Assembly (NCBI RefSeq): GCF_000956175.1 | Contig: NZ_CP011070.1 | Location: 930,001-994,000, forward strand | Length of the DNA stretch: 64,000 nucleotides | Direction of reading: 5' to 3' | DNA from: Nitrosopumilus adriaticus | GTDB lineage: Archaea; Thermoproteota; Nitrososphaeria; Nitrososphaerales; Nitrosopumilaceae | In this document: positions 1 through 64,000 of the stretch, one piece after another | How the letters are laid out: the number at the start of each line of letters is the position of its first letter | Position numbering within the stretch: the first letter of the stretch is position 1 | Position numbers and translations under genes: made by a program | Notes under the pieces: model-generated | Database searches by the model: none | What the model was told of the DNA's origin: nothing | Seen by the model: only the letters and a program-made list of their open reading frames with translations

Positions 1-170
1 AGGTCCCTACAGTATTGCCTAGTGAATATCTTTATTCAGTAATTCAAAAGATGAATTCTTACCCATTTGAAATGATACCTGTAGTAGATCCCGAAGATTT
101 GAAAAAAGTAGTTGGCATTATTTCAAATCATGATATAATGAATTTATTAGTAGAACCAAAAAAATCGTGA
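1..170 (+). CDS. C-terminal end of a CBS-domain protein (partial, cut by window edge)
   Basis: An open frame enters from the left edge (first full codon at base 3) and stops with TGA at 168-170. The roughly 55 visible residues (VPTVLPSEYLYSVIQKM, then MIPVVDPEDLKKVVGIISNH) have the pattern of the second half of a CBS domain: a helix, a strand ending in V-V-D, then V-G-I-I and a closing helix. CBS pairs usually bind adenosyl ligands and regulate a channel, transporter or enzyme. The parent protein lies outside the window; a chloride channel or a CBS-only protein would both fit. Confidence 0.7.
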   Translation, partial: VPTVLPSEYLYSVIQKMNSYPFEMIPVVDPEDLKKVVGIISNHDIMNLLVEPKKS

Positions 171-186
171 TTTAGAATAATTCGAA

Positions 187-1518
187 TTAACTTTTAGGTA
201 TATGTTCTGCCTTTATTCTCTTATTGAAAACCAAACACGCCGTAAGATCTCCGCTTACGTTTACCATTGTTCTCGTCATATCTAAAATTCTATCAACACC
301 TAACAATAGAACTATCCCAATTACTGGTACCCCGGCAGCTAGTAGGATGGATGATAAAATTACAATGCCAGCACCGGGAGCTGAAGGGGCGCCAATTGAT
401 GCCATAAGTGCAGTTACTGCAATTAGAATGATTGTCGTTGCACCCAACTCAATACTGAAAAGTTGTGCAAGGAAGAACACTGCAACAATTTGATATAATG
501 CAGTACCATTCATGTTGATTGTAGCACCTAGTGGAATTACAAATTGAGATACTGCGGGTTTAACTTTCATCTTTTCTTCTGCTGTCTTTAATGAAACAGG
601 CATTACAGCAGCTGAACTTGATGTCGAAAATGCAAGAAGAAGAGGATCTTTCATCATTTTCAATGTGGATATTATTGGTCTACGTGCAAATACTTTGATA
701 ATTACAATATATGCTAGCATCATTATGAAGAGTCCGATAACCACAGTTCCCATATATGCACCAAGTCCTACAAGTGCATCAAGTCCAACTTTTGATACGA
801 TATCTGCCATCAAACCAAATGCTGCAAGTGGTGCTAATCTCATTGCCCACGAAACTACTTTCATGGTAATTTCTTGAATTGATTCCAGCAAATCCGTTAT
901 TGACTCTGATTTTTTTTTAGGAAGAGAGATCATTGCAATTGCAACAAATAATGCAAAAATGATGATGCTCAGCATTTCCCCAGACATAAAGGATGTCAAA
1001 GGATTGCTGGGGATAATACCTATGATGTGTTGAGGAATGTCAAGAAAATTAAATTCTATATTTTCTACAAGTTGTTCTGTCTCATCAATTTCTAAACTTG
1101 ATAGCATTGCTTCACTATCAACAAAATTTCCTGGGACTATTGTTGTAGCTACAAATACACCAATACCTAAAGCAATAACTGTGGTAATTACAAAAAATGC
1201 CGCAACAGAAATCCCCATAGTTCGAAGTTGCTCTACACTACCTGCTGACAAAAGACCTCTAATAATGGATGCAAAAATTAGAGGAACAATTATCATCTGA
1301 ATGATTTTGAGGAATAAATGTGCAGGAATAGAAAGCCAAGTGGTGATAATTCCACTAGTGTCTTTATCTACAATTCCTGCTTCTGGACCTAGGACTAATC
1401 CTAGCAATAATCCCAAAAACAACCCAACAAGAACCTGTGCCCATAGTTTTTTCTTAACTAGGTATGAAATTTGAGGAATTTGGTGCTTGAAAGACTTTAT
1501 GACCATGATTTTTGACAT
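187..1518 (-). CDS. Dicarboxylate/amino acid:cation symporter (DAACS family)
   Basis: Secondary transporter of the sodium/proton:dicarboxylate (glutamate/C4-dicarboxylate) symporter family, in the cell membrane. Several hydrophobic helices are followed by the family's serine-rich hairpin (FSTSSSAAVMPVSLKTAEE) and the substrate/Na+ motif with ATINMNGTALYQ, then a second hairpin (SIGAPSAPGAGIVILSSIL) and a GVDRILDMTRTMVNVSGD helix, all diagnostic. I chose the ATG at 1518, giving 443 aa, because the frame upstream of it is an unlikely hydrophilic extension running into the divergent channel gene. The substrate (glutamate, aspartate, succinate or similar) cannot be told from sequence alone. Confidence 0.93.
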   Translation of the reverse strand: MSKIMVIKSFKHQIPQISYLVKKKLWAQVLVGLFLGLLLGLVLGPEAGIVDKDTSGIITTWLSIPAHLFLKIIQMIIVPLIFASIIRGLLSAGSVEQLRTMGISVAAFFVITTVIALGIGVFVATTIVPGNFVDSEAMLSSLEIDETEQLVENIEFNFLDIPQHIIGIIPSNPLTSFMSGEMLSIIIFALFVAIAMISLPKKKSESITDLLESIQEITMKVVSWAMRLAPLAAFGLMADIVSKVGLDALVGLGAYMGTVVIGLFIMMLAYIVIIKVFARRPIISTLKMMKDPLLLAFSTSSSAAVMPVSLKTAEEKMKVKPAVSQFVIPLGATINMNGTALYQIVAVFFLAQLFSIELGATTIILIAVTALMASIGAPSAPGAGIVILSSILLAAGVPVIGIVLLLGVDRILDMTRTMVNVSGDLTACLVFNKRIKAEHIPKS

Positions 1519-1598
1519 GCATTCAGTAATAATAAAAAGACGGATGTTCTCGAAGTTGAAAATCTTATTTTGCTTTTTAGTAGTGTGATGATGGATTA

Positions 1599-2039
1599 TT
1601 GGTATTGAAACTTCTAATCTCACTTTTTGTGATCTCTGCTGCCGTAGTGGGTATTAGTGGTATGGGGATTTTTTTAGTAGAATCCCCTCATGAGGATGCC
1701 CAAATTACAAATTTGCTTGATGCATTTTGGTGGGCCTCTGCTACTGTTACTACCGTGGGATATGGCGATGTGGTTCCAGTTACAGAACTTGGAAGGGTCA
1801 TGGGAATTGTTTTGATGTTTGTAGGAATTGCGATTATTGGTACTTTTATCTCTGCACTAGGTGCTTTACTTATTGGATCTAGATTAAAGAAACACGAGAC
1901 TGTTGAATCTTCAACAAAGTCATTGATAATTAAGAAAATTGGCGATATTGAGAATTTGGAAAAACATGAGGTTGAATTGTTAATCTCTATGGTAAAAGAC
2001 TTGCATGATGAAGCAAAAGATAATCGTCAAAAAAATTGA
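1599..2039 (+). CDS. Small two-helix potassium channel
   Basis: A 146-aa K+ channel-like protein: hydrophobic helix (about residues 2-25), pore region with the selectivity filter TVGYGDVVP (about 52-60), a second hydrophobic helix (about 66-95) and a charged cytoplasmic tail of about 50 residues. This is the KcsA-like 2-TM/1-pore arrangement, so four subunits would form the channel. The only start in frame after the upstream stop (1581) is TTG at 1599. It is divergent from the symporter, about 80 bp away. The tail has no recognisable RCK or cyclic-nucleotide domain. Confidence 0.85.
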   Translation: MVLKLLISLFVISAAVVGISGMGIFLVESPHEDAQITNLLDAFWWASATVTTVGYGDVVPVTELGRVMGIVLMFVGIAIIGTFISALGALLIGSRLKKHETVESSTKSLIIKKIGDIENLEKHEVELLISMVKDLHDEAKDNRQKN

Positions 2040-2132
2040 AATGGAATTTATTCTTATTATATCTCAATTTAAAATTTATTTTAATAATCGTCCGTTGACA
2101 AATCCTTTATGTAAGAAAATATTCTCTTAATC

Positions 2133-2579
2133 ATGATAACCAGAAAAATCAAAAAAATTGTTATTCCATATGATGGTTCAATATATTCAAAACATGCATT
2201 TGACATGGCACTAAATTTGGCACAAAAATATAACTCAAAATTAATTCTACTCACATGTATTGAAAAGATTAACGGGAGTTGGTATGGAAAAGAATTCTCA
2301 CATTTGTATCAAAAAGATGTAAAAAACTATCGAGAAAAAATCCTTAAAGAAACATCAAAATTAGAATTGATTTCTAAAAAGAAGAAAATCTCTACGACAA
2401 CAAAAATCTTTGTAACTGATTCAATAGTTGAGCAAATACTTTCATTTACAAAATCCACCAAAGCTGATATGATTGTAATGGGCTCTCATGGAAGATCTGG
2501 GATTGATAAATTAATACTGGGTAGCATTGCAAATGGTGTTGTTCAAAGGTCTAAAATTCCTGTCTTGGTAGTAAGATAA
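2133..2579 (+). CDS. Universal stress protein UspA family
   Basis: A 148-aa single-domain Usp protein, cytoplasmic, probably a dimer. The N-terminal strand KKIVIPYDGS and the C-terminal nucleotide-binding motif GSHGRSGIDKLILGSIANGV (the G-x2-G-x9-G-S/T signature) are intact, so ATP binding is likely. Usp proteins are commonly involved in stress or energy signalling; no specific role can be assigned. The gene stands alone with its own AT-rich promoter region. Confidence 0.93.
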   Translation: MITRKIKKIVIPYDGSIYSKHAFDMALNLAQKYNSKLILLTCIEKINGSWYGKEFSHLYQKDVKNYREKILKETSKLELISKKKKISTTTKIFVTDSIVEQILSFTKSTKADMIVMGSHGRSGIDKLILGSIANGVVQRSKIPVLVVR

Positions 2580-2678
2580 ACTAAAATACAATTTGTGGAT
2601 TGAATGATCAAATTTCTTTATTTTCAAGAATGAGATTCTGAATATCCTTTAACTTTCTAAAAAATTACTCTAATTTGA

Positions 2679-3674
2679 ATGGATTTTGTTGTTATTGAAA
2701 TTATTGTAATTGGAATTTTAATATGCTTTTATGCTCTTTTTAGTGGGCTTGAAATTGCAATTGTTGGGGTCAGACGTTCTAAAGTTATTCGTATGTATAG
2801 AAAAAACATTCCTGGCTCATCACCTCTCTACAAATTAAAAATGAACCCTGCAATGATGACCTCTGGCGTTAATTTGGGAAATACTTTGGTTAACGTTGCA
2901 TCTTCTGTTCTGGCAGCTGATGTTGCGATAAAACTACTTGGAAGTCAAGGAGTTGGGATAACTATTGGAATAATGACATTTGTAATTTTGATTTTTGGGG
3001 AAATATTGCCAAAGACATTTTGTAATGTTAATCCCGAAAAAGCATCTCTAAAATTAAGTGGAATTCTATTAGCATTCACTTATGTGATGTATCCTTTTGT
3101 CAAACTCTTAGAATACATCACGCGCTTCATCTTGAATCTTTTTGGCGGTTATTCACAAAGACCTAGACCAATAACTGAAGAAGAAATCAAGGAAGTAATA
3201 GATTTAGGCTATGCCGATAAAGCCATTGAAAAAGAAGAGCGTGATCTTGTGTATAATGCATTAGAGTTTGATGATAAACCAATTAAAGATGTTATGACTC
3301 CAAAAGAAAATGTTTTTTCATTGAATGGAACATTGACTTTATCTAAAACCATCTCAAAAATTAAAGAAAAGGGTTTTTCACGAATTCCCGTTTATGAAAA
3401 AACATCAGATAGTATTGTTGGAATATTGCATATTTGGGATATTGCCCGACTGGCTGAAATAAAATTTCCCACCACCAAAATAAGCACTTTGTCCCGAAAG
3501 CCTTTCTTTATTTATTCCAGTGAAAGAATTAGCCATCTTTTGATTGAACTCAAGAAACAAGATATGCATATGGCAATTGTTCTAAATGAGCAAGATCAAC
3601 TGGTTGGAATAATCACTGTTGAAGATTTGTTGGAAGAAATTGTAGGCGACATTGTAGGAGAGGCAAAAAAATAA
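2679..3674 (+). CDS. CNNM/DUF21-CBS transmembrane protein (hemolysin-like, CorC/YrkA type)
   Basis: A 331-aa membrane protein. Residues about 1-160 form a DUF21/CNNM transmembrane domain (hydrophobic N-terminus FYALFSGLEIAIVGV, then MTSGVNLGNTLVNVASSVLA and ILIFGEILPKTF). Two CBS motifs follow at about 195-330 (VMTPKENVFSL, and MAIVLNEQDQLVGIITVEDL with the terminal EEIVGDIVGE). The C-terminal CorC_HlyC domain of longer bacterial relatives is missing. The family is linked to Mg2+/Co2+ homeostasis; the old hemolysin name is misleading. Confidence 0.9.
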   Translation: MDFVVIEIIVIGILICFYALFSGLEIAIVGVRRSKVIRMYRKNIPGSSPLYKLKMNPAMMTSGVNLGNTLVNVASSVLAADVAIKLLGSQGVGITIGIMTFVILIFGEILPKTFCNVNPEKASLKLSGILLAFTYVMYPFVKLLEYITRFILNLFGGYSQRPRPITEEEIKEVIDLGYADKAIEKEERDLVYNALEFDDKPIKDVMTPKENVFSLNGTLTLSKTISKIKEKGFSRIPVYEKTSDSIVGILHIWDIARLAEIKFPTTKISTLSRKPFFIYSSERISHLLIELKKQDMHMAIVLNEQDQLVGIITVEDLLEEIVGDIVGEAKK

Positions 3675-3743
3675 TAAATTCATTTTTGAATTAATTGATT
3701 TTACACACAATTACTTAAATTCCTCAAATTAAGAAGTTCAATA

Positions 3744-4175
3744 ATGGCTGAAATTACTCAAAAAGAACAAAATGATGATTTTGAAGTATTTGAAAAAGTT
3801 AACCAAAGATATTTTGCAGAAATAGAACATTCAGTCCCACATTTTCAGCAAACATTATTTGATTTACAAAATGAGTGCTACAAGAATTGGAAGAACGCCA
3901 TTAGTGCAAATGTTGCATTACAGAAAGAACTTTTAGGGAATTCTGGTTTTAATTTCCCAATCCCGAAAATAACTCAGAAAATAATTGACAATGTTGGTGA
4001 AGAGATTGTAAAATATCGATTAGCGTCTATAAAGATTGCAATTTCATCAATAGAGTCTGTGACAAAAAATGTTAAAACATGGAATGACAATGCAAATGTC
4101 TTTGTTGATTTAAATCGAAAAATCATGCATAATTGCCTATCTCCATTCATCCCAAATTCCGATACTCAAAAATGA
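3744..4175 (+). CDS. Hypothetical helical protein
   Basis: A 143-aa protein with no motif I recognise. It is predicted mostly helical, hydrophilic, with no signal peptide or membrane segment, and aromatic residues spread along the helices (FAEIEHSVPHFQQTLFDLQ). The profile recalls phasin-like or other amphipathic helical adaptors, but this is only an impression. A TATA-like element (attacttaaattcctca, 3710-3726) lies just upstream and closely resembles the one before the hairpin RNA at 21405. Confidence 0.75.
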   Translation: MAEITQKEQNDDFEVFEKVNQRYFAEIEHSVPHFQQTLFDLQNECYKNWKNAISANVALQKELLGNSGFNFPIPKITQKIIDNVGEEIVKYRLASIKIAISSIESVTKNVKTWNDNANVFVDLNRKIMHNCLSPFIPNSDTQK

Positions 4176-4308
4176 AAAAATCCCCCATCGTGAAATAATA
4201 ATCTCAGTTCATCTTTTTATGGTGTCATGAGTTTTTTGTGGCATCTCTGAAATAACAAAAACACAATCAAGTCTTTTAATATGAAATCCCTGCTAAAAAA
4301 TTCCTATT

Positions 4309-4389
4309 TTACTTTTCTTCAGGCTCGTTAGCTTTATCTCTTACCTTTTTGAGAATACAAAATTTACTTAGACTTTTTAGAAATCCCAT
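4309..4389 (-). CDS. Possible 26-aa basic micro-protein
   Basis: A short ATG-started frame (MGFLKSLSKFCILKKVRDKA, then NEPEEK) that could form one amphipathic helix. It is the only coding-like content in the 265-bp gap between the gene ending at 4175 and the gene ending at 4441. There is no similarity I recognise, so it may be chance. Confidence 0.25.
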   Translation of the reverse strand: MGFLKSLSKFCILKKVRDKANEPEEK

Positions 4390-4440
4390 AATAATAAACT
4401 ATGATTAGTTCCTTATGTATGTTGAAAGTTAATACAATTA

Positions 4441-4641
4441 CTAGTTTTCATCTATTTTTTTATTGTATTCATCAACTTTGATATTGTAATTGTCTATCTC
4501 TTTATTTTCGATATCTATGTCGTCTTCAAATAATTCTGGGTTTTCGTTTTTTGCACGCTCCATTAATTTCTTAAATGCATCTGGATCATCTTTTTGAAGT
4601 TCTAAGAGTATCTTTCCAATTGATTCATCTAAATTGCTCAT
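4441..4641 (-). CDS. Hypothetical small acidic protein
   Basis: A 66-aa acidic protein (MSNLDESIGKILLELQKDDP onwards) rich in Asp, Glu, Asn and Lys, predicted helical. I chose the ATG at 4641; a TTG 15 bases further upstream (4656) would add MSNQS. It lies 60 bp downstream of another minus-strand hypothetical gene and may share its transcript. No domain is recognised. Confidence 0.6.
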   Translation of the reverse strand: MSNLDESIGKILLELQKDDPDAFKKLMERAKNENPELFEDDIDIENKEIDNYNIKVDEYNKKIDEN

Positions 4642-4702
4642 ACTTTGATTTGACAAATCTAGTATTTTTATTATTCTGAATTCGTATTAAATCCAGTTTT
4701 TG

Positions 4703-5128
4703 CTATTTTTTAGCATTCTTTGAATGATCATAAAGCATTCTTGCTTCTTTCCATTGATACCACACAAAATTCCATACCAAATCATCAATTGATTGTCTCT
4801 CTTCTTCGTTAAATTGTCTGTCTCTAAGATTAAAAATTATTTTACTTCTAATCATTCCTAGTCTTAGCCCTAGCATGACACATTCTCTGTTATTGTTTGG
4901 AAGTTCTTTTCCTCTGAAATTATTTGTTTTAGTGTCAAAAACATCAAAATGCTCATCATGCCAATTGAATTTTGATTTTTCAAAGATTTCAAGAATCAAA
5001 GAAATTGTGTCGTAATCTAATTTTTTCTTATCTAGTTTATCTTTGATGATTTCTTCTGCTTTTTCTTTTCTTTGTTTGTTTAGTTTCTTTTCTAAATCTT
5101 TGAGTTCTTTTGATAATATCTTATCCAT
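4703..5128 (-). CDS. Hypothetical charged helical protein
   Basis: A 141-aa cytoplasmic protein. Residues 1-40 form a very charged helix (KELKDLEKKLNKQRKEKAEE), followed by a more globular part with several Trp (FNWHDEHFDVF, WNFVWYQWKEARML). No family is recognised. It is divergent from the gene at 5208, with about 80 bp between them for both promoters. Confidence 0.7.
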   Translation of the reverse strand: MDKILSKELKDLEKKLNKQRKEKAEEIIKDKLDKKKLDYDTISLILEIFEKSKFNWHDEHFDVFDTKTNNFRGKELPNNNRECVMLGLRLGMIRSKIIFNLRDRQFNEEERQSIDDLVWNFVWYQWKEARMLYDHSKNAKK

Positions 5129-5207
5129 GAATGTGGCCTTGTATTGATAATATATTGTCTCTTAATAACTCTAAAAAATTATTAATGAAATTGATTCTAT
5201 TAAAGAT

Positions 5208-5633
5208 ATGCCGTTAGATAAAATTTTAGATACTGAGCTATATGCCTCGTCTCATAATTCAACAGTACTACATGTCAAAGGCAAACCTGTAGCATGCATT
5301 GTTGACAATGACCCTAATAATGAGATGCTTTTCAAATCCATTTCTGCGAATGATCTTCTAAAGGCAAGTCTAATTGGTTTTTTAAACAAACATGATGATT
5401 TTGGTCTTTTAATGGGATTCAAATTAAAGATTCAAACTGACTCTAGTTTTTTTGAATACACTGTGTATCCAAGTGATGATTTTGTTGAAACAGTAATCTT
5501 TGATGAATCGATTTTCATAATAAATGAAAAATTGGATCATCTTTTTTCATTGAAAAAAATTATGACAACTCAATTTATTAAAACAAAAACAGAATTTGAC
5601 AAGTTAAAAAAACAAATTACTCAAAATACCTAG
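5208..5633 (+). CDS. Hypothetical protein
   Basis: A 141-aa soluble protein of mixed alpha/beta character (STVLHVKGKPVACIVDNDPN at about 18-37). No motif is recognised. The N-terminal third looks like a small beta hairpin that could belong to a roadblock/longin-type fold, which is an inference only. It is followed 50 bp later by a nuclease gene on the same strand. Confidence 0.7.
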   Translation: MPLDKILDTELYASSHNSTVLHVKGKPVACIVDNDPNNEMLFKSISANDLLKASLIGFLNKHDDFGLLMGFKLKIQTDSSFFEYTVYPSDDFVETVIFDESIFIINEKLDHLFSLKKIMTTQFIKTKTEFDKLKKQITQNT

Positions 5634-5683
5634 GAATTTTTAATTTCAAAATATTCAATAATTACTAATTTCCAAACTTTCTG

Positions 5684-6349
5684 ATGGTCAATTTTTCTCA
5701 AATGCTGAAAATTAGGGAACCTGAATTATTAGATCGTGAAGATGGGCATTGGTATAAAACAAAATTTGATCAGATTTACCCTTCTATTAGCACCATTCTC
5801 TCAGCTACTTCTTCTGATACAAAACAAAATAGCCTAAAATCTTGGAGAGAAAATGAGCCTGCACATGAATACATTACTGCACAAGCCCAAGATATAGGAA
5901 CTCAATCCCATAAAATAATTGAAGATTATCTGAGTAAGAGTTTGTCATTAGACGAGTTTGATTTACTTCCTATTGCTCATTTTAATAATTTAAAACCATA
6001 CTTGGAAAATATTTCTAATGTTACATCTATTGAACAAAGAATGTATTCAGATAAACTAAAGGTTGCAGGTACCAGTGATTTGATTGCTGAGTATGACGGT
6101 GAATTATCAATTATTGATTACAAGACAAAAAGAAAGCCTCAGGTGGATGAATACATGTATGAATATTATTTGCAGACTACATGTTATGCCCAAATGTTTC
6201 AAGAAGTAACTGGAAGAAAAATCAACCAAGTGGTGATTTTAGTCAGTAGTGAAAAAAACACCCGCCAGGAATTCATAAAGACATGTGATGACTATATTGA
6301 GCCCCTTTACGAAAGAATTGAAAAATACTATCTGACTAGTCTTAATTGA
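5684..6349 (+). CDS. PD-(D/E)XK nuclease, RecB/Cas4/MGME1-like exonuclease
   Basis: A 221-aa nuclease-fold protein. The catalytic core is visible: an early helix with HKIIEDYL, then VAGTSDLIAEYDG (motif II Asp), LSIIDYKTKRKP (D-x-K motif III) and a helix with YYLQTTCYAQMFQ (the Q/Y motif of RecB-type nucleases). The length and spacing resemble mitochondrial MGME1-type single-strand exonucleases more than Cas4, and there is no iron-sulfur Cys cluster. It is not next to CRISPR or phage genes, so a housekeeping role in DNA end processing is the more likely reading. Confidence 0.8.
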   Translation: MVNFSQMLKIREPELLDREDGHWYKTKFDQIYPSISTILSATSSDTKQNSLKSWRENEPAHEYITAQAQDIGTQSHKIIEDYLSKSLSLDEFDLLPIAHFNNLKPYLENISNVTSIEQRMYSDKLKVAGTSDLIAEYDGELSIIDYKTKRKPQVDEYMYEYYLQTTCYAQMFQEVTGRKINQVVILVSSEKNTRQEFIKTCDDYIEPLYERIEKYYLTSLN

Positions 6350-6411
6350 CCATATTTGTCAAGATCGTAAAACAAAGGCTTCTATAGTGTCTAGAGTGTT
6401 AGAAACAGAAT

Positions 6412-6561
6412 ATGAAATATCTCTGTAGAACCTGCAAGAAAAAATGTGATGACATCCCTACGCATATGATGAAAGTTCACAATTTCTCAAAAACAATTGT
6501 AGAGTCTCAGCTTAAGGCAAATCCTAATTGCTATAAAAATTCCTTTGAAATTATAGAATAG
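6412..6561 (+). CDS. Small zinc-finger-like protein (49 aa)
   Basis: A 49-aa frame starting at ATG: MKYLCRTCKKKCDDIPTHMM and a tail with NPNCYKNSFEIIE. It has Cys-x2-Cys plus further Cys and His residues (H18, H23, C40), enough for one zinc site. It has the size and look of the many micro zinc proteins of this genome. It lies between the nuclease and the ATP-grasp fusion, both on the same strand. Confidence 0.55.
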   Translation: MKYLCRTCKKKCDDIPTHMMKVHNFSKTIVESQLKANPNCYKNSFEIIE

Positions 6562-6640
6562 AAAGTAATTGATTTCATTTTAACCGCAGTCAAATAGAAT
6601 TACCTTTATGTAGTATAATTTAAAAAATTATTTAGTTTCT

Positions 6641-8809
6641 ATGAAAGTTGCACTAATCTATAATGAAAATGAAATTGATCCAAATGATGTAATCAATGTT
6701 TTTGGAATGACAACAAAAGAGCATTACAGTAAAAAGGCTGTTGAAAAAGTTGCACAGGCATTAGAGAAAGGTGGGCATACGGTAAAGGTGGTAGAAGGTG
6801 ATATTCATCTTGCAGATGAATTGCGTGAATTTATGCCAAAAGTAGTTGCAGGTGACACTCCTGGTATGGTTTTCAACATGGCATATGGTATTCAAGGTCA
6901 GAATAGATACACACACGTTCCTGCAATGATGGAGATGTTGGGAATTCCTTACATTGGTTCAGGACCTGCAGGCCATGCAATTGTTCAAGATAAAGTAATG
7001 ACCAAAATTGTATTGCAGAAAAATAATATTCCAACTCCTGGATTTTGGGTTTTCAGAACACCTGATGATAAACATGATGATTTAATTTTTCCAGTTATTG
7101 TTAAACCAAAACTTGAATCAACTTCAATGGGAATGGAGGTTGTAGATAACTGGGATGATCTTCGAGCCGCAGTTAAAGTGCAAATAGAAAAGTTTCAACA
7201 GGATATTCTAGTTGAACAATTTATTTCGGGAAGGGAGTTTGCAGTTGGAGTTTTAGGAAATTTCCCAAATGTTGACATTTTGCCTATTGTTGAAATTAAT
7301 CTAGATAATCCTGATCAAATCCAAACCATTTCTGATAAAAAGAAAAAAGGTGGAGTTGATAAAACATGTCCTGCAAAATTATCCAAAGAAAAAACAGAAG
7401 AAATGCGTCAAATGTGTATAAACGCGTTTTCATCTTTGGGTTTGAATGACTACAGCAGAGTTGATTTCCGAATGGATAAAGATGAGAATCTATACATTCT
7501 TGAATTAAATTCTATGGCCAGTCTTGGACAAGGAGGTTCATTATTTTATGCTGCCAAAACTGCAGGTTACACATACGAATCTTTAATCAATAAAATTCTT
7601 GATGTTGCTGTTATCCGATATTTTGGTTCTTCTGTACCCCACCATGAAACTGAAACTGATTTAACACAACCTCTTCGTGTTGTATCAAGAACATATTTGA
7701 GAGGTCATCTTCAAAGTCTAAAAGAATCTTTGAGAGATTTTGTTAATCTAAATACACATGTGTATAATCTTGAGCATGTCAACCAACTTGGTGGATTACT
7801 TTCCAAAAGATTGAAGCATCTGGGATTTGAAGAACAAATTCATAGAGAATTAGATGTAGGTGATTTTCATTACTTTACGAACCATTCAGAATCACAAAAT
7901 GATGTACTGATAATTTCTCATCTTGACACACACTATGGCCCTGATGATTTGATTAGTTATTATGAAAATAATGATCAAATTATTGGTTCTGGAATTGCTG
8001 AAAGTAAGGGCGGGTTGGTAGTGATGTTGGGCGCTTTGCATGCACTTCGCTTTGCAAAAAAACTCCGAAAAATCAAATGTGCTGTATTGCTTACCACTGA
8101 TGATAGTTTGGGAGGACGTTACAGCAAGAGATTAGTCAATGAATATTCAAAAAAATCAAAGTACGTAATCGGATTAAAGTCTGGCAGTAAAGATGGTGGA
8201 ATTATTACAACCTGTTATGGTAGAAGTGATTATCAAATCAGATTTACTGCAACCTCGTCTCAATCTGAATCTGACATTCATGGAATAATTCCAGTTTTGG
8301 CAAAAAAATTGCATGCACTTGAAAAACTTTCAAAGAATGAAGAAGACTACAAATTAAGAACCACTTCTGTAATTGCTAAAGGCTCTCATGGGCATACTCC
8401 GAATTATGCAACATTATCTTTAACTTGCAGTTATCAAACTGCAAAACTTGGAGAGATACTTGACACAAAAATTCAGACTATCATGAAAAAAAGAGAAGAA
8501 GGATCTAAAAAATTAGATGTTGCAATAAATAAAATACAAACAAGACCGCCAGTTTTAGAAGAGCCATCTGATACCAAATTCTATGAAATGGTTGAAGATC
8601 TTGCTAAAAAGCATGATGTGAAAATCAAAAAACATTGTCAAATTGTATCCTCTGATATTAGTAACGTTCCAAGTGAACTTCCAGCTTTGGATGGATTTGG
8701 ACCTCTAGGACACAATTATCGCTCACCAAAAGAATACATCCTTCATGACAGCATTTTAGAGAGAGCAGCTTTATTGGCTTCGGTTTTATACAAATGCTCT
8801 GAGAAATAA
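6641..8809 (+). CDS. ATP-grasp ligase fused to an M20-like peptidase domain
   Basis: A 722-aa fusion. Residues 1 to about 330 are a D-Ala-D-Ala-ligase-like ATP-grasp enzyme: MEMLGIPYIGSGP, the ATP-binding FPVIVKPKLESTSMGM, the EQFISGREFAVGVLG motif and the metal-binding end RVDFRMDKDENLYILELNSM. Residues about 370-722 match M20/M28-type zinc peptidases (DVLIISHLDTHYGP, GSGIAESKGG, TTDDSLGG). H427 and D429 are present, but the bridging Asp is Glu454, the general-base/metal Glu pair reads Asp488-Ser489, and the last ligand His appears as Arg694. The second half may therefore be a binding or regulatory domain. NDH-2 follows 16 bp later. A peptide or amino-acid ligase role is inferred. Confidence 0.85.
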   Translation: MKVALIYNENEIDPNDVINVFGMTTKEHYSKKAVEKVAQALEKGGHTVKVVEGDIHLADELREFMPKVVAGDTPGMVFNMAYGIQGQNRYTHVPAMMEMLGIPYIGSGPAGHAIVQDKVMTKIVLQKNNIPTPGFWVFRTPDDKHDDLIFPVIVKPKLESTSMGMEVVDNWDDLRAAVKVQIEKFQQDILVEQFISGREFAVGVLGNFPNVDILPIVEINLDNPDQIQTISDKKKKGGVDKTCPAKLSKEKTEEMRQMCINAFSSLGLNDYSRVDFRMDKDENLYILELNSMASLGQGGSLFYAAKTAGYTYESLINKILDVAVIRYFGSSVPHHETETDLTQPLRVVSRTYLRGHLQSLKESLRDFVNLNTHVYNLEHVNQLGGLLSKRLKHLGFEEQIHRELDVGDFHYFTNHSESQNDVLIISHLDTHYGPDDLISYYENNDQIIGSGIAESKGGLVVMLGALHALRFAKKLRKIKCAVLLTTDDSLGGRYSKRLVNEYSKKSKYVIGLKSGSKDGGIITTCYGRSDYQIRFTATSSQSESDIHGIIPVLAKKLHALEKLSKNEEDYKLRTTSVIAKGSHGHTPNYATLSLTCSYQTAKLGEILDTKIQTIMKKREEGSKKLDVAINKIQTRPPVLEEPSDTKFYEMVEDLAKKHDVKIKKHCQIVSSDISNVPSELPALDGFGPLGHNYRSPKEYILHDSILERAALLASVLYKCSEK

Positions 8810-8825
8810 TCTCTCATCAGTACTG

Positions 8826-10163
8826 ATGTCAAAAATTAAAAAAATTCTCATACTTGGAGGAGGATTTGGAGGAATTAATGTTCTGAGATTAATTCAAAAT
8901 AAATTTAAAAATAATTCTAACATCAAAATAAGTATCGTTAGTCAGGATAACTATTTTTTGTATACTCCTATGCTTCCCCAGGTTTCTTCTGGATTAATTC
9001 ATCCAAATGATATTACAGTACCAATTAGAAAATTATGCAAACAAGCAGAATTCTATCATGCTGCAGTATCATATATCGATATGAAACAAAAATTAGTTAC
9101 TGTCACTCGTGAATTTGATGGTAAAGTACATGCATTAGAATATGATTATTTGGTGATAACTCTTGGTAGCAATACGAACTTTTTTGATAATGAAAATATC
9201 GAAAAACATGCATTTACGATTAAAACAGTGGAGGATGCCCTATCGATTAATTTCAATGTAATCAACATGCTTGAAAATGCAGCCCAGACATCTGACTTGG
9301 AATTCAAAAAGGAATTGATGACATTCACAGTTGTTGGAGGCGGATTTGCAGGCGTTGAAACAATGGGTGAGATTAATCAACTAGTCCGTGACTCTGTAAA
9401 AAACTTCTATCCGAGCATAGGCCAAGAGAATATTTCTATGAATCTGATAGCATCAAAAGATTACATATTATCTGAACTTGGTCCAAAGCTAGGTAAACTT
9501 GCTGGAAAATATCTGAAAAAGGCTGGCGTGAATGTACTTACTAAAACTAAGGCTGTGGATGCAGGAGAAGATTATGTCCAATTAGATAATGGAAAAATTA
9601 TTCCGTGTATGACTTTAATTTGGGCTGCAGGTGTTGATGTGGAGCCTATTGTATCTGAAATCGATTGTATTCATAAAAAATCTGGTAAATTAAAAGTAGA
9701 CAAATATTTGAAAGTTTTAGAACATGATCATGTTTTTGCATTAGGTGATTGTGCACTAATTACAAATCCAATTACTGGAGAAGCATATCCTACTACAGCT
9801 CAAAATTCGATTCATCAAAGTGTGACAGTTGCCAATAATTTGTTCTCAGTTATTTCTGGCAAATCAAATCTTAAAGAATATTCTTTTAAGAGTAAGGGAA
9901 TGATGACTACGCTAGGCAGAAAAGTTGCCATTGCTGTTTTATTTGGGCGCCCAATTACTGGTTCTTTAGCTTGGTTAATCTGGAGAACTTATTATTTGTC
10001 ACAATTACCAACTCTAGAAAAAAAATACCAGGTTGCAACTAGCTGGCTTGCAGATTTGTTGTTTAAACGTGATTTAACATTTATCGGTTTGATCAAAAGC
10101 AAATTTCTTACAAAAGTGGATATAAAATCAGATTCTCCTTCTGTAAAAGATTTTTTTAAATAA
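8826..10163 (+). CDS. Type II NADH dehydrogenase (NDH-2-like FAD/NAD oxidoreductase)
   Basis: A 445-aa flavoprotein of the NDH-2/sulfide:quinone reductase superfamily, peripheral on the membrane. FAD is bound by ILGGGFGGINVL (residues 9-20), NAD(P)H by TVVGGGFAGVETMGEI (about 168-183), and the second FAD motif is VFALGDCAL, followed by the typical PTTAQNSIHQS. The C-terminal ITGSLAWLIWRTYYLSQLP matches the membrane-anchoring end of NDH-2. It lacks the cysteine pair expected of sulfide:quinone reductases, so NADH:quinone oxidation is the best guess. Confidence 0.88.
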   Translation: MSKIKKILILGGGFGGINVLRLIQNKFKNNSNIKISIVSQDNYFLYTPMLPQVSSGLIHPNDITVPIRKLCKQAEFYHAAVSYIDMKQKLVTVTREFDGKVHALEYDYLVITLGSNTNFFDNENIEKHAFTIKTVEDALSINFNVINMLENAAQTSDLEFKKELMTFTVVGGGFAGVETMGEINQLVRDSVKNFYPSIGQENISMNLIASKDYILSELGPKLGKLAGKYLKKAGVNVLTKTKAVDAGEDYVQLDNGKIIPCMTLIWAAGVDVEPIVSEIDCIHKKSGKLKVDKYLKVLEHDHVFALGDCALITNPITGEAYPTTAQNSIHQSVTVANNLFSVISGKSNLKEYSFKSKGMMTTLGRKVAIAVLFGRPITGSLAWLIWRTYYLSQLPTLEKKYQVATSWLADLLFKRDLTFIGLIKSKFLTKVDIKSDSPSVKDFFK

Positions 10164-10272
10164 GATTTGACTTAACATTATGATTAGTCAAAATTTATTT
10201 TTGTTAATTGACTTAATCCCTAATGCAGTCAACTAACATTGTAATTAAATACTAAAGTTTGCAAACATTATC

Positions 10273-10668
10273 ATGGCAGATGTAGATCCAAGTGCAGTTA
10301 TTGGAAATAATGTAAAAATGCAAGAAAGCACAGTAATTGAAGGCGATGCTCACATAGGAGATAATTGTGATTTAGATAAAAGAGTAGTTATAGAAAAACA
10401 CGCAACTATTGGCAGTGGTGTTAAGATGGGCATACACTGTGTTGTTGAAAGACATGTCACTGTTGGTAATGATTGTGTTTTTGGTAAAGAAAATGTAATA
10501 GAAAGAAATGCGACTATAGGTAATGGTGTGAAAATGGGAGACGATTGTGTTTTAGAAAAGGAAACAAAGGTACCAGATGGCTCAGATATTCCAACAGGAA
10601 CAGTACTTTCTGCTGGACGTACATATCCTGATGGAACAACACTAAAAGCAAAATACTTCAAAAAGTAG
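10273..10668 (+). CDS. Hexapeptide-repeat left-handed beta-helix protein, copy 1
   Basis: A 131-aa protein made almost entirely of hexads with V/I at every sixth position (AVIGNNVKMQESTVIEGDAH, ATIGSGVKMG, VTVGNDCVFG). This builds a left-handed parallel beta-helix as in the LpxA/gamma-carbonic anhydrase superfamily. It has no separate catalytic or acceptor domain and is shorter than known acyltransferases. There are three His residues, but the H-x-H spacing of gamma carbonic anhydrase is not seen. It is the first of three tandem paralogues and has its own upstream promoter region. Confidence 0.8.
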   Translation: MADVDPSAVIGNNVKMQESTVIEGDAHIGDNCDLDKRVVIEKHATIGSGVKMGIHCVVERHVTVGNDCVFGKENVIERNATIGNGVKMGDDCVLEKETKVPDGSDIPTGTVLSAGRTYPDGTTLKAKYFKK

Positions 10669-10687
10669 GTTCATAAAATAATTTATC

Positions 10688-11077
10688 ATGGCAGAAATTG
10701 ATCCAAGTGCAAAAATAGGAAATAATGTTACTATGGATGATAGTGTGGAGATAGAAAGAGATACTCATATCGGAGATAATTGTGTCTTTGGAAAAAAAGT
10801 AGTGATTGAAAAAAAGGCTGTGATAGGCAATGGTGTGAAAATAGGAGATGATACAGTAATAGAAAAAAAAGTTCACATCGGTAGTGATTCTACAATTGGA
10901 ACTAAAGTTGTAATTACAAAAAAATCAAGCATTGGCAAAGGTGTTACAATTGGCAATAATGTTGTGTTGGAAAAAAATGCCATTGTTAAAGATAATGAAG
11001 TTGTCCCAGATGGAACGTTAGTTAAAGAAGATACAATTTTTCGAAGTGATTCGAAAAAAAACGACCATCATTCATAG
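10688..11077 (+). CDS. Hexapeptide-repeat left-handed beta-helix protein, copy 2
   Basis: A 129-aa paralogue of its two neighbours, starting MAEIDPSAKIGNNVTMDDSV and continuing as regular hexads (VVIEKKAVIGNGVKIGDDTV), ending in a Lys/Asp/His tail. It begins only 19 bp after copy 1, suggesting co-transcription. Bases 10787-10827 are identical to 11269-11309 in copy 3, so the copies are recent duplicates or have undergone gene conversion. Function is unknown; a structural scaffold or partner in a trimer is possible. Confidence 0.8.
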   Translation: MAEIDPSAKIGNNVTMDDSVEIERDTHIGDNCVFGKKVVIEKKAVIGNGVKIGDDTVIEKKVHIGSDSTIGTKVVITKKSSIGKGVTIGNNVVLEKNAIVKDNEVVPDGTLVKEDTIFRSDSKKNDHHS

Positions 11078-11169
11078 ATAGGTTGCTTCATCATAATTCT
11101 AAATAATTCCGACTTAATCTATTCTAATCCTATCTTACTCTTTAAATAAACAGATCATTGCTAATTATC

Positions 11170-11532
11170 ATGGCAGAAATTGATCCAAGTGCAAAACTAG
11201 GAAACAATGTTGCTATGGATGATAATATCGTCATACAAGGAAAAGTTCAGATAGGCAATGACTGTGTATTTGGAAAAAAAGTAGTGATTGAAAAAAAGGC
11301 TGTGATAGGTAGTAGAGTCACATTAGGAGATGAGTGTGTTATAGAAAAGGATGTCAACATTGGAGATGATTGTATTTTTGGAACTAACGTTGTAATAGAA
11401 AAACAGACAGTAATCGGCAAGGGTGTAAAAATAGGAGATGGTGTAGTAATAGAAAAAAACGCTACTGTTTTAGATAATGCAGTTATGTCAACAAATACTG
11501 TTCTTGAAGCTGGAAAGACTTTTCCAGAATAA
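11170..11532 (+). CDS. Hexapeptide-repeat left-handed beta-helix protein, copy 3
   Basis: A 120-aa paralogue, MAEIDPSAKLGNNVAMDDNI onwards, with the same hexad pattern (VNIGDDCIFGTNVVIEKQTV) and the same end motif as copy 1 (TVLEAGKTFPE versus TVLSAGRTYPDG). I start at ATG 11170 because it aligns exactly with the ATG of copies 1 and 2; a TTG four codons earlier exists. A separate promoter-like stretch (ctctttaaataaac, 11140-11153) precedes it. Confidence 0.8.
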   Translation: MAEIDPSAKLGNNVAMDDNIVIQGKVQIGNDCVFGKKVVIEKKAVIGSRVTLGDECVIEKDVNIGDDCIFGTNVVIEKQTVIGKGVKIGDGVVIEKNATVLDNAVMSTNTVLEAGKTFPE

Positions 11533-11667
11533 TTGTTTTGATAATAGAAAAGGATTCTAAGACTTCTGTTCATTTAATATACAAGAATGATTATTGGATA
11601 TAGTTGAAATCCAATAAAATTACAAATCATTGCTGGAATGATTAAATGGTAAATCAACAAAACAAGG

Positions 11668-13305
11668 ATGATTAATGTGGATCTGGAAAAAATCGAATCT
11701 TCTTTTACTCCTACTACTGATCAAAAATGTTCAAAATCAAAACATGGTATGGTATCATCAGCATTTCCTGATGCCACAAAAGCAGGAGTTGAAATGCTCA
11801 AGAAAGGAGGCAATGCGATTGATGCGGCATGTGCCACAGCAATTGCACTGGGAGTATGTGAGCCTCAATCATCTGGTTTAGGGGGTCAGTCACTTGCAAT
11901 GCTCCACATTGATGGAAAAACAATAGCTCTTGATGGTTCTAGTCGTGCACCTTCGCTTGCCCATGCATCATTTTTTGAAAAAAAATCTACACGATTTATT
12001 GGATACAAAGCATCTACTGTTCCCAGCACTCCTGCAGTAATTGGATATTTGAATCAACATTATGGAAAATTAGATTGGGCTACAATCATTGAACCATCGA
12101 TTAGGATTGCAAAAAGAGGATATAGAATCACACAATTACAACATGACATTCAAACAAAAAATCTGAACAAGTTTTTTCGGGTAAAATCTAATTCTGGTGC
12201 TAAATACTTTCTAAAAGATGGTTTAGTACCATATGATGTAGGTGATTTATTTGTACAAGATGATTTGAGTGAACTTCTAAAACACCTTGGTGAACATGGA
12301 TATCAAACATTCTACCACGGAATGGTTGCAAAGAAAATTAATGAAGATATGCGAATTAATGAAGGATTTTTACATGCTGATGATCTTGCATTAATTCCTG
12401 AACCTATAGAGAGAAAACCTTTGGTGAGATCCTACAGGGGAATTCAAATTGTTACTATGCCTCCTCCCACAGCTGGAAGAACACTGCTTTTAGTCTTAAT
12501 GATGCTAAACAATGTTTCATCAGAATTTCTCCGTAGTAAAAAACCACACTCTTATCATTTCGTTGCGGAAACTTTTCGCAAAGCATTATCCCACAGATCA
12601 CAAAGACCATATGACCCAAACACATATCATCAAACTCGAGATACAACTCATCTTAGTTCAGCATTTGCAAGAACTCTTGCTGGCTCCATTAGAAACTCTG
12701 TTGATCCTTCCCTTCCTTTTGAAGATCCTGCCAAGGATCCTGATGAAACCACTCATCTATCTGTGATGGATGATGAAGGAAATGCAATTGGAATTACCCA
12801 GTCGATAGAATTGTCTTATGGTTCAAAAGCTGCAGCTGAAGGCTTAGGTTTTCTCTATAATAATTACATGTCTTGCTATGAATTTAAAAACACAAACCAT
12901 CCGTTCTATTTACGACCTAACGCATCTCCCTGGACATCAGTATGTCCAACAATTGTAAATCATAACGATAAACCTTTGATGATTTTAGGAAGTCCTGGAA
13001 GTTCTAGAATATTTTCAGTGGTAAGTCATTTTCTTTCACGAATTATTGATGGGGATAATTCAATTGATATTGCTATGCTTAAACCCCGAATTCATTGTTC
13101 ATTAGATGGCACAATAAGCATAGAGGAAGGATTTGCCGACGGTGAAGTTGTTCCTTATTTGAAAAATCTTGGCTATGAAATTGATCATCGGGAGCGATAT
13201 TCGTTTTTCCTTGGTGCAATTCATGCTGTAATGAAATGTCAAACAAGTGATGAATTTCAAGGTGTTGCAGAAATCCGTCGTGATGGTACTGCAGAAGGAA
13301 TATGA
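11668..13305 (+). CDS. Gamma-glutamyltransferase
   Basis: A 545-aa member of the N-terminal nucleophile hydrolase family that cleaves gamma-glutamyl bonds, normally after self-cleavage into two chains. Conserved parts are GGNAIDAACATAIALGVCEP and SSGLGGQS near the N-terminus, the nucleophile region DETTHLSVMDDEGNAIGITQ (predicted cleavage before Thr361), and the oxyanion/glycine loop LGSPGSSRI. No signal peptide is visible, so it probably acts in the cytoplasm, unlike many bacterial enzymes. The substrate may be glutathione-like thiols or another gamma-glutamyl compound. Confidence 0.92.
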   Translation: MINVDLEKIESSFTPTTDQKCSKSKHGMVSSAFPDATKAGVEMLKKGGNAIDAACATAIALGVCEPQSSGLGGQSLAMLHIDGKTIALDGSSRAPSLAHASFFEKKSTRFIGYKASTVPSTPAVIGYLNQHYGKLDWATIIEPSIRIAKRGYRITQLQHDIQTKNLNKFFRVKSNSGAKYFLKDGLVPYDVGDLFVQDDLSELLKHLGEHGYQTFYHGMVAKKINEDMRINEGFLHADDLALIPEPIERKPLVRSYRGIQIVTMPPPTAGRTLLLVLMMLNNVSSEFLRSKKPHSYHFVAETFRKALSHRSQRPYDPNTYHQTRDTTHLSSAFARTLAGSIRNSVDPSLPFEDPAKDPDETTHLSVMDDEGNAIGITQSIELSYGSKAAAEGLGFLYNNYMSCYEFKNTNHPFYLRPNASPWTSVCPTIVNHNDKPLMILGSPGSSRIFSVVSHFLSRIIDGDNSIDIAMLKPRIHCSLDGTISIEEGFADGEVVPYLKNLGYEIDHRERYSFFLGAIHAVMKCQTSDEFQGVAEIRRDGTAEGI

Positions 13306-13332
13306 TCTTTTATCTTATTCAAAATTGTTATC

Positions 13333-13470
13333 TTAATTGGATTCACGAATAAACGTATTTTTATCATCTACAAAGTTACCGCATGTTTCACAAAGCCAAA
13401 GCGTCGCATTTTCATCTTTCTTCCATTTTGGCAATCTTCTATTACTACATGTTTTACAAAATAACGACAT
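13333..13470 (-). CDS. Zinc-ribbon micro-protein (45 aa)
   Basis: A 45-aa frame on the minus strand: MSLFCKTCSNRRLPKW, then WLCETCGNFVDDKNTF. Two C-x2-C knuckles 19 residues apart make a classic zinc ribbon. It is antisense to a longer but composition-poor frame on the plus strand, which I regard as spurious. It lies 57 bp downstream of the minus-strand gene that ends at 13527 and may be co-transcribed with it. Function unknown; nucleic-acid or protein binding is typical of such ribbons. Confidence 0.65.
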   Translation of the reverse strand: MSLFCKTCSNRRLPKWKKDENATLWLCETCGNFVDDKNTFIRESN

Positions 13471-13526
13471 AGTTCTTGCTAATTTTACTTCTATTTGTAC
13501 CGGCGTTATTGGTTATGATGTGGGGG

Positions 13527-13877
13527 TTATTCGTTCCATATGGATTGGGTCTTGAGCCATGCAATCAAATCTTTGTACAGTCTGCTTTTTTGCATGTTTA
13601 AAACCCCGATTTCTAAATTCGTAGAAGATTTTACTGTCTTTGTATAGTTCTCATAAACTGCAAAAATTATCTTGTCTAGAAACATCTCATTTTGCATCTC
13701 TTTTTTAGCTAATTCTTCAGACTCTGTCATTGCAAAACTTGCAAATAAAACACCGTCCACCCAATATGCGTTTGCTGCTTCCAGTGACGACATCATTCCA
13801 ATAAGGTCATCAAGATTCAGTTTGATCATATCTCGAACGTAAATTTTATCATATGGCTTGTGTATAAAATCCGTCAT
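13527..13877 (-). CDS. Hypothetical protein
   Basis: A 116-aa soluble, mostly helical protein (IKLNLDDLIGMMSSLEAANA, then YWVDGVLFASFAMTESEELA). No domain or motif is recognised. It is divergent from the 78-aa gene at 13947, with about 70 bp between the starts. Confidence 0.65.
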   Translation of the reverse strand: MTDFIHKPYDKIYVRDMIKLNLDDLIGMMSSLEAANAYWVDGVLFASFAMTESEELAKKEMQNEMFLDKIIFAVYENYTKTVKSSTNLEIGVLNMQKSRLYKDLIAWLKTQSIWNE

Positions 13878-13946
13878 GAGATTTCTCTTTAATAGAGTCT
13901 AATGAGTATTTGGAAATTTTATAACTAGTTTTTCTATAAAAGAATC

Positions 13947-14183
13947 ATGAGTGAAAAAAATAACGATTCCTTTGAGCATGATCTATTTGTTACAGAATTT
14001 CCAAAACAAAATTTTGGGATTGTAGATTATTTGCAAGGTAGAGTTCATTTTGCATTGCTAGATCAAATGAAACTCATGCATTCCTCTGGCATGTCTAAGA
14101 TTGAAATCAAAGAAACAATTATTTCAACTGTCACTGAAATTGTGGAAAATTTTGAGCCTCAAAAAGAATCAAAAAGTTCTTGA
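13947..14183 (+). CDS. Hypothetical small protein
   Basis: A 78-aa soluble protein (MSEKNNDSFEHDLFVTEFPK, then GMSKIEIKETIISTVTEIVE), mixed in the first half and helical in the second. No family is recognised. Its 3' end overlaps the convergent Cys/His micro-gene by 15 bp. Confidence 0.6.
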   Translation: MSEKNNDSFEHDLFVTEFPKQNFGIVDYLQGRVHFALLDQMKLMHSSGMSKIEIKETIISTVTEIVENFEPQKESKSS

Positions 14184-14300
14184 ATCCATTTTTCCAGATT
14201 CTGCCATAATGATCTTGTGACACTGGCAGTAGCAATTTGTATGTGGCATGTCGTGATCATTTCTGTATTTGCATTCTTTAGTATGCTCTATCATGGACAT
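14169..14300 (-). CDS. Cys/His-rich micro-protein (43 aa)
   Basis: A 43-aa frame with a compact Cys/His centre: EHTKECKYRNDHDMPH followed by TNCYCQCHKII. Four Cys and up to four His within 25 residues suggest one or two metal sites, but the spacing is not a standard zinc ribbon. It starts 18 bp after the stop of the DUF6659-like gene on the same strand, so co-transcription is likely. Confidence 0.45.
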   Translation of the reverse strand: MSMIEHTKECKYRNDHDMPHTNCYCQCHKIIMAESGKMDSRTF

Positions 14301-14318
14301 TTTTTGGAACCCTTTAGA

Positions 14319-14711
14319 CTATGCCTTTGTAGGATCACGGCTTAGAATGTTTAGGATATGCTCGACTATTTGTTTTTGTCCTCCTTGCTGCGTATCAGTT
14401 CTTACTGTATCTGAACCCATGCTGACAAAAATCAAATTCTCATCTCCTAATGGAAAAGTTATTCTCGTAATCTTTTCAAATGCTGCAACAGCATAAAGCC
14501 CATTTCCAATTTTTGGAATCAATGCTTTTCGTCCTTTCCATGCATCTGCTGCTCTTCTCAATGATGACTCTGTCTCTTCTTGAGAAAGATAATTCGTTAT
14601 TCCTTCTCTGTGATTTGTTGCAAGTATGTTTCCTTCAGTATCTGTTACTATGCTATGTCTGATGTTGATGTCTGAATCCATTATTCTCTGTAAGAGATTT
14701 TCAAAATTCAT
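14319..14711 (-). CDS. DUF6659-like / roadblock-fold protein
   Basis: A 130-aa protein of a family I associate with Nitrososphaerota. Its pattern is an N-terminal helix, IRHSIVTDTEGNILAT, a long helix with SQEETESSLRRAADAWKGRK, then LYAVAAFEKITRITFPLGDE, which suits a roadblock/LC7-type sensor or adaptor fold. A paralogue with the same order of elements lies at 58528-58914. Function unknown; such proteins often act as small partners of regulators or GTPases. Confidence 0.7.
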   Translation of the reverse strand: MNFENLLQRIMDSDINIRHSIVTDTEGNILATNHREGITNYLSQEETESSLRRAADAWKGRKALIPKIGNGLYAVAAFEKITRITFPLGDENLIFVSMGSDTVRTDTQQGGQKQIVEHILNILSRDPTKA

Positions 14712-14754
14712 GCCAATTATAATGCAAAATATTACTTAAGTAATTCTGAAAAAA

Positions 14755-14910
14755 TTATTCCTGATTTTTATATTCGAAATAATCTATAAAAGCATCATTG
14801 AGATTCTTTAGTAATTTTTCATCCTTAAATCCTGATTCTTTTAATTCATCCCATGATTTTTCTATCTCTTTTTTCAAAACGTATAGGGTTCTTTTATCAT
14901 CACAGTGCAT
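14755..14910 (-). CDS. Hypothetical small helical protein (51 aa)
   Basis: A 51-aa frame, MHCDDKRTLYVLKKEIEKSW and onwards to the stop at 14755, ATG-started, highly charged and predicted to form two helices. It starts 36 bp after the stop of the large membrane gene on the same strand. No motif beyond a lone Cys/His near the start. Confidence 0.55.
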   Translation of the reverse strand: MHCDDKRTLYVLKKEIEKSWDELKESGFKDEKLLKNLNDAFIDYFEYKNQE

Positions 14911-14946
14911 ACTGAATTTATCACAATCTTGAATTTATTGGTGTCT

Positions 14947-15987
14947 TTAAATCACTGATTCTACTGGTACTGAAATTTTCTTTTTTGCAACTTTGACTGA
15001 AACCCATCCCACTATTGCCCCCGGTATGCACATTATTCCTAAAATCATTCCCAATGTTTCAGAAAATTCTGGAAGTAAATCATATCCTGAAACGCCACTA
15101 AATACGTAAAATTGGATAAATGACATCCCGATTAGTGGCATGCTGAAAATAAGAAATACTGATCCAATCAGCGCTCCTACGATATTTTCACCATACTTTC
15201 TGATTTTAATTTTCTTGCAAATTATTGCATCTGCAAGTATTGCAAAAGCCATTGGTAATACAAACCATGGAAGATAACCCCAAAGAAATTCTGCTGGAAT
15301 AATATTTGATGTGACATTTAGAGTGATAAATACCGCAGTTACTAAAGATGCATTTCCAAATTTCTTTAATGATTTTGCTGAAGCCCAAAAAATTAGTGTA
15401 CTGAAAAACGGCATAGTGCTTGCAGCAATTATTACAGCTACATATGGATCAGGATCAAAGTCTAGTGTGTCTCCTGTTGATATTGGCAGTGTAAATTGAA
15501 AGATAAATCCAATTGTGATGAACCATAAAACTCCATACGCGAAAATTAATGCAGGTTTTACAACTTTGAAATTAAGTGGAATTAATCTTGCTAATCCGAT
15601 GGTTACTCCAAGAGTTTGAATTAAAATTCCAGTAATTAATGTCAGGTGTGTGGGGCTGAGCAGACCGTCTGTTCCAAACATTTCATGCCAGTAATAGTCT
15701 CCTGGACCTGCAGTTATCTGAAATAATCCTCCAATGATGATCAGCTTTAATCCAAGCGCAAAGGATTCCTTTCGTATTTCTTTATTTTTTACTAATGATA
15801 TAATTGCAATTATTGCTGCAATCAATCCAATTCCGACTCCTGAGTATAGCACCCCGTGTGGTGGGGTGAAAAATGATTCTGGCGCGCCTAATTGGTGACT
15901 GGTAATGTCCCAACTACCACCCCAAGTCTGTAAAATTGTCCCAAATAATGCAATAATTAGAATAATTATGGTAACTTTGTATGACAA
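14947..15987 (-). CDS. Polytopic membrane protein with conserved-looking His motifs
   Basis: A 346-aa membrane protein with about eight hydrophobic segments. Putatively extracytoplasmic or membrane-edge motifs contain His and acidic residues: WDITSHQLG and FFTPPHGVLYSG after the first helix, GPGDYYWHEMFG and LLSPTHLTL after the third. This clustering of His near helix ends is what one sees in haem or copper membrane proteins, but I cannot match it to a named family. The upstream region (after 15987) holds its promoter. A metal-binding membrane enzyme or assembly factor is an inference. Confidence 0.75.
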   Translation of the reverse strand: MSYKVTIIILIIALFGTILQTWGGSWDITSHQLGAPESFFTPPHGVLYSGVGIGLIAAIIAIISLVKNKEIRKESFALGLKLIIIGGLFQITAGPGDYYWHEMFGTDGLLSPTHLTLITGILIQTLGVTIGLARLIPLNFKVVKPALIFAYGVLWFITIGFIFQFTLPISTGDTLDFDPDPYVAVIIAASTMPFFSTLIFWASAKSLKKFGNASLVTAVFITLNVTSNIIPAEFLWGYLPWFVLPMAFAILADAIICKKIKIRKYGENIVGALIGSVFLIFSMPLIGMSFIQFYVFSGVSGYDLLPEFSETLGMILGIMCIPGAIVGWVSVKVAKKKISVPVESVI

Positions 15988-16040
15988 ATCAACAATTTTC
16001 TTAAAAAATTACTTTATGAATTTTATGAATGAAAAAATAA

Positions 16041-16061
16041 GGCTTTAGAAAGCCTAAAGCC
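16041..16061 (-). terminator. Intrinsic-type terminator hairpin
   Basis: A perfect 8-bp inverted repeat, ggctttag and ctaaagcc with a 5-nt loop, followed on the minus strand by TTATTTTTT. The stop codon of the micro-ORF at 16054 lies inside it. The poly-T on the minus side indicates termination of a minus-strand transcript covering 16054-16204. Confidence 0.6.
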
Positions 16062-16131
16062 CCTCATCAGAGTTTTCTGATTTTTGTTTACACCAACAGT
16101 TAGAACTGCATGTGGAATTAATTCCTGGCAT
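16054..16131 (-). CDS. Cys-rich 25-aa micro-ORF
   Basis: MPGINSTCSSNCWCKQKSEN then SDEGL. Three Cys in a C-x3-C-x-C arrangement. The ATG follows the stop of the preceding micro-ORF (16133-16204) by one base, and the stop lies inside a terminator hairpin. The 380-bp gap 15988-16367 holds no other gene. It may be a real small metal-binding peptide, or these frames may be incidental to a small RNA. Confidence 0.4.
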   Translation of the reverse strand: MPGINSTCSSNCWCKQKSENSDEGL

Positions 16132-16132
16132 T

Positions 16133-16204
16133 TCAATCGTCTGAAATGAGCCAGGAGATTCCAATTACTTCTTCCCATGATGATTGGTTATTGTTATCTT
16201 GCAT
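16133..16204 (-). CDS. 23-aa micro-ORF preceding the Cys-rich peptide
   Basis: MQDNNNQSSWEEVIGISWLI then SDD, an acidic peptide with two Trp. It starts with ATG and sits immediately before the Cys-rich micro-ORF. A TATA-like ttagatataaag lies at about 16286-16297 on the minus strand, which puts the expected transcript start near 16260 and gives a transcript of roughly 220 nt down to the hairpin. Coding status is uncertain. Confidence 0.35.
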   Translation of the reverse strand: MQDNNNQSSWEEVIGISWLISDD

Positions 16205-16322
16205 ACTATGTGTATGGGAATTTTCTATTTAACACAGATGAATGATTTATCAGTATCAATACTATGTACAAATTAGTAGTGATTCTTTATATCTAAAATG
16301 AATTAATTTTTTTACCCGACCA

Positions 16323-16370
16323 TAAATGGTGAGAACTTCAATTCAATTGAGTTTTGAATCTCACCATTTA
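16323..16370. terminator. Long hairpin at gene end
   Basis: A perfect 12-bp inverted repeat (taaatggtgaga 16323-16334, tctcaccattta 16359-16370) with a 24-nt loop that can form a small inner stem (ttcaa/ttgaa). It touches the stop codon of the minus-strand gene ending at 16368 and separates it from the promoter of the 16054-16204 unit, so it probably acts as a 3' end or RNA-stabilising structure. Confidence 0.5.
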
Positions 16371-16841
16371 ATCTTGATTTTGTAAACTAGCGGTTTTTTC
16401 ATAATAATATTCTTGTTTTTTCAATTCTTTTTCTGATATAATTCTGCATTTTCTCATGGGGACTAATCGTGAGATTTGCTCATACGTATTCATATCTCTC
16501 ACATCTGCAGCATAAGCAATTTGGAGCAGTGGGGATTTTTCTTCAATCATTGGTTTTGCTTGCTCATATCCTCCACTTTGTCTCATCCCTGTTCTAAAAA
16601 GCCCAACATGGGTATTGCTTTTTGAAATTTGAGGATCCTCGTAGCAGCATATGGCAAACTCATCATCATCTTTTTCAATAATTGTCAACCTGGTAAATTT
16701 ATCACTCCAATCTTCCACTTCTTTGGCAATTAGCATTGCCTCTTTTTTATCCTCAAACACTGTTGACACTACTAGTCTGTCTTTTTCATATGCCCATGAA
16801 ATTCCATAGAAATTATTGTGCCAATCAATATCTAATGACAT
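16368..16841 (-). CDS. Hypothetical protein
   Basis: A 157-aa soluble alpha/beta protein starting MSLDIDWHNNFYGISWAYEK. Two features stand out: a beta-rich first half (RLVVSTVFEDKKEAMLIAKE) and a Lys/Glu-rich C-terminus. There is no known domain. An alternative ATG eight codons upstream (16865) would add MIIFRRLS. It is the upstream neighbour of the micro-ORF region. Confidence 0.65.
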   Translation of the reverse strand: MSLDIDWHNNFYGISWAYEKDRLVVSTVFEDKKEAMLIAKEVEDWSDKFTRLTIIEKDDDEFAICCYEDPQISKSNTHVGLFRTGMRQSGGYEQAKPMIEEKSPLLQIAYAADVRDMNTYEQISRLVPMRKCRIISEKELKKQEYYYEKTASLQNQD

Positions 16842-16961
16842 GCTTAATCGTCGAAAAATTATCAAATTAATGCTTTCGAATTTCTATTTTGGACAATCAT
16901 CTGGCCAAAAAATCTGGATTATGCTTTGATTCATCCACTAGAATAATTAAAAAAAATTCAA

Positions 16962-17195
16962 CTAGCACATTTTTTCGCATTCACATTGTCTGCTTGTAAA
17001 CAAATTTTTGAATGCCTCGTACTTTGACTGGCCTATTGTTGGTTTTTCTCTTCCCACAATCTTGAATAAATTAATTCCAGTCTCAGCGCTAGTTCCTTTT
17101 AGTGCCCATGATCCATTCTTCATCAGATATGGCTGTGGGTTTTTCATTGACACCTTTTTTCGTGCCTTGATATCATATGCCTCTATCACTGACAT
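16962..17195 (-). CDS. DUF5679-like small protein
   Basis: A 77-aa protein whose centre, KARKKVSMKNPQPYLMKNGS then WALKGTSAETGINLFKIVG, matches the DUF5679 pattern (usually Y-x-V-K-C-R-K-K-V-x-M-K-N-P...). The four zinc-ligand Cys of the standard family are absent here (the C-x2-C positions read DIKA and SAET). A separate C-terminal tail ends in RQCECEKMC with three Cys. It may have lost the original zinc site and gained another. Confidence 0.65.
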   Translation of the reverse strand: MSVIEAYDIKARKKVSMKNPQPYLMKNGSWALKGTSAETGINLFKIVGREKPTIGQSKYEAFKNLFTSRQCECEKMC

Positions 17196-17292
17196 GTCCC
17201 ATTCTGTAATAGTAACTATTACAGAATCAGAGTAAATTTTTTCATAGTTTTTAGTTTAAAATTAATTTTTAAAAAATAAGATTAGGTGTGAG

Positions 17293-17454
17293 TTAAAGTG
17301 ATCTTATCTCACATTCACATTCTTCACGCTTTCCACAAAAAGGGCAATTACAATCACAAAAAATTAAGGCTTGATTGCATGTTGGGCAATTTGTGTACTC
17401 TGCAAAATCCTCTCTCAAAATAACCGACCTCTCATGTTGGTAAACTGTTTTCAA
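17293..17454 (-). CDS. Zinc-ribbon-like micro-protein with CDCNCPFC cluster (53 aa)
   Basis: A 53-aa frame with NCPTCNQALIFCDCNCPFCG followed by KREECECEIRSL: nine Cys in about 28 residues, enough for two zinc sites. No ATG is in frame; TTG at 17454 has a GAGGGA ribosome-site-like sequence 10 bp before it, and a second TTG (L13) is also possible. The Cys pattern makes a chance frame unlikely. Confidence 0.6.
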   Translation of the reverse strand: MKTVYQHERSVILREDFAEYTNCPTCNQALIFCDCNCPFCGKREECECEIRSL

Positions 17455-17520
17455 AATTGATAAATCCCTCTACTTGGTTTCTGAAAATTAGTTTTGTTTT
17501 TTGATTTTAATTAAACACAT

Positions 17521-17530
17521 GTTTGCAAAC
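17521..17530. promoter_or_regulatory. Palindromic operator-like site
   Basis: A perfect 10-bp palindrome GTTTGCAAAC, 12 bp upstream of the TATA-like box of the small RNA at 17571. Its place just outside the core promoter fits an activator or repressor site. Only the palindrome is seen; no binding protein can be named. Confidence 0.35.
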
Positions 17531-17542
17531 CTGCTCAAATTT

Positions 17543-17552
17543 CTTTTATATC
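17543..17552 (+). promoter_or_regulatory. TATA-like box for the small RNA
   Basis: The sequence cttttatatc lies 19-28 bases upstream of the first base of the RNA hairpin (17571), the distance expected for archaeal TBP-directed initiation. It is preceded by an A/C-rich stretch that could serve as a BRE. Confidence 0.5.
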
Positions 17553-17570
17553 TTGAATCCTATCTATTAT

Positions 17571-17644
17571 TGACGACTTCGTATAGTGGTCTAGGCATGC
17601 TATAAACGATCACTATTCCAAGACGTCATTAATTTCGTTTTTTT
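17571..17644 (+). ncRNA. Candidate structured small RNA with own promoter and T-run
   Basis: Outer helix tgacg-a-ctt (17571-17579) pairs with aag-a-cgtca with only one A-A mismatch; inner helix atagtggtc (17583-17591) pairs with gatcactat over 9 bp with one G-T. A 16-nt loop containing GCATGC caps it. An archaeal TATA-like box lies about 25 bp upstream and a run of seven T (17638-17644) follows, so both ends are defined. There is no coding frame in it on this strand. It resembles no tRNA, SRP RNA, RNase P RNA or C/D RNA that I know. Confidence 0.55.
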
Positions 17645-17778
17645 AATAATGCATCTTCGGGTGTTTTTTCTTTGTTGGCTTCCCAATGCCAATTATGATG
17701 TTTCTTCCAATGATTATCTAATTCTTCGGTGGTGGGTTCTTTTCCAAGAGGCGTCCCACATAGTTTACACTGTTTCAT
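17629..17778 (-). CDS. Zinc-finger-like micro-protein (49 aa)
   Basis: MKQCKLCGTPLGKEPTTEEL, then DNHWKKHHNWHWEANK. A C-x2-C-G knuckle is followed by a His-rich helix (H23, H27, H28, H31), a C2H2-like layout with a longer linker. The ATG at 17778 is preceded by GGAGATT, a likely ribosome site. The end of the gene is antisense to the T-run and 3' end of the small RNA at 17571-17644. Confidence 0.6.
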   Translation of the reverse strand: MKQCKLCGTPLGKEPTTEELDNHWKKHHNWHWEANKEKTPEDALLKKRN

Positions 17779-17860
17779 TTTTAATCTCCGTTTTCTTCTT
17801 TTTTGGTTTTACAATTGGATGACACTGTGCTGGAAGATTTTCATCATTATCCATTGTCAT
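17765..17860 (-). CDS. Possible Lys-rich 31-aa peptide
   Basis: ATG-started frame MTMDNDENLPAQCHPIVKPK, then KKKTEIKNETV. It lies between the frameshifted gene (stop at 17908) and the zinc micro-protein, whose start it overlaps by 14 bp. The overlap and strand suit an operon, but the composition gives no clear coding signal. The longer version of this frame starting at 17953 runs over the end of the frameshifted gene and is less credible. Confidence 0.3.
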   Translation of the reverse strand: MTMDNDENLPAQCHPIVKPKKKKTEIKNETV

Positions 17861-17907
17861 TCTAGTGCTATGCTGAATTAAATTAAGAGTTTTGTTGTTA
17901 GATGGGC

Positions 17908-18250
17908 TATTTTGACTTCTTTTTTGATGTGGGCTTTTTCTTTTTTCCTGCATTGAATTTTTCTCTTTTTCGTTTATTTTCTAAATCCATAATCATGTAT
18001 GTTTTTCCAGTTTCACATAATTTCATTTCACCTGTATATTCATCATGAATTGATTCTAGTGACCCACTTGATAGTAACTGACCCACAATATTCCAAGCTG
18101 TATCTTCTGAAATTTCAAATTTGTAATTAATTGTTGAGACTTTGGTAAAGTAACCGTTTTTGAATTTCTTAAAATAAACTGTTCAATTTTTTGCTCAGTT
18201 GTCAACGAAGGCTCTTTCTTGAATCTTCTAAATGGCCTTCTCTCAGACAA
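17908..18250 (-). pseudogene. Basic-tailed hypothetical gene broken by a one-base frameshift
   Basis: The frame from ATG 18250 reads MSERRPFRRFKKEPSLTTEQ and KIEQFILRNSK, then runs into unlike sequence. One frame over, coding continues at once as NGYFTKVSTINYKFEISEDT, AWNIVGQLLSSGSLESIHDE and so on to a Lys-rich end (KKKKPTSKKKSK) and TAG at 17908. The switch is at an A-run (five T on the plus strand, 18157-18161); one more base would give a continuous protein of about 114 aa. The middle looks like a small winged-helix domain (ISEDTAWNIVGQLLSSGSLE). It may be a true mutation, a sequencing error or recoding. Confidence 0.65.
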
Positions 18251-18283
18251 TATTTCTCCCGATATTTTCTAGTATTTTAGTAG

Positions 18284-18874
18284 TCATTTGGTGTTGATGG
18301 TGTCCGGATCATTATTTCCTGGCAAGTATTTGTCCCCTAGTCGATCTTTCATTTTTTCATCAAATTCTTCTTGTAATCGCGTTAGATAGATTTCAGCTTC
18401 TGTTTCGTCATCTGGAATTCCGGTATCTGTGTCATAATTGAAACCTGTCGCTAAATGATAAAATCCCTCAAAGAACTCTTTGCAGTCAATCACATCTGCA
18501 TTCGAATCAATCGACACTATCAAAAAGCCTTCATCGACTCTGAAATTAAGGCAAATTTCCTCCTCAATCATAATGTCTGCCATTACCGCCATGAGGTATG
18601 GTATGTGCTCATTATCCAGTTTGTTTTGGCCTTTCTCAGCTATCCATAATTCGTTTCCGTCTATCAAATTATCAAAAGATCTAACTGTTGTATCTCTGAT
18701 TTCTGAATCAGTAAATGCTAATTTTGATTTCCATGATTGTTCATCATACTCTCCCGGTTTGACATATGCCATATCAAATCTCAAATCCTCATGAATTTGT
18801 TCAAATTCCCATATTTGCTTGTTAGTCCACATTGGGGAGAATTCATCTATGAGTTTCCTTGTGGTCTGATCCAT
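18284..18874 (-). CDS. Hypothetical acidic protein
   Basis: A 196-aa soluble protein, strongly acidic, mixed alpha/beta (VDEGFLIVSIDSNADVIDCK) with an acidic helical C-terminus (EAEIYLTRLQEEFDEKMKDR). No domain is recognised. It starts 42 bp after the stop of the zinc-ribbon gene at 18916 on the same strand. Confidence 0.7.
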   Translation of the reverse strand: MDQTTRKLIDEFSPMWTNKQIWEFEQIHEDLRFDMAYVKPGEYDEQSWKSKLAFTDSEIRDTTVRSFDNLIDGNELWIAEKGQNKLDNEHIPYLMAVMADIMIEEEICLNFRVDEGFLIVSIDSNADVIDCKEFFEGFYHLATGFNYDTDTGIPDDETEAEIYLTRLQEEFDEKMKDRLGDKYLPGNNDPDTINTK

Positions 18875-18915
18875 TGCAATTTTTTCATTTTTCTAATGTT
18901 TATTCCTATCTTATT

Positions 18916-19134
18916 CTAGTTAATTCCTGATTTGAGGTATTCAATAGTACATTCTGCAAGTTCCTTGTCGTTATGTTTTTTTATATCGTGTTTGCAATTT
19001 GGGCATTTTCCTGTATGCTCTTCTTCAAATTCATCCCCCACTTGTTTCATGCAGCATTCCATTAATTCTGATGTAGAATGAGATTCCATCAAAAGCTTGC
19101 ATGTTGGGCATTCGGTCATTACAAATTTTACCAT
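18916..19134 (-). CDS. Double zinc-knuckle small protein (72 aa)
   Basis: Two similar halves: TECPTCKLLMESHSTSELME and GKCPNCKHDIKKHNDKELAE, each C-P-x-C followed by a His and a second Cys (MECC, AECT). The halves look like an internal duplication of a C-x2-C...H...C zinc finger. Both MVKFVM and the internal Met six residues later could be the start. It is divergent from the zinc-type gene at 19182 with 47 bp between them. Confidence 0.7.
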   Translation of the reverse strand: MVKFVMTECPTCKLLMESHSTSELMECCMKQVGDEFEEEHTGKCPNCKHDIKKHNDKELAECTIEYLKSGIN

Positions 19135-19181
19135 TAATTGATTATTAATAAATTATATTTGAAATTTTTAAAGGGTTTTAG

Positions 19182-19436
19182 ATGAATCTAGTTGGTAAGT
19201 TCAAAAATAAATTGCGATGTACTTGTAATGATGTAGTCTCCTTTGAACTAATTGATGAAATCGAATGTGACTGGGGAAGTCATGTAGTAATTCAATGTCC
19301 AAATTGTCAGGATCTTTTCTGCATAGACAATCTATGTCCTGCATTTGGAGATGTCTCCAAATTAGCAAATATCAACACGGGATTATATTCAAAAGATGAG
19401 CTTGAAAACTATCTGTCTAATTCACATCCAAATTGA
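19182..19436 (+). CDS. Cys-rich small protein (84 aa)
   Basis: MNLVGKFKNKLRCTCNDVVS, then WGSHVVIQCPNCQDLFCIDN LCPAFGD. C-x-C and C-x2-C pairs plus two further Cys suggest one or two zinc sites. The C-terminal 30 residues are a plain helical tail. It is followed 10 bp after its stop by a hairpin-forming segment (19446-19507). Confidence 0.65.
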   Translation: MNLVGKFKNKLRCTCNDVVSFELIDEIECDWGSHVVIQCPNCQDLFCIDNLCPAFGDVSKLANINTGLYSKDELENYLSNSHPN

Positions 19437-19445
19437 AATCTTTTG

Positions 19446-19507
19446 GCCACAGATGACTTGGTAATCAATGTCGTATCGGATTACCAACATCCCAGCTTAT
19501 CTATGGC
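19446..19507 (+). ncRNA. Nested hairpin element, 3' UTR structure or small RNA
   Basis: Outer helix gcca-c-agat (19446-19454) pairs with atct-a-tggc (19499-19507) with one mismatch; inner helix ttggtaatc (19458-19466) pairs perfectly with gattaccaa (19479-19487), with a 12-nt loop. The design (two stacked helices with an internal loop) is close to that of the RNA at 17571. No clear plus-strand TATA box precedes it, so it may be the 3' end of the 19182 transcript; transcription from the minus strand is also possible. Confidence 0.4.
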
Positions 19508-19657
19508 AATGCCTTGAATCTGATTTTATCTTTAAAATAAAAAAAGTATGTAAAAATTGATTCATACCATCAAAAGATTCCATCTGGGAATTTACTGATT
19601 TTTTAATAGAAAGTCTTAGGTACTGATGTGGTTCTTGCCTAGATATTGAAAGGAATC

Positions 19658-20548
19658 ATGGTGATTTTTGTAATTATTGGCATAATTGGATATGCCTGGC
19701 ATTCTGATATGTTGCCGTTTGGTACTGAAAAAAATTCTGTCAAACTAACGCCTTCAGTTGAAAACATCCAACAAATTTCAAATGTTTTACTTTCACAAGA
19801 AGAACAAATAATTTATTATTCATACGAGAGTGTGCCGGAAATCCCAGACAAGGAAATCCCATTAAATGCATTGGATAAGGCAATTGCCACTTGGGAATCA
19901 AACAATCCTCAGTTGAAATTTGTTCTATCAGAAAACTCTAACATTGAGATTAAATGGCAAGAATATTCTTCTCCTACCCATACTGGACTAGCAACATGTA
20001 ATTCAGTATTATTTGGAATGCTGAGTCACTGTGTATTGAATATTTCAGTTGGATCTGTTGATTGTAATGATAATTTTATTCAGAACGATGAGAATATGGT
20101 TGCCAATATTTTAATGCATGAAATTGGCCATGCATTAAAACTAGGACACACAGATGAGACTGGACACTTGATGTATTCTTTTGAATCCCCGCAAGAATCA
20201 TTTGACGATATGGGGTATACAATTCCTCAAAGATTTGATGAATTGTATATTGGTCAGGAATTTTTACTGGAGGATCAAAAACAAATGAAGGCAGAAATTG
20301 AATCGCTGGAGAAAAAACTATCTGGTGAAAAATTACTTTATGATAAACTTCTAAAAGAATATCAGCATTATGAGAATAAATCCTTGTCATCAGATGAGTA
20401 CCGCGATGCTACTGTATTATTTGAGAATCTAAAAGACAAAACTGAGCAAATAAATCAAATTATCCACAAACAAAATATTCTAATTGACAAGGTTAATGCA
20501 ATTGTAAATCAATTGGGATGTAATCCTAACTTTGAAATTTTAGAATAA
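19658..20548 (+). CDS. Membrane-anchored matrixin-like zinc metalloprotease
   Basis: A 296-aa secreted or anchored metzincin. The N-terminus is one hydrophobic segment (MVIFVIIGIIGYAWHSDMLP). The catalytic motif HEIGHALKLGH is complete (three His ligands and Glu), followed by TDETGHLMYS with the Met-turn. The propeptide Cys switch of eukaryotic MMPs is not evident. About 80 C-terminal residues form a coiled coil (EIESLEKKLSGEKLLYDKLL). I start at ATG 19658, which has AAAGGA four bases upstream, rather than at TTG 19646. A surface protease role outside the membrane is likely. Confidence 0.85.
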   Translation: MVIFVIIGIIGYAWHSDMLPFGTEKNSVKLTPSVENIQQISNVLLSQEEQIIYYSYESVPEIPDKEIPLNALDKAIATWESNNPQLKFVLSENSNIEIKWQEYSSPTHTGLATCNSVLFGMLSHCVLNISVGSVDCNDNFIQNDENMVANILMHEIGHALKLGHTDETGHLMYSFESPQESFDDMGYTIPQRFDELYIGQEFLLEDQKQMKAEIESLEKKLSGEKLLYDKLLKEYQHYENKSLSSDEYRDATVLFENLKDKTEQINQIIHKQNILIDKVNAIVNQLGCNPNFEILE

Positions 20549-20626
20549 TTAGCCAAATAATAAAATAAATCCTACTCCCAAAGCTGCAACTGAGATTCCC
20601 ATTGTTATGTAAAATCTAGTATTCAC
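20549..20626 (-). CDS. One-helix membrane micro-protein (25 aa)
   Basis: GTG-started frame MNTRFYITMGISVAALGVGF then ILLFG: basic N-terminus plus one hydrophobic helix of about 17 residues. An internal ATG would leave only the helix. It is convergent with the protease gene, and its stop abuts that of the protease. Such single-pass micro-proteins are common in these archaea. Confidence 0.45.
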   Translation of the reverse strand: MNTRFYITMGISVAALGVGFILLFG

Positions 20627-20813
20627 AGATTAAGACAATTTCTTCTAAAATTAAAACGTTGATTGGTGGCATAAGGATAAACTCCTCTGTATAGCCACCA
20701 CGAAGTTGTCTATTGATACTATGATATTGTATTATGTTACTGATTGTTTGTAATTAATCTCAAACAAGCCCAATCTATACCCCATATCTCCTTTACATAG
20801 GATTCTTTCAGGA

Positions 20814-20942
20814 TTAACAAATCACATCCTTGCATTCAGGAAGTAGAAATGTAGTTAGAATAAATCCGCCTAGAATTGTAATTCCAAGTGTGATTAGTAA
20901 CCCTGCAAACAGAGTTTTTTTATCGTCAAGTTTCATAACCAT
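20814..20942 (-). CDS. One-helix membrane micro-protein (42 aa)
   Basis: MVMKLDDKKTLFAGLLITLG, then ITILGGFILTTFLLPECKDV IC. A charged N-terminus, a hydrophobic helix of about 24 residues and a short tail with two Cys outside or inside the membrane. The membrane-protein pattern is clear. Function unknown. Confidence 0.6.
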   Translation of the reverse strand: MVMKLDDKKTLFAGLLITLGITILGGFILTTFLLPECKDVIC

Positions 20943-21057
20943 GAATTGCTTTTTCAAATATGATATATCAAGTAATTCTCATAAAATGGCTAGTGGTAAT
21001 GACACAACAAATTCTAAACTTTAAAACGAATAAGTGAGTAATTGTTGCAGAAAACTC

Positions 21058-21198
21058 ATGACTAGAATTTGTAAAAAATGTGATGTTGATATGAAAACAA
21101 CATCTCTAAAGGCCAAAAGGCGAGGAAATGAAACCCAAAATATTCCAACTGAATACTATTGCCCAAAATGTGATCATGCTGAATATGAACACAATTAG
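21058..21198 (+). CDS. Zinc-ribbon micro-protein (46 aa)
   Basis: MTRICKKCDVDMKTTSLKAK, then TEYYCPKCDHAEYEHN: two C-x2-C knuckles separated by 27 residues, a zinc ribbon resembling the C-terminal ribbon of transcription-type proteins. It is followed 8 bp later by a one-helix membrane peptide on the same strand. Confidence 0.7.
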   Translation: MTRICKKCDVDMKTTSLKAKRRGNETQNIPTEYYCPKCDHAEYEHN

Positions 21199-21206
21199 AT
21201 TCTGAA

Positions 21207-21290
21207 ATGTTAAAATCAATACTGATTAGAATCACTGCTCTTGGTTTGCTTGTGGTGTTTTTAATTTTAGTTGGAAAATTCTTTCCTTAG
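21207..21290 (+). CDS. One-helix membrane micro-protein (27 aa)
   Basis: MLKSILIRITALGLLVVFLI then LVGKFFP: almost entirely one hydrophobic helix flanked by Lys/Arg. It lies directly downstream of the zinc-ribbon gene and probably shares its transcript. Confidence 0.45.
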   Translation: MLKSILIRITALGLLVVFLILVGKFFP

Positions 21291-21404
21291 GGTCTGAACT
21301 CTAATTATATCTTGATTTAATGCCTATTTTTAATCTACTACAAATTAGATGTTTTTTAGTAAATTCATGTTAAATGTCGCTTACCTAAATTCCTCAGTTT
21401 AGAA

Positions 21405-21493
21405 GATGAAAGCAAGCATGTTTGAAATCCTTTTGCATCGACTCTTTGGGAGTTACGGTTGGGTTTCAAACAAGCAATCATCTTGCTTTCATT
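21405..21493 (+). ncRNA. Candidate structured RNA with two 11-bp helices
   Basis: Within the 500-bp gap 21291-21787. Outer helix atgaaagcaag (21406-21416) pairs perfectly with cttgctttcat (21482-21492). Inner helix gtttgaaatcc (21420-21430) pairs with gggtttcaaac (21461-21471) with one G-T. A small actc/gagt stem (21441-21453) lies in the apical loop. A TATA-like cttacctaaattcctca lies about 20-25 bp upstream. No convincing frame exists on this strand; a 38-aa frame on the other strand looks random. Confidence 0.5.
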
Positions 21494-21675
21494 ATTTCTA
21501 TTGATTTGACTGTTCAAAAATTCTTAAAATAAAACATGTCTTGAATTTTGATCAAAATGGGTTGAAAAAATGATCCAATTCCAATTTTTTGGTAAATTGA
21601 GCCTGATTTTAGGATGTTCAAACTGCACACACAGTTTCTTTTAGTCTCCTGTCCATATTGTATATTGAGTCATCC

Positions 21676-21745
21676 GTTTGACGGTATTCCTACGTTTGCC
21701 TTAACCGACCATACCCCTAGAATTCGTTTGCCGTCAAACATTTTT
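21676..21745 (+). ncRNA. Hairpin followed by T-rich tract
   Basis: A perfect 9-bp inverted repeat (gtttgacgg 21676-21684; ccgtcaaac 21731-21739) with a 46-nt loop that holds two further cgtttg words, followed directly by atttttctttta. It could be a terminator of the preceding RNA unit or the end of another small RNA. A TATA-like ttgtatattg lies at 21656-21665. Confidence 0.35.
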
Positions 21746-21787
21746 CTTTTACAATAAATATTTCAGTAATGAGAGCTAATCTACTAT

Positions 21788-21994
21788 TTGTTGATAATCA
21801 AGTGCAAAGGAGTCAAAATCAATCACAAATATGATGCCTGTGAGTTTCTTCATGCCGGAAATTGGGGAGATTCAGAATTAATTGAACATCAAAAATTCCA
21901 CAAATCTTTGGAGAATAGTGACTATGATTGGCTTGGATTTGATACATCGCAACCATTTGGAAAATTCAGTGGACGAGATGGGAAACGAATGTGA
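21788..21994 (+). CDS. Hypothetical small protein with Cys/His residues
   Basis: A 68-aa frame starting at TTG (21788 or 21791): MLIIKCKGVKINHKYDACEF, LHAGNWGDSELIEHQKFHKS, and a Gly-rich end. It has two Cys and four to five His, spaced unlike a standard zinc finger. There is no ATG in frame. Coding looks plausible from composition, but the family is unknown. Confidence 0.5.
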   Translation: MLIIKCKGVKINHKYDACEFLHAGNWGDSELIEHQKFHKSLENSDYDWLGFDTSQPFGKFSGRDGKRM

Positions 21995-22049
21995 TTCTAA
22001 TGAATTTTGTATAATTTGTCAAAATCTCAATAATTTTATCCTCCGATAA

Positions 22050-22595
22050 ATGTATCATATTATGAGTGAAAACGAAGTTATAGTTTGGACAAAGGACATA
22101 TTTCTTCAGAGGTCTGATTTTAAAGCTGAATCTAATCCTGCAGCATTTGAGGATTCCCACAGTGTAATAAAATATCGATTCACATGGACGGTAAATTCTG
22201 AAAAAATAGACAACGATATTTTTTTTATAATTGAAAACATTCATCTTTCTGTAGAATTCTTTCCACATCTGTCTTGGTTTAGGATTTCCCAAGACACTGA
22301 TAGTCTATTAAAACATGAACAGGGTCATTTTGATCTAGCTGAATTGGTAAAACGTGAAAATCTAAATGCATTACAAAATTCCTTTTATGGTAAACGATTT
22401 CCAACTAGGGGGCAAAATGAAGATCAGCAAAAACAATTTGCAAAAGAAGATTCAGGAAGAATGATTGCAGACAAAGTTGAAGAGTTAGAGAACCTTTTAG
22501 AAAAACGTCGTGAAGAATATGATTCTGCAACAGAGTTTGGAGAGAATACTGTGAAGCAATCCGAATATGATTCAGTATTTCAAAAATTAAGATAA
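22050..22595 (+). CDS. DUF922-like putative zinc peptidase
   Basis: A 181-aa protein. The region LKHEQGHFDLAELVKRENLN has H-E-x-x-H (HEQGH) followed by F-D-L-A-E, the hallmark of the DUF922 family of predicted zinc-dependent peptidases. The N-terminal part is beta-rich (VIKYRFTWTVNSEKIDNDIF). There is no signal peptide, so it appears cytoplasmic. ATG at 22050 or at 22062 (MSENEVIV) may be the start. The C-terminus is a charged helix. Activity is inferred from the motif only. Confidence 0.75.
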   Translation: MYHIMSENEVIVWTKDIFLQRSDFKAESNPAAFEDSHSVIKYRFTWTVNSEKIDNDIFFIIENIHLSVEFFPHLSWFRISQDTDSLLKHEQGHFDLAELVKRENLNALQNSFYGKRFPTRGQNEDQQKQFAKEDSGRMIADKVEELENLLEKRREEYDSATEFGENTVKQSEYDSVFQKLR

Positions 22596-22638
22596 CTAAA
22601 TTCTCTGTGTGTATCCCTGTTATTTGGATAGTATATTT

Positions 22639-22905
22639 TTAAGATTGTTTCTCAATAATTTTATTTTCAGGAATGGAATTGATGTAATTGACTAGACTTC
22701 TATAATATTTTAAATGAAAATCCAAGTCTCTGATTTCTGTTTGTTTTAATTCTTCAAGTTCTGGACCGAAATCTCTTGTTTCTTTTTGAATGTGGTTCAA
22801 TGTATTCTCATTAACTTCAATCATGTGAAATAAACTGTGGAGAACTTCTCTTTTTGTCAGTGTTCTGTCGCATGATTTTTGTAATATTCTTTCAACCCAG
22901 TCCAT
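22639..22905 (-). CDS. Hypothetical helical small protein
   Basis: An 88-aa all-helical soluble protein (MDWVERILQKSCDRTLTKRE, VNENTLNHIQKETRDFGPEL). No motif is recognised. It is 55 bp downstream of the C2H2 finger gene on the same strand. Confidence 0.65.
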   Translation of the reverse strand: MDWVERILQKSCDRTLTKREVLHSLFHMIEVNENTLNHIQKETRDFGPELEELKQTEIRDLDFHLKYYRSLVNYINSIPENKIIEKQS

Positions 22906-22960
22906 ACTGAATTTATTTAAAATTATTATATCTGCTCCTGAATTGGATTAATTCTGACCT

Positions 22961-23131
22961 TTACTCTACTTTTTTTACTTTAGGCTTGACTGGGTCTCTT
23001 TCTTCAGCCTTTTTCTTTCTATCCATGATTTCCTTGTTCCGCTCTATATCTGAATGAATTTCTACGTGTTCGTAAAGCTGCTCTTTTGATTCAAATAATT
23101 GTTCACAGTAATAACACTGGTGCATCCTCAT
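22961..23131 (-). CDS. C2H2 zinc-finger micro-protein (56 aa)
   Basis: MRMHQCYYCEQLFESKEQLY followed by EHVEIHSD: a textbook C-x2-C-x12-H-x3-H finger with the conserved F and L of the classical fold, then a Lys/Glu-rich tail ending in KPKVKKVE. ATG at 23131. Single C2H2 fingers of this size occur widely in archaea and may bind nucleic acid or partner proteins. Confidence 0.75.
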   Translation of the reverse strand: MRMHQCYYCEQLFESKEQLYEHVEIHSDIERNKEIMDRKKKAEERDPVKPKVKKVE

Positions 23132-23218
23132 ATTACATTGATCTTAAATTAATAATTTACTCTAATTGTTACTCGTAGATGACTATTTTTTGTGATTTTG
23201 AGATAATTGAAAATTATT

Positions 23219-23536
23219 TTATGGTGTTTCTATTTGAATCTCAGAATTGCATGATGGGAAATTACCTGTCTCATTTTTGAAATCCTCAATTAATTTCATT
23301 TGGAATTCTTTTGGATTTTCTGTAAATACTCTTTGATATGATTGAGTTTTCTGCTTGCATTCATTTCCTTCAAAATCAGTATCTACGTATTTTGTAAATG
23401 TCTTCTCTAGATTGTCTGTCTGGCCAATGTATATTGGCTCTTTGCTTCTATTGTATAGGACATATACTCCGGCATTTGGTTTTACAAATTTTGCACTTTC
23501 AAGCCATACTCTCATTTTGTCATCTAGTAATTCCAT
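23219..23536 (-). CDS. GIY-YIG domain protein
   Basis: A 105-aa protein in which AGVYVLYNRSKEPIYIGQTD then NLEKTFTKYV gives the GIY-YIG core (G-V-Y ... Y-I-G), like UvrC and stand-alone homologues. The catalytic Arg in the following helix (usually R-x3-H) is not obvious: Lys and Thr occupy it, so the nuclease activity is doubtful. It is divergent from the helicase gene (23626). Confidence 0.7.
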   Translation of the reverse strand: MELLDDKMRVWLESAKFVKPNAGVYVLYNRSKEPIYIGQTDNLEKTFTKYVDTDFEGNECKQKTQSYQRVFTENPKEFQMKLIEDFKNETGNFPSCNSEIQIETP

Positions 23537-23625
23537 AATATGAGTTAGTTGTACTAGATATTAAACTAGATTGCTCTATGATATCACTAGAACCTTCATG
23601 CTTTTAATATTGAGAAAAATTAGAT

Positions 23626-25314
23626 TTGATCCTGTCCCTTTTAGAAAAATTTCCTACTCAATTCACTCCTCGTCAAATTCAAAAGGAGATAATTTCCAAA
23701 ATTGAAGAGAATCTAAAATCAGGTTATAAAAAAATCATACTGTGTGCACCAACAGGTGTTGGAAAATCACTTGTAGGAGCTACTGTTTCAAGTTATTTTG
23801 ATAGCTCTTTTACAGTGACTGCATCGAAGCATCTACAAGATCAATATATCAAAGATATTCCGTTTTTAAAACCTGTTAAAGGAAAACAAAATTTTCCATG
23901 TCTGAAATTGATGGATTCAGAAAAAGTTGAAAATGATAGACGGGCAATGCGATGGGGCCTAACATGTGATAAGGGTGTATGTCAAGAGAGAATCAGTAAA
24001 AACGGCAAAGAGGTGATTGAGGTTTGTAAATTCAAGCCAACAATCAAGCAAGTGGAGGACAAAACTCAGGATTCCCAATCATGTCACTATTATCTTCAAA
24101 AATATGATGCATTGACATCTAACCACTCTCTTTGGAATTACCACGCATTTTTTACAATTATGAAATTTAACAAAAAACTATTTGAAGATTATCTGGATAG
24201 GAAGGTGACTGTCTTTGATGAAGCCCATAAAATTGAGGATCAAATTATTCAGTTTGTAGGATTTGATATTTTCAGTGGTCAAGTGGATGAATGTAATCTG
24301 AATTCTGAAAAGTATGATTTCACGGATTTAGACTCTGTGATAAAATTAACTGATGATATGGCATATTCTTATGCAAAAAAAATTAAAGATATCAAAGAAA
24401 GTTCTGCATTTCAAAAAGAGCCTGACTATGAGTTGATCAGCGGACTTGAGAGGAGGTATAATCGTTCCGCCCAAGCAAAAATAGACATAATGACAGATAA
24501 AGAAAATTTTGTTGTAAATGATCCTGTTAAGGATTTTAATGGAAATTTCAGAACAATTTCTGTAAGGCCAATAGATGTTTCGAAATTTGCTAACGAATTT
24601 TTTGAAACTGAATATCAATTATTCATGTCTGCCACAATTGACAAATCAAGTTTTTGTGAAAATATGGGGTTGAAAAAAGACGATGTTGCATTTGTTGATA
24701 CTGAAAAATCCCCCTTCCCAATTGAAAATAGGACAATTGATCTGCTAAACATTCGAAGATTAAGTTATGGCTCTACTAAAGAGGATGAACTTGAAGTAAT
24801 CAAAACTATTGACAGAATTTTAGATGAGCATTCAAATGAAAGAGGGTTGATCTTAACATCCTCCATTCCTAGATGCCAAAAAATTCTTCAGAATCTTTCT
24901 CCAAAAAATGCATCGAGAATTAGAATATGTCATAGTAAAAACAAGGACGGAAAATCACAAGATGATGTAATTACCGAACATGCGTCAGATCCTTCTGGGG
25001 TTTTATTATCTTCATCACTTTGGGAGGGTGTTGATCTTAAAGATGACCTGTCAAGATTTCAAATAATTGCAAAAGTTCCATATCCTAATTACACTGAAAA
25101 GAGAACACGGGCAAAGATGAATAAATTTCCCTTATGGTATACTGCTCAAACACTGACTAAGATTTTGCAAGGGTTTGGCCGTTCTATTAGAAGTGATGAT
25201 GACTGGGCAAAAACATATGTCTTGGATACTGCAGTAAACAATGTACTTTTCAAAGGACAACAAATGATTCCAAAGGCATACTATGATGTCTTGGGAATTG
25301 AAAATCAGTACTAG
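23626..25314 (+). CDS. XPD/DinG-type superfamily 2 DNA helicase
   Basis: A 562-aa 5'-3' helicase of the iron-sulfur XPD/Rad3/DinG group. Walker A APTGVGKS (41-48), DEAH box VFDEAHKIED (198-201), motif VI QGFGRSIRSDDDW near the C-terminus. Between motifs I and II lie Cys 92, 114, 119, 134 and 153 (with CHYYLQKYDALTSNHSLWNY), enough for the 4Fe-4S cluster of this family. The only suitable start is TTG 23626. The length is typical of archaeal XPD. Role: DNA repair or transcription-coupled unwinding. Confidence 0.88.
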   Translation: MILSLLEKFPTQFTPRQIQKEIISKIEENLKSGYKKIILCAPTGVGKSLVGATVSSYFDSSFTVTASKHLQDQYIKDIPFLKPVKGKQNFPCLKLMDSEKVENDRRAMRWGLTCDKGVCQERISKNGKEVIEVCKFKPTIKQVEDKTQDSQSCHYYLQKYDALTSNHSLWNYHAFFTIMKFNKKLFEDYLDRKVTVFDEAHKIEDQIIQFVGFDIFSGQVDECNLNSEKYDFTDLDSVIKLTDDMAYSYAKKIKDIKESSAFQKEPDYELISGLERRYNRSAQAKIDIMTDKENFVVNDPVKDFNGNFRTISVRPIDVSKFANEFFETEYQLFMSATIDKSSFCENMGLKKDDVAFVDTEKSPFPIENRTIDLLNIRRLSYGSTKEDELEVIKTIDRILDEHSNERGLILTSSIPRCQKILQNLSPKNASRIRICHSKNKDGKSQDDVITEHASDPSGVLLSSSLWEGVDLKDDLSRFQIIAKVPYPNYTEKRTRAKMNKFPLWYTAQTLTKILQGFGRSIRSDDDWAKTYVLDTAVNNVLFKGQQMIPKAYYDVLGIENQY

Positions 25315-25394
25315 GCAAGTCTGAAAATACCATATACATGAAATTTGATTATCTTTTACAATATTCTTAAATTTGTTATTCTTTGAGATTACTC

Positions 25395-25592
25395 ATGGAA
25401 GATGCTGATATTGCAAAACGTGACCATCAGCGAAATAAATCTGAAATTGTAAAGTTAGTAAAAGAAATGTTTCAACTGAAAAAATGGGGTGATGAAGAAT
25501 ACAAGAAAAAACTACAGGATTTAGTTGTTAAAGATGAAGAATTAGTTCAAGATGTAATTAGAAAAATAAAATTAGAAAAAGGTTTAGAATGA
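25395..25592 (+). CDS. Hypothetical small charged protein
   Basis: A 65-aa soluble helical protein (MEDADIAKRDHQRNKSEIVK, EMFQLKKWGDEEYKKKLQDL) with very high Lys/Glu/Asp content. Starting at ATG 25395 leaves a short leader after a TATA-like ttcttaaat (25366-25374). It follows the helicase on the same strand, but that promoter suggests an independent transcript. Confidence 0.65.
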   Translation: MEDADIAKRDHQRNKSEIVKLVKEMFQLKKWGDEEYKKKLQDLVVKDEELVQDVIRKIKLEKGLE

Positions 25593-25747
25593 TAGTTATT
25601 CTCAAAAAATAATCGTGTATAATAATTACAAAAAATAACCTGTAGTAGACAACAGTAATTTTATAGCATAATGTTATTTTTCTTTCCTGTTATCTCTAAG
25701 TACAATTAATGATCGCGATCTATAAAGCTTGTGGACAAATTGTTCAT

Positions 25748-27421
25748 CTATGGGTTTGCAGTAGTTATAGCTCCTTGAGCTGCAGAGCCTACAAGTGTAG
25801 CATACTTTGCTAGTGCCCCATGGGTGTAGTTTGGTGTTGGTTTTGACCATTGTTTTCTCCTATTCTCCATCTCTTCTTCTGAGACGTGAAGATCAATAAT
25901 GTTGGTTTCCGTATCTATTGTGATTTCATCATCGTTTTTTACTAGAGCTATTGGACCGCCAACATATGCTTCTGGTGCAACATGTCCTACCATGAATCCA
26001 CGTGTTCCTCCTGAAAACCTTCCATCAGTTACCATTGCGACTTTTTTGCCTAATCCTTGCCCTACCAATGCTGCAGTTGTAGCTAACATCTCTCTCATTC
26101 CTGGGCCACCTTTTGGACCTTCATATCTGATTACTACAACATGTCCTTCATCTATCTCTCCTTTGGAAACTGCATCAAAGGCATATTCTTCTCTATCAAA
26201 AACACGTGCTTTACCTGTAAATTTGGTCATCTCTACTCCTGCAGTTTTGATTACTGCTCCATCTGGTGCAAGACTTCCTTTGAGAATTACTGCAGTACCA
26301 ACTTGATGAATGGGATTTTCAACAGACCTTACTATGTGCTGTTCTACTTCTGGCATCTTAAATGAATTGAGATTCTCTTTGATTGTTTTTCCAGTTACTG
26401 TAATACAGTTTTCATTTAACAATCCTTTGTCAAGAAGTTTTTTCAATACAAAAGGAATGCCTCCAATTTTATCTAGAGAATTCATAACGTAATTCCCACC
26501 TGGTTTCATATCTGCTAAATGTGGTGTTTTCTTTCTTATTCTTTCAAAATCGTCATATGTCAAATCAATGTTAACTTCGTTTGCAAGTGCAAGTAAATGT
26601 AAAATTCCATTTGTTGATCCTCCGACAGAATTTAGCATGGTGATTGCATTTTCAAATGCTTCAAAACTCAAAATTTCTTTTGGTCTGATATTCATCTCTA
26701 GCAATTTTGCACATGCGACTCCTGTATCATATACCATCTTGTCACGTCTATCATCTTCTGCTGGCGGACTAGCGCTTCCTGGCAATGCAAGACCTATGGC
26801 TTCTGATATTGAGGCCATTGTGTTTGCCGTAAACATTCCTCCACAAGAGCCTGAATTTGGACATGCTGTGTTTTCGATATTTTTTAACGACTCTAATGAT
26901 AATTGTCCGGAATCATATGCTCCTACTGCTTCATACACATCAACTATTGTAAGCTCTTGACCATCAAGCATTCCTGGCATTATGGTTCCTCCATAAACAA
27001 ATACTGATGGCACATTCAGTCTGGCCATTGCCATCATGGTGCCTGGTAAACTTTTGTCACATCCAGCAATGCCTACAAGTGCATCATATTGGTGCGCTCT
27101 CACCATTAATTCGATAGAGTCTGCAATGACTTCGCGAGAAACTAGTGATGATTTCATTCCTTCATGGCCCATTGCAATTCCGTCACTTACTGCAATAGTT
27201 GAAAATTCTCTTGGTGTTGCACCAGCATCAGATACTCCTTCTTTAGCCTTGAGAGCTAATTTTGGAAGATGAATGTTGCAAGGGGTTGCTTCGTTTCCTG
27301 TATGACAAACACCGATAAATTGTTTAGATAAATCATCATCGTTTAATCCCATAGCTTTGTACATTGCTCTTTGTGGCGCACGAGATGTGCCTTCGACAAC
27401 ATTTTTGCTGGAAATTTCCAT
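25748..27421 (-). CDS. ilvD: Dihydroxy-acid dehydratase
   Basis: A 557-aa iron-sulfur enzyme that converts 2,3-dihydroxy-isovalerate (or -methylvalerate) to the 2-keto acid in valine, isoleucine and leucine synthesis. Cluster Cys residues lie in [19 protein letters not shown] and [16 protein letters not shown]; other signature parts are [14 protein letters not shown] and the C-terminal [17 protein letters not shown]. Length is typical. It stands alone here, far from other ilv genes apart from ilvA at 61745. Confidence 0.97.
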
Positions 27422-27495
27422 GATATGTAAATCCTAAATTGCTATAATTTAGACTTTATTGAGATTATTAATTGAAAAATTTTCACTGAGTTTAA

Positions 27496-27729
27496 ATGGT
27501 AATCGGAATTGAGAAAAATATGGAACAAAAAGCTCTTGAATGCCCTGTTTGTAAAAGTAACAAAGCAACAATTGCTGGAGAAAATGTAAAACTAAGTGGG
27601 AGATTTGAAGACAAAGAGTTCCTTACAACTGAACTGACCGTTCTGCGCTGTACAAAATGTGGATATTACATGTTCTTTGATAAAATGGCTCAATTTACAA
27701 CAAAAGAAGAATCTGAAAAATCTACTTGA
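27496..27729 (+). CDS. Zinc-ribbon small protein
   Basis: A 77-aa protein with two C-x2-C knuckles (ECPVCKSN and RCTKCGYYMFF) 34 residues apart, a zinc ribbon with a central beta part (FEDKEFLTTELTVL). The start at ATG 27496 is used; an internal ATG eight codons on is possible. Its 3' end overlaps the convergent gene at 27722 by 8 bp. Nucleic-acid or protein binding is probable. Confidence 0.7.
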   Translation: MVIGIEKNMEQKALECPVCKSNKATIAGENVKLSGRFEDKEFLTTELTVLRCTKCGYYMFFDKMAQFTTKEESEKST

Positions 27730-28318
27730 TTAGATCTCTGTTTTCTAATTTTAACAATAGTGCATCTATTTCTTCTGGAGTTTCGCCACCATACACAATT
27801 AGGATTTTATCGTCTTCTTGGATTTCAAGTTCTCTAATATCTGGTAACTGCTCTCCGTTTACATAAAATGAAAGTTTGTAGTCCTCATTTGTACAGAAAC
27901 TTCTGCCATCTTGGAAAACAAAGCATTGATCATCTAGGCCAAGAGATAATGTTTCAAAGAGATATCCTAGAGTAACACCTGTTGCGTGTTTGTGGATAGT
28001 TGTCCCGTCCCTTCCTTCAAAATGAATCCAACTTGATTTGATTTGATAAGCTGGTGCTGAAAAATCAAATTCGTCGCCGAAAATTGAAACAAGAATTCCT
28101 GCGTGTGCGTGTTCACTTCCTAATGCGCCTGCGTTTTCTGGTCCGCCAGGTACATTATCTGTCATGTTGATAAATATCCATCCTGCATATCCTACAATTA
28201 CTGCAATTACAGCTAAAACCCCTACTGCAATGAGGGTTTGTTTTCTTTTTTCTGCTGAATGTCTAGTGGCGTAATTATCACGTTTTTGTTCACGCTCTCT
28301 TCTTTCTTTTCGACCCAT
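27722..28318 (-). CDS. Membrane-anchored extracytoplasmic protein with His motifs
   Basis: A 198-aa protein: a basic cytoplasmic N-terminus (MGRKERREREQKRDNYATRH), one transmembrane helix (about residues 29-52) and a soluble outer domain. The outer domain contains SEHAHAGILVSIFG, WIHFEGRDGTTIHKHATGVT and two Cys (CFVFQDGRSFC) that could bond. Similar archaeal proteins are sometimes labelled disulfide isomerase, but I see no C-x2-C. The H-x-H and H-K-H motifs suggest metal binding. It is divergent from the HIT gene. Confidence 0.7.
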   Translation of the reverse strand: MGRKERREREQKRDNYATRHSAEKRKQTLIAVGVLAVIAVIVGYAGWIFINMTDNVPGGPENAGALGSEHAHAGILVSIFGDEFDFSAPAYQIKSSWIHFEGRDGTTIHKHATGVTLGYLFETLSLGLDDQCFVFQDGRSFCTNEDYKLSFYVNGEQLPDIRELEIQEDDKILIVYGGETPEEIDALLLKLENRDLIK

Positions 28319-28397
28319 AGGATGCTCTGCGTTTGAAATTTACCCTAATTAACCATTCGATAAAAACAATAAATAAAATCAGAAAACGCTGATCAAT

Positions 28398-28805
28398 ATG
28401 GGTTGTATTTTTTGTGAAATTTTGGATGGGAAAAGAGATGGCCACCTACTCTATGAAGACAAATCTCACATTTCATTTTTAGACAAATATCCAATCGATG
28501 TAGGCCATAGCCTGATTATACCACGAGAGCATCATGAAAGGATCACAGATATGGATTCTGAGGATGTGGGAAAAATTTTCTCACTTGTACCCAAAATTGC
28601 TAATGCAATTTTAAAGGCAACAGGAGCTGATGCATTTAGTCTTGGTCAAAATAATGGAAGAGCTGCAAAACAAATTATTCCCCATGTCCATATACACATA
28701 ATTCCAAGATATAACAGCAAGGGAAGCGTATGGACTAAACGGCAAATTTCAAATGATGATGAACTCGTTGAACTCTCAAAAAATATTCGCAGTTTTATTG
28801 TTTAG
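28398..28805 (+). CDS. HIT-family nucleotide hydrolase
   Basis: A 135-aa histidine-triad protein. The N-terminal zinc-type start MGCIFCEILDGKRDGHLLYE and the catalytic triad HVHIHIIPR near the C-terminus are complete. HIT proteins hydrolyse or transfer adenylated or diadenosine compounds. Length is typical. The stop overlaps that of the convergent aRF1 gene by 4 bp. Confidence 0.93.
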   Translation: MGCIFCEILDGKRDGHLLYEDKSHISFLDKYPIDVGHSLIIPREHHERITDMDSEDVGKIFSLVPKIANAILKATGADAFSLGQNNGRAAKQIIPHVHIHIIPRYNSKGSVWTKRQISNDDELVELSKNIRSFIV

Positions 28806-30079
28806 CCGTGACCTGGATTATATCTCAAAATAGCGCCAATTTTTCCCAAACTTGCAAGCATGTTTCCGTGTTCTGCACTACCAGAAATTACCTCTAATTG
28901 AGAACCTGTCTTTGCGGCTAACAATTCCAAATAATCCACAATGTCTTGTTCATTTACTTCTACTTCCATGGATTTGCATTCTGGACAAGGATTGTTTGCA
29001 TATTCTGTTTTTTTAGGAATGACTTCAGGTCTTTCAACAAATTCTTCTCGAAAGTGTTTACATCTTTTACATTTTCCTTCCACTCTGTGCAAATTCGTAT
29101 TGTCGGTGATGAGCAAAACTTTAACAACATTATTTTTTAAAAATTCGATTACTTCTTGCAACCCATATGATCCTTTTCCTGAATTTGTATTTATTTCTCT
29201 AAACAAATCTTCTACAAGTTTTTTCTCCTCAACCATCCTAAAGTCCCCTAAAATATCAGATGATTTTGCAAAAGCTTCTCTAATTCCTTCTCCTCCTGAA
29301 TAAGATGCGTCAATTGTATTGATTATCATATTTTGTAATCTGTATTCAAGATAATTTCCATTAATGAAATCCTCTTTGGTTGGGCCTGGTCCTGAAATTA
29401 CCAGTCCTTTGATTGGATAAATATCAATAAAATACTCCCTGGTGGTTTCAGCAATTCTGTTAAAATAATATGTTAATTCCATCTCTCTGAGTTTCTGAAA
29501 TCTTTTTGCTGATTGTCCGCCTTGTCTGTGTTTTCCTGCAACACCAGAACCTGTTTGAGATAAAACTTCAATTTTGTCTCCGTGTAACAATCCCCATCCT
29601 GCATCCTTTGCATCAATTGCTAAAAATCCGATGAGATTGTCATCTTTTAGCATGTCTTTTAGAATATCTACATGAAAATGGTCATCGCATCTATACAGAT
29701 ACTGATTTAGATCTTTTGGCGGTTCAATCTCCCAGACAGTTACAACCTCGCTTCCCAATGGACCTCCGCCTTCCGGTGGCAGTGCACCACAAAAAACAAC
29801 CAGGCCTCTATCTGGTGTTTTTTTGTACATTTTTAATCTCTGTACAACTTTACCCAAGGAATCAACAACATGTGATCTTGTAAGATCTGATTTGATGTTA
29901 TCTGCTGTTCCTTGCTCTTGTTGAAGAGAGCCAATAATTTCATGAAGTTGTTTTCCTTTTGGAATGTACACTGTAATTAGTTCAGTTCCTCGCCCGGATT
30001 TTTTTGATAATTCTTCTAATGTCTTTCTAATTTTATAGAGTTTAACTGAATCTTGTTTTTCTACATCTATTTTCTTCAT
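28802..30079 (-). CDS. prf1: Peptide chain release factor subunit 1 (aRF1)
   Basis: A 425-aa archaeal class-1 release factor that reads all three stop codons and triggers peptide release. The decoding motif NIKS (61-64, after GTAD), the catalytic GGQ (187-189, in GKHRQGGQSAKRF) and the eRF1 C-terminal domain are present, with a zinc-ribbon mini-domain CKRCKHF ... CPECKS. Length is typical. It is followed on the same strand by a DsbA-like gene upstream, with no obvious functional link. Confidence 0.97.
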   Translation of the reverse strand: MKKIDVEKQDSVKLYKIRKTLEELSKKSGRGTELITVYIPKGKQLHEIIGSLQQEQGTADNIKSDLTRSHVVDSLGKVVQRLKMYKKTPDRGLVVFCGALPPEGGGPLGSEVVTVWEIEPPKDLNQYLYRCDDHFHVDILKDMLKDDNLIGFLAIDAKDAGWGLLHGDKIEVLSQTGSGVAGKHRQGGQSAKRFQKLREMELTYYFNRIAETTREYFIDIYPIKGLVISGPGPTKEDFINGNYLEYRLQNMIINTIDASYSGGEGIREAFAKSSDILGDFRMVEEKKLVEDLFREINTNSGKGSYGLQEVIEFLKNNVVKVLLITDNTNLHRVEGKCKRCKHFREEFVERPEVIPKKTEYANNPCPECKSMEVEVNEQDIVDYLELLAAKTGSQLEVISGSAEHGNMLASLGKIGAILRYNPGHG

Positions 30080-30142
30080 TTGTGGTTACTCCAGATCATG
30101 CGAATATTAATTTTGATTGCATTCATCAGATATCTTTTCAAA

Positions 30143-30787
30143 TCACAGCTCATCGAATGTTTTTAGAAACACTTCAAGTGGCTGATTTCCTCTAATTTTG
30201 ATAATTTTTTGATCATTGAATACTAAAAATGATGGCGTTGCATCGATACCTATCTCTTTTCCAAATTCATGCAGAGCAATTACTTTGTCCTGATATTTTT
30301 TATCATTGAGACATTTGTTAAATTCTTCAATATCTAGATTTGTTGAAACTGCAAATTTCTCAAGTGTTTCTCTTGTTATCCATCCTGTTCTTTCGCCGCC
30401 CCAATTTTTGTAGAGTTCATCATGGTATTCCCAATATTTTTCCTGATCATTTGCACAATACGATGCCTCTGCAGCTAATAGTGAATCAGGACCATTTAAT
30501 GGAAAATCTTTGAAGACTAGTTTTACTTTGCCTGTTTTGATATAATCTTCATAAATGATATCTAAAGTATTTTCATGAAATTTGTAGCAAAATGTACATT
30601 GATAATCGCCCCATTCTAAAATTGTAATTGGTGCATTTGATTCTCCCAATATTGGTGAACCATTGTTGATTAATTTTGTAGCTGTAAATAATTTTGAATC
30701 ATTTTCAGTTTCAGGAAAAAATACCATAAACATTCCTGTAATAATTCCTATGATTACTGGAATTGCCAATAGGTATATTTTTGTCAT
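30143..30787 (-). CDS. Secreted or anchored DsbA-like thiol-disulfide oxidoreductase
   Basis: A 214-aa thioredoxin-fold protein with an N-terminal hydrophobic anchor (MTKIYLLAIPVIIGIITGMF). The active site is GDYQCTFCYKFH (C-x2-C), followed by the usual EASYCANDQEKYWEYHDELY helix and a cis-Pro loop (IDATPSFLVFND). It probably forms or reshuffles disulfides outside the membrane. ATG 30787 is preferred; a GTG 57 bases upstream would add a non-hydrophobic extension overlapping the next gene. Confidence 0.9.
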   Translation of the reverse strand: MTKIYLLAIPVIIGIITGMFMVFFPETENDSKLFTATKLINNGSPILGESNAPITILEWGDYQCTFCYKFHENTLDIIYEDYIKTGKVKLVFKDFPLNGPDSLLAAEASYCANDQEKYWEYHDELYKNWGGERTGWITRETLEKFAVSTNLDIEEFNKCLNDKKYQDKVIALHEFGKEIGIDATPSFLVFNDQKIIKIRGNQPLEVFLKTFDEL

Positions 30788-30822
30788 ATTTTGTGAAAAA
30801 TTATTACAACTAAATATCTTCG

Positions 30823-31467
30823 CTAATTTGTGGCCAAAGTCCACAATGCAGAATTTTTTGCAGAAATTTCTGCAACAAATGGATCATCTGATGATGAAAT
30901 TATTATCACATCTCCTTCTTCAGGAAATAAATTCTCTAAAATATGTTTTTTAGTCTTTTTGTCTTTTCTAAAACAATCTTTATTGTCTCCGGGAAACACA
31001 AATCTATTTTCTTTAAACAAAACTGTTATGCACCCTGAAGAACCATACAAAATAGCATAATCTCTTTGCTCTAAACCTGAATTAATTGAAAAACCATATT
31101 TCTTTAGAATTATTGCATGGTTGTTTTTTCCAGTTACAACATCACATTTTTTTATTTTACATTCATTTGGAATAATTTGCTGAATTTGTTTAGATATTTT
31201 TTTACCTTTTTCTGTAAGGTAACTGCCTGATTTGGTAGTCTCTATCATCTGTGCTTCTTTAAGATGTGAGATCAAGGTTTTTACAGCACCTTCCCCCAAA
31301 TGAATTTCTTTTCCAAATGTTGCTCTGCTTACAAATTTTTCTTTTGATAATAATTGGAGTGCCTTGAATACATGTGGTATGCTAAATGTTAGAACTTTAC
31401 TGGATCCTTTCCTAGATACTATGTTTTGTAAAATTTGAATAGTTTTTTTCAGATCTTTTCTGATAAT
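30823..31467 (-). CDS. DUF4443-like winged-helix regulator without a canonical start codon
   Basis: The frame is open from 31500 to the stop at 30823. Protein-like sequence begins well before the first TTG (31299): SSKVLTFSIPHVFKALQLLS, KEKFVSRATFGKEIHLGEGA, VKTLISHLKEAQMIETTKSG, a winged-helix domain, then a C-terminal domain (DYAILYGSSGCITVLFKENR, DVIIISSSDDPFVAE). No ATG, GTG or TTG lies between the upstream stop (31501-31503) and 31299. A TATA-like tttataaaag lies at 31482-31491 on this strand, so the transcript should begin near 31460. I give a possible ATT start at 31467; CTG at 31452 is another. It may also be a gene with a damaged start. Confidence 0.6.
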   Translation of the reverse strand: MIRKDLKKTIQILQNIVSRKGSSKVLTFSIPHVFKALQLLSKEKFVSRATFGKEIHLGEGAVKTLISHLKEAQMIETTKSGSYLTEKGKKISKQIQQIIPNECKIKKCDVVTGKNNHAIILKKYGFSINSGLEQRDYAILYGSSGCITVLFKENRFVFPGDNKDCFRKDKKTKKHILENLFPEEGDVIIISSSDDPFVAEISAKNSALWTLATN

Positions 31468-31541
31468 TAGTAGTTGTAAATCTTTTATAAATTGGACAAA
31501 TTATCCAAGTGCTTAAATATATTCAGATAATGCTTTCAGTT

Positions 31542-31757
31542 ATGTCTGAATTAAGACAAATTAATGTGTCTAAGACTGGTGTTTCAAAACTAGCAATAGT
31601 TGCACTAGCTATAATCTTTGCAGCAGGATTATTTGTTGTGGGATTTGATCAAGGACATATCTTTAGTTTAGTTTATGGAGAACAAGCATTCACTGATCTT
31701 TACATCCATGAACTCACTCATGATATGAGGCATGCAGCAGGCTTTCCCTGTCACTAG
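31542..31757 (+). CDS. cbtB: Cobalt transporter subunit CbtB
   Basis: A 71-aa protein with one transmembrane helix (LAIVALAIIFAAGLFVVGFD) and the CbtB C-terminal His-rich motif HELTHDMRHAAGFPCH, which binds cobalt. With CbtA it forms a predicted cobalt uptake system for cobalamin synthesis. I use ATG 31542; the longer frame begins at TTG 31509 inside the promoter, whose TATA-like gcttaaatata lies at 31511-31521, about 25 bp ahead. cbtA follows 12 bp later. Confidence 0.9.
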   Translation: MSELRQINVSKTGVSKLAIVALAIIFAAGLFVVGFDQGHIFSLVYGEQAFTDLYIHELTHDMRHAAGFPCH

Positions 31758-31769
31758 GAGTTCTTTTTC

Positions 31770-32501
31770 ATGAAAACATCTCTTTTTATTATAATCGTGT
31801 TAATTTCAGGGGCGTTTGCAGGATTCATTCACGGTACAGTAAATTTTGCAATTGTAGAACCTTATCTTGATCAAGCAATTGGGATTGAAAATCAAAACCT
31901 ATTTGATTCTGGTGAAGAAGAAGACACTCCTGATTTTTGGATAGAATATGAAGGGTATAGAGCATGGCAAAAAAGTGGGCAGATTCTTGCAGGAGTGATT
32001 CTGGGGACATCTGTGGGTGCATTATTTGGAATTGTTTTTGCATTATCTAGAAATTCATTACCTGGAAGTAATGACATCAAAAAGGCACTTGTTCTAGCTG
32101 GTGTCATGTGGTTTACTCTTTACATTATCCCATTTCTAAAATATCCTGCAAACCCCCCAACTGTGGGTGATGGTGAAACTGTAGTGTTACGTGCAATTTT
32201 ATATCTTTCATTTATTGCAATTTCTGGATTTGGCGCTGTTGCATTTTACAAGATATCGAAGAAACTCCAAAACAAGAAAAAACTTGTATCATTGGTCGGT
32301 TACGCAGTTTTCATATCTACAGTATTCTTTGTAATGCCTGATAATCCTGATGAAATAACTGCCCCTATGAATCTGGTAAACGAGTTTAGATTAATGTCTG
32401 TTTTAGGCGTAACCTCTTTTTGGATATCTGTAGGTTTGATTTTGGGATTGTTTTGGAATAAATTTGAATCTCAAAAAGAAACCACTCCTCATTATAATTA
32501 A
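31770..32501 (+). CDS. cbtA: Cobalt transporter subunit CbtA
   Basis: A 243-aa integral membrane protein with five to six hydrophobic helices: MKTSLFIIIVLISGAFAGFI at the start, a loop with EEEDTPDFWIEYEGYRAWQK, then ILAGVILGTSVGALFGIVFA. Its pairing with cbtB and the topology identify CbtA. Substrate assignment rests on the family (B12-regulated cobalt transport in bacteria). There is no cobalamin riboswitch here; the regulators that follow may control it. Confidence 0.87.
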   Translation: MKTSLFIIIVLISGAFAGFIHGTVNFAIVEPYLDQAIGIENQNLFDSGEEEDTPDFWIEYEGYRAWQKSGQILAGVILGTSVGALFGIVFALSRNSLPGSNDIKKALVLAGVMWFTLYIIPFLKYPANPPTVGDGETVVLRAILYLSFIAISGFGAVAFYKISKKLQNKKKLVSLVGYAVFISTVFFVMPDNPDEITAPMNLVNEFRLMSVLGVTSFWISVGLILGLFWNKFESQKETTPHYN

Positions 32502-32572
32502 TTGTTCTAATTCTTTAGAACGAGAACTATAACATCTCGTTTAAATATGCCAAAGTATTTTTGGGTATTTGC

Positions 32573-32902
32573 ATGTCAAGAAGAATCACTTTACCTCAAT
32601 TAAAAAAATATGATATCACTCAAAAAGTAATAGAAGCATTAGCAGATTCTGAATCTAGGGCAATTTTATTCTCAATAATTAAAAAAGGTAATACTGCTGC
32701 TGAACTTTCAGTTAAGCTAAAAATTCCCCTAAGCTCAGTCTACAAAAAATTAGGGGATCTTGAAGAATTAACACTAATCGAAGTTGAAAAATGGCTACTA
32801 TCAGACAAGGGTAGAAAATACAAAGTTTATCGTAGTAGAATCAGTAAAGCCGACATTTCCATTAGAAAACCAGAACCAACTCTAACATTGGTATCAAATT
32901 GA
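32573..32902 (+). CDS. Winged-helix regulator, copy 1
   Basis: A 109-aa winged-helix DNA-binding protein: RRITLPQLKKYDITQKVIEA, then AAELSVKLKIPLSSVYKKLG (recognition helix) and the wing WLLSDKGRKYKVYRSRISKA. ArsR/TrmB-like in topology, no ligand domain. It is paralogous to the next gene, 9 bp downstream. The start at ATG 32573 follows a TATA-like region (gtttaaatatgcc, 32539-32551). Possible regulator of the flanking transport genes. Confidence 0.8.
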   Translation: MSRRITLPQLKKYDITQKVIEALADSESRAILFSIIKKGNTAAELSVKLKIPLSSVYKKLGDLEELTLIEVEKWLLSDKGRKYKVYRSRISKADISIRKPEPTLTLVSN

Positions 32903-32911
32903 GATGGTCTA

Positions 32912-33259
32912 ATGTCAAAATCTAACATTATACAATTATCCGAGTTTGATATTACTCAAAAAATTATTGAATCTTTAACAAATGTCTGCACAAGAGCAGT
33001 TTTGTTTTCAGTAAAAAACAAATCAAAAGACGCAACTCAAATTGCAGATGAATTAAAAATTTCTTTATCTACAGTTTACAAAACTTTATCTGTTTTAGAG
33101 GATCTTGCACTTGCCGAAGTAGACAAATATGTTATTTCTCCAGAAGGTAAAAAAATTAAATTGTATCGCAGTAGAATAGGTAAGGTTGAAATCACCTTGG
33201 ATAATTTGGAGCCAAGTTTGAATTTATATCCTAATACTGAAAATCCGAAATCTAATTGA
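32912..33259 (+). CDS. Winged-helix regulator, copy 2
   Basis: A 115-aa paralogue of its neighbour with the same order: FDITQKIIESLTNVCTRAVL, ATQIADELKISLSTVYKTLS and KYVISPEGKKIKLYRSRIGK. The two share the DITQK...ESL and LYRSRI motifs and probably arose by tandem duplication; they may form a heterodimer. There is no Cys cluster for metal sensing in either. Confidence 0.8.
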   Translation: MSKSNIIQLSEFDITQKIIESLTNVCTRAVLFSVKNKSKDATQIADELKISLSTVYKTLSVLEDLALAEVDKYVISPEGKKIKLYRSRIGKVEITLDNLEPSLNLYPNTENPKSN

Positions 33260-33363
33260 TGATCAAAGAACAGTTACTGTTCTCATTCCATAGACTTGGA
33301 ATGAAAATCTGGAATGAATACCTACTTTAAATAACTTAGCTCATCCTAAGATTTTTGTAAATC

Positions 33364-34452
33364 ATGAAACGACAAACAATATTGACATTGATTGCTGTAA
33401 TTGCAGTGATTGGTGTTGCAACTGTTCCCTTGGCCCAAAACGTTCAAGCTGAAAGTTTAGTTCCTGAATGGATTAAAACGAATGCTGGCTGGTGGGCTGA
33501 TGGTACTGTAGACGATACAACATTTCTAAATGGAATTAAATTCCTTCTAGAAAATGATGTCATCGACGTTTCATCTGAATCAAATGGCATTGATGTTGAT
33601 ACCTTGACCATTGGTTTTATTCCAGTTGAAAAAGCTGATGAATTAACTCCAAAGGCACAAGCACTGGAAAAATTTCTAGAGGCTGAACTTGGTATTGATG
33701 TTGAAGTAGTAGTTCCAACAAATTATGAGACAATTATTGAAGGAATGAGATTTGGTCATATTGATGCTGCCTTTATGGATACGGGACCCGGTTGGATTAC
33801 CCATCAAAGAACCGGTGCAGAAGCCGTATTGGCTGAACTTGTTGCAGGTAAAGTAAATTATCAGGCAACTGTTTGGGCTTTAGCAGATAATGACTCTGTT
33901 AATTCAATAGAAGACACAGTAGGTAAACGTGTGGCCTTTACCAGTATTACTGGTTCGTCTGGCTTTGTTAGGCCTATGGGAACTCTAGTTACTGATGGTC
34001 ACATAACCATTGAGGGTGACGATATAGTCGCCTTAGAATCTGCACTTGCAAATAACTTTGAAAGTTATACATTTGCAGGAGGTTACAAGGCTGCTTTACA
34101 ATTGCTGCTTAATGGCAATGTGGATGTCGCATTTGGATCAGATATTGCTCCACAAAAGTATCTTGAATTAGAAGATCAAGTAAAATTACGTCCAGTTACA
34201 ACAATTGGACCTGTACCATCACATGTATTCATGGTAAGTGCAGACATGTCAGAATCCACCAAAGAATCACTTGTTGATGCCTTAGTTGAACTCAATTATG
34301 ATGAGCACAACTACATTTTGAAGGATTTGTATGGTGCAGAAGCTTTAGTTCCAACCACCACTACTATGCATATTGGTGAATTTGGTACCTTTATTGATTC
34401 ATTGACTGGTCTTGATCAATTAATTCTTGACAAATACAACAAGAGCAAATAA
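33364..34452 (+). CDS. phnD: Phosphonate/phosphate-type ABC transporter substrate-binding protein (PhnD family)
   Basis: A 362-aa secreted lipid-free binding protein. Residues 1-28 are a signal peptide (IAVIGVATVPLAQNVQA). Residues about 35-66 (PEWIKTNAGWWADGTVDDTT then FLNGIKFLLEND) are a short domain found at the start of many Nitrososphaerota surface proteins. Residues about 75-355 are the PhnD periplasmic-binding fold (LTIGFIPVEKADELTPKAQA, AAFMDTGPGWITHQ, GKRVAFTSITGSSGFVRPMG). Phosphonate, phosphite or phosphate are family substrates; the site cannot be read further here. phnC follows 17 bp later. Confidence 0.88.
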   Translation: MKRQTILTLIAVIAVIGVATVPLAQNVQAESLVPEWIKTNAGWWADGTVDDTTFLNGIKFLLENDVIDVSSESNGIDVDTLTIGFIPVEKADELTPKAQALEKFLEAELGIDVEVVVPTNYETIIEGMRFGHIDAAFMDTGPGWITHQRTGAEAVLAELVAGKVNYQATVWALADNDSVNSIEDTVGKRVAFTSITGSSGFVRPMGTLVTDGHITIEGDDIVALESALANNFESYTFAGGYKAALQLLLNGNVDVAFGSDIAPQKYLELEDQVKLRPVTTIGPVPSHVFMVSADMSESTKESLVDALVELNYDEHNYILKDLYGAEALVPTTTTMHIGEFGTFIDSLTGLDQLILDKYNKSK

Positions 34453-34469
34453 AAACTGGACATCTTGAA

Positions 34470-35300
34470 ATGAAACAAATTCAGATGACCAAAAACCCTC
34501 CTTTTTCATTAATTTCTACAAAAAAAATCATTCAAATGAATGATGTCTCTACATCTTATGATTCAAAAAACTTCGCACTTGAAAATATCAATATCTCAAT
34601 TGACAGAGGTACAAATTATTCCATTGTAGGTCAATCGGGATCTGGAAAATCCACATTACTTAAACTAATGAACGGGATGATGATTCCAAGCAAAGGAACA
34701 ATCAGAATTGATTATGTGTCACCAGATATCAATAATAAAAAATTCAAAAAAATGATGCACTCAATAGGATACATTCCTCAAAGCCTTGGATTGGTAAAAA
34801 ACAGCACTGTTCTTGAAAATATATTACTTGGAGCACTACCTCGATTAAATAAAATCCAATCGCTATTCAATAAATTTCCAGAGCATGAAATTAAAGAAGC
34901 AATGAAAATTATTTCTCAAGTTGGATTGACAGGCAAAGAAAATCGCAAGGCATACATGTTAAGTGGTGGAGAAAAAAGACGTGTAGCAATTGCCAGAGCA
35001 CTGATGCAAAAACCAACCATCTTGTTAGCTGATGAAATTGTTTCAGAATTAGATCATGTTACTTCGCGCGAAATTATGGATTTGATTGCAGAAGCTCAAA
35101 AAAGAATGAATCTAACAGCAATTATGGTTCATCATGATATACAACTTGCATTAGAATATGCAAATAGAGTGGCCGTAATAAAAGAAGGGCAAAAAATTCT
35201 AGAGATTGGCGTTGAAGGTGATACTATAGTTGACTTTCAAACTGGGGATATGAACAATGAAGAAATTATGGAGATGTATGCTGATGACTCCAAAAAATAA
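34470..35300 (+). CDS. phnC: Phosphonate-type ABC transporter ATP-binding protein (PhnC family)
   Basis: A 276-aa ABC ATPase with Walker A VGQSGSGKSTLL, signature LSGGEKRRVAIARAL, Walker B ILLADEIVSELD and the H-loop IMVHHDIQLALE. Its place between phnD and the permease supports PhnC. It ends in an acidic tail (MNNEEIMEMYADDSKK). The next gene overlaps it. Confidence 0.92.
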   Translation: MKQIQMTKNPPFSLISTKKIIQMNDVSTSYDSKNFALENINISIDRGTNYSIVGQSGSGKSTLLKLMNGMMIPSKGTIRIDYVSPDINNKKFKKMMHSIGYIPQSLGLVKNSTVLENILLGALPRLNKIQSLFNKFPEHEIKEAMKIISQVGLTGKENRKAYMLSGGEKRRVAIARALMQKPTILLADEIVSELDHVTSREIMDLIAEAQKRMNLTAIMVHHDIQLALEYANRVAVIKEGQKILEIGVEGDTIVDFQTGDMNNEEIMEMYADDSKK

Positions 35301-36069
35301 CATCATCATTGGAATAATTATTGCATTGTTAGTTGTTGCATCATACAATGTTGATGCAAATCCAATTGAGTTTGTAGAAGGTTTACCAAATCTTGCAATC
35401 GTTGTAGATGAAATGCTTAAAGTTGAATCAAAGTACATTCCTACTGCACTTTGGGCAATGTTTGAAACCATTCAGATGGCATTTATTGGAACTGTTGTAG
35501 GTGTTGCAATCGCATTACCTCTTAGCATGTTGGCATCACGAAATCTAAACAGCAAGTATGTCTATGCTCCAACACGTGCATTGCTGGCAGCTACTCGAAC
35601 ATTCCCATCTATTCTTTGGGCACTTTTGTTTGTAATTATGGTCGGGTTAGGTCCGTTTGCAGGAGTTTTGGCTATAATCATGTACACCGTTGGATTTATT
35701 GCAAAATTACAATACGAGGTTATTGAGACTATAGATTCTGATCCAATGGATGCAATAAATTCTATAGGTGTTTCAAAATTTCAATTAATTCGATATGTTG
35801 TTATCCCTGAATCTGCATCGCATCTTCTAGGTCAAATGCTTTACATGTTTGATTACAATGTTCGTCAAACTAGTATTTTGGGGCTTGTTGGAGCCGGCGG
35901 TATTGGATTCTATATCATCAATTACATCAAATTCTTCGAATACGGAAAGGCTGCAGTTTTTATGATTGTGGTGCTGGTAACTGTCTTGTTAATTGATTGG
36001 ATAAGTGTGAAGATTCGTGACAAATACATCATAAAATCGCAGCATGGAATGGAAGTTACAACAAAATAG
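35278..36069 (+). CDS. phnE: Phosphonate-type ABC transporter permease (PhnE family)
   Basis: A 263-aa permease with about six helices and the EAA-type loop (EVIETIDSDPMDAINSIGVS, KFQLIRYVVIPESASHL), as in PhnE. I prefer the start ATG 35278 (MLMTPKNNIIIGIIIALLVV) or 35284, which places the start within the last codons of phnC, a translational overlap of 17-23 bp. The unit phnD-phnC-phnE is complete. Confidence 0.9.
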   Translation: MLMTPKNNIIIGIIIALLVVASYNVDANPIEFVEGLPNLAIVVDEMLKVESKYIPTALWAMFETIQMAFIGTVVGVAIALPLSMLASRNLNSKYVYAPTRALLAATRTFPSILWALLFVIMVGLGPFAGVLAIIMYTVGFIAKLQYEVIETIDSDPMDAINSIGVSKFQLIRYVVIPESASHLLGQMLYMFDYNVRQTSILGLVGAGGIGFYIINYIKFFEYGKAAVFMIVVLVTVLLIDWISVKIRDKYIIKSQHGMEVTTK

Positions 36070-36087
36070 TTTCTGAAAAATTTTTTT

Positions 36088-37113
36088 CTATGTGGTAATT
36101 TTATCTAACTGATTTGTTTCAGATGCAATCTTTATCTCTCTTGCAATTCTTTTACCCATACTCATTGATTCATTAAACAAAAGCGAATAGTATGGAGAAC
36201 CGTCCATGTAGATGTTTGTACCTGCAACAATTCTTGCTGAAAACTCAAAAGATGTGAATTTTGCATTTTCATCATAGACCCCTTCTATACAAAACGGCCC
36301 ATTCATCCCCGGAGATACAATTCTTCTTGATGCATCTACAAAATTTTCTCCCATTTCATAAACATCCTGCAAAAGTGATTCTCTTAAAACAAGTGGACTA
36401 TTTCCAATTACATTAAAGGATGGAACTTTGGTTGATTTTAGTTGTTGCTCTGAAGGGATTCTTGCAAGACCTTCAATATCTGATTCATGTCTTTGATCAA
36501 CTCCGAAGAATTCTAATTCGTCTTTTAGTGGCGAGTAAAAGAATTGCAAATATGCCAGTACCCCTGCCGCATACTCTTGAATGTAAAGTGTTTCATCTTT
36601 TGAAATTATTCCGTCTGCTATCAATTGATTTCTTTTTGTATTGTAATCTTCTTCATTTGCTGCCATAAAGTAACCCTTGCCCCCTGCAGCCCCTTGTCTT
36701 TTGACGATAACTAATTTCTCAATATCTTTAGGCTCCATGACTGGCTTTGGAACTGGGAGATTTGCCTCTCTCATCAATTTTTCTTTCATCTCTCTGTCTG
36801 ATTCCCATCGTAGAATCCATTTATTTCCAAATACGGGAGTTTTGATGGATTCAATCTCTTCAGAACTCATTTGAGCAATTAATGTGCCGTGAGGAATTAA
36901 CACTGCTTTGTTTTCTTCTAAAACTGATTGGCATTTTTGTTCCAAAATCTCTTTAAAAGAATCTACAAGGATTAATTCGTCAATAAATGGAAATCTTCTG
37001 TAAAGTTTCTCTCGTTTCTTTTCGCAAACAAGAATGGTTTTGAGGCCTTCATCTTTTGCACCTTTTAGCACCTGTAATGCACAATGAGATCCTAGTGTTG
37101 CTATGGCTACCAT
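36088..37113 (-). CDS. purP: Formate-dependent FAICAR synthetase PurP
   Basis: A 341-aa ATP-grasp enzyme that formylates AICAR with formate and ATP in archaeal purine synthesis, replacing the folate route. Signature parts are MVAIATLGSHCALQVLKGAK, the SAICAR-type loop VIVKRQGAAGGKGYFMAANE, and the metal-binding SARIVAGTNIYMDGSPYY close to the end. I start at ATG 37113; a longer frame overlaps the next gene. Archaeal PurP is typical at this length. Confidence 0.93.
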   Translation of the reverse strand: MVAIATLGSHCALQVLKGAKDEGLKTILVCEKKREKLYRRFPFIDELILVDSFKEILEQKCQSVLEENKAVLIPHGTLIAQMSSEEIESIKTPVFGNKWILRWESDREMKEKLMREANLPVPKPVMEPKDIEKLVIVKRQGAAGGKGYFMAANEEDYNTKRNQLIADGIISKDETLYIQEYAAGVLAYLQFFYSPLKDELEFFGVDQRHESDIEGLARIPSEQQLKSTKVPSFNVIGNSPLVLRESLLQDVYEMGENFVDASRRIVSPGMNGPFCIEGVYDENAKFTSFEFSARIVAGTNIYMDGSPYYSLLFNESMSMGKRIAREIKIASETNQLDKITT

Positions 37114-37141
37114 TACGATGTTTTTGATTATATTTTGTACC

Positions 37142-37351
37142 TTATGAACTATGTGCGGATGACACGTATTGAAATATCTCGTCAATCAACTCGACATTCA
37201 ATTCTTCCTTGATATCTTCCGGAATTACTTTTAAAATAAAATCATATATTGTAGTGTTTTTAGGGAGACTGTCCCTTTCCTGTAAAAGCGAAAAAACGGC
37301 TATGCCATTTGAAATAATTGCTACCATTTTTTCTTTATCACTCAAAGGCAT
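37142..37351 (-). CDS. Hypothetical small protein
   Basis: A 69-aa soluble helical protein (MPLSDKEKMVAIISNGIAVF, PEDIKEELNVELIDEIFQYV). No domain is recognised. It sits 28 bp upstream of purP on the same strand, so it may be co-transcribed with it. Confidence 0.65.
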   Translation of the reverse strand: MPLSDKEKMVAIISNGIAVFSLLQERDSLPKNTTIYDFILKVIPEDIKEELNVELIDEIFQYVSSAHSS

Positions 37352-37403
37352 ATTGTTCTTTGGGGAATGATGGTAATTTAATGTAAATCTAATTCAAAAG
37401 AAA

Positions 37404-37589
37404 TTAGATAACTACTTTGAATATTATGTGATTGTGACTGGCTTGAATAATTCCTGTATTTTCATTTAAGATTTCTAGTTCAACATTGTGCCCTTCTCCC
37501 TCTTCTACAGGTTGCTGCATTGCGTGATATCCGACATATACTGCAGTAATGATAAACATTGCAATAACTAGTCCGATTAGGATATCCAT
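37404..37589 (-). CDS. Single-pass membrane small protein
   Basis: A 61-aa protein: N-terminal hydrophobic helix (MDILIGLVIAMFIITAVYVG, YHAMQQP) and a short acidic outer part ending in IIQASHNHIIFKVVI. It is divergent from aspS with about 100 bp between the starts. No family is recognised, but the helix pattern is convincing. Confidence 0.6.
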   Translation of the reverse strand: MDILIGLVIAMFIITAVYVGYHAMQQPVEEGEGHNVELEILNENTGIIQASHNHIIFKVVI

Positions 37590-37692
37590 CTTATTTTGAT
37601 GTGGAATTCCTGTTGGCTATAAGCATTATGAAAATAATTCATTTTTTGGTGTAAAAATTAATTACACCATCAAATATGCAATAAAGTAAATT

Positions 37693-39003
37693 ATGATAGA
37701 AACTGAATTAGGAAATTTACGTAGATCTCATTATTCTGATGAAATTACCTCATCAATGGATGGCACAAAGGTTACCATTATGGGGTGGGTTTTGACTATA
37801 CGTGGGCATGGAAATATCAGTTTTGCAACAATTCGTGACAAAAACGGAGAAATCTCAGTTGTTGCAAAAAAAGGAGATTGTCCAGACGAGATACGTGAAA
37901 CAATTTCTTCTCTAAAATCACATTCTTCAATTGCTGTTACTGGAAATGTAAAATCCTCAGAAAAAGCACCCAGTGGATATGAGATAATTCCTACAGAGCT
38001 GAGAGTGTTTTCAAATGTTGAAAAAATTCCTCCCTTTGAGCCAACTGCAAAGACTGTCAAAAATATTGACACAAGACTGGAAGTAAGGCCAATTGATCTT
38101 AGACGAACAATACTGCAACACATTTTCAAGACAAGAAGTTTAGTTTTAGAATCTATCAGAGATTATTTTGCAAACCAAAAATTTATTGAAATTAATACTC
38201 CGAAAATGATTGCGACAGCTACCGAAGGAGGGGCCGCATTATTTCCAATTTTCTATTACAACAAAGAAGCATTTTTAGCTCAGAGTCCGCAATTGTACAA
38301 GGAGCAATTGACCATGAGTTTTGAAAAAGTATTTGAGATTGCTCCTATTTTTAGAGCAGAGCCTTCAAGAACAAATCGACATCTTGCAGAAGCTATCTCC
38401 ATTGATTTGGAAGAAGCGTTTGTTGATTACAATGATGTGATGAATAGAATTGAAGAAATCATAAAAATTTCAATTGAAACTGTAAATAACTATGCCAAAA
38501 ATAACTCGGGAGTAGAATTTGACATACCTGCAATCCCTGATACCATTCCAAGGTATTCTTATGATGATCTAGTTGATAAAATGCAAAAAGCTGGAGCAAA
38601 AACAGAATGGGGAGATGATCTTTATCCATCTAATTTGAAAAAAATTGGTCTTGAAGGATTTTATTTTATCAAAGATTGGCCTCTTGCACCAAAACCATTC
38701 TACGTTAAAGACAGTAAATCAAACCCTAAAGTTTCTGAATCTTTTGATTTGATGTATGGTGATTTAGAATTGTCATCAGGAAGTACAAGAATTGAAAAAC
38801 GAGATGAGCTTTCTGAGAGAATGAAAAACAAGGGTATGAAAACAGATGCCTTTGAATACCATTTGGGTGCCTTTGACTATGGTGTTCCACCACACGCAGG
38901 TTGTGGAATAGGTCTTGAGCGACTAATTATGGCGCTCACAGGCACAGAAAATATTCGAGATGTAACATTTTATCCAAGAGATGTTGACAGACTAACACCG
39001 TAG
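37693..39003 (+). CDS. aspS: Aspartyl-tRNA synthetase (archaeal type, likely nondiscriminating)
   Basis: A 436-aa class II synthetase: an OB-fold anticodon-binding domain at residues 1-105 (VTIMGWVLTIRGHGNISFAT), motif 2 FEIAPIFRAEPSRTNRHLAE, and motif 3 GCGIGLERLIMALTG. Length and order are those of archaeal AspRS. Because gatC, gatA and gatB follow directly, it probably also charges tRNA-Asn with Asp, so that GatCAB can amidate it. Confidence 0.96.
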   Translation: MIETELGNLRRSHYSDEITSSMDGTKVTIMGWVLTIRGHGNISFATIRDKNGEISVVAKKGDCPDEIRETISSLKSHSSIAVTGNVKSSEKAPSGYEIIPTELRVFSNVEKIPPFEPTAKTVKNIDTRLEVRPIDLRRTILQHIFKTRSLVLESIRDYFANQKFIEINTPKMIATATEGGAALFPIFYYNKEAFLAQSPQLYKEQLTMSFEKVFEIAPIFRAEPSRTNRHLAEAISIDLEEAFVDYNDVMNRIEEIIKISIETVNNYAKNNSGVEFDIPAIPDTIPRYSYDDLVDKMQKAGAKTEWGDDLYPSNLKKIGLEGFYFIKDWPLAPKPFYVKDSKSNPKVSESFDLMYGDLELSSGSTRIEKRDELSERMKNKGMKTDAFEYHLGAFDYGVPPHAGCGIGLERLIMALTGTENIRDVTFYPRDVDRLTP

Positions 39004-39012
39004 GTGAACTGA

Positions 39013-39282
39013 ATGGTTACAGAAGAAGAAATAGAAACTGTCTCAAAATTAATGAAAATACCTATTGATAATCATAAAGAATATGTTGAGAAAGTCCATA
39101 CGATGATTGATTATTTTGACATCCTAGATTCTGCAGGTGTTGAATCTGAAGAAATCTCAATGCAAGAAATCTCAATTTCAAAATTACGTGATGATGAATA
39201 CATTCCATTTGATGAAAAATTAATTGAAAAATTAAATCACTACAAAAGGACATACGTTAGAGCACCAAAGATGTCTTCATGA
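39013..39282 (+). CDS. gatC: Asp/Glu-tRNA amidotransferase subunit C
   Basis: An 89-aa GatC subunit that wraps between GatA and GatB. Residues ETVSKLMKIPIDNHKEYVEK, then DILDSAGVESEEI and LRDDEYIP, match the family pattern. It starts 9 bp after aspS and its stop overlaps the gatA start (ATGA), so the four genes are one transcript. Confidence 0.9.
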   Translation: MVTEEEIETVSKLMKIPIDNHKEYVEKVHTMIDYFDILDSAGVESEEISMQEISISKLRDDEYIPFDEKLIEKLNHYKRTYVRAPKMSS

Positions 39283-40724
39283 ATCTAAAAATTTCTGCCC
39301 TTGAATACATTCAAGAAGTAAAAAATGGAAATATTTCTGCAGAAGACTTTGTTGCCAAAACTATTGAGCAAATAAAACATATTGATGATAAATTACATGC
39401 TTTCTTATCCGTAAATGATAGTGCAGTTGATCAGGCAAGAGAGATTGACAAAAAAATAAAATCAGGCAATAAAGTTGGAGACTGCTTTGGAATGCCAATA
39501 TCAATTAAAGATAATTTGTGCATAAAGGGAAATAAAACTACTTGTGCATCAAAGATGCTAGAAAATTTTGTTGCACCATATGATGCCACTGTTATTACAA
39601 AATTAAAGCAGCAAGATGCAATATTTGTTGGAAACGTAAACATGGATGAATTTGCCATGGGCCTTACTACGGAATTTAGCGCTTATGGTCCTAGTAAAAA
39701 TCCGTGGAATACAGAATATGTTCCAGGCGGTTCTTCTGGGGGCAGTGCAGTATCTGTTAGTGCTTTTGAATGTGTGGCATCTCTTGGTTCTGACACTGGG
39801 GGTTCGGTTAGAAATCCTGCAAGTTTTTGCTCAACAGTTGGATACAAGCCAACATATGGCTTGATTAGCAGGTTTGGCTTAATTTCATATGCTAACAGTA
39901 TTGAGCAAATTGGTCCATTAACTAGGACAGTAAAAGATTCTGCATTTCTTCTAAATCTAATTTCTGGAATTGATCCAAATGATAACACTACAATTGATAA
40001 CGGAGATGAAGACTATCTCTCAGGCATAGATACAGGCATTGAAGGAAAAAAAATTGGTATTATCAAAGAGATGATTGGGGAGGGAATAGATCCTGCAGTA
40101 TTGTCTGCAACAAAAGAGGCCATTTCAAAACTTGAAAAACTAGGTGCAGTTTGCGAAGAAGTCTCCCTTGATATGGTGAAATATTCTGTAGCGGCATACT
40201 ATACAATTACTGCAACAGAGGCAGGAAGTAATCTTGCAAGATATGATAATCTGAGATATGGTTATGATTTTTCAGTTGAAGGTTATGAGTTTAATTCTTA
40301 CATTTCAAAGGCAAGAAGAAAATTTGGCCCTGAAGTTACAAGAAGAATGATTCTTGGCGGATTTGTCCCATCTGCAGGTCATGCAGGAAAATATTTTCTT
40401 AAAGCATTAAAAGTGAAAAATAAACTTACAAAAGAAGTTAATGAAGCATTTAAGAAATTTGATCTTTTGATTGCGCCAACAGTGCCCATCCTACCATTTA
40501 AGATTGGTGAAAAAATAGATGATCCTGTATCTCTATTCCTAGTGGACATTAACACGGTAACTGCAAACCTTACAGGAAAACCTGCAATATCAATTCCTTT
40601 CTCACATTCAAATGGATTGCCAATTGGAATTCAACTTCTTGCAGATTCAAATCAGGATAAATTATTACTACGTGCAGCATATGCATTAGAACAAACTGTT
40701 ACTTTACCGGGGGTACCAATATGA
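39279..40724 (+). CDS. gatA: Asp/Glu-tRNA amidotransferase subunit A
   Basis: A 481-aa amidase-signature enzyme that releases ammonia from Gln or Asn for tRNA amidation. The Ser-cisSer-Lys triad is visible: Lys in MPISIKDNLCIKG, Ser in PGGSSGGSAVSVSA, and Ser in GSDTGGSVRNPASFC. The C-terminal MTI-like start overlaps gatB. Length is normal. Confidence 0.97.
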   Translation: MNLKISALEYIQEVKNGNISAEDFVAKTIEQIKHIDDKLHAFLSVNDSAVDQAREIDKKIKSGNKVGDCFGMPISIKDNLCIKGNKTTCASKMLENFVAPYDATVITKLKQQDAIFVGNVNMDEFAMGLTTEFSAYGPSKNPWNTEYVPGGSSGGSAVSVSAFECVASLGSDTGGSVRNPASFCSTVGYKPTYGLISRFGLISYANSIEQIGPLTRTVKDSAFLLNLISGIDPNDNTTIDNGDEDYLSGIDTGIEGKKIGIIKEMIGEGIDPAVLSATKEAISKLEKLGAVCEEVSLDMVKYSVAAYYTITATEAGSNLARYDNLRYGYDFSVEGYEFNSYISKARRKFGPEVTRRMILGGFVPSAGHAGKYFLKALKVKNKLTKEVNEAFKKFDLLIAPTVPILPFKIGEKIDDPVSLFLVDINTVTANLTGKPAISIPFSHSNGLPIGIQLLADSNQDKLLLRAAYALEQTVTLPGVPI

Positions 40725-42130
40725 CTATGATAGGTTTGGAAATTCACTGTCAGTTGACAAACTTACAAAGTAAGTTATTTTGTTCATGTAAGGCAAACTA
40801 TAGGGAGTTTGAAATTAATGAAAACATCTGCCCAATATGTATGGGGTTACCTGGCAGTTTACCTAGACTAAACAAGGAGGCAGTGAAAAAAGCTACAATT
40901 ATTGCTATGGCGCTAAATTGTTCTACTCCAGAGAAAATTGCTTTTTTTAGGAAAAATTATTTTTATCCTGATCTTCCAAAAAATTTCCAAATAACACAAC
41001 TCAACATTTATGGCGATACAAGTGTTGGCGGTTCTGGTTCCATAATGATTGGCGATAAAAAAATTAGAATTACTAGAATTCAATTGGAGGAGGATCCTGG
41101 AAGGCTAATTTATGAGGGAAGTTCATCAAAAAACCAAATTACATTAGTAGATTACAATCGTGCAGGAACCCCCCTGGTTGAAATTGTCACAGAGCCAGAC
41201 TTTGAGACTCCCAAGGAGGTAAGAGATTTTCTAAATATTTTGTCAGACATATTAGAAAATTTGGGGGTGGCAGATCCTAGTTTAGAAGGCGCAATGCGAG
41301 CAGATGCAAATGTTTCAATTAAGGGAGGCAAAAAAGTTGAAATCAAAAATATTGGTTCTTTTCATGATTTAGAAAAAGCCGTACATTTTGAGATAACTAG
41401 ACAGGAAAGTTTGAGTTCTCGGGATATTCCAATTATGCAAGAAACACGTCATTGGGATGATAGACGAAAAATTACCGTATCCTCACGTTCCAAAGAAGAA
41501 GAACTTGATTATCGCTATTTCTTGGAAGGGGATATACCTTGGGTGAAGATTGATCCTCAAATTCAACAGCAATTAAAATTAGAGATGCCTGAAAGTATAA
41601 GTTCCAAAAAAGAGAGATATGTATCAAAATACAACATACCTGCACAAGTTGCTGATGTTTTATCTTCTGACAAATTTTATTCGGATTTATTTGAAAAATC
41701 ACATACGGAAAAAACTGCGAAAGAAATTGCAAATATTATCACTACAGATCTTATGGGTCTAGTTGACACAAGAGAAAAACGCGAATCATCAAAACTTACT
41801 GCAACTCATTTAAAGGAATTAGCAGAGTCTATTCAATCAGGACAAATTTCTAGAAATTCTTCAAAAAATGCATTATATGAAATTGTTAAAACTGGAAAAG
41901 AATTATCTGTAATTATTTCTGAATTAGATTTGGGAAATGTCTCTGATGCTTCAGAATTGACAGACATTATCAAGCAAATAATTTCTGAAGAGTCACAAGC
42001 AGTTGAGCAAGCAAAGAGTAATCCTCAAACGATTAATTATTTGGTGGGTAAAGTAATGCAAAAAACAAAAGGAAAAGCAGATCCTACATTAACCTTGAAT
42101 TTACTGAAAAAAGAAATCGGCATCCAATGA
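40721..42130 (+). CDS. gatB: Asp/Glu-tRNA amidotransferase subunit B
   Basis: A 469-aa GatB (not the archaeal GatE form). The N-terminus MTMIGLEIHCQLTNLQSKLF, the zinc knuckle CSCKAN ... CPICMGLPGSLP, and the PDLPKNFQITQ, DYNRAGTPLVEIVTEPD motifs are all present; the YqeY-like tail lies at about 330-469. It is overlapped by gatA at the start and by the next gene at the end. Confidence 0.97.
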   Translation: MTMIGLEIHCQLTNLQSKLFCSCKANYREFEINENICPICMGLPGSLPRLNKEAVKKATIIAMALNCSTPEKIAFFRKNYFYPDLPKNFQITQLNIYGDTSVGGSGSIMIGDKKIRITRIQLEEDPGRLIYEGSSSKNQITLVDYNRAGTPLVEIVTEPDFETPKEVRDFLNILSDILENLGVADPSLEGAMRADANVSIKGGKKVEIKNIGSFHDLEKAVHFEITRQESLSSRDIPIMQETRHWDDRRKITVSSRSKEEELDYRYFLEGDIPWVKIDPQIQQQLKLEMPESISSKKERYVSKYNIPAQVADVLSSDKFYSDLFEKSHTEKTAKEIANIITTDLMGLVDTREKRESSKLTATHLKELAESIQSGQISRNSSKNALYEIVKTGKELSVIISELDLGNVSDASELTDIIKQIISEESQAVEQAKSNPQTINYLVGKVMQKTKGKADPTLTLNLLKKEIGIQ

Positions 42131-42390
42131 CTGAACTATCGTTAGAAGATATTGAATTTATCAAAATTCTTGCAAATTCTGATGCCTCTATACTTCAGCG
42201 AGGCATGAATGATGCTACTAAACGAAGATTAGAGCAACAAATAGGCGTGATTTTGAGAGAATATTATCTAGAAAACACCATGAATGCCGATACCAATTGG
42301 ACTGAAAAATTCCAAAAAGTAGGAATTACTGAAGATGATGGAAAATCAGCAATTGCATGTGCAAGGCGTTTGGGGATAGATATATCATAA
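42127..42390 (+). CDS. Hypothetical small protein at end of gat operon
   Basis: An 87-aa soluble helical protein (MTELSLEDIEFIKILANSDA, ARRLGIDIS at the end). Its ATG overlaps the gatB stop by 4 bp, so translation is probably coupled. I do not recognise a family; its fixed place suggests a link with the amidotransferase, for example as a small accessory subunit. That is an inference from position only. Confidence 0.7.
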   Translation: MTELSLEDIEFIKILANSDASILQRGMNDATKRRLEQQIGVILREYYLENTMNADTNWTEKFQKVGITEDDGKSAIACARRLGIDIS

Positions 42391-42435
42391 ATCTAAAAAT
42401 CTTTTTACACTCTTTAGGTTTCTAAAGATTGAATC

Positions 42436-44361
42436 TTGTCAAATTTTGAATTTATTCCAAATGAAAAACAAATCCATGAATCTAATATTTTTCAATTTAT
42501 GAAAAAGCATGGGATATCCACATTAGAGGAATTATCTCAAAAGGCAAAAGAAGATTTGGAATGGTTTTGGGAGTCTGTTGATAAAGATATCGGGATAGTT
42601 TGGGATGCGCCATACACAAAAACATTAGATGTTTCAAAAGGTATCGCATGGTCAAAATGGTTTGTAAATGGTAAGACAAACATTTACAAATCTTCGGTGG
42701 AAAAATATGCAAAAATTTATCCGAAAAAAATTGCATACCATTTTGTATCAGAAGATGGTTCGACATCTGAAATTTCCTACTCTGAATTAAATTCAAAAGT
42801 GTCAAAACTTGCAAATGCTCTAAAATCATTGGGTGTAAAAAAAGGAGATGTGATTGCAATCTATCTTCCAATGATTGAAGAAGCAATCTTGGCAATTCTT
42901 GCTGCTTCTAAGATTGGGGCAATTCAAACTACAATTTTTTCAGGATACAGTTCACAGTCATTGCATGTAAGATTGCAAGACTGTAAGGCAAAAATTCTAT
43001 TTATTTCAGATGGGTTTTATCGAAAAGGAAAACCTATTTCGCAAAAAGAGATTATGGAAACTGCGATAAAAAACACCAATGTTGAAAAAACAATTCTTGT
43101 CTCATACAAAGGAGTTGATTCGCATACAGAATCTGAAAATATTATCTCATTTGAAAATATTATGTCTTCTCATGATGATTTCTGTGCTACTGAAATTATG
43201 GATTCTGAAGATCCTTTATTCATTCTATATACTTCGGGAACTACGGGGAACCCTAAAGGGGTAATTCACAGTCATGGTGGGTTTTCTGTTTTTGCAGGGC
43301 ATCAATCTGCATATCTCATAGATACGCATGAAAATGACGTATTATTTTGGCCTGCAGATATTGGCTGGATTACAGGTCAAGTGTGGAATGTCTATGGGCT
43401 TTTAATCATGGGGGCTAGTGCAGTAATTTACGATGGAGCACTAGATTACCCAACACCAGATAGAGTCTGGAAAATGTTATCTGACTATGATGCAACAATC
43501 TTTGGCATATCCCCTACAGCCGTACGATTATTTAAAAAAAATAATGTAGAGCCTAGAAAATTATTTTCATTAGATAAAATAAAAAACATCCCTACAACTG
43601 GTGAGCCACTCGATGAAGATTCCTGGTGGTGGTTGTTTGATAAAGTGGGTAACAAAAAAATCCCAATAATGAATTTATCTGGCGGAACTGAAATTGGCGG
43701 TGCAATGTTATCTGTTTTTCCTGGAATGAAATTAAAACCCTCTAGTGTGGGGATTCCTGTTCCAGGAATGAATTTAGATGTATTTGATGAAGATGGTAAT
43801 TCTGTAAGAAATGAAAATGGGTATTTGGTCATAAAATTCCCATGGCCTGCAATGACTCGAGGATTACTAAATGATGATGCACGATATATTGAGACTTACT
43901 GGTCACGATTTGAAAATATTTGGTTTCATGGTGATTATGTCTTCGTTGATGATGATAATTTATGGTACATGCGTGGAAGAACTGATGATGTGATCAATAT
44001 ATCGGGACATAGAATGAGTACTGCAGAAATTGAACATACTGTAATTTCTCATGAAAAAATTTCCGATGCAGCATCTGTTGCAATTCCTGATGAAATAACT
44101 GGTGAGGCTATTGTGATCTTTTTTGTTGCAGATAATAAATCCGAGACTGATCTTGAGACAGAAATATCAAAATACATATCTGAAAAGATTGGCAAAGTTG
44201 CAAAACCTAAATTTGTTTTTCAAATGTCAGATTTACCTAAAACTAGAACCGGAAAAATAATGCGTCGTGTATTAAAATCAAAATTATTGGGGATGGATAT
44301 GGGGGATTTATCGTCTCTGGAAAATCCCCAGGTATTAGACGAAATAACAAAATTAGGTTGA
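42436..44361 (+). CDS. AMP-forming acyl-CoA synthetase (acetyl/propionyl-CoA synthetase-like)
   Basis: A 641-aa acyl-adenylating enzyme. An ACS-type N-terminal domain (FWESVDKDIGIVWDAPYTKT, then WFVNGKTNIYKSSV), the AMP motif YTSGTTGNPKGVIHSHGG, the YETYWSRF / WYMRGRTDDVINISGHRMST region and the catalytic Lys in KTRTGKIMRRVLK are all intact. Acetate, propionate, acetoacetate or hydroxy-acid substrates are possible; sequence alone does not decide. The start is TTG 42436, since no ATG fits. Confidence 0.92.
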   Translation: MSNFEFIPNEKQIHESNIFQFMKKHGISTLEELSQKAKEDLEWFWESVDKDIGIVWDAPYTKTLDVSKGIAWSKWFVNGKTNIYKSSVEKYAKIYPKKIAYHFVSEDGSTSEISYSELNSKVSKLANALKSLGVKKGDVIAIYLPMIEEAILAILAASKIGAIQTTIFSGYSSQSLHVRLQDCKAKILFISDGFYRKGKPISQKEIMETAIKNTNVEKTILVSYKGVDSHTESENIISFENIMSSHDDFCATEIMDSEDPLFILYTSGTTGNPKGVIHSHGGFSVFAGHQSAYLIDTHENDVLFWPADIGWITGQVWNVYGLLIMGASAVIYDGALDYPTPDRVWKMLSDYDATIFGISPTAVRLFKKNNVEPRKLFSLDKIKNIPTTGEPLDEDSWWWLFDKVGNKKIPIMNLSGGTEIGGAMLSVFPGMKLKPSSVGIPVPGMNLDVFDEDGNSVRNENGYLVIKFPWPAMTRGLLNDDARYIETYWSRFENIWFHGDYVFVDDDNLWYMRGRTDDVINISGHRMSTAEIEHTVISHEKISDAASVAIPDEITGEAIVIFFVADNKSETDLETEISKYISEKIGKVAKPKFVFQMSDLPKTRTGKIMRRVLKSKLLGMDMGDLSSLENPQVLDEITKLG

Positions 44362-44431
44362 TAAAATCTCACTCGTTGATATTTTCTATTTCACGCGCCG
44401 TATCTAAATCTGATTCAGACTAGACAAATTA

Positions 44432-45790
44432 TTGAAATTTGTAGTTGATCAACAAGTAGAAGACATTGAGATGCCTGAGAATCTCAAATTAAACACGTTT
44501 TTGCAAGAATTTCATTCGGATTGTCCTCACCCTGAGTGCAGTTTTGGATTTTATGGTTTTGCATTTGGACAGTCACCTTTTCCAGTACCTAAATTAATTC
44601 AAGAAGCACTGGTGAAAAATTCCGACAAGGGGGCTTATGCCCCAATTTCTGGCATTCCAGAACTGCGTAATGCCATTTCAAAATACAACAAGTATTACTT
44701 TGGAATGGATGTATCCCCAGAAAGAATCCATGTTGGACCCGGTACCAAAGAATTGATCTTTAACCTGCTGGAGATTTTACATGGAACAGTAATTTTGCCA
44801 ACACCTGCTTGGTTAGGCTATCTACCTCAAATCAGATTTTTGAAGAAAAATTATCATATGCTCCCAACTGGTTCAAACAAAAAAATATCTCCAAATAATT
44901 TGAGAAGACTTGCGTTAAGATTACACGATAGACAAAAGATATTGATTCTTAATAATCCAAACAATCCTACAGGTCTACTTTATGACAAATTAGAATTAGA
45001 GGAAATATCTGATGTGTGCAGGGAGCAAAACATCACAGTAATTTCAGATGAAATCTATGCACAGACAACATATGATTTTTCTAAATTTGTCAGTATGGGA
45101 AAAATTTACCCTGAAGGAACATTTGTAACAAATGGTTTATCTAAATCACACGCTGCTGGAGGTTATCGTTTAGGATATGTAGTATTTCCACAACATGCAA
45201 TAGATCTTAAAACACAATTCAAAAAGATTCTTGCAACAGAATACACTGCAGTTTCAACCCCAATTCAGCATGCTGCAGTAGCAGGATTTGAAATAAGTAA
45301 AGAAATGGATGAATATTTTCAAATTACTCGAAACATCCATCAGATTATGGGCGAATATACGTACCAGGCTTTATCCTCAATTGAAGGAGTTAAAGCCACA
45401 AAACCTGATGCAACATTTTATCTTTTGGCTGATTTTAACTATTATGCAACAGATTTACAAAAAGCTAAAATTTTCACATCTCAAAAATTATCTGAATCAT
45501 TAATCATCCACCCATATCACACTGCAATTGTGGGTGGCGATAGTTTGGTTTTAGAAAGAACTGACTTCAGTGCAAGAATTGCATATGTAGATTATGATGG
45601 TTCCAAAGTTTATCAGAATTATCTTGATAACACACCACAAACCGCATCTGAAAAAGAAGAATTTGTAAAAAATAATGCCCCTAAAGTTGTTGCAGGAATT
45701 GACATGATCATTCAATTTTTTGAAAACATTAAAAATACATCTTTTATTGATTCACAAAATAAAAAAAATTCTCTGATTAATACTAGCTAA
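44432..45790 (+). CDS. PLP-dependent aminotransferase, class I/II
   Basis: A 452-aa fold-type I aminotransferase. LILNNPNNPTGLLYDKLELE (Asn/Pro ring motif), ISDEIYAQTTYDFSKF and the Schiff-base Lys in FVTNGLSKSHAAGGYRLGYV are intact. The N-terminus is aspartate/alanine-aminotransferase-like, with a longer C-terminal tail. The start is TTG 44432. The substrate is unknown. The stop overlaps that of the convergent gene at 45787 by 4 bp. Confidence 0.9.
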   Translation: MKFVVDQQVEDIEMPENLKLNTFLQEFHSDCPHPECSFGFYGFAFGQSPFPVPKLIQEALVKNSDKGAYAPISGIPELRNAISKYNKYYFGMDVSPERIHVGPGTKELIFNLLEILHGTVILPTPAWLGYLPQIRFLKKNYHMLPTGSNKKISPNNLRRLALRLHDRQKILILNNPNNPTGLLYDKLELEEISDVCREQNITVISDEIYAQTTYDFSKFVSMGKIYPEGTFVTNGLSKSHAAGGYRLGYVVFPQHAIDLKTQFKKILATEYTAVSTPIQHAAVAGFEISKEMDEYFQITRNIHQIMGEYTYQALSSIEGVKATKPDATFYLLADFNYYATDLQKAKIFTSQKLSESLIIHPYHTAIVGGDSLVLERTDFSARIAYVDYDGSKVYQNYLDNTPQTASEKEEFVKNNAPKVVAGIDMIIQFFENIKNTSFIDSQNKKNSLINTS

Positions 45791-46926
45791 TTTAGTTTTG
45801 ATTTTAATTTATCATACTCTTCCAAAGTGATTTCACCTTTTGCCAATCTTATTTGCAAAATCTCTTTTGGATTACTTCCAATAATTGGCTGAATCAATTT
45901 CTTTCTGATTGTATCTTTGTTAATGGAAATTTGTTTTGTATTGGTATCTACTTTTTTCTTTATTCCAATCACTGCACCAAATAGTATTCCTATGCCTGCA
46001 ATTGCAAGGGAAATCTCTGCAATCTCTGAATTATCTCCTACGGGTTTAATCTCTTGAACAATAGAGGATGCTTCTGCTTCGGGGATGATTTCCTGATCAA
46101 TTAATCCCTGTACTGCAGAATTGATATTTTTTTCACGGTTTACGGCCTCTTCTATAGTCAATCCTGGGTAGTTTCGGTCAAACCATGACTTGTATGCAAC
46201 TTCGTTATAGTATCTATCAATATAGTATTGAGGATCTTTGTTTGTGTCAACAAAATCCGCAGTTTTTGAGGAAATTACCTTTTCTTTTACAACCTCTTCA
46301 TTGATTGAATTTTGTGGCGTATTGTTGTCATAGTTTACGGCCTCTTCTATAGTCAATCCTGGGTAGTTTCGGTCAAACCATGACTTGTATGCAACTTCGT
46401 TATAGTATCTATCAATATAGTATTGAGGATCTTTGTTTGTGTCAACAAAATCGGCTGGTGTGGTTATTGAAATATCTTCTATTTGTTGAACATTGTTAAT
46501 TTCTTTATTGACTTGTTTTTGATTTTCATCTTCAATGACTTGTGATTTGATAGGAATTCCATTTAATGAAACACCAAAACTAGTTGTTATGCCTTTGGTC
46601 ATATTAAGAATGAATCCAGTTGCATTGTACATTCCATGTTCAGAAAAATTATCATTGATTTTAATTATTTTTTCAAATGATTCGTCATGATTGATTATTG
46701 CCTGTGTTAATTGTACGAATTCATTATTTTGATCACGAATAACAATTGTTACTAGGCCTACTGAATCTTTTTCAACATTTCCTGAAAATTTAATTTGATC
46801 TCCTGTGTAAAATGAATTTGAATTTACTTGAAGATTTACAACTTCCCCAAATACAGGAGTTGTATTGATGATGATTAATAATGAGAATATCCCAACTGTA
46901 AAATGAGATAGTTTTTTTCCAATCAT
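45787..46926 (-). CDS. Surface protein with duplicated 40-residue repeat and SHOCT-like tail
   Basis: A 379-aa exported protein: signal peptide (residues 1-27, FSLLIIINTTPVFGEV), a beta-sandwich domain (FYTGDQIKFSGNVEKDSVGL), then two identical segments starting ADFVDTNKDPQYYIDRYYNE and continuing AYKSWFDRNYPGLTIEEAV, 65 residues apart. A transmembrane helix (ISLAIAGIGILFGAVIGIKK) follows, and a cytoplasmic tail ends as KGEITLEEYDKLKSKL, a SHOCT-like motif. The repeat is exactly duplicated in DNA (120 bp). It is probably a surface-binding or anchoring protein. Confidence 0.8.
   Translation of the reverse strand: MIGKKLSHFTVGIFSLLIIINTTPVFGEVVNLQVNSNSFYTGDQIKFSGNVEKDSVGLVTIVIRDQNNEFVQLTQAIINHDESFEKIIKINDNFSEHGMYNATGFILNMTKGITTSFGVSLNGIPIKSQVIEDENQKQVNKEINNVQQIEDISITTPADFVDTNKDPQYYIDRYYNEVAYKSWFDRNYPGLTIEEAVNYDNNTPQNSINEEVVKEKVISSKTADFVDTNKDPQYYIDRYYNEVAYKSWFDRNYPGLTIEEAVNREKNINSAVQGLIDQEIIPEAEASSIVQEIKPVGDNSEIAEISLAIAGIGILFGAVIGIKKKVDTNTKQISINKDTIRKKLIQPIIGSNPKEILQIRLAKGEITLEEYDKLKSKLN
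46138..46257. repeat. Direct repeat copy A (120 bp)
   Basis: A 120-bp segment identical to 46333-46452, at a 195-bp period, both in frame inside the surface-protein gene. Differences begin abruptly at 46258 (c versus g). Perfect identity points to a recent duplication or gene conversion. Confidence 0.9.
46333..46452. repeat. Direct repeat copy B (120 bp)
   Basis: Second copy of the 120-bp repeat within the same gene. The 75 bp between the copies encodes a linker with VKEKVISSK. Each copy encodes 40 residues with the DPQYYIDRYYNE and KSWFDRNYPG motifs. Confidence 0.9.
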
Positions 46927-47015
46927 AGAAAAAATAAGTTATTTTTTGATTTAAAATGAGCGTATCATTCATTCAGATTTTTTCTAAGTAATAGTTAAAT
47001 GCACAAAATTATTTT

Positions 47016-47393
47016 TTATTCCCATCTGTTGTCAATTGTTAAATGATTCTTTCTTGTTTCTGCCTCTAATTGACTTATTTTTGTTCTGATTTTATTTGAT
47101 AAGATCTCTAGCACTTCATCAATTCCAGCAGCACTAAATTTGGTAGGTTTGCCAAATGTTGAAAAAACTACTCCCTTTCTTTGCAATGATGACAATAATC
47201 TGTAAGTTTCTGTTCTTGGAATATCCATCGCCTTGGATATTTCTGAGGCTGTCTCAATGCTGTTTTTGCTTAAAAACAAGTAAATCTTTGTTTCATCTGA
47301 AGAAAAATAGTAGTCAATTATCATGAGATTTAGTTTGCTAATTGTTTTTTCAACGCTTTCTGCAAACGTTTTCTCCTGATTATCCCCATCCAT
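47016..47393 (-). CDS. TrmB-family regulator (short form)
   Basis: A 125-aa TrmB-type winged-helix protein: IYLFLSKNSIETASEISKAM, then DIPRTETYRLLSSLQRKGVV with the recognition helix. It lacks the C-terminal sugar-binding domain of long TrmB proteins. It closely resembles the N-terminus of the 283-aa TrmB gene at 48513 (PRTETY-LLS-LQ-KG-V). It may regulate nearby genes or itself. Confidence 0.85.
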   Translation of the reverse strand: MDGDNQEKTFAESVEKTISKLNLMIIDYYFSSDETKIYLFLSKNSIETASEISKAMDIPRTETYRLLSSLQRKGVVFSTFGKPTKFSAAGIDEVLEILSNKIRTKISQLEAETRKNHLTIDNRWE

Positions 47394-47469
47394 TAAGAAA
47401 GTATGAATTTAATTTTTACATTAACAGAAGTATGTTATTTGGTATTACATAGTATATTTTGAGCCTATC

Positions 47470-48162
47470 TTACAAGCCTAGAAATCGACCTAAGATGATA
47501 TCACCATAAAATATTTGAATCAGAAAGCCGCCTGTAATTAGTAAAAGGTAGGGGATTCCAGGAGTGATCCAAGTATCAGATTTTGTACAAAAGTCTTGAT
47601 TTTCGGCATGATGTAATTTCAAATTTAGTTTCTTTTTCCCCTTCTTTGTCTTTTCAATGGAAAATCCAAATTTTGGATTTTTAGCCCTATATCCCATCAA
47701 TACTGCAATTATTTTCCTTCCTGTAGTTTCATCAAAACCTTCAAAAATATTTTCACCTTTAATCTGAGCTATCGTGTTTCTTAAAACATTGATGATGAAT
47801 GGAATTACAAATAGTAACACAGCATTAGATAGTGTTGTAAATGGCGTAATGGGATTTTCACTTAATGTGGCCATTGGTGCAATTACTGCTAATGCGATTA
47901 GTGCAAATGCATCTGCTCCGCCAAAGAATCCTATTCTCCACATTATTATTACTATAGGTGCAATGATCAACGCAAATCCTAATGTGAGTAAATCAGACAT
48001 TAAATCAGGGCTTAAGAAAATGAGTAAAAATCCAATCACTCCAAATACAATCCAAAAATAATCATGAATCTCTCTTTTCCATACATCGATTACTGATGCG
48101 ACACCAAGCATAACTAAGGCAAGCCCAATACTGATAATGTGATAATCTGAGAATAACTCCAT
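47470..48162 (-). CDS. A24 prepilin/archaellin peptidase
   Basis: A 230-aa integral membrane aspartic protease, six or so helices, that cleaves class III signal peptides of type IV pilins or archaellins (PibD/FlaK type). The two catalytic aspartates lie in ASVIDVWKREIHDYFW and the GGAD motif (FFGGADAFALIALA). A soluble insert of about 50 residues precedes the last helix. There are no pilin genes next to it in this window. Confidence 0.92.
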   Translation of the reverse strand: MELFSDYHIISIGLALVMLGVASVIDVWKREIHDYFWIVFGVIGFLLIFLSPDLMSDLLTLGFALIIAPIVIIMWRIGFFGGADAFALIALAVIAPMATLSENPITPFTTLSNAVLLFVIPFIINVLRNTIAQIKGENIFEGFDETTGRKIIAVLMGYRAKNPKFGFSIEKTKKGKKKLNLKLHHAENQDFCTKSDTWITPGIPYLLLITGGFLIQIFYGDIILGRFLGL

Positions 48163-48241
48163 CTATTAATTTCTGATTTATTGAACTATATTTGAAATGA
48201 AATGAAAAAGTCTTTTCTTTTAGTCATATTTTTTCATGATT

Positions 48242-48268
48242 ATTTAGAGTTCGTCTAAATAATTGAGA
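48242..48268. promoter_or_regulatory. Operator-like inverted repeats in a divergent promoter
   Basis: Contains atttagagttcgtctaaat, an inverted repeat with 7-bp arms, and overlapping tctaaataattgaga. A related site, ctaaataatttag, lies at 48450-48462. Both sit in the 350-bp gap 48163-48512 between the prepilin peptidase and the TrmB gene. The rest of that gap is AT-rich with no gene. Confidence 0.4.
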
Positions 48269-48449
48269 TTATTTCTCTAGGTGTATTTTAGAATGTAAGA
48301 AGTCAATCTGAAGCAAATTTTAGGGCATATGGATCTTACAAAAATCACTATTTTGACTGAAAAAAATCAAAATTTAGAAATACTTTAAAAATACACGCCT
48401 AATTTAACATCTTTTTATCTAAAAAAGGGATAAAAACGATCAAGTCGAT

Positions 48450-48462
48450 CTAAATAATTTAG
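48450..48462. promoter_or_regulatory. Operator-like palindrome near the TrmB gene
   Basis: The palindrome CTAAATAATTTAG (13 bp, odd centre) lies about 50 bp before the TrmB start, just upstream of a TATA-like region (acaatatagtttag, 48470-48483). It shares TCTAAATAATT with the site at 48254-48264, so both may be bound by the same regulator, possibly TrmB itself. Confidence 0.4.
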
Positions 48463-48512
48463 CTTTACTACAATATAGTTTAGTGATTTCTTAAGGATGA
48501 TCCTGAAAAAAG

Positions 48513-49364
48513 ATGGCAAAAGACACAACTCAAGAATCAGTATTTGACTCATCGCCTGATTCTAAAATGTATGAGTACAAACTTTCTGTAGAAAAAGTTC
48601 AAACAAAATTATCTGAATACGGTTTAACATCTAATCAAAGCAAGGTTTTCATTTATCTAGGAAAATATGGCTCAAAGACTGCTCCTGAAGTTTGTAAATC
48701 TTTGAAATTGCCAAGAACAGAAACATATCATTTGCTATCTGCATTACAAAATAAAGGAATTGTCTCTGCTACATTTCAGCATCCAATCCAGTTTACTGCA
48801 TTGCCTTTAGAGAAGGCTATTTGGACATTAGTGAATTCTGAAAAAGAACGAGTGAAATCTCTTGAAAGAATGGAGCAAGGATTGTCAAAATTATGGGATA
48901 ACATTCCAACTTTTGATTCTATACATGCTGATGTGGAAGAAAAATTCCAGATGTTGCAAGGCTCCAATCAGATTCAATCAAAAATAACTGAAATGACTGA
49001 TAGCCATAATGATGAATTCCTAATTCTAGGATCTGAAAAAGATTATCTTAAACTATATCATGGGGATTTTCTTGAGTCGTTTGTAAAATCAAAACAAAAA
49101 TTTAGATTATTGAGCGGATGTTCTGACAAAACAGCATACATCTTTGATGATTTAGAAAGAAAGAATATTAAAAAATTACACAATGATATAGAAAACCACT
49201 TGTGTTTTATTTTAAAAGATGATGGCGAGATGTTGTTCTTTACTAAAAATGCCATGTCTCCTGATGAGCCATTTGCCATGTGGACAAATTCAAATTCAAT
49301 GGTATATGCAATGAAATTATTATTTGAATCGTTGTGGACTAATTCAAAGAATATTCATTTGTAA
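48513..49364 (+). CDS. TrmB-family transcription regulator (long form)
   Basis: A 283-aa regulator: winged helix at about 30-95 (LTSNQSKVFIYLGKYGSKTA, PRTETYHLLSALQNKGIV), a helical linker, then a C-terminal effector domain (about 130-283, DEFLILGSEKDYLKLYHGDF, LRLLSGCSDKTA). The effector half has a PLD-like/TrmB-type ligand fold, but the ligand cannot be told. The upstream 350 bp has palindromes that may be its operators. Confidence 0.88.
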   Translation: MAKDTTQESVFDSSPDSKMYEYKLSVEKVQTKLSEYGLTSNQSKVFIYLGKYGSKTAPEVCKSLKLPRTETYHLLSALQNKGIVSATFQHPIQFTALPLEKAIWTLVNSEKERVKSLERMEQGLSKLWDNIPTFDSIHADVEEKFQMLQGSNQIQSKITEMTDSHNDEFLILGSEKDYLKLYHGDFLESFVKSKQKFRLLSGCSDKTAYIFDDLERKNIKKLHNDIENHLCFILKDDGEMLFFTKNAMSPDEPFAMWTNSNSMVYAMKLLFESLWTNSKNIHL

Positions 49365-49440
49365 CCCTCGAAAAATATTTGTTAGATTCAAACTAGTACT
49401 CGTCTTTATATAGAAAATTTACTTCTTTTTCATTATAGAT

Positions 49441-50178
49441 ATGGAATCTACTTACTCAAAAGTAAAGACTGGAATTCCAGGATTAGATACTATAATTTCA
49501 GGAGGAATGAAAGCAGGACGTTCTGTTACTGTTACAGGCCCTCCAGGAAGTGGAAAGACTACCTTTGGGTTGCAATACCTCTACTCGGGTGCAAGAGATT
49601 TTGATGAGTCGGGAGTTTATGTTACATTATCTCAAAACATCCCAGAGATCAAAAATGACTGCATATCCTTTGGATGGGATTTTGACAATTTGATAACTGA
49701 GGATAAAATTTTGATGGTTGATGCAAGACCATTTAAAATTAAAGATGAATTGATTGGAAAAGATGATTCACTTTACAGGGGAGAGCAATTGCCTTTTGAG
49801 CATTTAACTAAATTAATTCTCAGTAGCATTAAAAGAATTGATGCTAAAAGAGTGGTAATTGACTCTGTAACAATTTTGTCCTTGCAATATTCAGATAAAT
49901 TTAGTATGAGACAAGGATTGCAAGCAATGGTTCAAGCATTAGAAAACTTTGGCGTCACCAGTTTAATTCTATCTGAAAATTCTGAACATAATGAGATTCC
50001 ATTAGAATGGTTTGTGACTTCTGGCATCATTCAACTTCGACATAGCAGATCAGGAGATACAATGGAGAGGACAATTCAGGTTACAAAAATGCGAGGAGTA
50101 AAGCATAGTGAGCAAATACATCCTGTCGAATTTAATTCGGATGGAATGCATTTACTCCATCCTAGACTTTTACCTTAA
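49441..50178 (+). CDS. KaiC-like RecA-superfamily ATPase
   Basis: A 245-aa single-domain ATPase of the KaiC/RadA/GvpD group. Walker A GPPGSGKTTF (33-42), Walker B KRVVIDSVTILSLQYSDKFS, and a C-terminal beta part (MERTIQVTKMRGVKHSEQIH), as in KaiC domains. There is no second KaiC domain and no DNA-binding finger. It follows a TrmB gene by about 75 bp. Signalling or regulation is the usual inference for archaeal stand-alone KaiC proteins. Confidence 0.88.
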   Translation: MESTYSKVKTGIPGLDTIISGGMKAGRSVTVTGPPGSGKTTFGLQYLYSGARDFDESGVYVTLSQNIPEIKNDCISFGWDFDNLITEDKILMVDARPFKIKDELIGKDDSLYRGEQLPFEHLTKLILSSIKRIDAKRVVIDSVTILSLQYSDKFSMRQGLQAMVQALENFGVTSLILSENSEHNEIPLEWFVTSGIIQLRHSRSGDTMERTIQVTKMRGVKHSEQIHPVEFNSDGMHLLHPRLLP

Positions 50179-51402
50179 TGATTTCTTTTTTCTAAGCTGA
50201 GCTGCAACTAATGGCAAAAATGCTCCAACATCTGAAACAATTCCTAAAGCTTGCCATGTTCCTCTGTCCATAAGTTTTGTAACTGTTGGTTGATTGATAT
50301 CCACTACAATAACTTTGACATTTGCTGGAAGCATATTGCCTGTTGCGATAGAGTGAAGCATTGTTGAAATCATTATCACCATGCTTGCATCTTTTACAAT
50401 TTTTTTGTATTCTCTTTGCGCTTGAGCCACATCTGTAATGACGTCAGGTAAAGGCCCATCATCACGAATTGATCCTGCTAAAACAAATGGAATTTTATTT
50501 TTTATACACTCGTACATTATTCCTTTCTTGAGTTTTTTGGATTTGACCATATTTGCAATAGAACCCGCTTTGAAAACTGCATTGATTGTATCCATGTGGT
50601 TTCTATGACCATGATATGCTAGTGTTGCATTATGAACATTCATGCCCAATGATGTTCCTAATGTGGCATACTCGATATCATGAACTGCAAGTGCGTTTCC
50701 AGCTAAAACGCCATCAATATACCCTGCTCTAATCAATTCTGAAACTGCATCATCTGCACCAGTATGTACAATTGCAGGCCCACCAACGATGACAATCTTA
50801 CCCCCGTTCTTTTTGGTATTGTATATGTCATCTGCAACCTGTTTTGCAATATGCTGTGTTGGACGTTCACTGGAGCTTGAACTTCCCATAAATTCAAAAA
50901 CATTAACTCCTTCTCTTGGTCGCTCAGGAGGTGTGATTTTAATTCCTTTTTCACCAACAATGATCTGGTCTCCCTTTTTAACATCTCTTACAGGTACACA
51001 AAACGCCCTGTTTTGTTTTACAACGATGCACTTGTCCATCATCATATTTTCTACCTGAATCCACTTGTTTTTATAGAAAACTTGAGTGTGATTGTTTGTA
51101 GTACTGTAAAAATTATCTGGCATGACATAGTTTTTTGGTGATTTTTTTAGTGTGATTTCTTGTTGTATTTTTGAAACTGCACCCTCTCTATACACAGTTT
51201 CCAAAATTTCATCTAGGTGCTTCTGATTTTTTCCTTTAACAAGTAATCTTGCAAAAGATTGATCTTTTTTTCTTTTACCAATATTGATTTCCTCTACTTG
51301 GAATTCTCCATGAAGATCCATAATTTTATCAAAGATCTTAGTTAGAATGGACGAATCAATCAAATGACCGCTAACTTGGATTTCTTGAGAAAATTTACTC
51401 AT
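50170..51402 (-). CDS. Archaeal ornithine cyclodeaminase-type protein (LOR/SDH domain, TIGR00300)
   Basis: A 410-aa NAD-dependent enzyme of the archaeal ornithine cyclodeaminase type (distinct from the mu-crystallin family). An N-terminal LOR/SDH-like domain (FSQEIQVSGHLIDSSILTKI, YVMPDNFYSTTNNHTQVFYK) is followed by a Rossmann-like half with NGGKIVIVGGPAIVHTGADD and MLHSIATGNMLPANVKVIVV. Family members convert ornithine to proline. Its stop overlaps that of the convergent KaiC-like gene by 9 bp. Confidence 0.87.
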   Translation of the reverse strand: MSKFSQEIQVSGHLIDSSILTKIFDKIMDLHGEFQVEEINIGKRKKDQSFARLLVKGKNQKHLDEILETVYREGAVSKIQQEITLKKSPKNYVMPDNFYSTTNNHTQVFYKNKWIQVENMMMDKCIVVKQNRAFCVPVRDVKKGDQIIVGEKGIKITPPERPREGVNVFEFMGSSSSSERPTQHIAKQVADDIYNTKKNGGKIVIVGGPAIVHTGADDAVSELIRAGYIDGVLAGNALAVHDIEYATLGTSLGMNVHNATLAYHGHRNHMDTINAVFKAGSIANMVKSKKLKKGIMYECIKNKIPFVLAGSIRDDGPLPDVITDVAQAQREYKKIVKDASMVIMISTMLHSIATGNMLPANVKVIVVDINQPTVTKLMDRGTWQALGIVSDVGAFLPLVAAQLRKKKSLR

Positions 51403-51459
51403 TTTATTTCACTCCACATTATGATAACTAAAGGTTACGTTTTTTCTTAAGGCTGATGA

Positions 51460-51807
51460 CTAAACGGGAAGAATTACTTTGCCCTCAAATTTAGATATGT
51501 TATCCTCTTTGAATGCTTTTTCTAATTTTTCTTTTTGTTGCTGCGTAACTCCTTGCACGATGGTTTTGGAAGCACCTGTTTTGTCTACCAAGGCTAGTAT
51601 GTATCCGCTATTATCAGTCAATACAAATCCTGCTGATTCATCTACAAACGCATACAAATTTTCTTCCCCTACAGGTTGCCACACATTGGATTTTGTATCT
51701 GATAAAGCCAATGCAGGCATTGCACGTCCATCTGTCAATTTATTGAGATACTCTCTTGCTTCAGCCACTCGTTTTTGTCCTAATTTTAGGGCCTGAAAAT
51801 ATTGCAT
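51460..51807 (-). CDS. Hypothetical protein
   Basis: A 115-aa soluble alpha/beta protein (SAGFVLTDNSGYILALVDKT, TQQQKEKLEKAFKEDNISKF). The pattern VDESAGFVLTDNSGYILALV could be a small roadblock or PAS-like sheet; I cannot name a family. It is divergent from the gene at 51885 with a shared palindrome in between. Confidence 0.65.
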   Translation of the reverse strand: MQYFQALKLGQKRVAEAREYLNKLTDGRAMPALALSDTKSNVWQPVGEENLYAFVDESAGFVLTDNSGYILALVDKTGASKTIVQGVTQQQKEKLEKAFKEDNISKFEGKVILPV

Positions 51808-51848
51808 GTTCTCAAATTATTGATTTGTTATAAAAACAATGTCTCTTC

Positions 51849-51876
51849 AAAAGATAGTTATAGAATCCTATCTTTT
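51849..51876. promoter_or_regulatory. Palindrome between divergent genes
   Basis: A perfect 9-bp inverted repeat, aaaagatag and ctatctttt, with a 10-bp centre, in the 77-bp gap between divergent genes (starts at 51807 and 51885). Its centre (ttatagaatc) could double as the core promoter, so a repressor bound here could control both genes. Confidence 0.4.
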
Positions 51877-51884
51877 CTGACAGT

Positions 51885-52184
51885 ATGCCTTTGACTAATA
51901 ATGTGATCATAAAATTAAATGAGATTACAACTATGGTTGAAGATAAAACAAAACTAACAGAATCCGACATAGATGAAATTAAATCACTTTTTCAAAACCT
52001 TGTTGAAAACAATGAACGTTATGATATAGATGAAATTGAATTTTGGTTTGAAAATGAAGGTAGTTGGACTAGCAGAGAATCCAGAATCAGAATAGTCAAT
52101 TTATCCAGTTACGTCCAAGACAAGTATCAACAAACTGCACATCTGAGAATAATTTCTGATGATGATTGTGGTTGCGGAAATTAA
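51885..52184 (+). CDS. Hypothetical protein
   Basis: A 99-aa acidic protein (MPLTNNVIIKLNEITTMVED, DIDEIEFWFENEGSWTSRES). It ends with a Cys-rich DDDCGCGN, a possible small metal-binding tail. Otherwise helical and unidentified. Its stop overlaps that of the convergent gene at 52181 by 4 bp. Confidence 0.65.
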   Translation: MPLTNNVIIKLNEITTMVEDKTKLTESDIDEIKSLFQNLVENNERYDIDEIEFWFENEGSWTSRESRIRIVNLSSYVQDKYQQTAHLRIISDDDCGCGN

Positions 52185-52405
52185 ATTTCTAATTGTTCTA
52201 ATAGTCTTCCTACAATCTTTGCGTTTTCTGTTCTTTCGCTCATTATTTCTTTTAGGCGAGTTTCATTTTTTGTATCTTCTGAAATTATCTTAAAATATTC
52301 TTCATCAAGATCATTGTTTGCTTGCAATCTTTTAATTACTTCAAATAATACCCCTATCACTTGTTTTTGAGCCTCAATTAATTCATCTTTACTTCGTTCA
52401 GACAT
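52181..52405 (-). CDS. Hypothetical helical small protein
   Basis: A 74-aa soluble, all-helical protein (MSERSKDELIEAQKQVIGVL, ERTENAKIVGRLLEQLEI), coiled-coil-like. It starts six bp after the stop of the HD-domain gene, so the two are co-transcribed. No family is recognised. Confidence 0.65.
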   Translation of the reverse strand: MSERSKDELIEAQKQVIGVLFEVIKRLQANNDLDEEYFKIISEDTKNETRLKEIMSERTENAKIVGRLLEQLEI

Positions 52406-52411
52406 TTTCAA

Positions 52412-52945
52412 TTAATTATCATTAATGATCTGTGTAAATAATTCTTTTAATTTTTCATCATCAAGATCTTTTTTTGCTGATTCAAAAAACGATTCTAATT
52501 TTTCTGTTGAATGACCTTTCTTTTCATATGTCTTAGCTTGTAGCGCCATCTCCAATTTATCAATTTGATGTACCAGTTTTGATTCGGGTGAAATATGTTC
52601 TTGATACTCCCTCCAAATTTCAGAATATTTTGTTTTAATATTTTCAGGCAAGTCTTGAATTATTTTGGTAAATGCATCATTTTCCAATTCTTTCTTTTTT
52701 TCTTTGTTTAATTGATTGGGAGTAAAATCTCCGATTTGTGATTCAGCCAAATCATGAATTAATATCATCTTGAGAATTTTTTCTGAATTGTAATCGTTCA
52801 TGTCCGAAACTACCATACCCATTACTGCCATAGAATACGAATGATCTGCAACGGATTCGGGGTTTTCCATAGATAGTTTATCTATCCATCCTTGTCTTGA
52901 AACATTTTTTAGATTTGCAGCGTTTTTTAAAAAATCTAATATCAT
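52412..52945 (-). CDS. HD-domain phosphohydrolase (YfbR/HDDC2-like)
   Basis: A 177-aa HD-fold hydrolase. The metal ligands are visible: His35 in SVADHSYSMAVMG, His64-Asp65 in MILIHDLAESQIGDF, and a late Asp in LVHQIDKLEMAL. YfbR/HDDC2 homologues are 5'-nucleotidases acting on deoxyribonucleoside monophosphates, a plausible but unproved activity here. The small helical gene follows on the same strand. Confidence 0.9.
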   Translation of the reverse strand: MILDFLKNAANLKNVSRQGWIDKLSMENPESVADHSYSMAVMGMVVSDMNDYNSEKILKMILIHDLAESQIGDFTPNQLNKEKKKELENDAFTKIIQDLPENIKTKYSEIWREYQEHISPESKLVHQIDKLEMALQAKTYEKKGHSTEKLESFFESAKKDLDDEKLKELFTQIINDN

Positions 52946-53021
52946 TGATTTTTATTAATTAAGATTCTACTAATGAATTTTCATATTTTTCGAATAACAT
53001 AATAGTTAATCCCGACATGAA

Positions 53022-53564
53022 ATGTTGTTGAAAATATATACGAAAACAGGAGATGACGGCAACACTGGCGTTCAAGGTAATTTGCGAATATCCAAATCAC
53101 ATCCTAGAATTATTGCATATGGGACAGTCGATGAAGCCAATGCCGCATTGGGTATTGTCTTAACAAATTCATTAGATGAAGATATAGCTAATATTTTGAC
53201 ATTAGTCCAAAATGAGTTATTTTTGGTAGGAGCTGATCTTTCAAATCCCAATCTAAATGACATAAAAAACAGAGTTTCATTGGAAATGATTCAAAATTTA
53301 GAATCAACTATTGACAAATTTGAATCAGAGTTACCGCCTTTGACAAATTTTATCTTGCCGGGAGGAGATATCGCAGCTTCTCAACTGCATTATGTAAGAA
53401 CTATTGTTAGAAGGGCAGAAACACACGTAGTCCAATTGAGTGAAAAAAATGAAATCAATTCAAACTGTATTATCTATCTAAATAGATTATCTGACTTTCT
53501 TTTTGTGGTTAGTCGTTTAATCAATAAAAGAAAAAATAGAGATGACATTCTCTGGAAGATCTAA
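53022..53564 (+). CDS. Cob(I)alamin adenosyltransferase (PduO type)
   Basis: A 180-aa PduO-family enzyme that transfers the adenosyl group of ATP to cob(I)alamin. The N-terminal ATP loop MLLKIYTKTGDDGNTGVQGN, IIAYGTVDEANAALGIV, and the Arg motif TIVRRAETHVVQLSE are all present. Needed for adenosylcobalamin, and so for methylmalonyl-CoA mutase-type enzymes; the epimerase-like gene at 57691 and CbtBA fit the same pathway. ATG 53022 chosen. Confidence 0.93.
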   Translation: MLLKIYTKTGDDGNTGVQGNLRISKSHPRIIAYGTVDEANAALGIVLTNSLDEDIANILTLVQNELFLVGADLSNPNLNDIKNRVSLEMIQNLESTIDKFESELPPLTNFILPGGDIAASQLHYVRTIVRRAETHVVQLSEKNEINSNCIIYLNRLSDFLFVVSRLINKRKNRDDILWKI

Positions 53565-53607
53565 AAAGACAAACTTTAATTCCTCAACTGATTGCATTTT
53601 TCTAAGT

Positions 53608-53681
53608 GCCAGGGTAGCTCAGCCTGGGAGAGCACTCGGCTGAAGACCGGGCTGTCGCGCGTTCAAATCTCGCCCCTGGCA
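53608..53681 (+). tRNA. tRNA-Phe (GAA)
   Basis: Cloverleaf readable by eye: acceptor GCCAGGG/CCCTGGC, D-arm GCTCAGCCTGGGAGAGC, anticodon stem CTCGG/CCGGG with loop CTGAAGA (anticodon GAA), and T-arm around GTTCAAATC. The T-stem, read GCGCG/CTCGC, carries one apparent C-T mismatch. Discriminator A at 53681; no encoded CCA and no intron. Confidence 0.95.
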
Positions 53682-53763
53682 TTGACCTTTTTGTAATATT
53701 CAAAGCATAGAATTAGATCCTAAACTCCAATATGCTTAAGTTTAGAATTATCAGATTACAGTC

Positions 53764-53952
53764 ATGACAGATAATGAAGAAAAACCTGACAAATATGAGA
53801 CAATAATAATTGAATCAAAAGTTAGGGAAGGGATTTTTCATAAAGTTGTCAAGGATTTGGAAAGTGGAAAAGCTGTTTCCTGTTCTTGCAAATGCTGGAG
53901 TAAGGGGAAAAAGCCTTGTGTGGGTATGAGAACAGTAGGTTTTGATAGTTAG
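53764..53952 (+). CDS. Small Cys-cluster protein (62 aa)
   Basis: MTDNEEKPDKYETIIIESKV, then VSCSCKCWSKGKKPCVGMRT: four Cys within 15 residues (C-x-C-x-C-x8-C), a small metal-binding end. Acidic N-terminus. TATA-like tatgcttaagttt (53731-53743) sits about 22-26 bases upstream of the ATG, so the transcript is nearly leaderless. Confidence 0.65.
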   Translation: MTDNEEKPDKYETIIIESKVREGIFHKVVKDLESGKAVSCSCKCWSKGKKPCVGMRTVGFDS

Positions 53953-53967
53953 TAGCACTCATGCTCT

Positions 53968-53988
53968 TGAGAACAGACAATATGCTTA
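53968..53988 (+). promoter_or_regulatory. Repeated promoter module, copy 1
   Basis: TGAGAACAGACAATATGCTTA, matched in 20 of 21 bases at 54263-54283. It includes the TATA-like tatgcttaag core also seen at 53731. It precedes the coiled-coil gene at 54029. Confidence 0.5.
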
Positions 53989-54028
53989 AGTTCAATATTC
54001 TGATATGAAGAACATTAGTTGAGCATCT

Positions 54029-54256
54029 ATGAATTTTATCACAAAAAAAGTCTTGGAATTTCAATACAAAAAATTAGACGATTCTAAAAAAAGACTTAAT
54101 CAACATTTAGAAAAAAGAGATTCTTTGATAAATTCCGATTCTGACTCTAAAAAAGAAATTGAGAAAATAGAAAAATACATTGGTATTTGGAATAAAAATA
54201 TTCAAAAAATAGAAAAAGAAATCAAAAAAATTGAAGAAAAGAATCTTAGACTATGA
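54029..54256 (+). CDS. Hypothetical coiled-coil small protein
   Basis: A 75-aa charged coiled-coil protein (MNFITKKVLEFQYKKLDDSK, DSDSKKEIEKIEKYIGIWNK). Heptad-like spacing of I/L residues is clear. No family is recognised. It has its own promoter module at 53968. Confidence 0.6.
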   Translation: MNFITKKVLEFQYKKLDDSKKRLNQHLEKRDSLINSDSDSKKEIEKIEKYIGIWNKNIQKIEKEIKKIEEKNLRL

Positions 54257-54262
54257 TTTTTT

Positions 54263-54283
54263 TGAGAACAGACAACATGCTTA
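54263..54283 (+). promoter_or_regulatory. Repeated promoter module, copy 2
   Basis: TGAGAACAGACAACATGCTTA, one base different from 53968-53988. It overlaps the end of the coiled-coil gene and lies 23 bases before the ATG at 54306, the normal distance for a leaderless transcript. Confidence 0.5.
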
Positions 54284-54305
54284 TTTTCATAAACATTATG
54301 AACAT

Positions 54306-54458
54306 ATGATGAGGGAAAAGAAAGTAATAAAAGAAAAATTTTGTATGTGCTGTAAATCAAAGGAAAACCTACAAGCTAGTATTAATCTCCTAAGCAATCC
54401 TGCCTATCTTTGTAGCAAATGCATATCAAATTATGATCGTTTGAAAAAGAAAAAATAA
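54306..54458 (+). CDS. Zinc-ribbon micro-protein (50 aa)
   Basis: MMREKKVIKEKFCMCCKSKE, then LSNPAYLCSKCISNYDRLKK: C-x2-C pairs 20 residues apart, a zinc ribbon. I choose ATG 54306 because a promoter module ends 23 bp before it; a longer frame from TTG 54231 overlaps the previous gene and adds an uncertain extension. Confidence 0.6.
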   Translation: MMREKKVIKEKFCMCCKSKENLQASINLLSNPAYLCSKCISNYDRLKKKK

Positions 54459-54489
54459 GGAAATTTCTTTATTGTCCAATTCTACACCA

Positions 54490-55539
54490 TCATAAACCAT
54501 TTTTGGGTATTTTGATGGTAAATGTAGTTGGGTTGTTAGTTACTTCAATTGAGCCGTGATGCATTTCTAAAAATTGTCTACATGTGGCCAATCCCAAACC
54601 AGTACCTGAATCCTTTGTGGTAAACATTGGTTCAAAAATTTCTTCAAGATTTTTCTCAGGAATTCCAGGTCCTGAATCAGTAATTTTGATTATTGCAAAA
54701 TCTGCATATTCATCAAGGGTGATATTTACTTCACCTACTTCTCCTTTAACGCCAATTGCCTGAACAGCATTTTGTGTAATGTTTGTAATGATGCCTCTAA
54801 TTTTTACCATGTCGCATCGAAGAACACAAGGTTTGAGTGATGAATTTAATTTAATCCCGGTAGGGAATTTTACTTCATTGATAGAATTTTTAATGATTTC
54901 TTGCAAATCGCAGGCAATTATTCTAAGTTCAGGTGTTCTGATAAAGCTCAGCACATCCGTGATTTGGTTTGTAATGTTGGAAATGGCTTCCTCCATATTC
55001 AGTATTGAATTTGTTAAAACAAGATCTTCATGGTTTTTTTGTTTTACCTTCATCAATTCGATTTGAGATTGTAAGATGGTTAACGGATTTCTAATATCAT
55101 GTGCCATTTTTGAAGAAAGTTTTCCAATCATTTCAAGCCTATTTTCTTCAAATTTATTGAATTCTTTGGAAAAAGTTTCATCAAGTTGTTTTTGAGTTTT
55201 GGTAAGTGTTGATTTTGCTTTTTTGAGTGATTGTGCTTTGATAGTTAATTTTTGTTTTGTAATTTGATGTGATTTTTTTGCTTGTTCAATTTGTTGATTA
55301 ATAACAATCAATTTTTTGCCCGTCTCATCTAGTTCTTCATCATCTATAGAAGTTAGTTCAATCTGTGTTTCATTTGATTGTTCTACATCCGAAAAATCAC
55401 TTTTCTTTACTTTATCTTTCGATTGAATAGTCTTTTGATGGCTAATTTCGGCTGGTTTTGACCTTTTGAAGAACACTGTCTTCTGGGGTGCATTCATAGG
55501 GTCATTTTCGGAATTTTCCCTATGCATAAATTTTCTCAT
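54490..55539 (-). CDS. Sensor histidine kinase (cytoplasmic)
   Basis: A 349-aa kinase without transmembrane segments. A polar N-terminus (about 1-90) precedes a coiled coil; the phospho-acceptor H-box is KMAHDIRNPLTILQSQIELM, followed by the N-box region ITNITQNAVQAIG, and G-boxes DSGPGIPEKNL and TGLGLATCRQFLEMHHGSI. It probably senses a cytoplasmic signal or partner. The response regulator at 55918 is about 380 bp away on the same strand and may be its partner. Confidence 0.9.
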   Translation of the reverse strand: MRKFMHRENSENDPMNAPQKTVFFKRSKPAEISHQKTIQSKDKVKKSDFSDVEQSNETQIELTSIDDEELDETGKKLIVINQQIEQAKKSHQITKQKLTIKAQSLKKAKSTLTKTQKQLDETFSKEFNKFEENRLEMIGKLSSKMAHDIRNPLTILQSQIELMKVKQKNHEDLVLTNSILNMEEAISNITNQITDVLSFIRTPELRIIACDLQEIIKNSINEVKFPTGIKLNSSLKPCVLRCDMVKIRGIITNITQNAVQAIGVKGEVGEVNITLDEYADFAIIKITDSGPGIPEKNLEEIFEPMFTTKDSGTGLGLATCRQFLEMHHGSIEVTNNPTTFTIKIPKNGL

Positions 55540-55917
55540 GATTTTGTATATCTAATTTCAAATATGAGGAGTCAGATGTTCAAATTATACAAACACTGAT
55601 GATATGGTCAATACATCTATTCACTATTTTAATAGCATAATATGATAATATGGTGAGAAAATGATTGAAAACTTATCCAAAATCATCTATTATTACATAG
55701 AAAATAAGATATGCCTAATTCAAATTTATAGTTGTAATCTTTATTTTTTTAAAATATTAAAAATACAATAACAACTCATAGGTCATTAAAGACATCATTC
55801 AAGATTCAAGCACGATGAATGCATTATTTTTATTTTCTGAATTTTATTATTAATTTATTTAACATTTTGAAATTTATTTATGTTTAGATAATTACAGAAA
55901 AAATTCTTTTGAAAACA
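55540..55917. other. 378-bp AT-rich intergenic region, no gene seen
   Basis: Between the histidine kinase start and the response regulator stop. Very AT-rich, with short T and A runs. I checked both strands and saw only a 36-aa frame (MIENLSKIIYYYIENKICLI and on) of poor composition, and no clear hairpin. It probably holds the kinase promoter. Confidence 0.6.
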
Positions 55918-56520
55918 CTAGAGTATTATTTCATAATGTTTGCCCATCTCTTGAATGTCTACTGCTTTCTTCAAAAGTTCTTTTGTTTTCTGATCAGTAT
56001 TGGCACTTAATTCAAATCTACCTGATTTATCAATGTTAACAACATGTCCATGATATGTTCCTTTGTATAATAGAGGTTTGTCTATGTGTATTGTTGGTAG
56101 CGGCTCTTTGAATTTACATTCTTTTTTTGCCTGATTATTTTTTGATACAAATTGCTTTGTAACTGCCATTACAATAGCTCCCGGTTGAAATGGTTTTATA
56201 ATAAAGTCTTTTGCTCCCCCGTTGATTGCATCTTCTACTAATTCTTTGTTTTCTCTTGTTGATGCAACTATGATGCGTGCATTAGGATCATAATTTATGA
56301 TTGTCTTAATGGCTTTTATTCCGTCAACATTTGGCATCATAATGTCCATTATTACGATATCTGGCTCGTAATTGACATATTGAGAAACACCATCTCTTCC
56401 ATCAACTGCTTCATAATAGTAATACCCGATTTCGGCATCATTGAGAACATACCTGATTTTCTCTCTAAATGCTCTTGAATCATCAACTATGAGAATTTTA
56501 CAATAACGTAATTCAGCCAA
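55918..56520 (-). CDS. Response regulator with receiver domain
   Basis: A 200-aa protein: receiver domain at about 8-125 with KILIVDDSRAFREKIRYVLN, the phospho-acceptor Asp in DIVIMDIMMPNVDGIKAIKT, the Thr/Ser in RIIVASTREN and the Lys in DFIIKPFQPG. The C-terminal 75 residues (YHGHVVNIDKSGRFELSANT and on) are not a known output domain. TTG 56520 chosen as start since no ATG precedes the receiver. A partner for the kinase at 54490 is plausible. Confidence 0.88.
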   Translation of the reverse strand: MAELRYCKILIVDDSRAFREKIRYVLNDAEIGYYYYEAVDGRDGVSQYVNYEPDIVIMDIMMPNVDGIKAIKTIINYDPNARIIVASTRENKELVEDAINGGAKDFIIKPFQPGAIVMAVTKQFVSKNNQAKKECKFKEPLPTIHIDKPLLYKGTYHGHVVNIDKSGRFELSANTDQKTKELLKKAVDIQEMGKHYEIIL

Positions 56521-56559
56521 TTTACTTATCTTTATTTTCAAATAAATTTGGTAAAACAA

Positions 56560-56870
56560 ATTGTTTGTAATTTTTTACAAACAATTACCCGTCTGAATTA
56601 CTTTAGTATCGTTCAATCTGGGTGTTTCCTTTTATCAGCCAGAAATTTGGGATGCGGAATGACTGGACCAACAACAGATCTAACGGTTTGGAAATAGAAA
56701 AATTATCTTAACAGGCCCCAAGACATTTTTTTAAATTCTAATGATGATTTTCATCATCTTGAAATGAACGGCACTGAAAAACCATAAAAATAACAATGCA
56801 TGAATTTTTGAAATAAATTTAATCATACAAAATCTTTAAAAACAAGGCAAACTCTTGTTTTTCGACATTC
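56560..56870. other. 311-bp intergenic region with leader hairpin
   Basis: No gene seen. A gatgattttcatcatc hairpin lies at about 56742-56757, and a 9-bp inverted repeat, aaaaacaag (56838-56846) with cttgttttt (56854-56862), lies just before the ATG at 56871. A TATA-like aatctttaaaa (56831-56841) overlaps the first arm. Confidence 0.5.
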
Positions 56871-57170
56871 ATGGCTGAAAAAAAAGCAGCAAAAAAAGCA
56901 ACAGCAAAAAAAACTACTGCTAAACCAAAATCTAAAGCAAAAGTTAAAACAAAAACCCCCAAGACTGCAAAAACTACAAAATCAAAAGCAAAAACTACAA
57001 AATCAAAAGCAAAAACTACAAAATCGAAGGGTAAAAAACCAAAAGATGAACCAATCGGCGACATGGGTATTGTTATTGTCGATGATGATATAGAAATTGA
57101 TCAAGAGAAGGTTAATGAAGAAAGAAGGGCATATCTCGAGGAAGCAAGATCTCAAGAAGCCTTTGACTAG
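56871..57170 (+). CDS. Lys/Ala-rich histone-H1-like protein
   Basis: A 99-aa protein. Residues 1-60 are a very basic, disordered tail with AKKATAKKTTAKPKSKAKVK and repeated KAKTTKSK units, like the C-terminal tail of histone H1 or bacterial HctB. Residues 61-99 are acidic (DEPIGDMGIVIVDDDIEIDQ, then EKVNEERRAYLEEARS) and could be a small globular element. DNA compaction or RNA binding by the tail is an inference. Internal 21-bp repeats encode the tail. Confidence 0.8.
   Translation: MAEKKAAKKATAKKTTAKPKSKAKVKTKTPKTAKTTKSKAKTTKSKAKTTKSKGKKPKDEPIGDMGIVIVDDDIEIDQEKVNEERRAYLEEARSQEAFD
56970..57030. repeat. 21-bp tandem repeats in the Lys-rich gene
   Basis: The 21-bp unit aaaactacaaaatcaaaagc+a occurs at 56970-56990 and 56991-57011, with a partial third copy to about 57030. 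Each unit encodes seven residues (KTTKSKA). Confidence 0.8.
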
Positions 57171-57204
57171 GAATCTTTATCCGATCCTTTGATGTATACT
57201 ATGT

Positions 57205-57444
57205 ATGCGTGCTTTATGCCTGATAACAGTCAAACCCGGAAAGGTTGATTCGGTAGTAGCCATATTAAAGAAAAAAAGAAAGATTGTAAAGCAAATTATG
57301 GTTGTTACAGGAAGAGCAGACATTAGTGTACTTTTACAAGGAAATATTGATGAAATTAATGGAATGGTAATTGATTTTAAAAAAATAAAAGATATCGTTA
57401 CTACTGAGACCCTAATCGAGGTGGAGGTGAATTTAGGATGGTGA
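57205..57444 (+). CDS. Stand-alone Lrp/AsnC ligand-binding (RAM) domain, copy 1
   Basis: A 79-aa alpha/beta sandwich of the Lrp/AsnC effector-domain type (MRALCLITVKPGKVDSVVAI, IDEINGMVIDFKKIKDIVTT, ETLIEVEVNLGW). There is no helix-turn-helix. Such SRP/RAM proteins can bind amino acids or modulate full-length Lrp regulators. The next gene begins in its last codons. Confidence 0.8.
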   Translation: MRALCLITVKPGKVDSVVAILKKKRKIVKQIMVVTGRADISVLLQGNIDEINGMVIDFKKIKDIVTTETLIEVEVNLGW

Positions 57445-57656
57445 GAGCAATAATTTTAGTAAAATCTCCCAAAAAACTCATTGCTGCCAGACTAAGAAAA
57501 ATCACATCAATATCTGATTCATTTCCAACAAGCGGTCAATTTGATGCCGTCGCCATAGTTGATGTTCAAGAACTTAGCGAGATAAAAGAAGTGGCCACAG
57601 TTATTCAAAAAATTAGCGGTGTTGAGAGGACTGAAACCATGGTGGAAGTTCAATGA
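57438..57656 (+). CDS. Stand-alone Lrp/AsnC ligand-binding (RAM) domain, copy 2
   Basis: A 72-aa protein of the same fold (MVRAIILVKSPKKLIAARLR, QFDAVAIVDVQELSEIKEVA). ATG 57438 overlaps copy 1 by 7 bp, and GGAGGTG at 57424-57430 is a strong ribosome site, so the pair is translated together. A heterodimer of the two is a reasonable idea. Confidence 0.8.
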   Translation: MVRAIILVKSPKKLIAARLRKITSISDSFPTSGQFDAVAIVDVQELSEIKEVATVIQKISGVERTETMVEVQ

Positions 57657-57690
57657 CAATGGATTTAAACAACTTTGAGATAGACTAACT

Positions 57691-58104
57691 GTGAATATCA
57701 AAAAAGTGGGAAATGTCATATTGGCTGTAAAAGACATAGACAAATCCATACAGTTCTATCATGAACTAATAGGACTACCAATCAAAAATCAAAGAAGATC
57801 TTGGGTTGATTTAGGTACTACTGGAGCCATGTTGAGCTTGCATCCAGCATCATTGACTGCACAGCATGTTGGAAGTTCCATCGATAATGGAATTACAATA
57901 GGATTTCTTGTAGGCGATGTTCAATCAGCAATTGATGAATTAAAAGAAAAAGGAGTTAGAATTCATCGCGATATTGTTGAACGTGAAGCAGGAAAAAATG
58001 CAGTAATTTTAGATCCTGATGACTATCTTATCTCATTGTTTGAGCCAAACTTTGCAGATAAAGAACAACAAACTGGCGGATACCACGGATTTACACCATC
58101 TTAG
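57691..58104 (+). CDS. VOC-family protein, methylmalonyl-CoA epimerase-like
   Basis: A 137-aa vicinal-oxygen-chelate fold (VGNVILAVKDIDKSIQFYHE, MLSLHPASLTAQHVGS, GITIGFLVGDVQSAIDELKE). It resembles glyoxalase and methylmalonyl-CoA epimerase; the latter would fit the B12-linked propionyl/succinyl branch, but key residues cannot be confirmed by eye. The likely start is GTG 57691. Confidence 0.75.
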   Translation: MNIKKVGNVILAVKDIDKSIQFYHELIGLPIKNQRRSWVDLGTTGAMLSLHPASLTAQHVGSSIDNGITIGFLVGDVQSAIDELKEKGVRIHRDIVEREAGKNAVILDPDDYLISLFEPNFADKEQQTGGYHGFTPS

Positions 58105-58180
58105 ATTATCTTTTTCAGACAAAGATTAATCTGAATCTTTTATTTTTCAAAAATTTCCTGTTTGAATTAATTTTTTAATA

Positions 58181-58492
58181 TTATCGCCCTGGTCTTTTAA
58201 AACCTTGTTTAATATTACAATTATCTGCAGACGATTTTTGGAATTTTTTATCTGCAGGGATGTTTTTATTTTTTAATTTTTCAGGGAGTTCCTCCTGATT
58301 GATTATGAAAACTTTCTTTAGATGTGATTTCTGTTTGTAGTCACCATAAATGATGTTGGTTGGAGATGATTTTTTATCTGAATGAGGTTTTTTATTTTTT
58401 AATTTTTCAGGATTTTTCTTTGTCCACAAAATGTTTCCCATGTTATTGGAGGATGATTTTGCTATGTTGTAATCTCCTAAATATTTATTCAT
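58181..58492 (-). CDS. Hypothetical Lys-rich protein with internal repeat
   Basis: A 103-aa basic, low-complexity protein. The motif PEKLKNKKPHSDKK returns as PEKLKNKNIPADKK, and the DNA behind it repeats over about 22 bp (58263-58284 and 58389-58410). No family is recognised. It may be disordered. Confidence 0.55.
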   Translation of the reverse strand: MNKYLGDYNIAKSSSNNMGNILWTKKNPEKLKNKKPHSDKKSSPTNIIYGDYKQKSHLKKVFIINQEELPEKLKNKNIPADKKFQKSSADNCNIKQGFKRPGR

Positions 58493-58527
58493 AATAATTC
58501 AAAATTCCAATTCTTAACAAAAAACAA

Positions 58528-58914
58528 CTAGATTACTTTTTTAATAGATGCGATAATTTTCTCTAAACCTTTTTCTTTTCTGTCAATAGAAACATAAAAT
58601 GTTACATTATTTTTTTGTAATATTACAATTGTAACTTTTTGATGTTGTAAAATCACATGTTCTAGTTTTCCAACTGTGCTTACAGTTTCTTTTCTTAAAG
58701 ACATTAATGTAGAAATTATGAAGAATTCATTCTTTACTTGTTCAGATTTTAGTAGTGGTTTGAGATTGGGTTTAACCATACCTGTTAATGTTCTGCCATA
58801 TGCATTAACAACTCCCGCATATCTGACGCTATTAGATATTTTCAGAATACTTTGACATTGTTTTCTATATTTTATTACAGTATCTTTCCATTTGTCAGCA
58901 GGAGTTTTAACCAT
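58528..58914 (-). CDS. DUF6659-like / roadblock-fold protein, second copy
   Basis: A 128-aa paralogue of the gene at 14319. It shares the order: start helix, VRYAGVVNAYGRTLTGMVKP, a long helix with EQVKNEFFIISTLMSLRKET, and the sheet LEHVILQHQKVTIVILQKNN. Function unknown. It is on the same strand as its neighbours at 58181 and 58979. Confidence 0.7.
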   Translation of the reverse strand: MVKTPADKWKDTVIKYRKQCQSILKISNSVRYAGVVNAYGRTLTGMVKPNLKPLLKSEQVKNEFFIISTLMSLRKETVSTVGKLEHVILQHQKVTIVILQKNNVTFYVSIDRKEKGLEKIIASIKKVI

Positions 58915-58978
58915 AAAGCGATTTGATTAACGAAACTAATAAGGATTCTTACTGAAATTCAGAACTGAAAATTTTATT

Positions 58979-59356
58979 TTAATGATTTTTAGGTTTTGAT
59001 TCTTTATCCAATTTTTTCTTTAATTCCAAATTTTCTTTTAATAATTTATCATTTTCATTTTGAAGTGTTTCTATAGAATTCTGTCTAGTGTATAGTGGGT
59101 GTCCTGGTGGAATAATTCCAGAACTCATTGTTAGTAATCCAGCAGCATGTTGCTGATAGAATTGTTGGAATCCCTGAAGTTTTTGGTTAATTGTACCTGC
59201 ATTCTTTAGAAATTGTTCTTTCATAGGATTTTGGTGAATTTTGAACATTGGGTTTGCAATGCCTGGAGGCAATCGAGGGAATTGAAATGCCATGTGAGGA
59301 ATGTTTGGATTTAATCCGTAAAGGTCTTGCAAGTGTTTTATTGCTATATCATCCAC
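58979..59356 (-). CDS. Hypothetical protein with C-terminal coiled coil
   Basis: A 125-aa protein: a Pro/Gln-rich middle (QFPRLPPGIANPMFKIHQNP, FQQFYQQHAAGLL) and a coiled-coil end (ETLQNENDKLLKENLELKKK). No domain is recognised. Oligomerisation through the coiled coil is the only safe inference. Confidence 0.65.
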   Translation of the reverse strand: MDDIAIKHLQDLYGLNPNIPHMAFQFPRLPPGIANPMFKIHQNPMKEQFLKNAGTINQKLQGFQQFYQQHAAGLLTMSSGIIPPGHPLYTRQNSIETLQNENDKLLKENLELKKKLDKESKPKNH

Positions 59357-59493
59357 ACAAATTGCTTGAATTTGCCATATTTCTGCATTACTTTAGGCGT
59401 TTGATATACTGTTTTGTAAAACCTCGGGCGTTTTTGCTCAAATTGAGCTGATCGCTGATCCTTATAGATTCGGTATTTTGATCGCAATTACGT

Positions 59494-59640
59494 ATGATTG
59501 ATTCGAATAAGACATGTCTAAAATGTAAAAAAGACATCAAAGAGAAAGATCTTCATAAAATTGTAATTTATGTTGTTCAAGAAAAATTTACCGAACATCA
59601 TTATGAGCATGTTGAATGCCCTGACAAATTCACCGTTTAA
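59494..59640 (+). CDS. Cys/His micro-protein (48 aa)
   Basis: MIDSNKTCLKCKKDIKEKDL, then EKFTEHHYEHVECPDKFTV: C-x2-C followed by several His and a third Cys, giving a possible single zinc site. The ATG at 59494 starts it; the stop (59638-59640) is convergent with the cyclase stop. Confidence 0.55.
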   Translation: MIDSNKTCLKCKKDIKEKDLHKIVIYVVQEKFTEHHYEHVECPDKFTV

Positions 59641-59656
59641 GATTATTAAAAAAATG

Positions 59657-60457
59657 TTAGCCCTTTAGTTCATATACTTTGTAAATTTCTCCAGTCAATC
59701 TGGATCTAAACCTCCACTCATTATTTCTCCAAACGATTTCAAGAAATTGTTTTTGGGATGTAGGGTGCAATTTTTGATATACATCACTTCCAATTAAAAT
59801 CTGATTTGGTTTTGCCATTCCTTGAATCTTTGCTGCAATATTCATAGCAGGTCCCATTAAATCAACATGAGAGTTTTCTGCATCTGCACCATACCTTACA
59901 ACAATGTTTTGACCAAAATCTATTCCAATCTTTACCATCAAATCAGGATAATCATATTGATTTAGAATTGGATTAATTCCTTTTTGAATTACAGATATCA
60001 TTGATTTTGCGCAGTTTACAGCATTGTCTGCTGCCAATAAGGAATTACCTTCTGCAACGAAATACCCAATCACTGCATCCCCTACAAATTTTAATACATA
60101 ACCTTGATGTTGTCTGATTACTGATGCCATCTCTTGAGAAAATGAACTAACGATGATGGCAATTTTTTCAGCAGGCATTTCTAATGTCATAGTTGTTGAA
60201 CCAACTAAATCCACATACAAAACAACCATATCTAATTTCAAAAATACATTTTTTCTTAGAAATTTCTCAGATTCATCTGCCATTCCAGAATACTCATATC
60301 CCTTTTTGAGAGATCCCCAAACACGTTTTTGAGTTTCTAAAATCATTGTTTCAAAATCAACTACACTATCTTTGTTTTTGCTTAGAAGCATATCTACCAC
60401 ATCCCTATTTTCAGAAGTCAAATTGGATTGTTGATTTTCATCGTGTTTTTCAGTCAT
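59657..60457 (-). CDS. Class III adenylate/guanylate cyclase-like protein
   Basis: A 266-aa protein. A helical N-terminus (about 1-75) precedes the cyclase homology domain: metal-binding Asp in VVLYVDLVGSTTMTLEMPAE and in LKFVGDAVIGYFVAE, then KIGIDFGQNIVVRYG and VDLMGPAMNIAAKIQGMAKP. Both metal Asp residues are present, so activity is plausible; the base specificity is not clear. The zinc-ribbon micro-gene lies just upstream in the same direction. Confidence 0.87.
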   Translation of the reverse strand: MTEKHDENQQSNLTSENRDVVDMLLSKNKDSVVDFETMILETQKRVWGSLKKGYEYSGMADESEKFLRKNVFLKLDMVVLYVDLVGSTTMTLEMPAEKIAIIVSSFSQEMASVIRQHQGYVLKFVGDAVIGYFVAEGNSLLAADNAVNCAKSMISVIQKGINPILNQYDYPDLMVKIGIDFGQNIVVRYGADAENSHVDLMGPAMNIAAKIQGMAKPNQILIGSDVYQKLHPTSQKQFLEIVWRNNEWRFRSRLTGEIYKVYELKG

Positions 60458-60467
60458 CTGGATATCC

Positions 60468-60590
60468 TCACTCTAATGGAAAATCGATCTTACAGAAAAT
60501 GCATTTGCCTCTAATGCCCTTATAGGTGGCATCATAATATTTGGCAATTTCTTTCTTACAATGAATGCATTGAAAGGGGATCTTATCCAT
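60468..60590 (-). CDS. Zinc-ribbon micro-protein upstream of the cyclase (40 aa)
   Basis: MDKIPFQCIHCKKEIAKYYD, then YKGIRGKCIFCKIDFPLE: two C-x2-C knuckles 19 residues apart. The stop is 10 bp before the cyclase start, so the two genes very likely share a transcript. Its role in cyclase control is only a guess from position. Confidence 0.65.
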   Translation of the reverse strand: MDKIPFQCIHCKKEIAKYYDATYKGIRGKCIFCKIDFPLE

Positions 60591-60717
60591 GCCTAAAATA
60601 CCAATTTTGGATATTTAGAGTTGATGAATGAAAAATTACATACAAAGATGTTATTTCAAGCAGAAAATCTGCCTATTTACGATGATTCTCAAATGAAGGT
60701 TTAAGGAGAGCAATATT

Positions 60718-61566
60718 TTGTTTATTTTTGTGCGTTTAGGAACACGATCCCCCAATGATTTCATCCAATTACTAAATCAAAAAAATGAAGTAATTCAAAA
60801 AAAATGCCTTGAAAAGATCTCTAATCTAACTAAAATGATCGACACAAAAGTAATGCTGGGAGATTCTACAATTACGGAACAAAAAACTTTTGATCCAAAA
60901 CTTGTTACTGATTTTTTTCAAAAAATTAATGATTCACTCAAAGAATGGTCTGTACATGATGTATCAATTTCAAATAATGAGGATTTAAGAAGAATATTTA
61001 CAAAATTTGAGATTATGGAAGGCAGTTATTTGATCTCAGGACACATATCATTGCAATTTCATGTTTTGCTGTATTACAAACCAGACCAAAGAGTTATTGA
61101 TTCTCAAAAAGAATTAGCTGAGATTGTAGATTTGACTAAAAACAAAGAGCAAGAGCTATCAGACAACAGTGATCAATTTGTATTGAATAAATTAAAAGAA
61201 ATGGGATACAAAGATTTTGATCATCAAAAATTATTTGAAGTATTTTATGAAAATGACGAGTTTAGAGAAAAAGTCTATGCAGAAATTGAAAAAGATGCAG
61301 GAGTTGATTTTAAAAAACTATCTGAAAAAAAGACAAAACTGTTTAATGAATTAGATTCTCTTTTAGTTGAAACATATCAGACAAGTCCTGTGATGATTGA
61401 TGATGCAAGATTAGTGTCAGGTGAAGAAGGTTGTTTATGTACAATAGATTTGGAATTTGTAAAAAATGACATGAAGGAAGGGTTGTTTGATCCTAGAAAA
61501 ATGTCAAACTCTGTAAAAGAAAAGATTTTGAAACGATTAGATGAATTTGAAAGTGTTTTAAATTAA
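60718..61566 (+). CDS. Hypothetical protein
   Basis: A 282-aa soluble, mainly helical protein (SYLISGHISLQFHVLLYYKP, EKDAGVDFKKLSEKKTKLFN, EEGCLCTIDLEFVKND). No domain is recognised. The start is TTG 60718, preceded by ttaaggagag, a good ribosome site. It is followed directly by a hairpin at 61568. Confidence 0.65.
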   Translation: MFIFVRLGTRSPNDFIQLLNQKNEVIQKKCLEKISNLTKMIDTKVMLGDSTITEQKTFDPKLVTDFFQKINDSLKEWSVHDVSISNNEDLRRIFTKFEIMEGSYLISGHISLQFHVLLYYKPDQRVIDSQKELAEIVDLTKNKEQELSDNSDQFVLNKLKEMGYKDFDHQKLFEVFYENDEFREKVYAEIEKDAGVDFKKLSEKKTKLFNELDSLLVETYQTSPVMIDDARLVSGEEGCLCTIDLEFVKNDMKEGLFDPRKMSNSVKEKILKRLDEFESVLN

Positions 61567-61567
61567 G

Positions 61568-61621
61568 ATCAAGGAACCGGAAAATGAGAATTTTCTCAAA
61601 GGGGAGTTCCGATCCCTTGAT
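61568..61621 (+). terminator. Structured 3' element after the 60718 gene
   Basis: Starts two bases after the stop codon. atcaagg (61568-61574) pairs with ccttgat (61615-61621), gaac can pair with gttc inside, and gaaaat-gaga-attttc forms a separate hairpin in the loop. There is no long T-run, so it may be a stability or processing element rather than a terminator. Confidence 0.4.
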
Positions 61622-61744
61622 ATGATTTGAACACAAATTTAGAACTATTTAGGCATTCCTGCAAATTTCAGCATTAAATTTGACTAAAATTGTAATTTTT
61701 CTATAGAAGAAGTCAAATACGGCGTTTCATTAGCAACATTTCCA

Positions 61745-62953
61745 ATGAATCCATCATATGATGAAATTGTAAAGGCAAATTCATTACGAGGTAATGAAAT
61801 TAGAAAGACCCCTCTAATTCATTCAAGTACATTTAGTGAATTGACAGATTCAGATGTTTTTCTAAAAGCGGAATTTAGACAAAAAACAGGTTCATTTAAA
61901 ATTCGAGGAGCATATTACAAAATTCAATCACTTTCAGATGAAGAAAAAAAATACGGGGTTGTTGCTGCATCCGCAGGAAACCATGCACAGGGTGTTGCAT
62001 TTGCATCATCCTTGGAAAAAATACCATGCACAATTGTTATGCCAAAAAATGCATCACCTGCAAAAGTAGCAGCGACAAAAGGATATGGTGCAAAAGTTAT
62101 CCTTGAAGGAATAAACTATGACGAATCTTCTGCTAAAGCTCATGAGATTGCAAGTGAAACTAAGGCAACAATGATACATGCTTTTGATGATCCACAAATA
62201 ATTGCAGCACAAGGAGTAATTGGATTAGAAATTCTTGAAGATTTGCCAGATGTAGATGAAGTGTATGTTCCAATAGGTGGTGGGGGATTAGCTGCGGGAA
62301 CACTTATTGCAATAAAAGAAAAAAATCCAGACATTAAGGTAGTAGGTGTTCAATCAAGATCATTTCCTTCAATGTATGATTCGTTAAAACAAGGTTCTAT
62401 CACATCAAGTGGAGGAGCACGTACTATTGCTGATGGTATTTCCGTTAAAGTTCCGGGACAATTAACATTTGGAATAATCAAAGAATTAATTGATGAAATT
62501 GTTCTAGTTGATGACACTGAGATTACCAAAGCAATGTTTCTATTGATGGAACGTATGAAATTTGTTGTAGAGCCGGCAGGAGCAGTAAGCTTGGCACATC
62601 TTATTTCAAAAAAACCATCTCCAGGAAAAAAAGTTGTTGCAGTTTTGGCAGGAGGAAATGTTGACATGTACCTTTTAGGACAAATCGTAGACAAAGGTCT
62701 TGCAGCAATGGGTAGATTACTGAAATTATCCATATTACTTCCAGATAGACCCGGAGCTTTCAAAGAAATTGTAGATGAAATAACACTTGCAAATGCAAAT
62801 ATTGTAGAGGTTGTCCATGATAGACTTAGTTCACATATCAATGCAGGTTCTGCAGGGGTAACTCTAAGTTTAGAAACACAGGGTCAGAAACAAGCTGATT
62901 TGCTAATTGAGTCACTGAAGAGGAAAAATATCCAATTCAAATTAATGACCTAG
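61745..62953 (+). CDS. ilvA: Threonine dehydratase (biosynthetic type)
   Basis: A 402-aa PLP enzyme that deaminates threonine to 2-oxobutyrate, the first step to isoleucine. PLP Lys in QKTGSFKIRGAYYK, the SAGNHAQGVAFAS loop, VYVPIGGGGLAAG and a C-terminal ACT-like domain (LLKLSILLPDRPGAFKEIVD) for feedback control. Length is typical. ATG 61745 chosen. The stop is convergent with purE, 2 bp apart. Confidence 0.94.
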   Translation: MNPSYDEIVKANSLRGNEIRKTPLIHSSTFSELTDSDVFLKAEFRQKTGSFKIRGAYYKIQSLSDEEKKYGVVAASAGNHAQGVAFASSLEKIPCTIVMPKNASPAKVAATKGYGAKVILEGINYDESSAKAHEIASETKATMIHAFDDPQIIAAQGVIGLEILEDLPDVDEVYVPIGGGGLAAGTLIAIKEKNPDIKVVGVQSRSFPSMYDSLKQGSITSSGGARTIADGISVKVPGQLTFGIIKELIDEIVLVDDTEITKAMFLLMERMKFVVEPAGAVSLAHLISKKPSPGKKVVAVLAGGNVDMYLLGQIVDKGLAAMGRLLKLSILLPDRPGAFKEIVDEITLANANIVEVVHDRLSSHINAGSAGVTLSLETQGQKQADLLIESLKRKNIQFKLMT

Positions 62954-62955
62954 TA

Positions 62956-63531
62956 TTATTTGAATTTCTTTTTGGCAAATTTAGAAAGGCCCTCTTTCTT
63001 TAATTGCTCTGATTCTTTAATTACAGAATTATGCTGTGTTGATTTGTGCTGTTTTAGCTTCTTTTTTAGCTCTGGGAATTCATTTGCAAGAATTTTCATT
63101 GCATAAATTCCGGCATTTCCTGCTTTGTTTATTCCAACAGCCACCACTGGAGAACCTGATGGCATCTCAGTGATTGATAACAATGAATCTAATCCTCCAA
63201 ATGCTGAAAATTTTGATGAATCATTTTTTTTCGGATGCTTGTCGTTATAGACTAGTATTGGAACTCCTATTACGGGTATTACCGTATGTGATGCAATCAT
63301 GCCGGGTAAATGTGCAGCACCGCCAGCACCTGCAATAATTACACTAAATCCCATTTTTTCTGCATGCTGTGCATATTCTGCTAATCTAGAAGGTGTTCGA
63401 TGTGCCGAAACAATTTGATCTTCATGTTTGATTTTAAATTGATCTAATATTTCAGATGCACCTTGCATAACCCTACTATCAGAACTAGATCCCATGATTA
63501 TTCCAACTAATGGTTTTTTGGAATATGTCAT
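62956..63531 (-). CDS. purE: N5-CAIR mutase PurE
   Basis: A 191-aa PurE that rearranges N5-carboxyaminoimidazole ribonucleotide to CAIR. GIIMGSSSDSRVMQGASEIL, the catalytic DQIVSAHRTPSRLAEYAQHA and IAGAGGAAHLPGMIASHT are intact. A basic C-terminal tail of about 35 residues extends it. It is divergent from purK (63640) with a shared promoter region of about 110 bp. Confidence 0.95.
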   Translation of the reverse strand: MTYSKKPLVGIIMGSSSDSRVMQGASEILDQFKIKHEDQIVSAHRTPSRLAEYAQHAEKMGFSVIIAGAGGAAHLPGMIASHTVIPVIGVPILVYNDKHPKKNDSSKFSAFGGLDSLLSITEMPSGSPVVAVGINKAGNAGIYAMKILANEFPELKKKLKQHKSTQHNSVIKESEQLKKEGLSKFAKKKFK

Positions 63532-63639
63532 AATAATAGAAAAAACATGAGACTAATTATCTATAACTATTAGAAAAAATCCAACAAAGTTGTTCAAATC
63601 AACATTACCTATTTTTAATCGATACTTGATGGTGTTGTA

Positions 63640-64000
63640 ATGGCAAAAGTTCTGGGAATTATTGGGGGAGGGCAACTTGGAATGATGATCACCGAGGCTG
63701 CAAAAAAAATGCCTGAATACATATCAAAAATTATTGTGTTGGATCCTACAAAGAATTGTCCCGCATCACAAGTAGGCGCAGAGCAGATCATAGCTGATTT
63801 TAAAGATAAAAACGCCATAATTGATTTAGCTAATAAATCAGATATCATAACTTATGAAATTGAATCAGGAGACAGTGATGTCTTAAAATCTGTTGAGAAT
63901 AAAGCGGAAATAAATCCATCACCTGAAACATTAAAAATTATTCAAGATAAATTCTTGCAAAAGTCATTTTTATTAAAAAACAATATTCCAGTTCCTGATT
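63640..64000 (+). CDS. purK: N5-CAIR synthetase PurK (partial, cut by window edge)
   Basis: About 120 N-terminal residues of an ATP-grasp enzyme: MAKVLGIIGGGQLGMMITEA, IVLDPTKNCPASQVGAEQII, SDIITYEIESGDSDVLKSVE and IIQDKFLQKSFLLKNNIPVP, typical of PurK. It makes N5-CAIR from AIR, bicarbonate and ATP, the substrate of PurE next door. The start ATG 63640 follows gtgttgta; the rest lies outside the window. Confidence 0.93.
   Translation, partial: MAKVLGIIGGGQLGMMITEAAKKMPEYISKIIVLDPTKNCPASQVGAEQIIADFKDKNAIIDLANKSDIITYEIESGDSDVLKSVENKAEINPSPETLKIIQDKFLQKSFLLKNNIPVPD

Follow-up and report, generated by a model that had tools for sequence, protein, structure and literature searches.

In the present study, we describe a probable small structured RNA gene of Nitrosopumilus adriaticus, lying on the plus strand at positions 17571-17644 of the window (the whole stretch of DNA analysed, 64,000 nucleotides long, taken from positions 930001-994000 in a genome assembled as one contig of 1.80 Mb). 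Judged from the sequence, and with a probability of about three in four, this locus is a gene for a structured non-coding RNA of ~60-75 nt, present in one copy and transcribed independently, and is the first of an RNA family restricted so far to Nitrosopumilaceae; the level of the RNA would be set by a regulator, and it would act in trans through its loop and be non-essential. Very probably the hairpin is a genuine small RNA gene transcribed from a promoter of its own; its role, we infer, is regulatory.

Results

The features of the locus are as follows (window positions).
17484-17502, plus strand: AT-rich upstream element AAAATTAGTTTTGTTTTTT (about -87 to -69), conserved in Nitrosopumilus, g5 and g11 (Nitrosarchaeum)
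17512-17526, no strand: dyad TAAACA-NN-TGTTTGA, here TAAACACATGTTTGC, seen at 25 loci of four genera
17521-17530, no strand: palindrome GTTTGCAAAC of the sequence-only reading, only its left half kept in relatives
17545-17550, plus strand: TATA box TTTATA, seen at 25 loci of four genera
17571, give or take a few nt, plus strand: predicted transcription start, placed from the TATA position
17572-17627, plus strand: small RNA hairpin with 16 consensus pairs, supported by covariation and strand bias
17572-17575/17624-17627 plus 17577-17579/17620-17622, plus strand: lower helix, supported by covariation and strand bias
17581/17618, plus strand: isolated G-C pair of the hairpin
17584-17591/17608-17615, plus strand: upper helix, supported by covariation and strand bias
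17592-17607, plus strand: apical loop TAGGCATGCTATAAAC with the near-invariant core GCATGCTATAA, from column counts of 74 sequences
17629-17778, minus strand: convergent gene for a 49-aa C2H2-like protein, a syntenic neighbour outside the RNA gene, matching Pfam zf-C2H2_4 only below the cut-off
17638-17644, plus strand: run of seven T, a possible 3' end in Nitrosopumilus that doubles as the coding end of the convergent gene

Fold and strand

The hairpin of ~60 nt with two nearly perfect helices, which the sequence-only reading had pointed out, is present, and its inverted-repeat arms span 17566-17591 and 17608-17633. It is single-copy in the window genome and folds with an energy of -20.5 kcal/mol (z = -3.65), a value equalled by 1 of 200 shuffles. 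In the alignment of 74 sequences used for the pairing statistics, 99.2% of the pair cells of the 16-pair structure held standard pairs, whereas control structures slid along the same alignment reached at most 63% pairing. The earlier reading had staked its claim on compensatory base changes in relatives, and these were found: double changes occurred at 7 pairs, with 47 such cells observed against 13.8 in shuffled alignments, and the covariation score was 0.245 against 0.162. Pair 2/57 of the lower stem, for example, was seen as GC, GU, AU, CG and UA. When changes were counted on a tree of the flanking sequence only, pairs 18/41, 17/42 and 2/57 showed 9-14 per side; the best of them, 18/41, changed 11 and 14 times by parsimony on its two sides and was still paired in 74/74 sequences. 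These findings indicate that the fold is well supported and that compensatory changes maintain the secondary structure. G-U cells outnumbered A-C cells 86 to 3 in the 74 sequences, a bias that indicates the plus strand as the RNA.

The apical loop, 16 nt in length, is the longest conserved single-stranded stretch of the hairpin, and its core GCATGCTATAA (in RNA letters GCAUGCUAUAA) was near-invariant in the 74 sequences. The same was true of T8, T9, G11, C48, C49, A50 and A51 around the internal loop. Three extra pairs within the apical loop were added by the energy model; they were weakly supported, so the loop is best drawn open. The loop also contains AUG-CUA-UAA (window 17597-17605), a start, one codon and a stop, kept in 72/74 sequences, which is probably a by-product of loop conservation.

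Promoter and 3' end

The TATA-like box noticed earlier at the expected distance proved to be TTTATA at 17545-17550, with a spacing conserved in 25 loci of four genera: it starts 24-27 nt before the hairpin, 26 in most. The dyad AAACA-NN-TGTTT starts 55-58 nt upstream of the hairpin in the same number of loci and genera (about -57), that is, ~31 bp upstream of the TATA box. The spacing of both elements was constant across the four genera although the flanking genes differ between them. Such an arrangement matches the layout of archaeal TATA promoters that have an upstream activator site. By this layout the start site would lie at the predicted position, and the dyad is probably a transcription factor binding site, the factor presumably being an activator. 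The AT-rich element farther upstream takes a AAATTTGTTTAAAATTT-like form in g13. As for the palindrome GTTTGCAAAC of the sequence-only reading, it is indeed present in the window, but as written it is unconserved in relatives; its left half overlaps the right half of the real dyad TAAACACATGTTTGC, whose centre lies ~7 bp farther upstream.

In the window genome the dyad had 10 sites, and 9 were counted in the control. With no enrichment, it points to no regulon, and a dyad regulon was rejected. By eye, none of the other nine sites had the same promoter layout. Other promoter-like sites of the window genome were rejected as coding or chance.

The seven T described earlier do stand at 17638-17644, but a dedicated terminator was unsupported as written: they fall within lysine codons close to where the convergent gene for the 49-aa protein ends, and the run, present in Nitrosopumilus and some relatives, is absent in g11 Nitrosarchaeum, whose copies abut a different convergent gene. 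The run may mark a 3' end in Nitrosopumilus, and in part of the family it is lacking. From genus to genus the gene for the 49-aa C2H2-like protein stays at most ~1 kb away from the RNA, and several RNA-less genomes retain it.

Distribution, loss and divergent relatives

When 95 genomes of the same genus were searched at the DNA level, 47 matches with E < 1e-10 were obtained in 46 genomes, the window itself not counted, and most matches spanned promoter and hairpin together. The covariance model R1 detected the RNA in 47/95 genomes of the genus and, outside it, in 29 genomes from three genera. In all, 76 genomes keep the RNA, and they belong to Nitrosopumilus, Nitrosarchaeum and a Nitrosomaritimum-type genus; named genomes scanned by pattern gave the same bearers (Nitrosopumilus, Nitrosarchaeum, Ca. 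Nitrosomaritimum-type). There was one locus per genome, except in G091, which had two identical matches in an assembly with 9% contamination; in G005 the locus spans 785109-785166 on the minus strand. With the hairpin-only covariance model R2, 400 genomes of the class yielded no additional genus. A virus-borne RNA was considered and rejected, as none was seen in viral contigs scanned with three patterns.

The RNA is present in only about half of the genus. Several genomes without it keep the zinc-finger-like gene, and remnants were seen at the site: the 3' half of the hairpin (L178), a loop fragment (L190) and the promoter without such a hairpin (L182). Because these remnants remain in RNA-less genomes, the RNA is dispensable in those lineages.

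At another locus, the two genomes of genus g17 carry a hairpin that shares the upper stem TTAGTGGTC/GACCACTAA and has a loop starting GGCATG and a TATA-like box at -27; R2 scored the extracted loci at E 2e-4 and 7e-4. This version lies around 1540-1660 of L252 and L253, is non-syntenic and has a 352-aa gene on one side and a HAD-like gene on the other. In G069, which also carries a normal copy of the RNA, a relative of the g17 version that looks decayed was seen with a TATA and a dyad-like sequence (L256, about 1495-1565, minus strand). From their sequence, the g17 and G069 hairpins are probably divergent members of the family.

Known RNA classes

The sequence-only reading knew of no RNA class that fits, in agreement with Rfam 15, in which no family reached the gathering threshold and none matched over the hairpin at E up to 10. 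A riboswitch or leader would precede a conserved same-strand gene; none was found downstream, where the gene is convergent and differs between genera. A tRNA origin, suggested by GTATAG..GGTCTAG, which recalls the tRNA-Asp D-arm, was rejected: 7% of shuffles scored equally and the stem covaries away.

Discussion

The earlier proposal of an independent small-RNA gene that fits no known class is strongly supported by covariation, by pair changes on the tree, by the plus-strand bias, by the fixed spacing of TATA box and dyad and by the absence of an Rfam match. The locus is best read as the founder of a new small-RNA family, driven by a TATA box and probably controlled by an activator, whose members would act in trans with an invariant loop. 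Transcription would begin at the foot of the hairpin, at a level set by a regulator on the dyad, the position of which is typical of an activator. The folded RNA may then act in trans by offering its loop and internal loop to a partner, the loop being the likely binding surface. The partner would more likely be a protein, or a second RNA copy joined via GCAUGC, than a long antisense target. That unpaired and paired bases alike are invariant speaks for either of the first two. The RNA would be a non-essential regulator, lost in some lineages.

The same RNA gene could also serve as an antisense small RNA, the loop of which pairs with mRNAs and blocks or alters their translation or stability. Antisense pairing via a short seed is a strong rival, credible though somewhat short of even odds, and the 16-nt single-stranded loop, the own promoter and the typical sRNA size all speak for it. 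However, within the window genome the perfect 10-nt core complements TATAGCATGC and TTATAGCATG are confined to the RNA locus, while G-U tolerant 13-mer and ATAGCATGCY matches change genes from one genome to the next, or lie antisense or within coding sequence. Among the complements searched, of 10 and 13 nt, no perfect 10-nt match of the loop core to an mRNA was conserved; seeds of 6-8 nt stay plausible. A seed also cannot explain the invariant paired bases beside the internal loop. A long antisense target was rejected, as the exact complements stand at the RNA locus only and ATAGCATGCY in genes unrelated between genomes. More tentatively, the hairpin may be a protein-binding or GCAUGC self-pairing regulatory RNA under a dedicated activator, an RNA-based switch of ammonia-oxidizing archaea with no counterpart among described archaeal RNAs, with the g17 and G069 hairpins as a second branch; as a whole this is possible, though less likely than not.

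The remaining explanations would change the nature of the element and are far less probable. That it is a minus-strand element, either a 3' stem-loop of the convergent gene or the 5' leader or riboswitch of a farther minus-strand gene, is suggested by the convergent gene ending directly at the hairpin in Nitrosopumilus and g11; this is very unlikely, for the wobble count, 86 G-U to 3 A-C cells, assigns the pairing to the plus strand, TATA box and dyad hold their distance on that side, and the genes at these positions differ between genera. We consider it just as improbable that the hairpin is an unusual guide RNA of the C/D or H/ACA type that directs the modification of rRNA or tRNA. Small guide RNAs are numerous in archaea and the internal loop could serve as a pocket, but box C (RTGATGA) and box D (CTGA) are absent from the 74-sequence consensus, no conserved ACA was found after the stem, the internal loop has only 1-2 nt per side and Rfam gave no match. 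A DNA element (recombination site, origin or operator) might be read from the inverted repeat adjoining the dyad; G-U tolerance on one strand together with covariation points instead to RNA, the TATA spacing is fixed and the three patterns were absent from viral contigs, leaving this the least credible explanation.

We also noted that the loop AGGCAUGCUAUAAA shares 12/14 letters with AGGCATGCCACAAA, a multicopy promoter element that precedes the members of a small-gene family. This link was rejected, since the element is absent from the RNA-bearing complete genomes G003, G005, G006 and G007 and abundant in the RNA-less G050 and G071. The element, as AAAAAGGCATGCCACAAA, stands ~54 nt upstream of the start codon in the small-protein family (L204, L211, L203 and L210, position about 1500), and exact copies of GGCATGCCACAA number 3 in the window genome and 14 in G050.

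Ammonia-oxidizing archaea drive much of marine nitrification, and no characterised regulatory RNA in these archaea was found in the open literature searched. With a covariation-supported fold and a defined promoter, the expression, regulation and partners of the RNA are directly testable, and the covariance model can be used for annotating genomes and metatranscriptomes.

The RNA is a new family of archaeal small RNA, a known kind of thing, of which we found no description in the open-access literature searched. With the archaeal C/D and H/ACA box small RNAs it shares its size and, for H/ACA, a hairpin with an internal loop; unlike them, it has neither boxes nor a guide pocket, and no K-turn consensus was seen. 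The Thalassoarchaea ncRNA Tan1 is likewise a lineage-specific marine archaeal RNA of function not known (PMC5069720). Tan1 is a euryarchaeal RNA of 229 nt with a complex fold and an observed transcript, whereas ours is a predicted hairpin RNA of ~60 nt in Nitrosopumilaceae. An example of an archaeal intergenic small regulatory RNA is sRNA132 of Haloferax volcanii (PMC6560208; reviewed in PMC3432209); ours resembles such RNAs in being a small, independent intergenic gene of an archaeon. In contrast to sRNA132-type RNAs, which belong to another phylum and have no known sequence relation to it, our RNA has a conserved hairpin whose loop is invariant, and a dyad at a fixed distance upstream.
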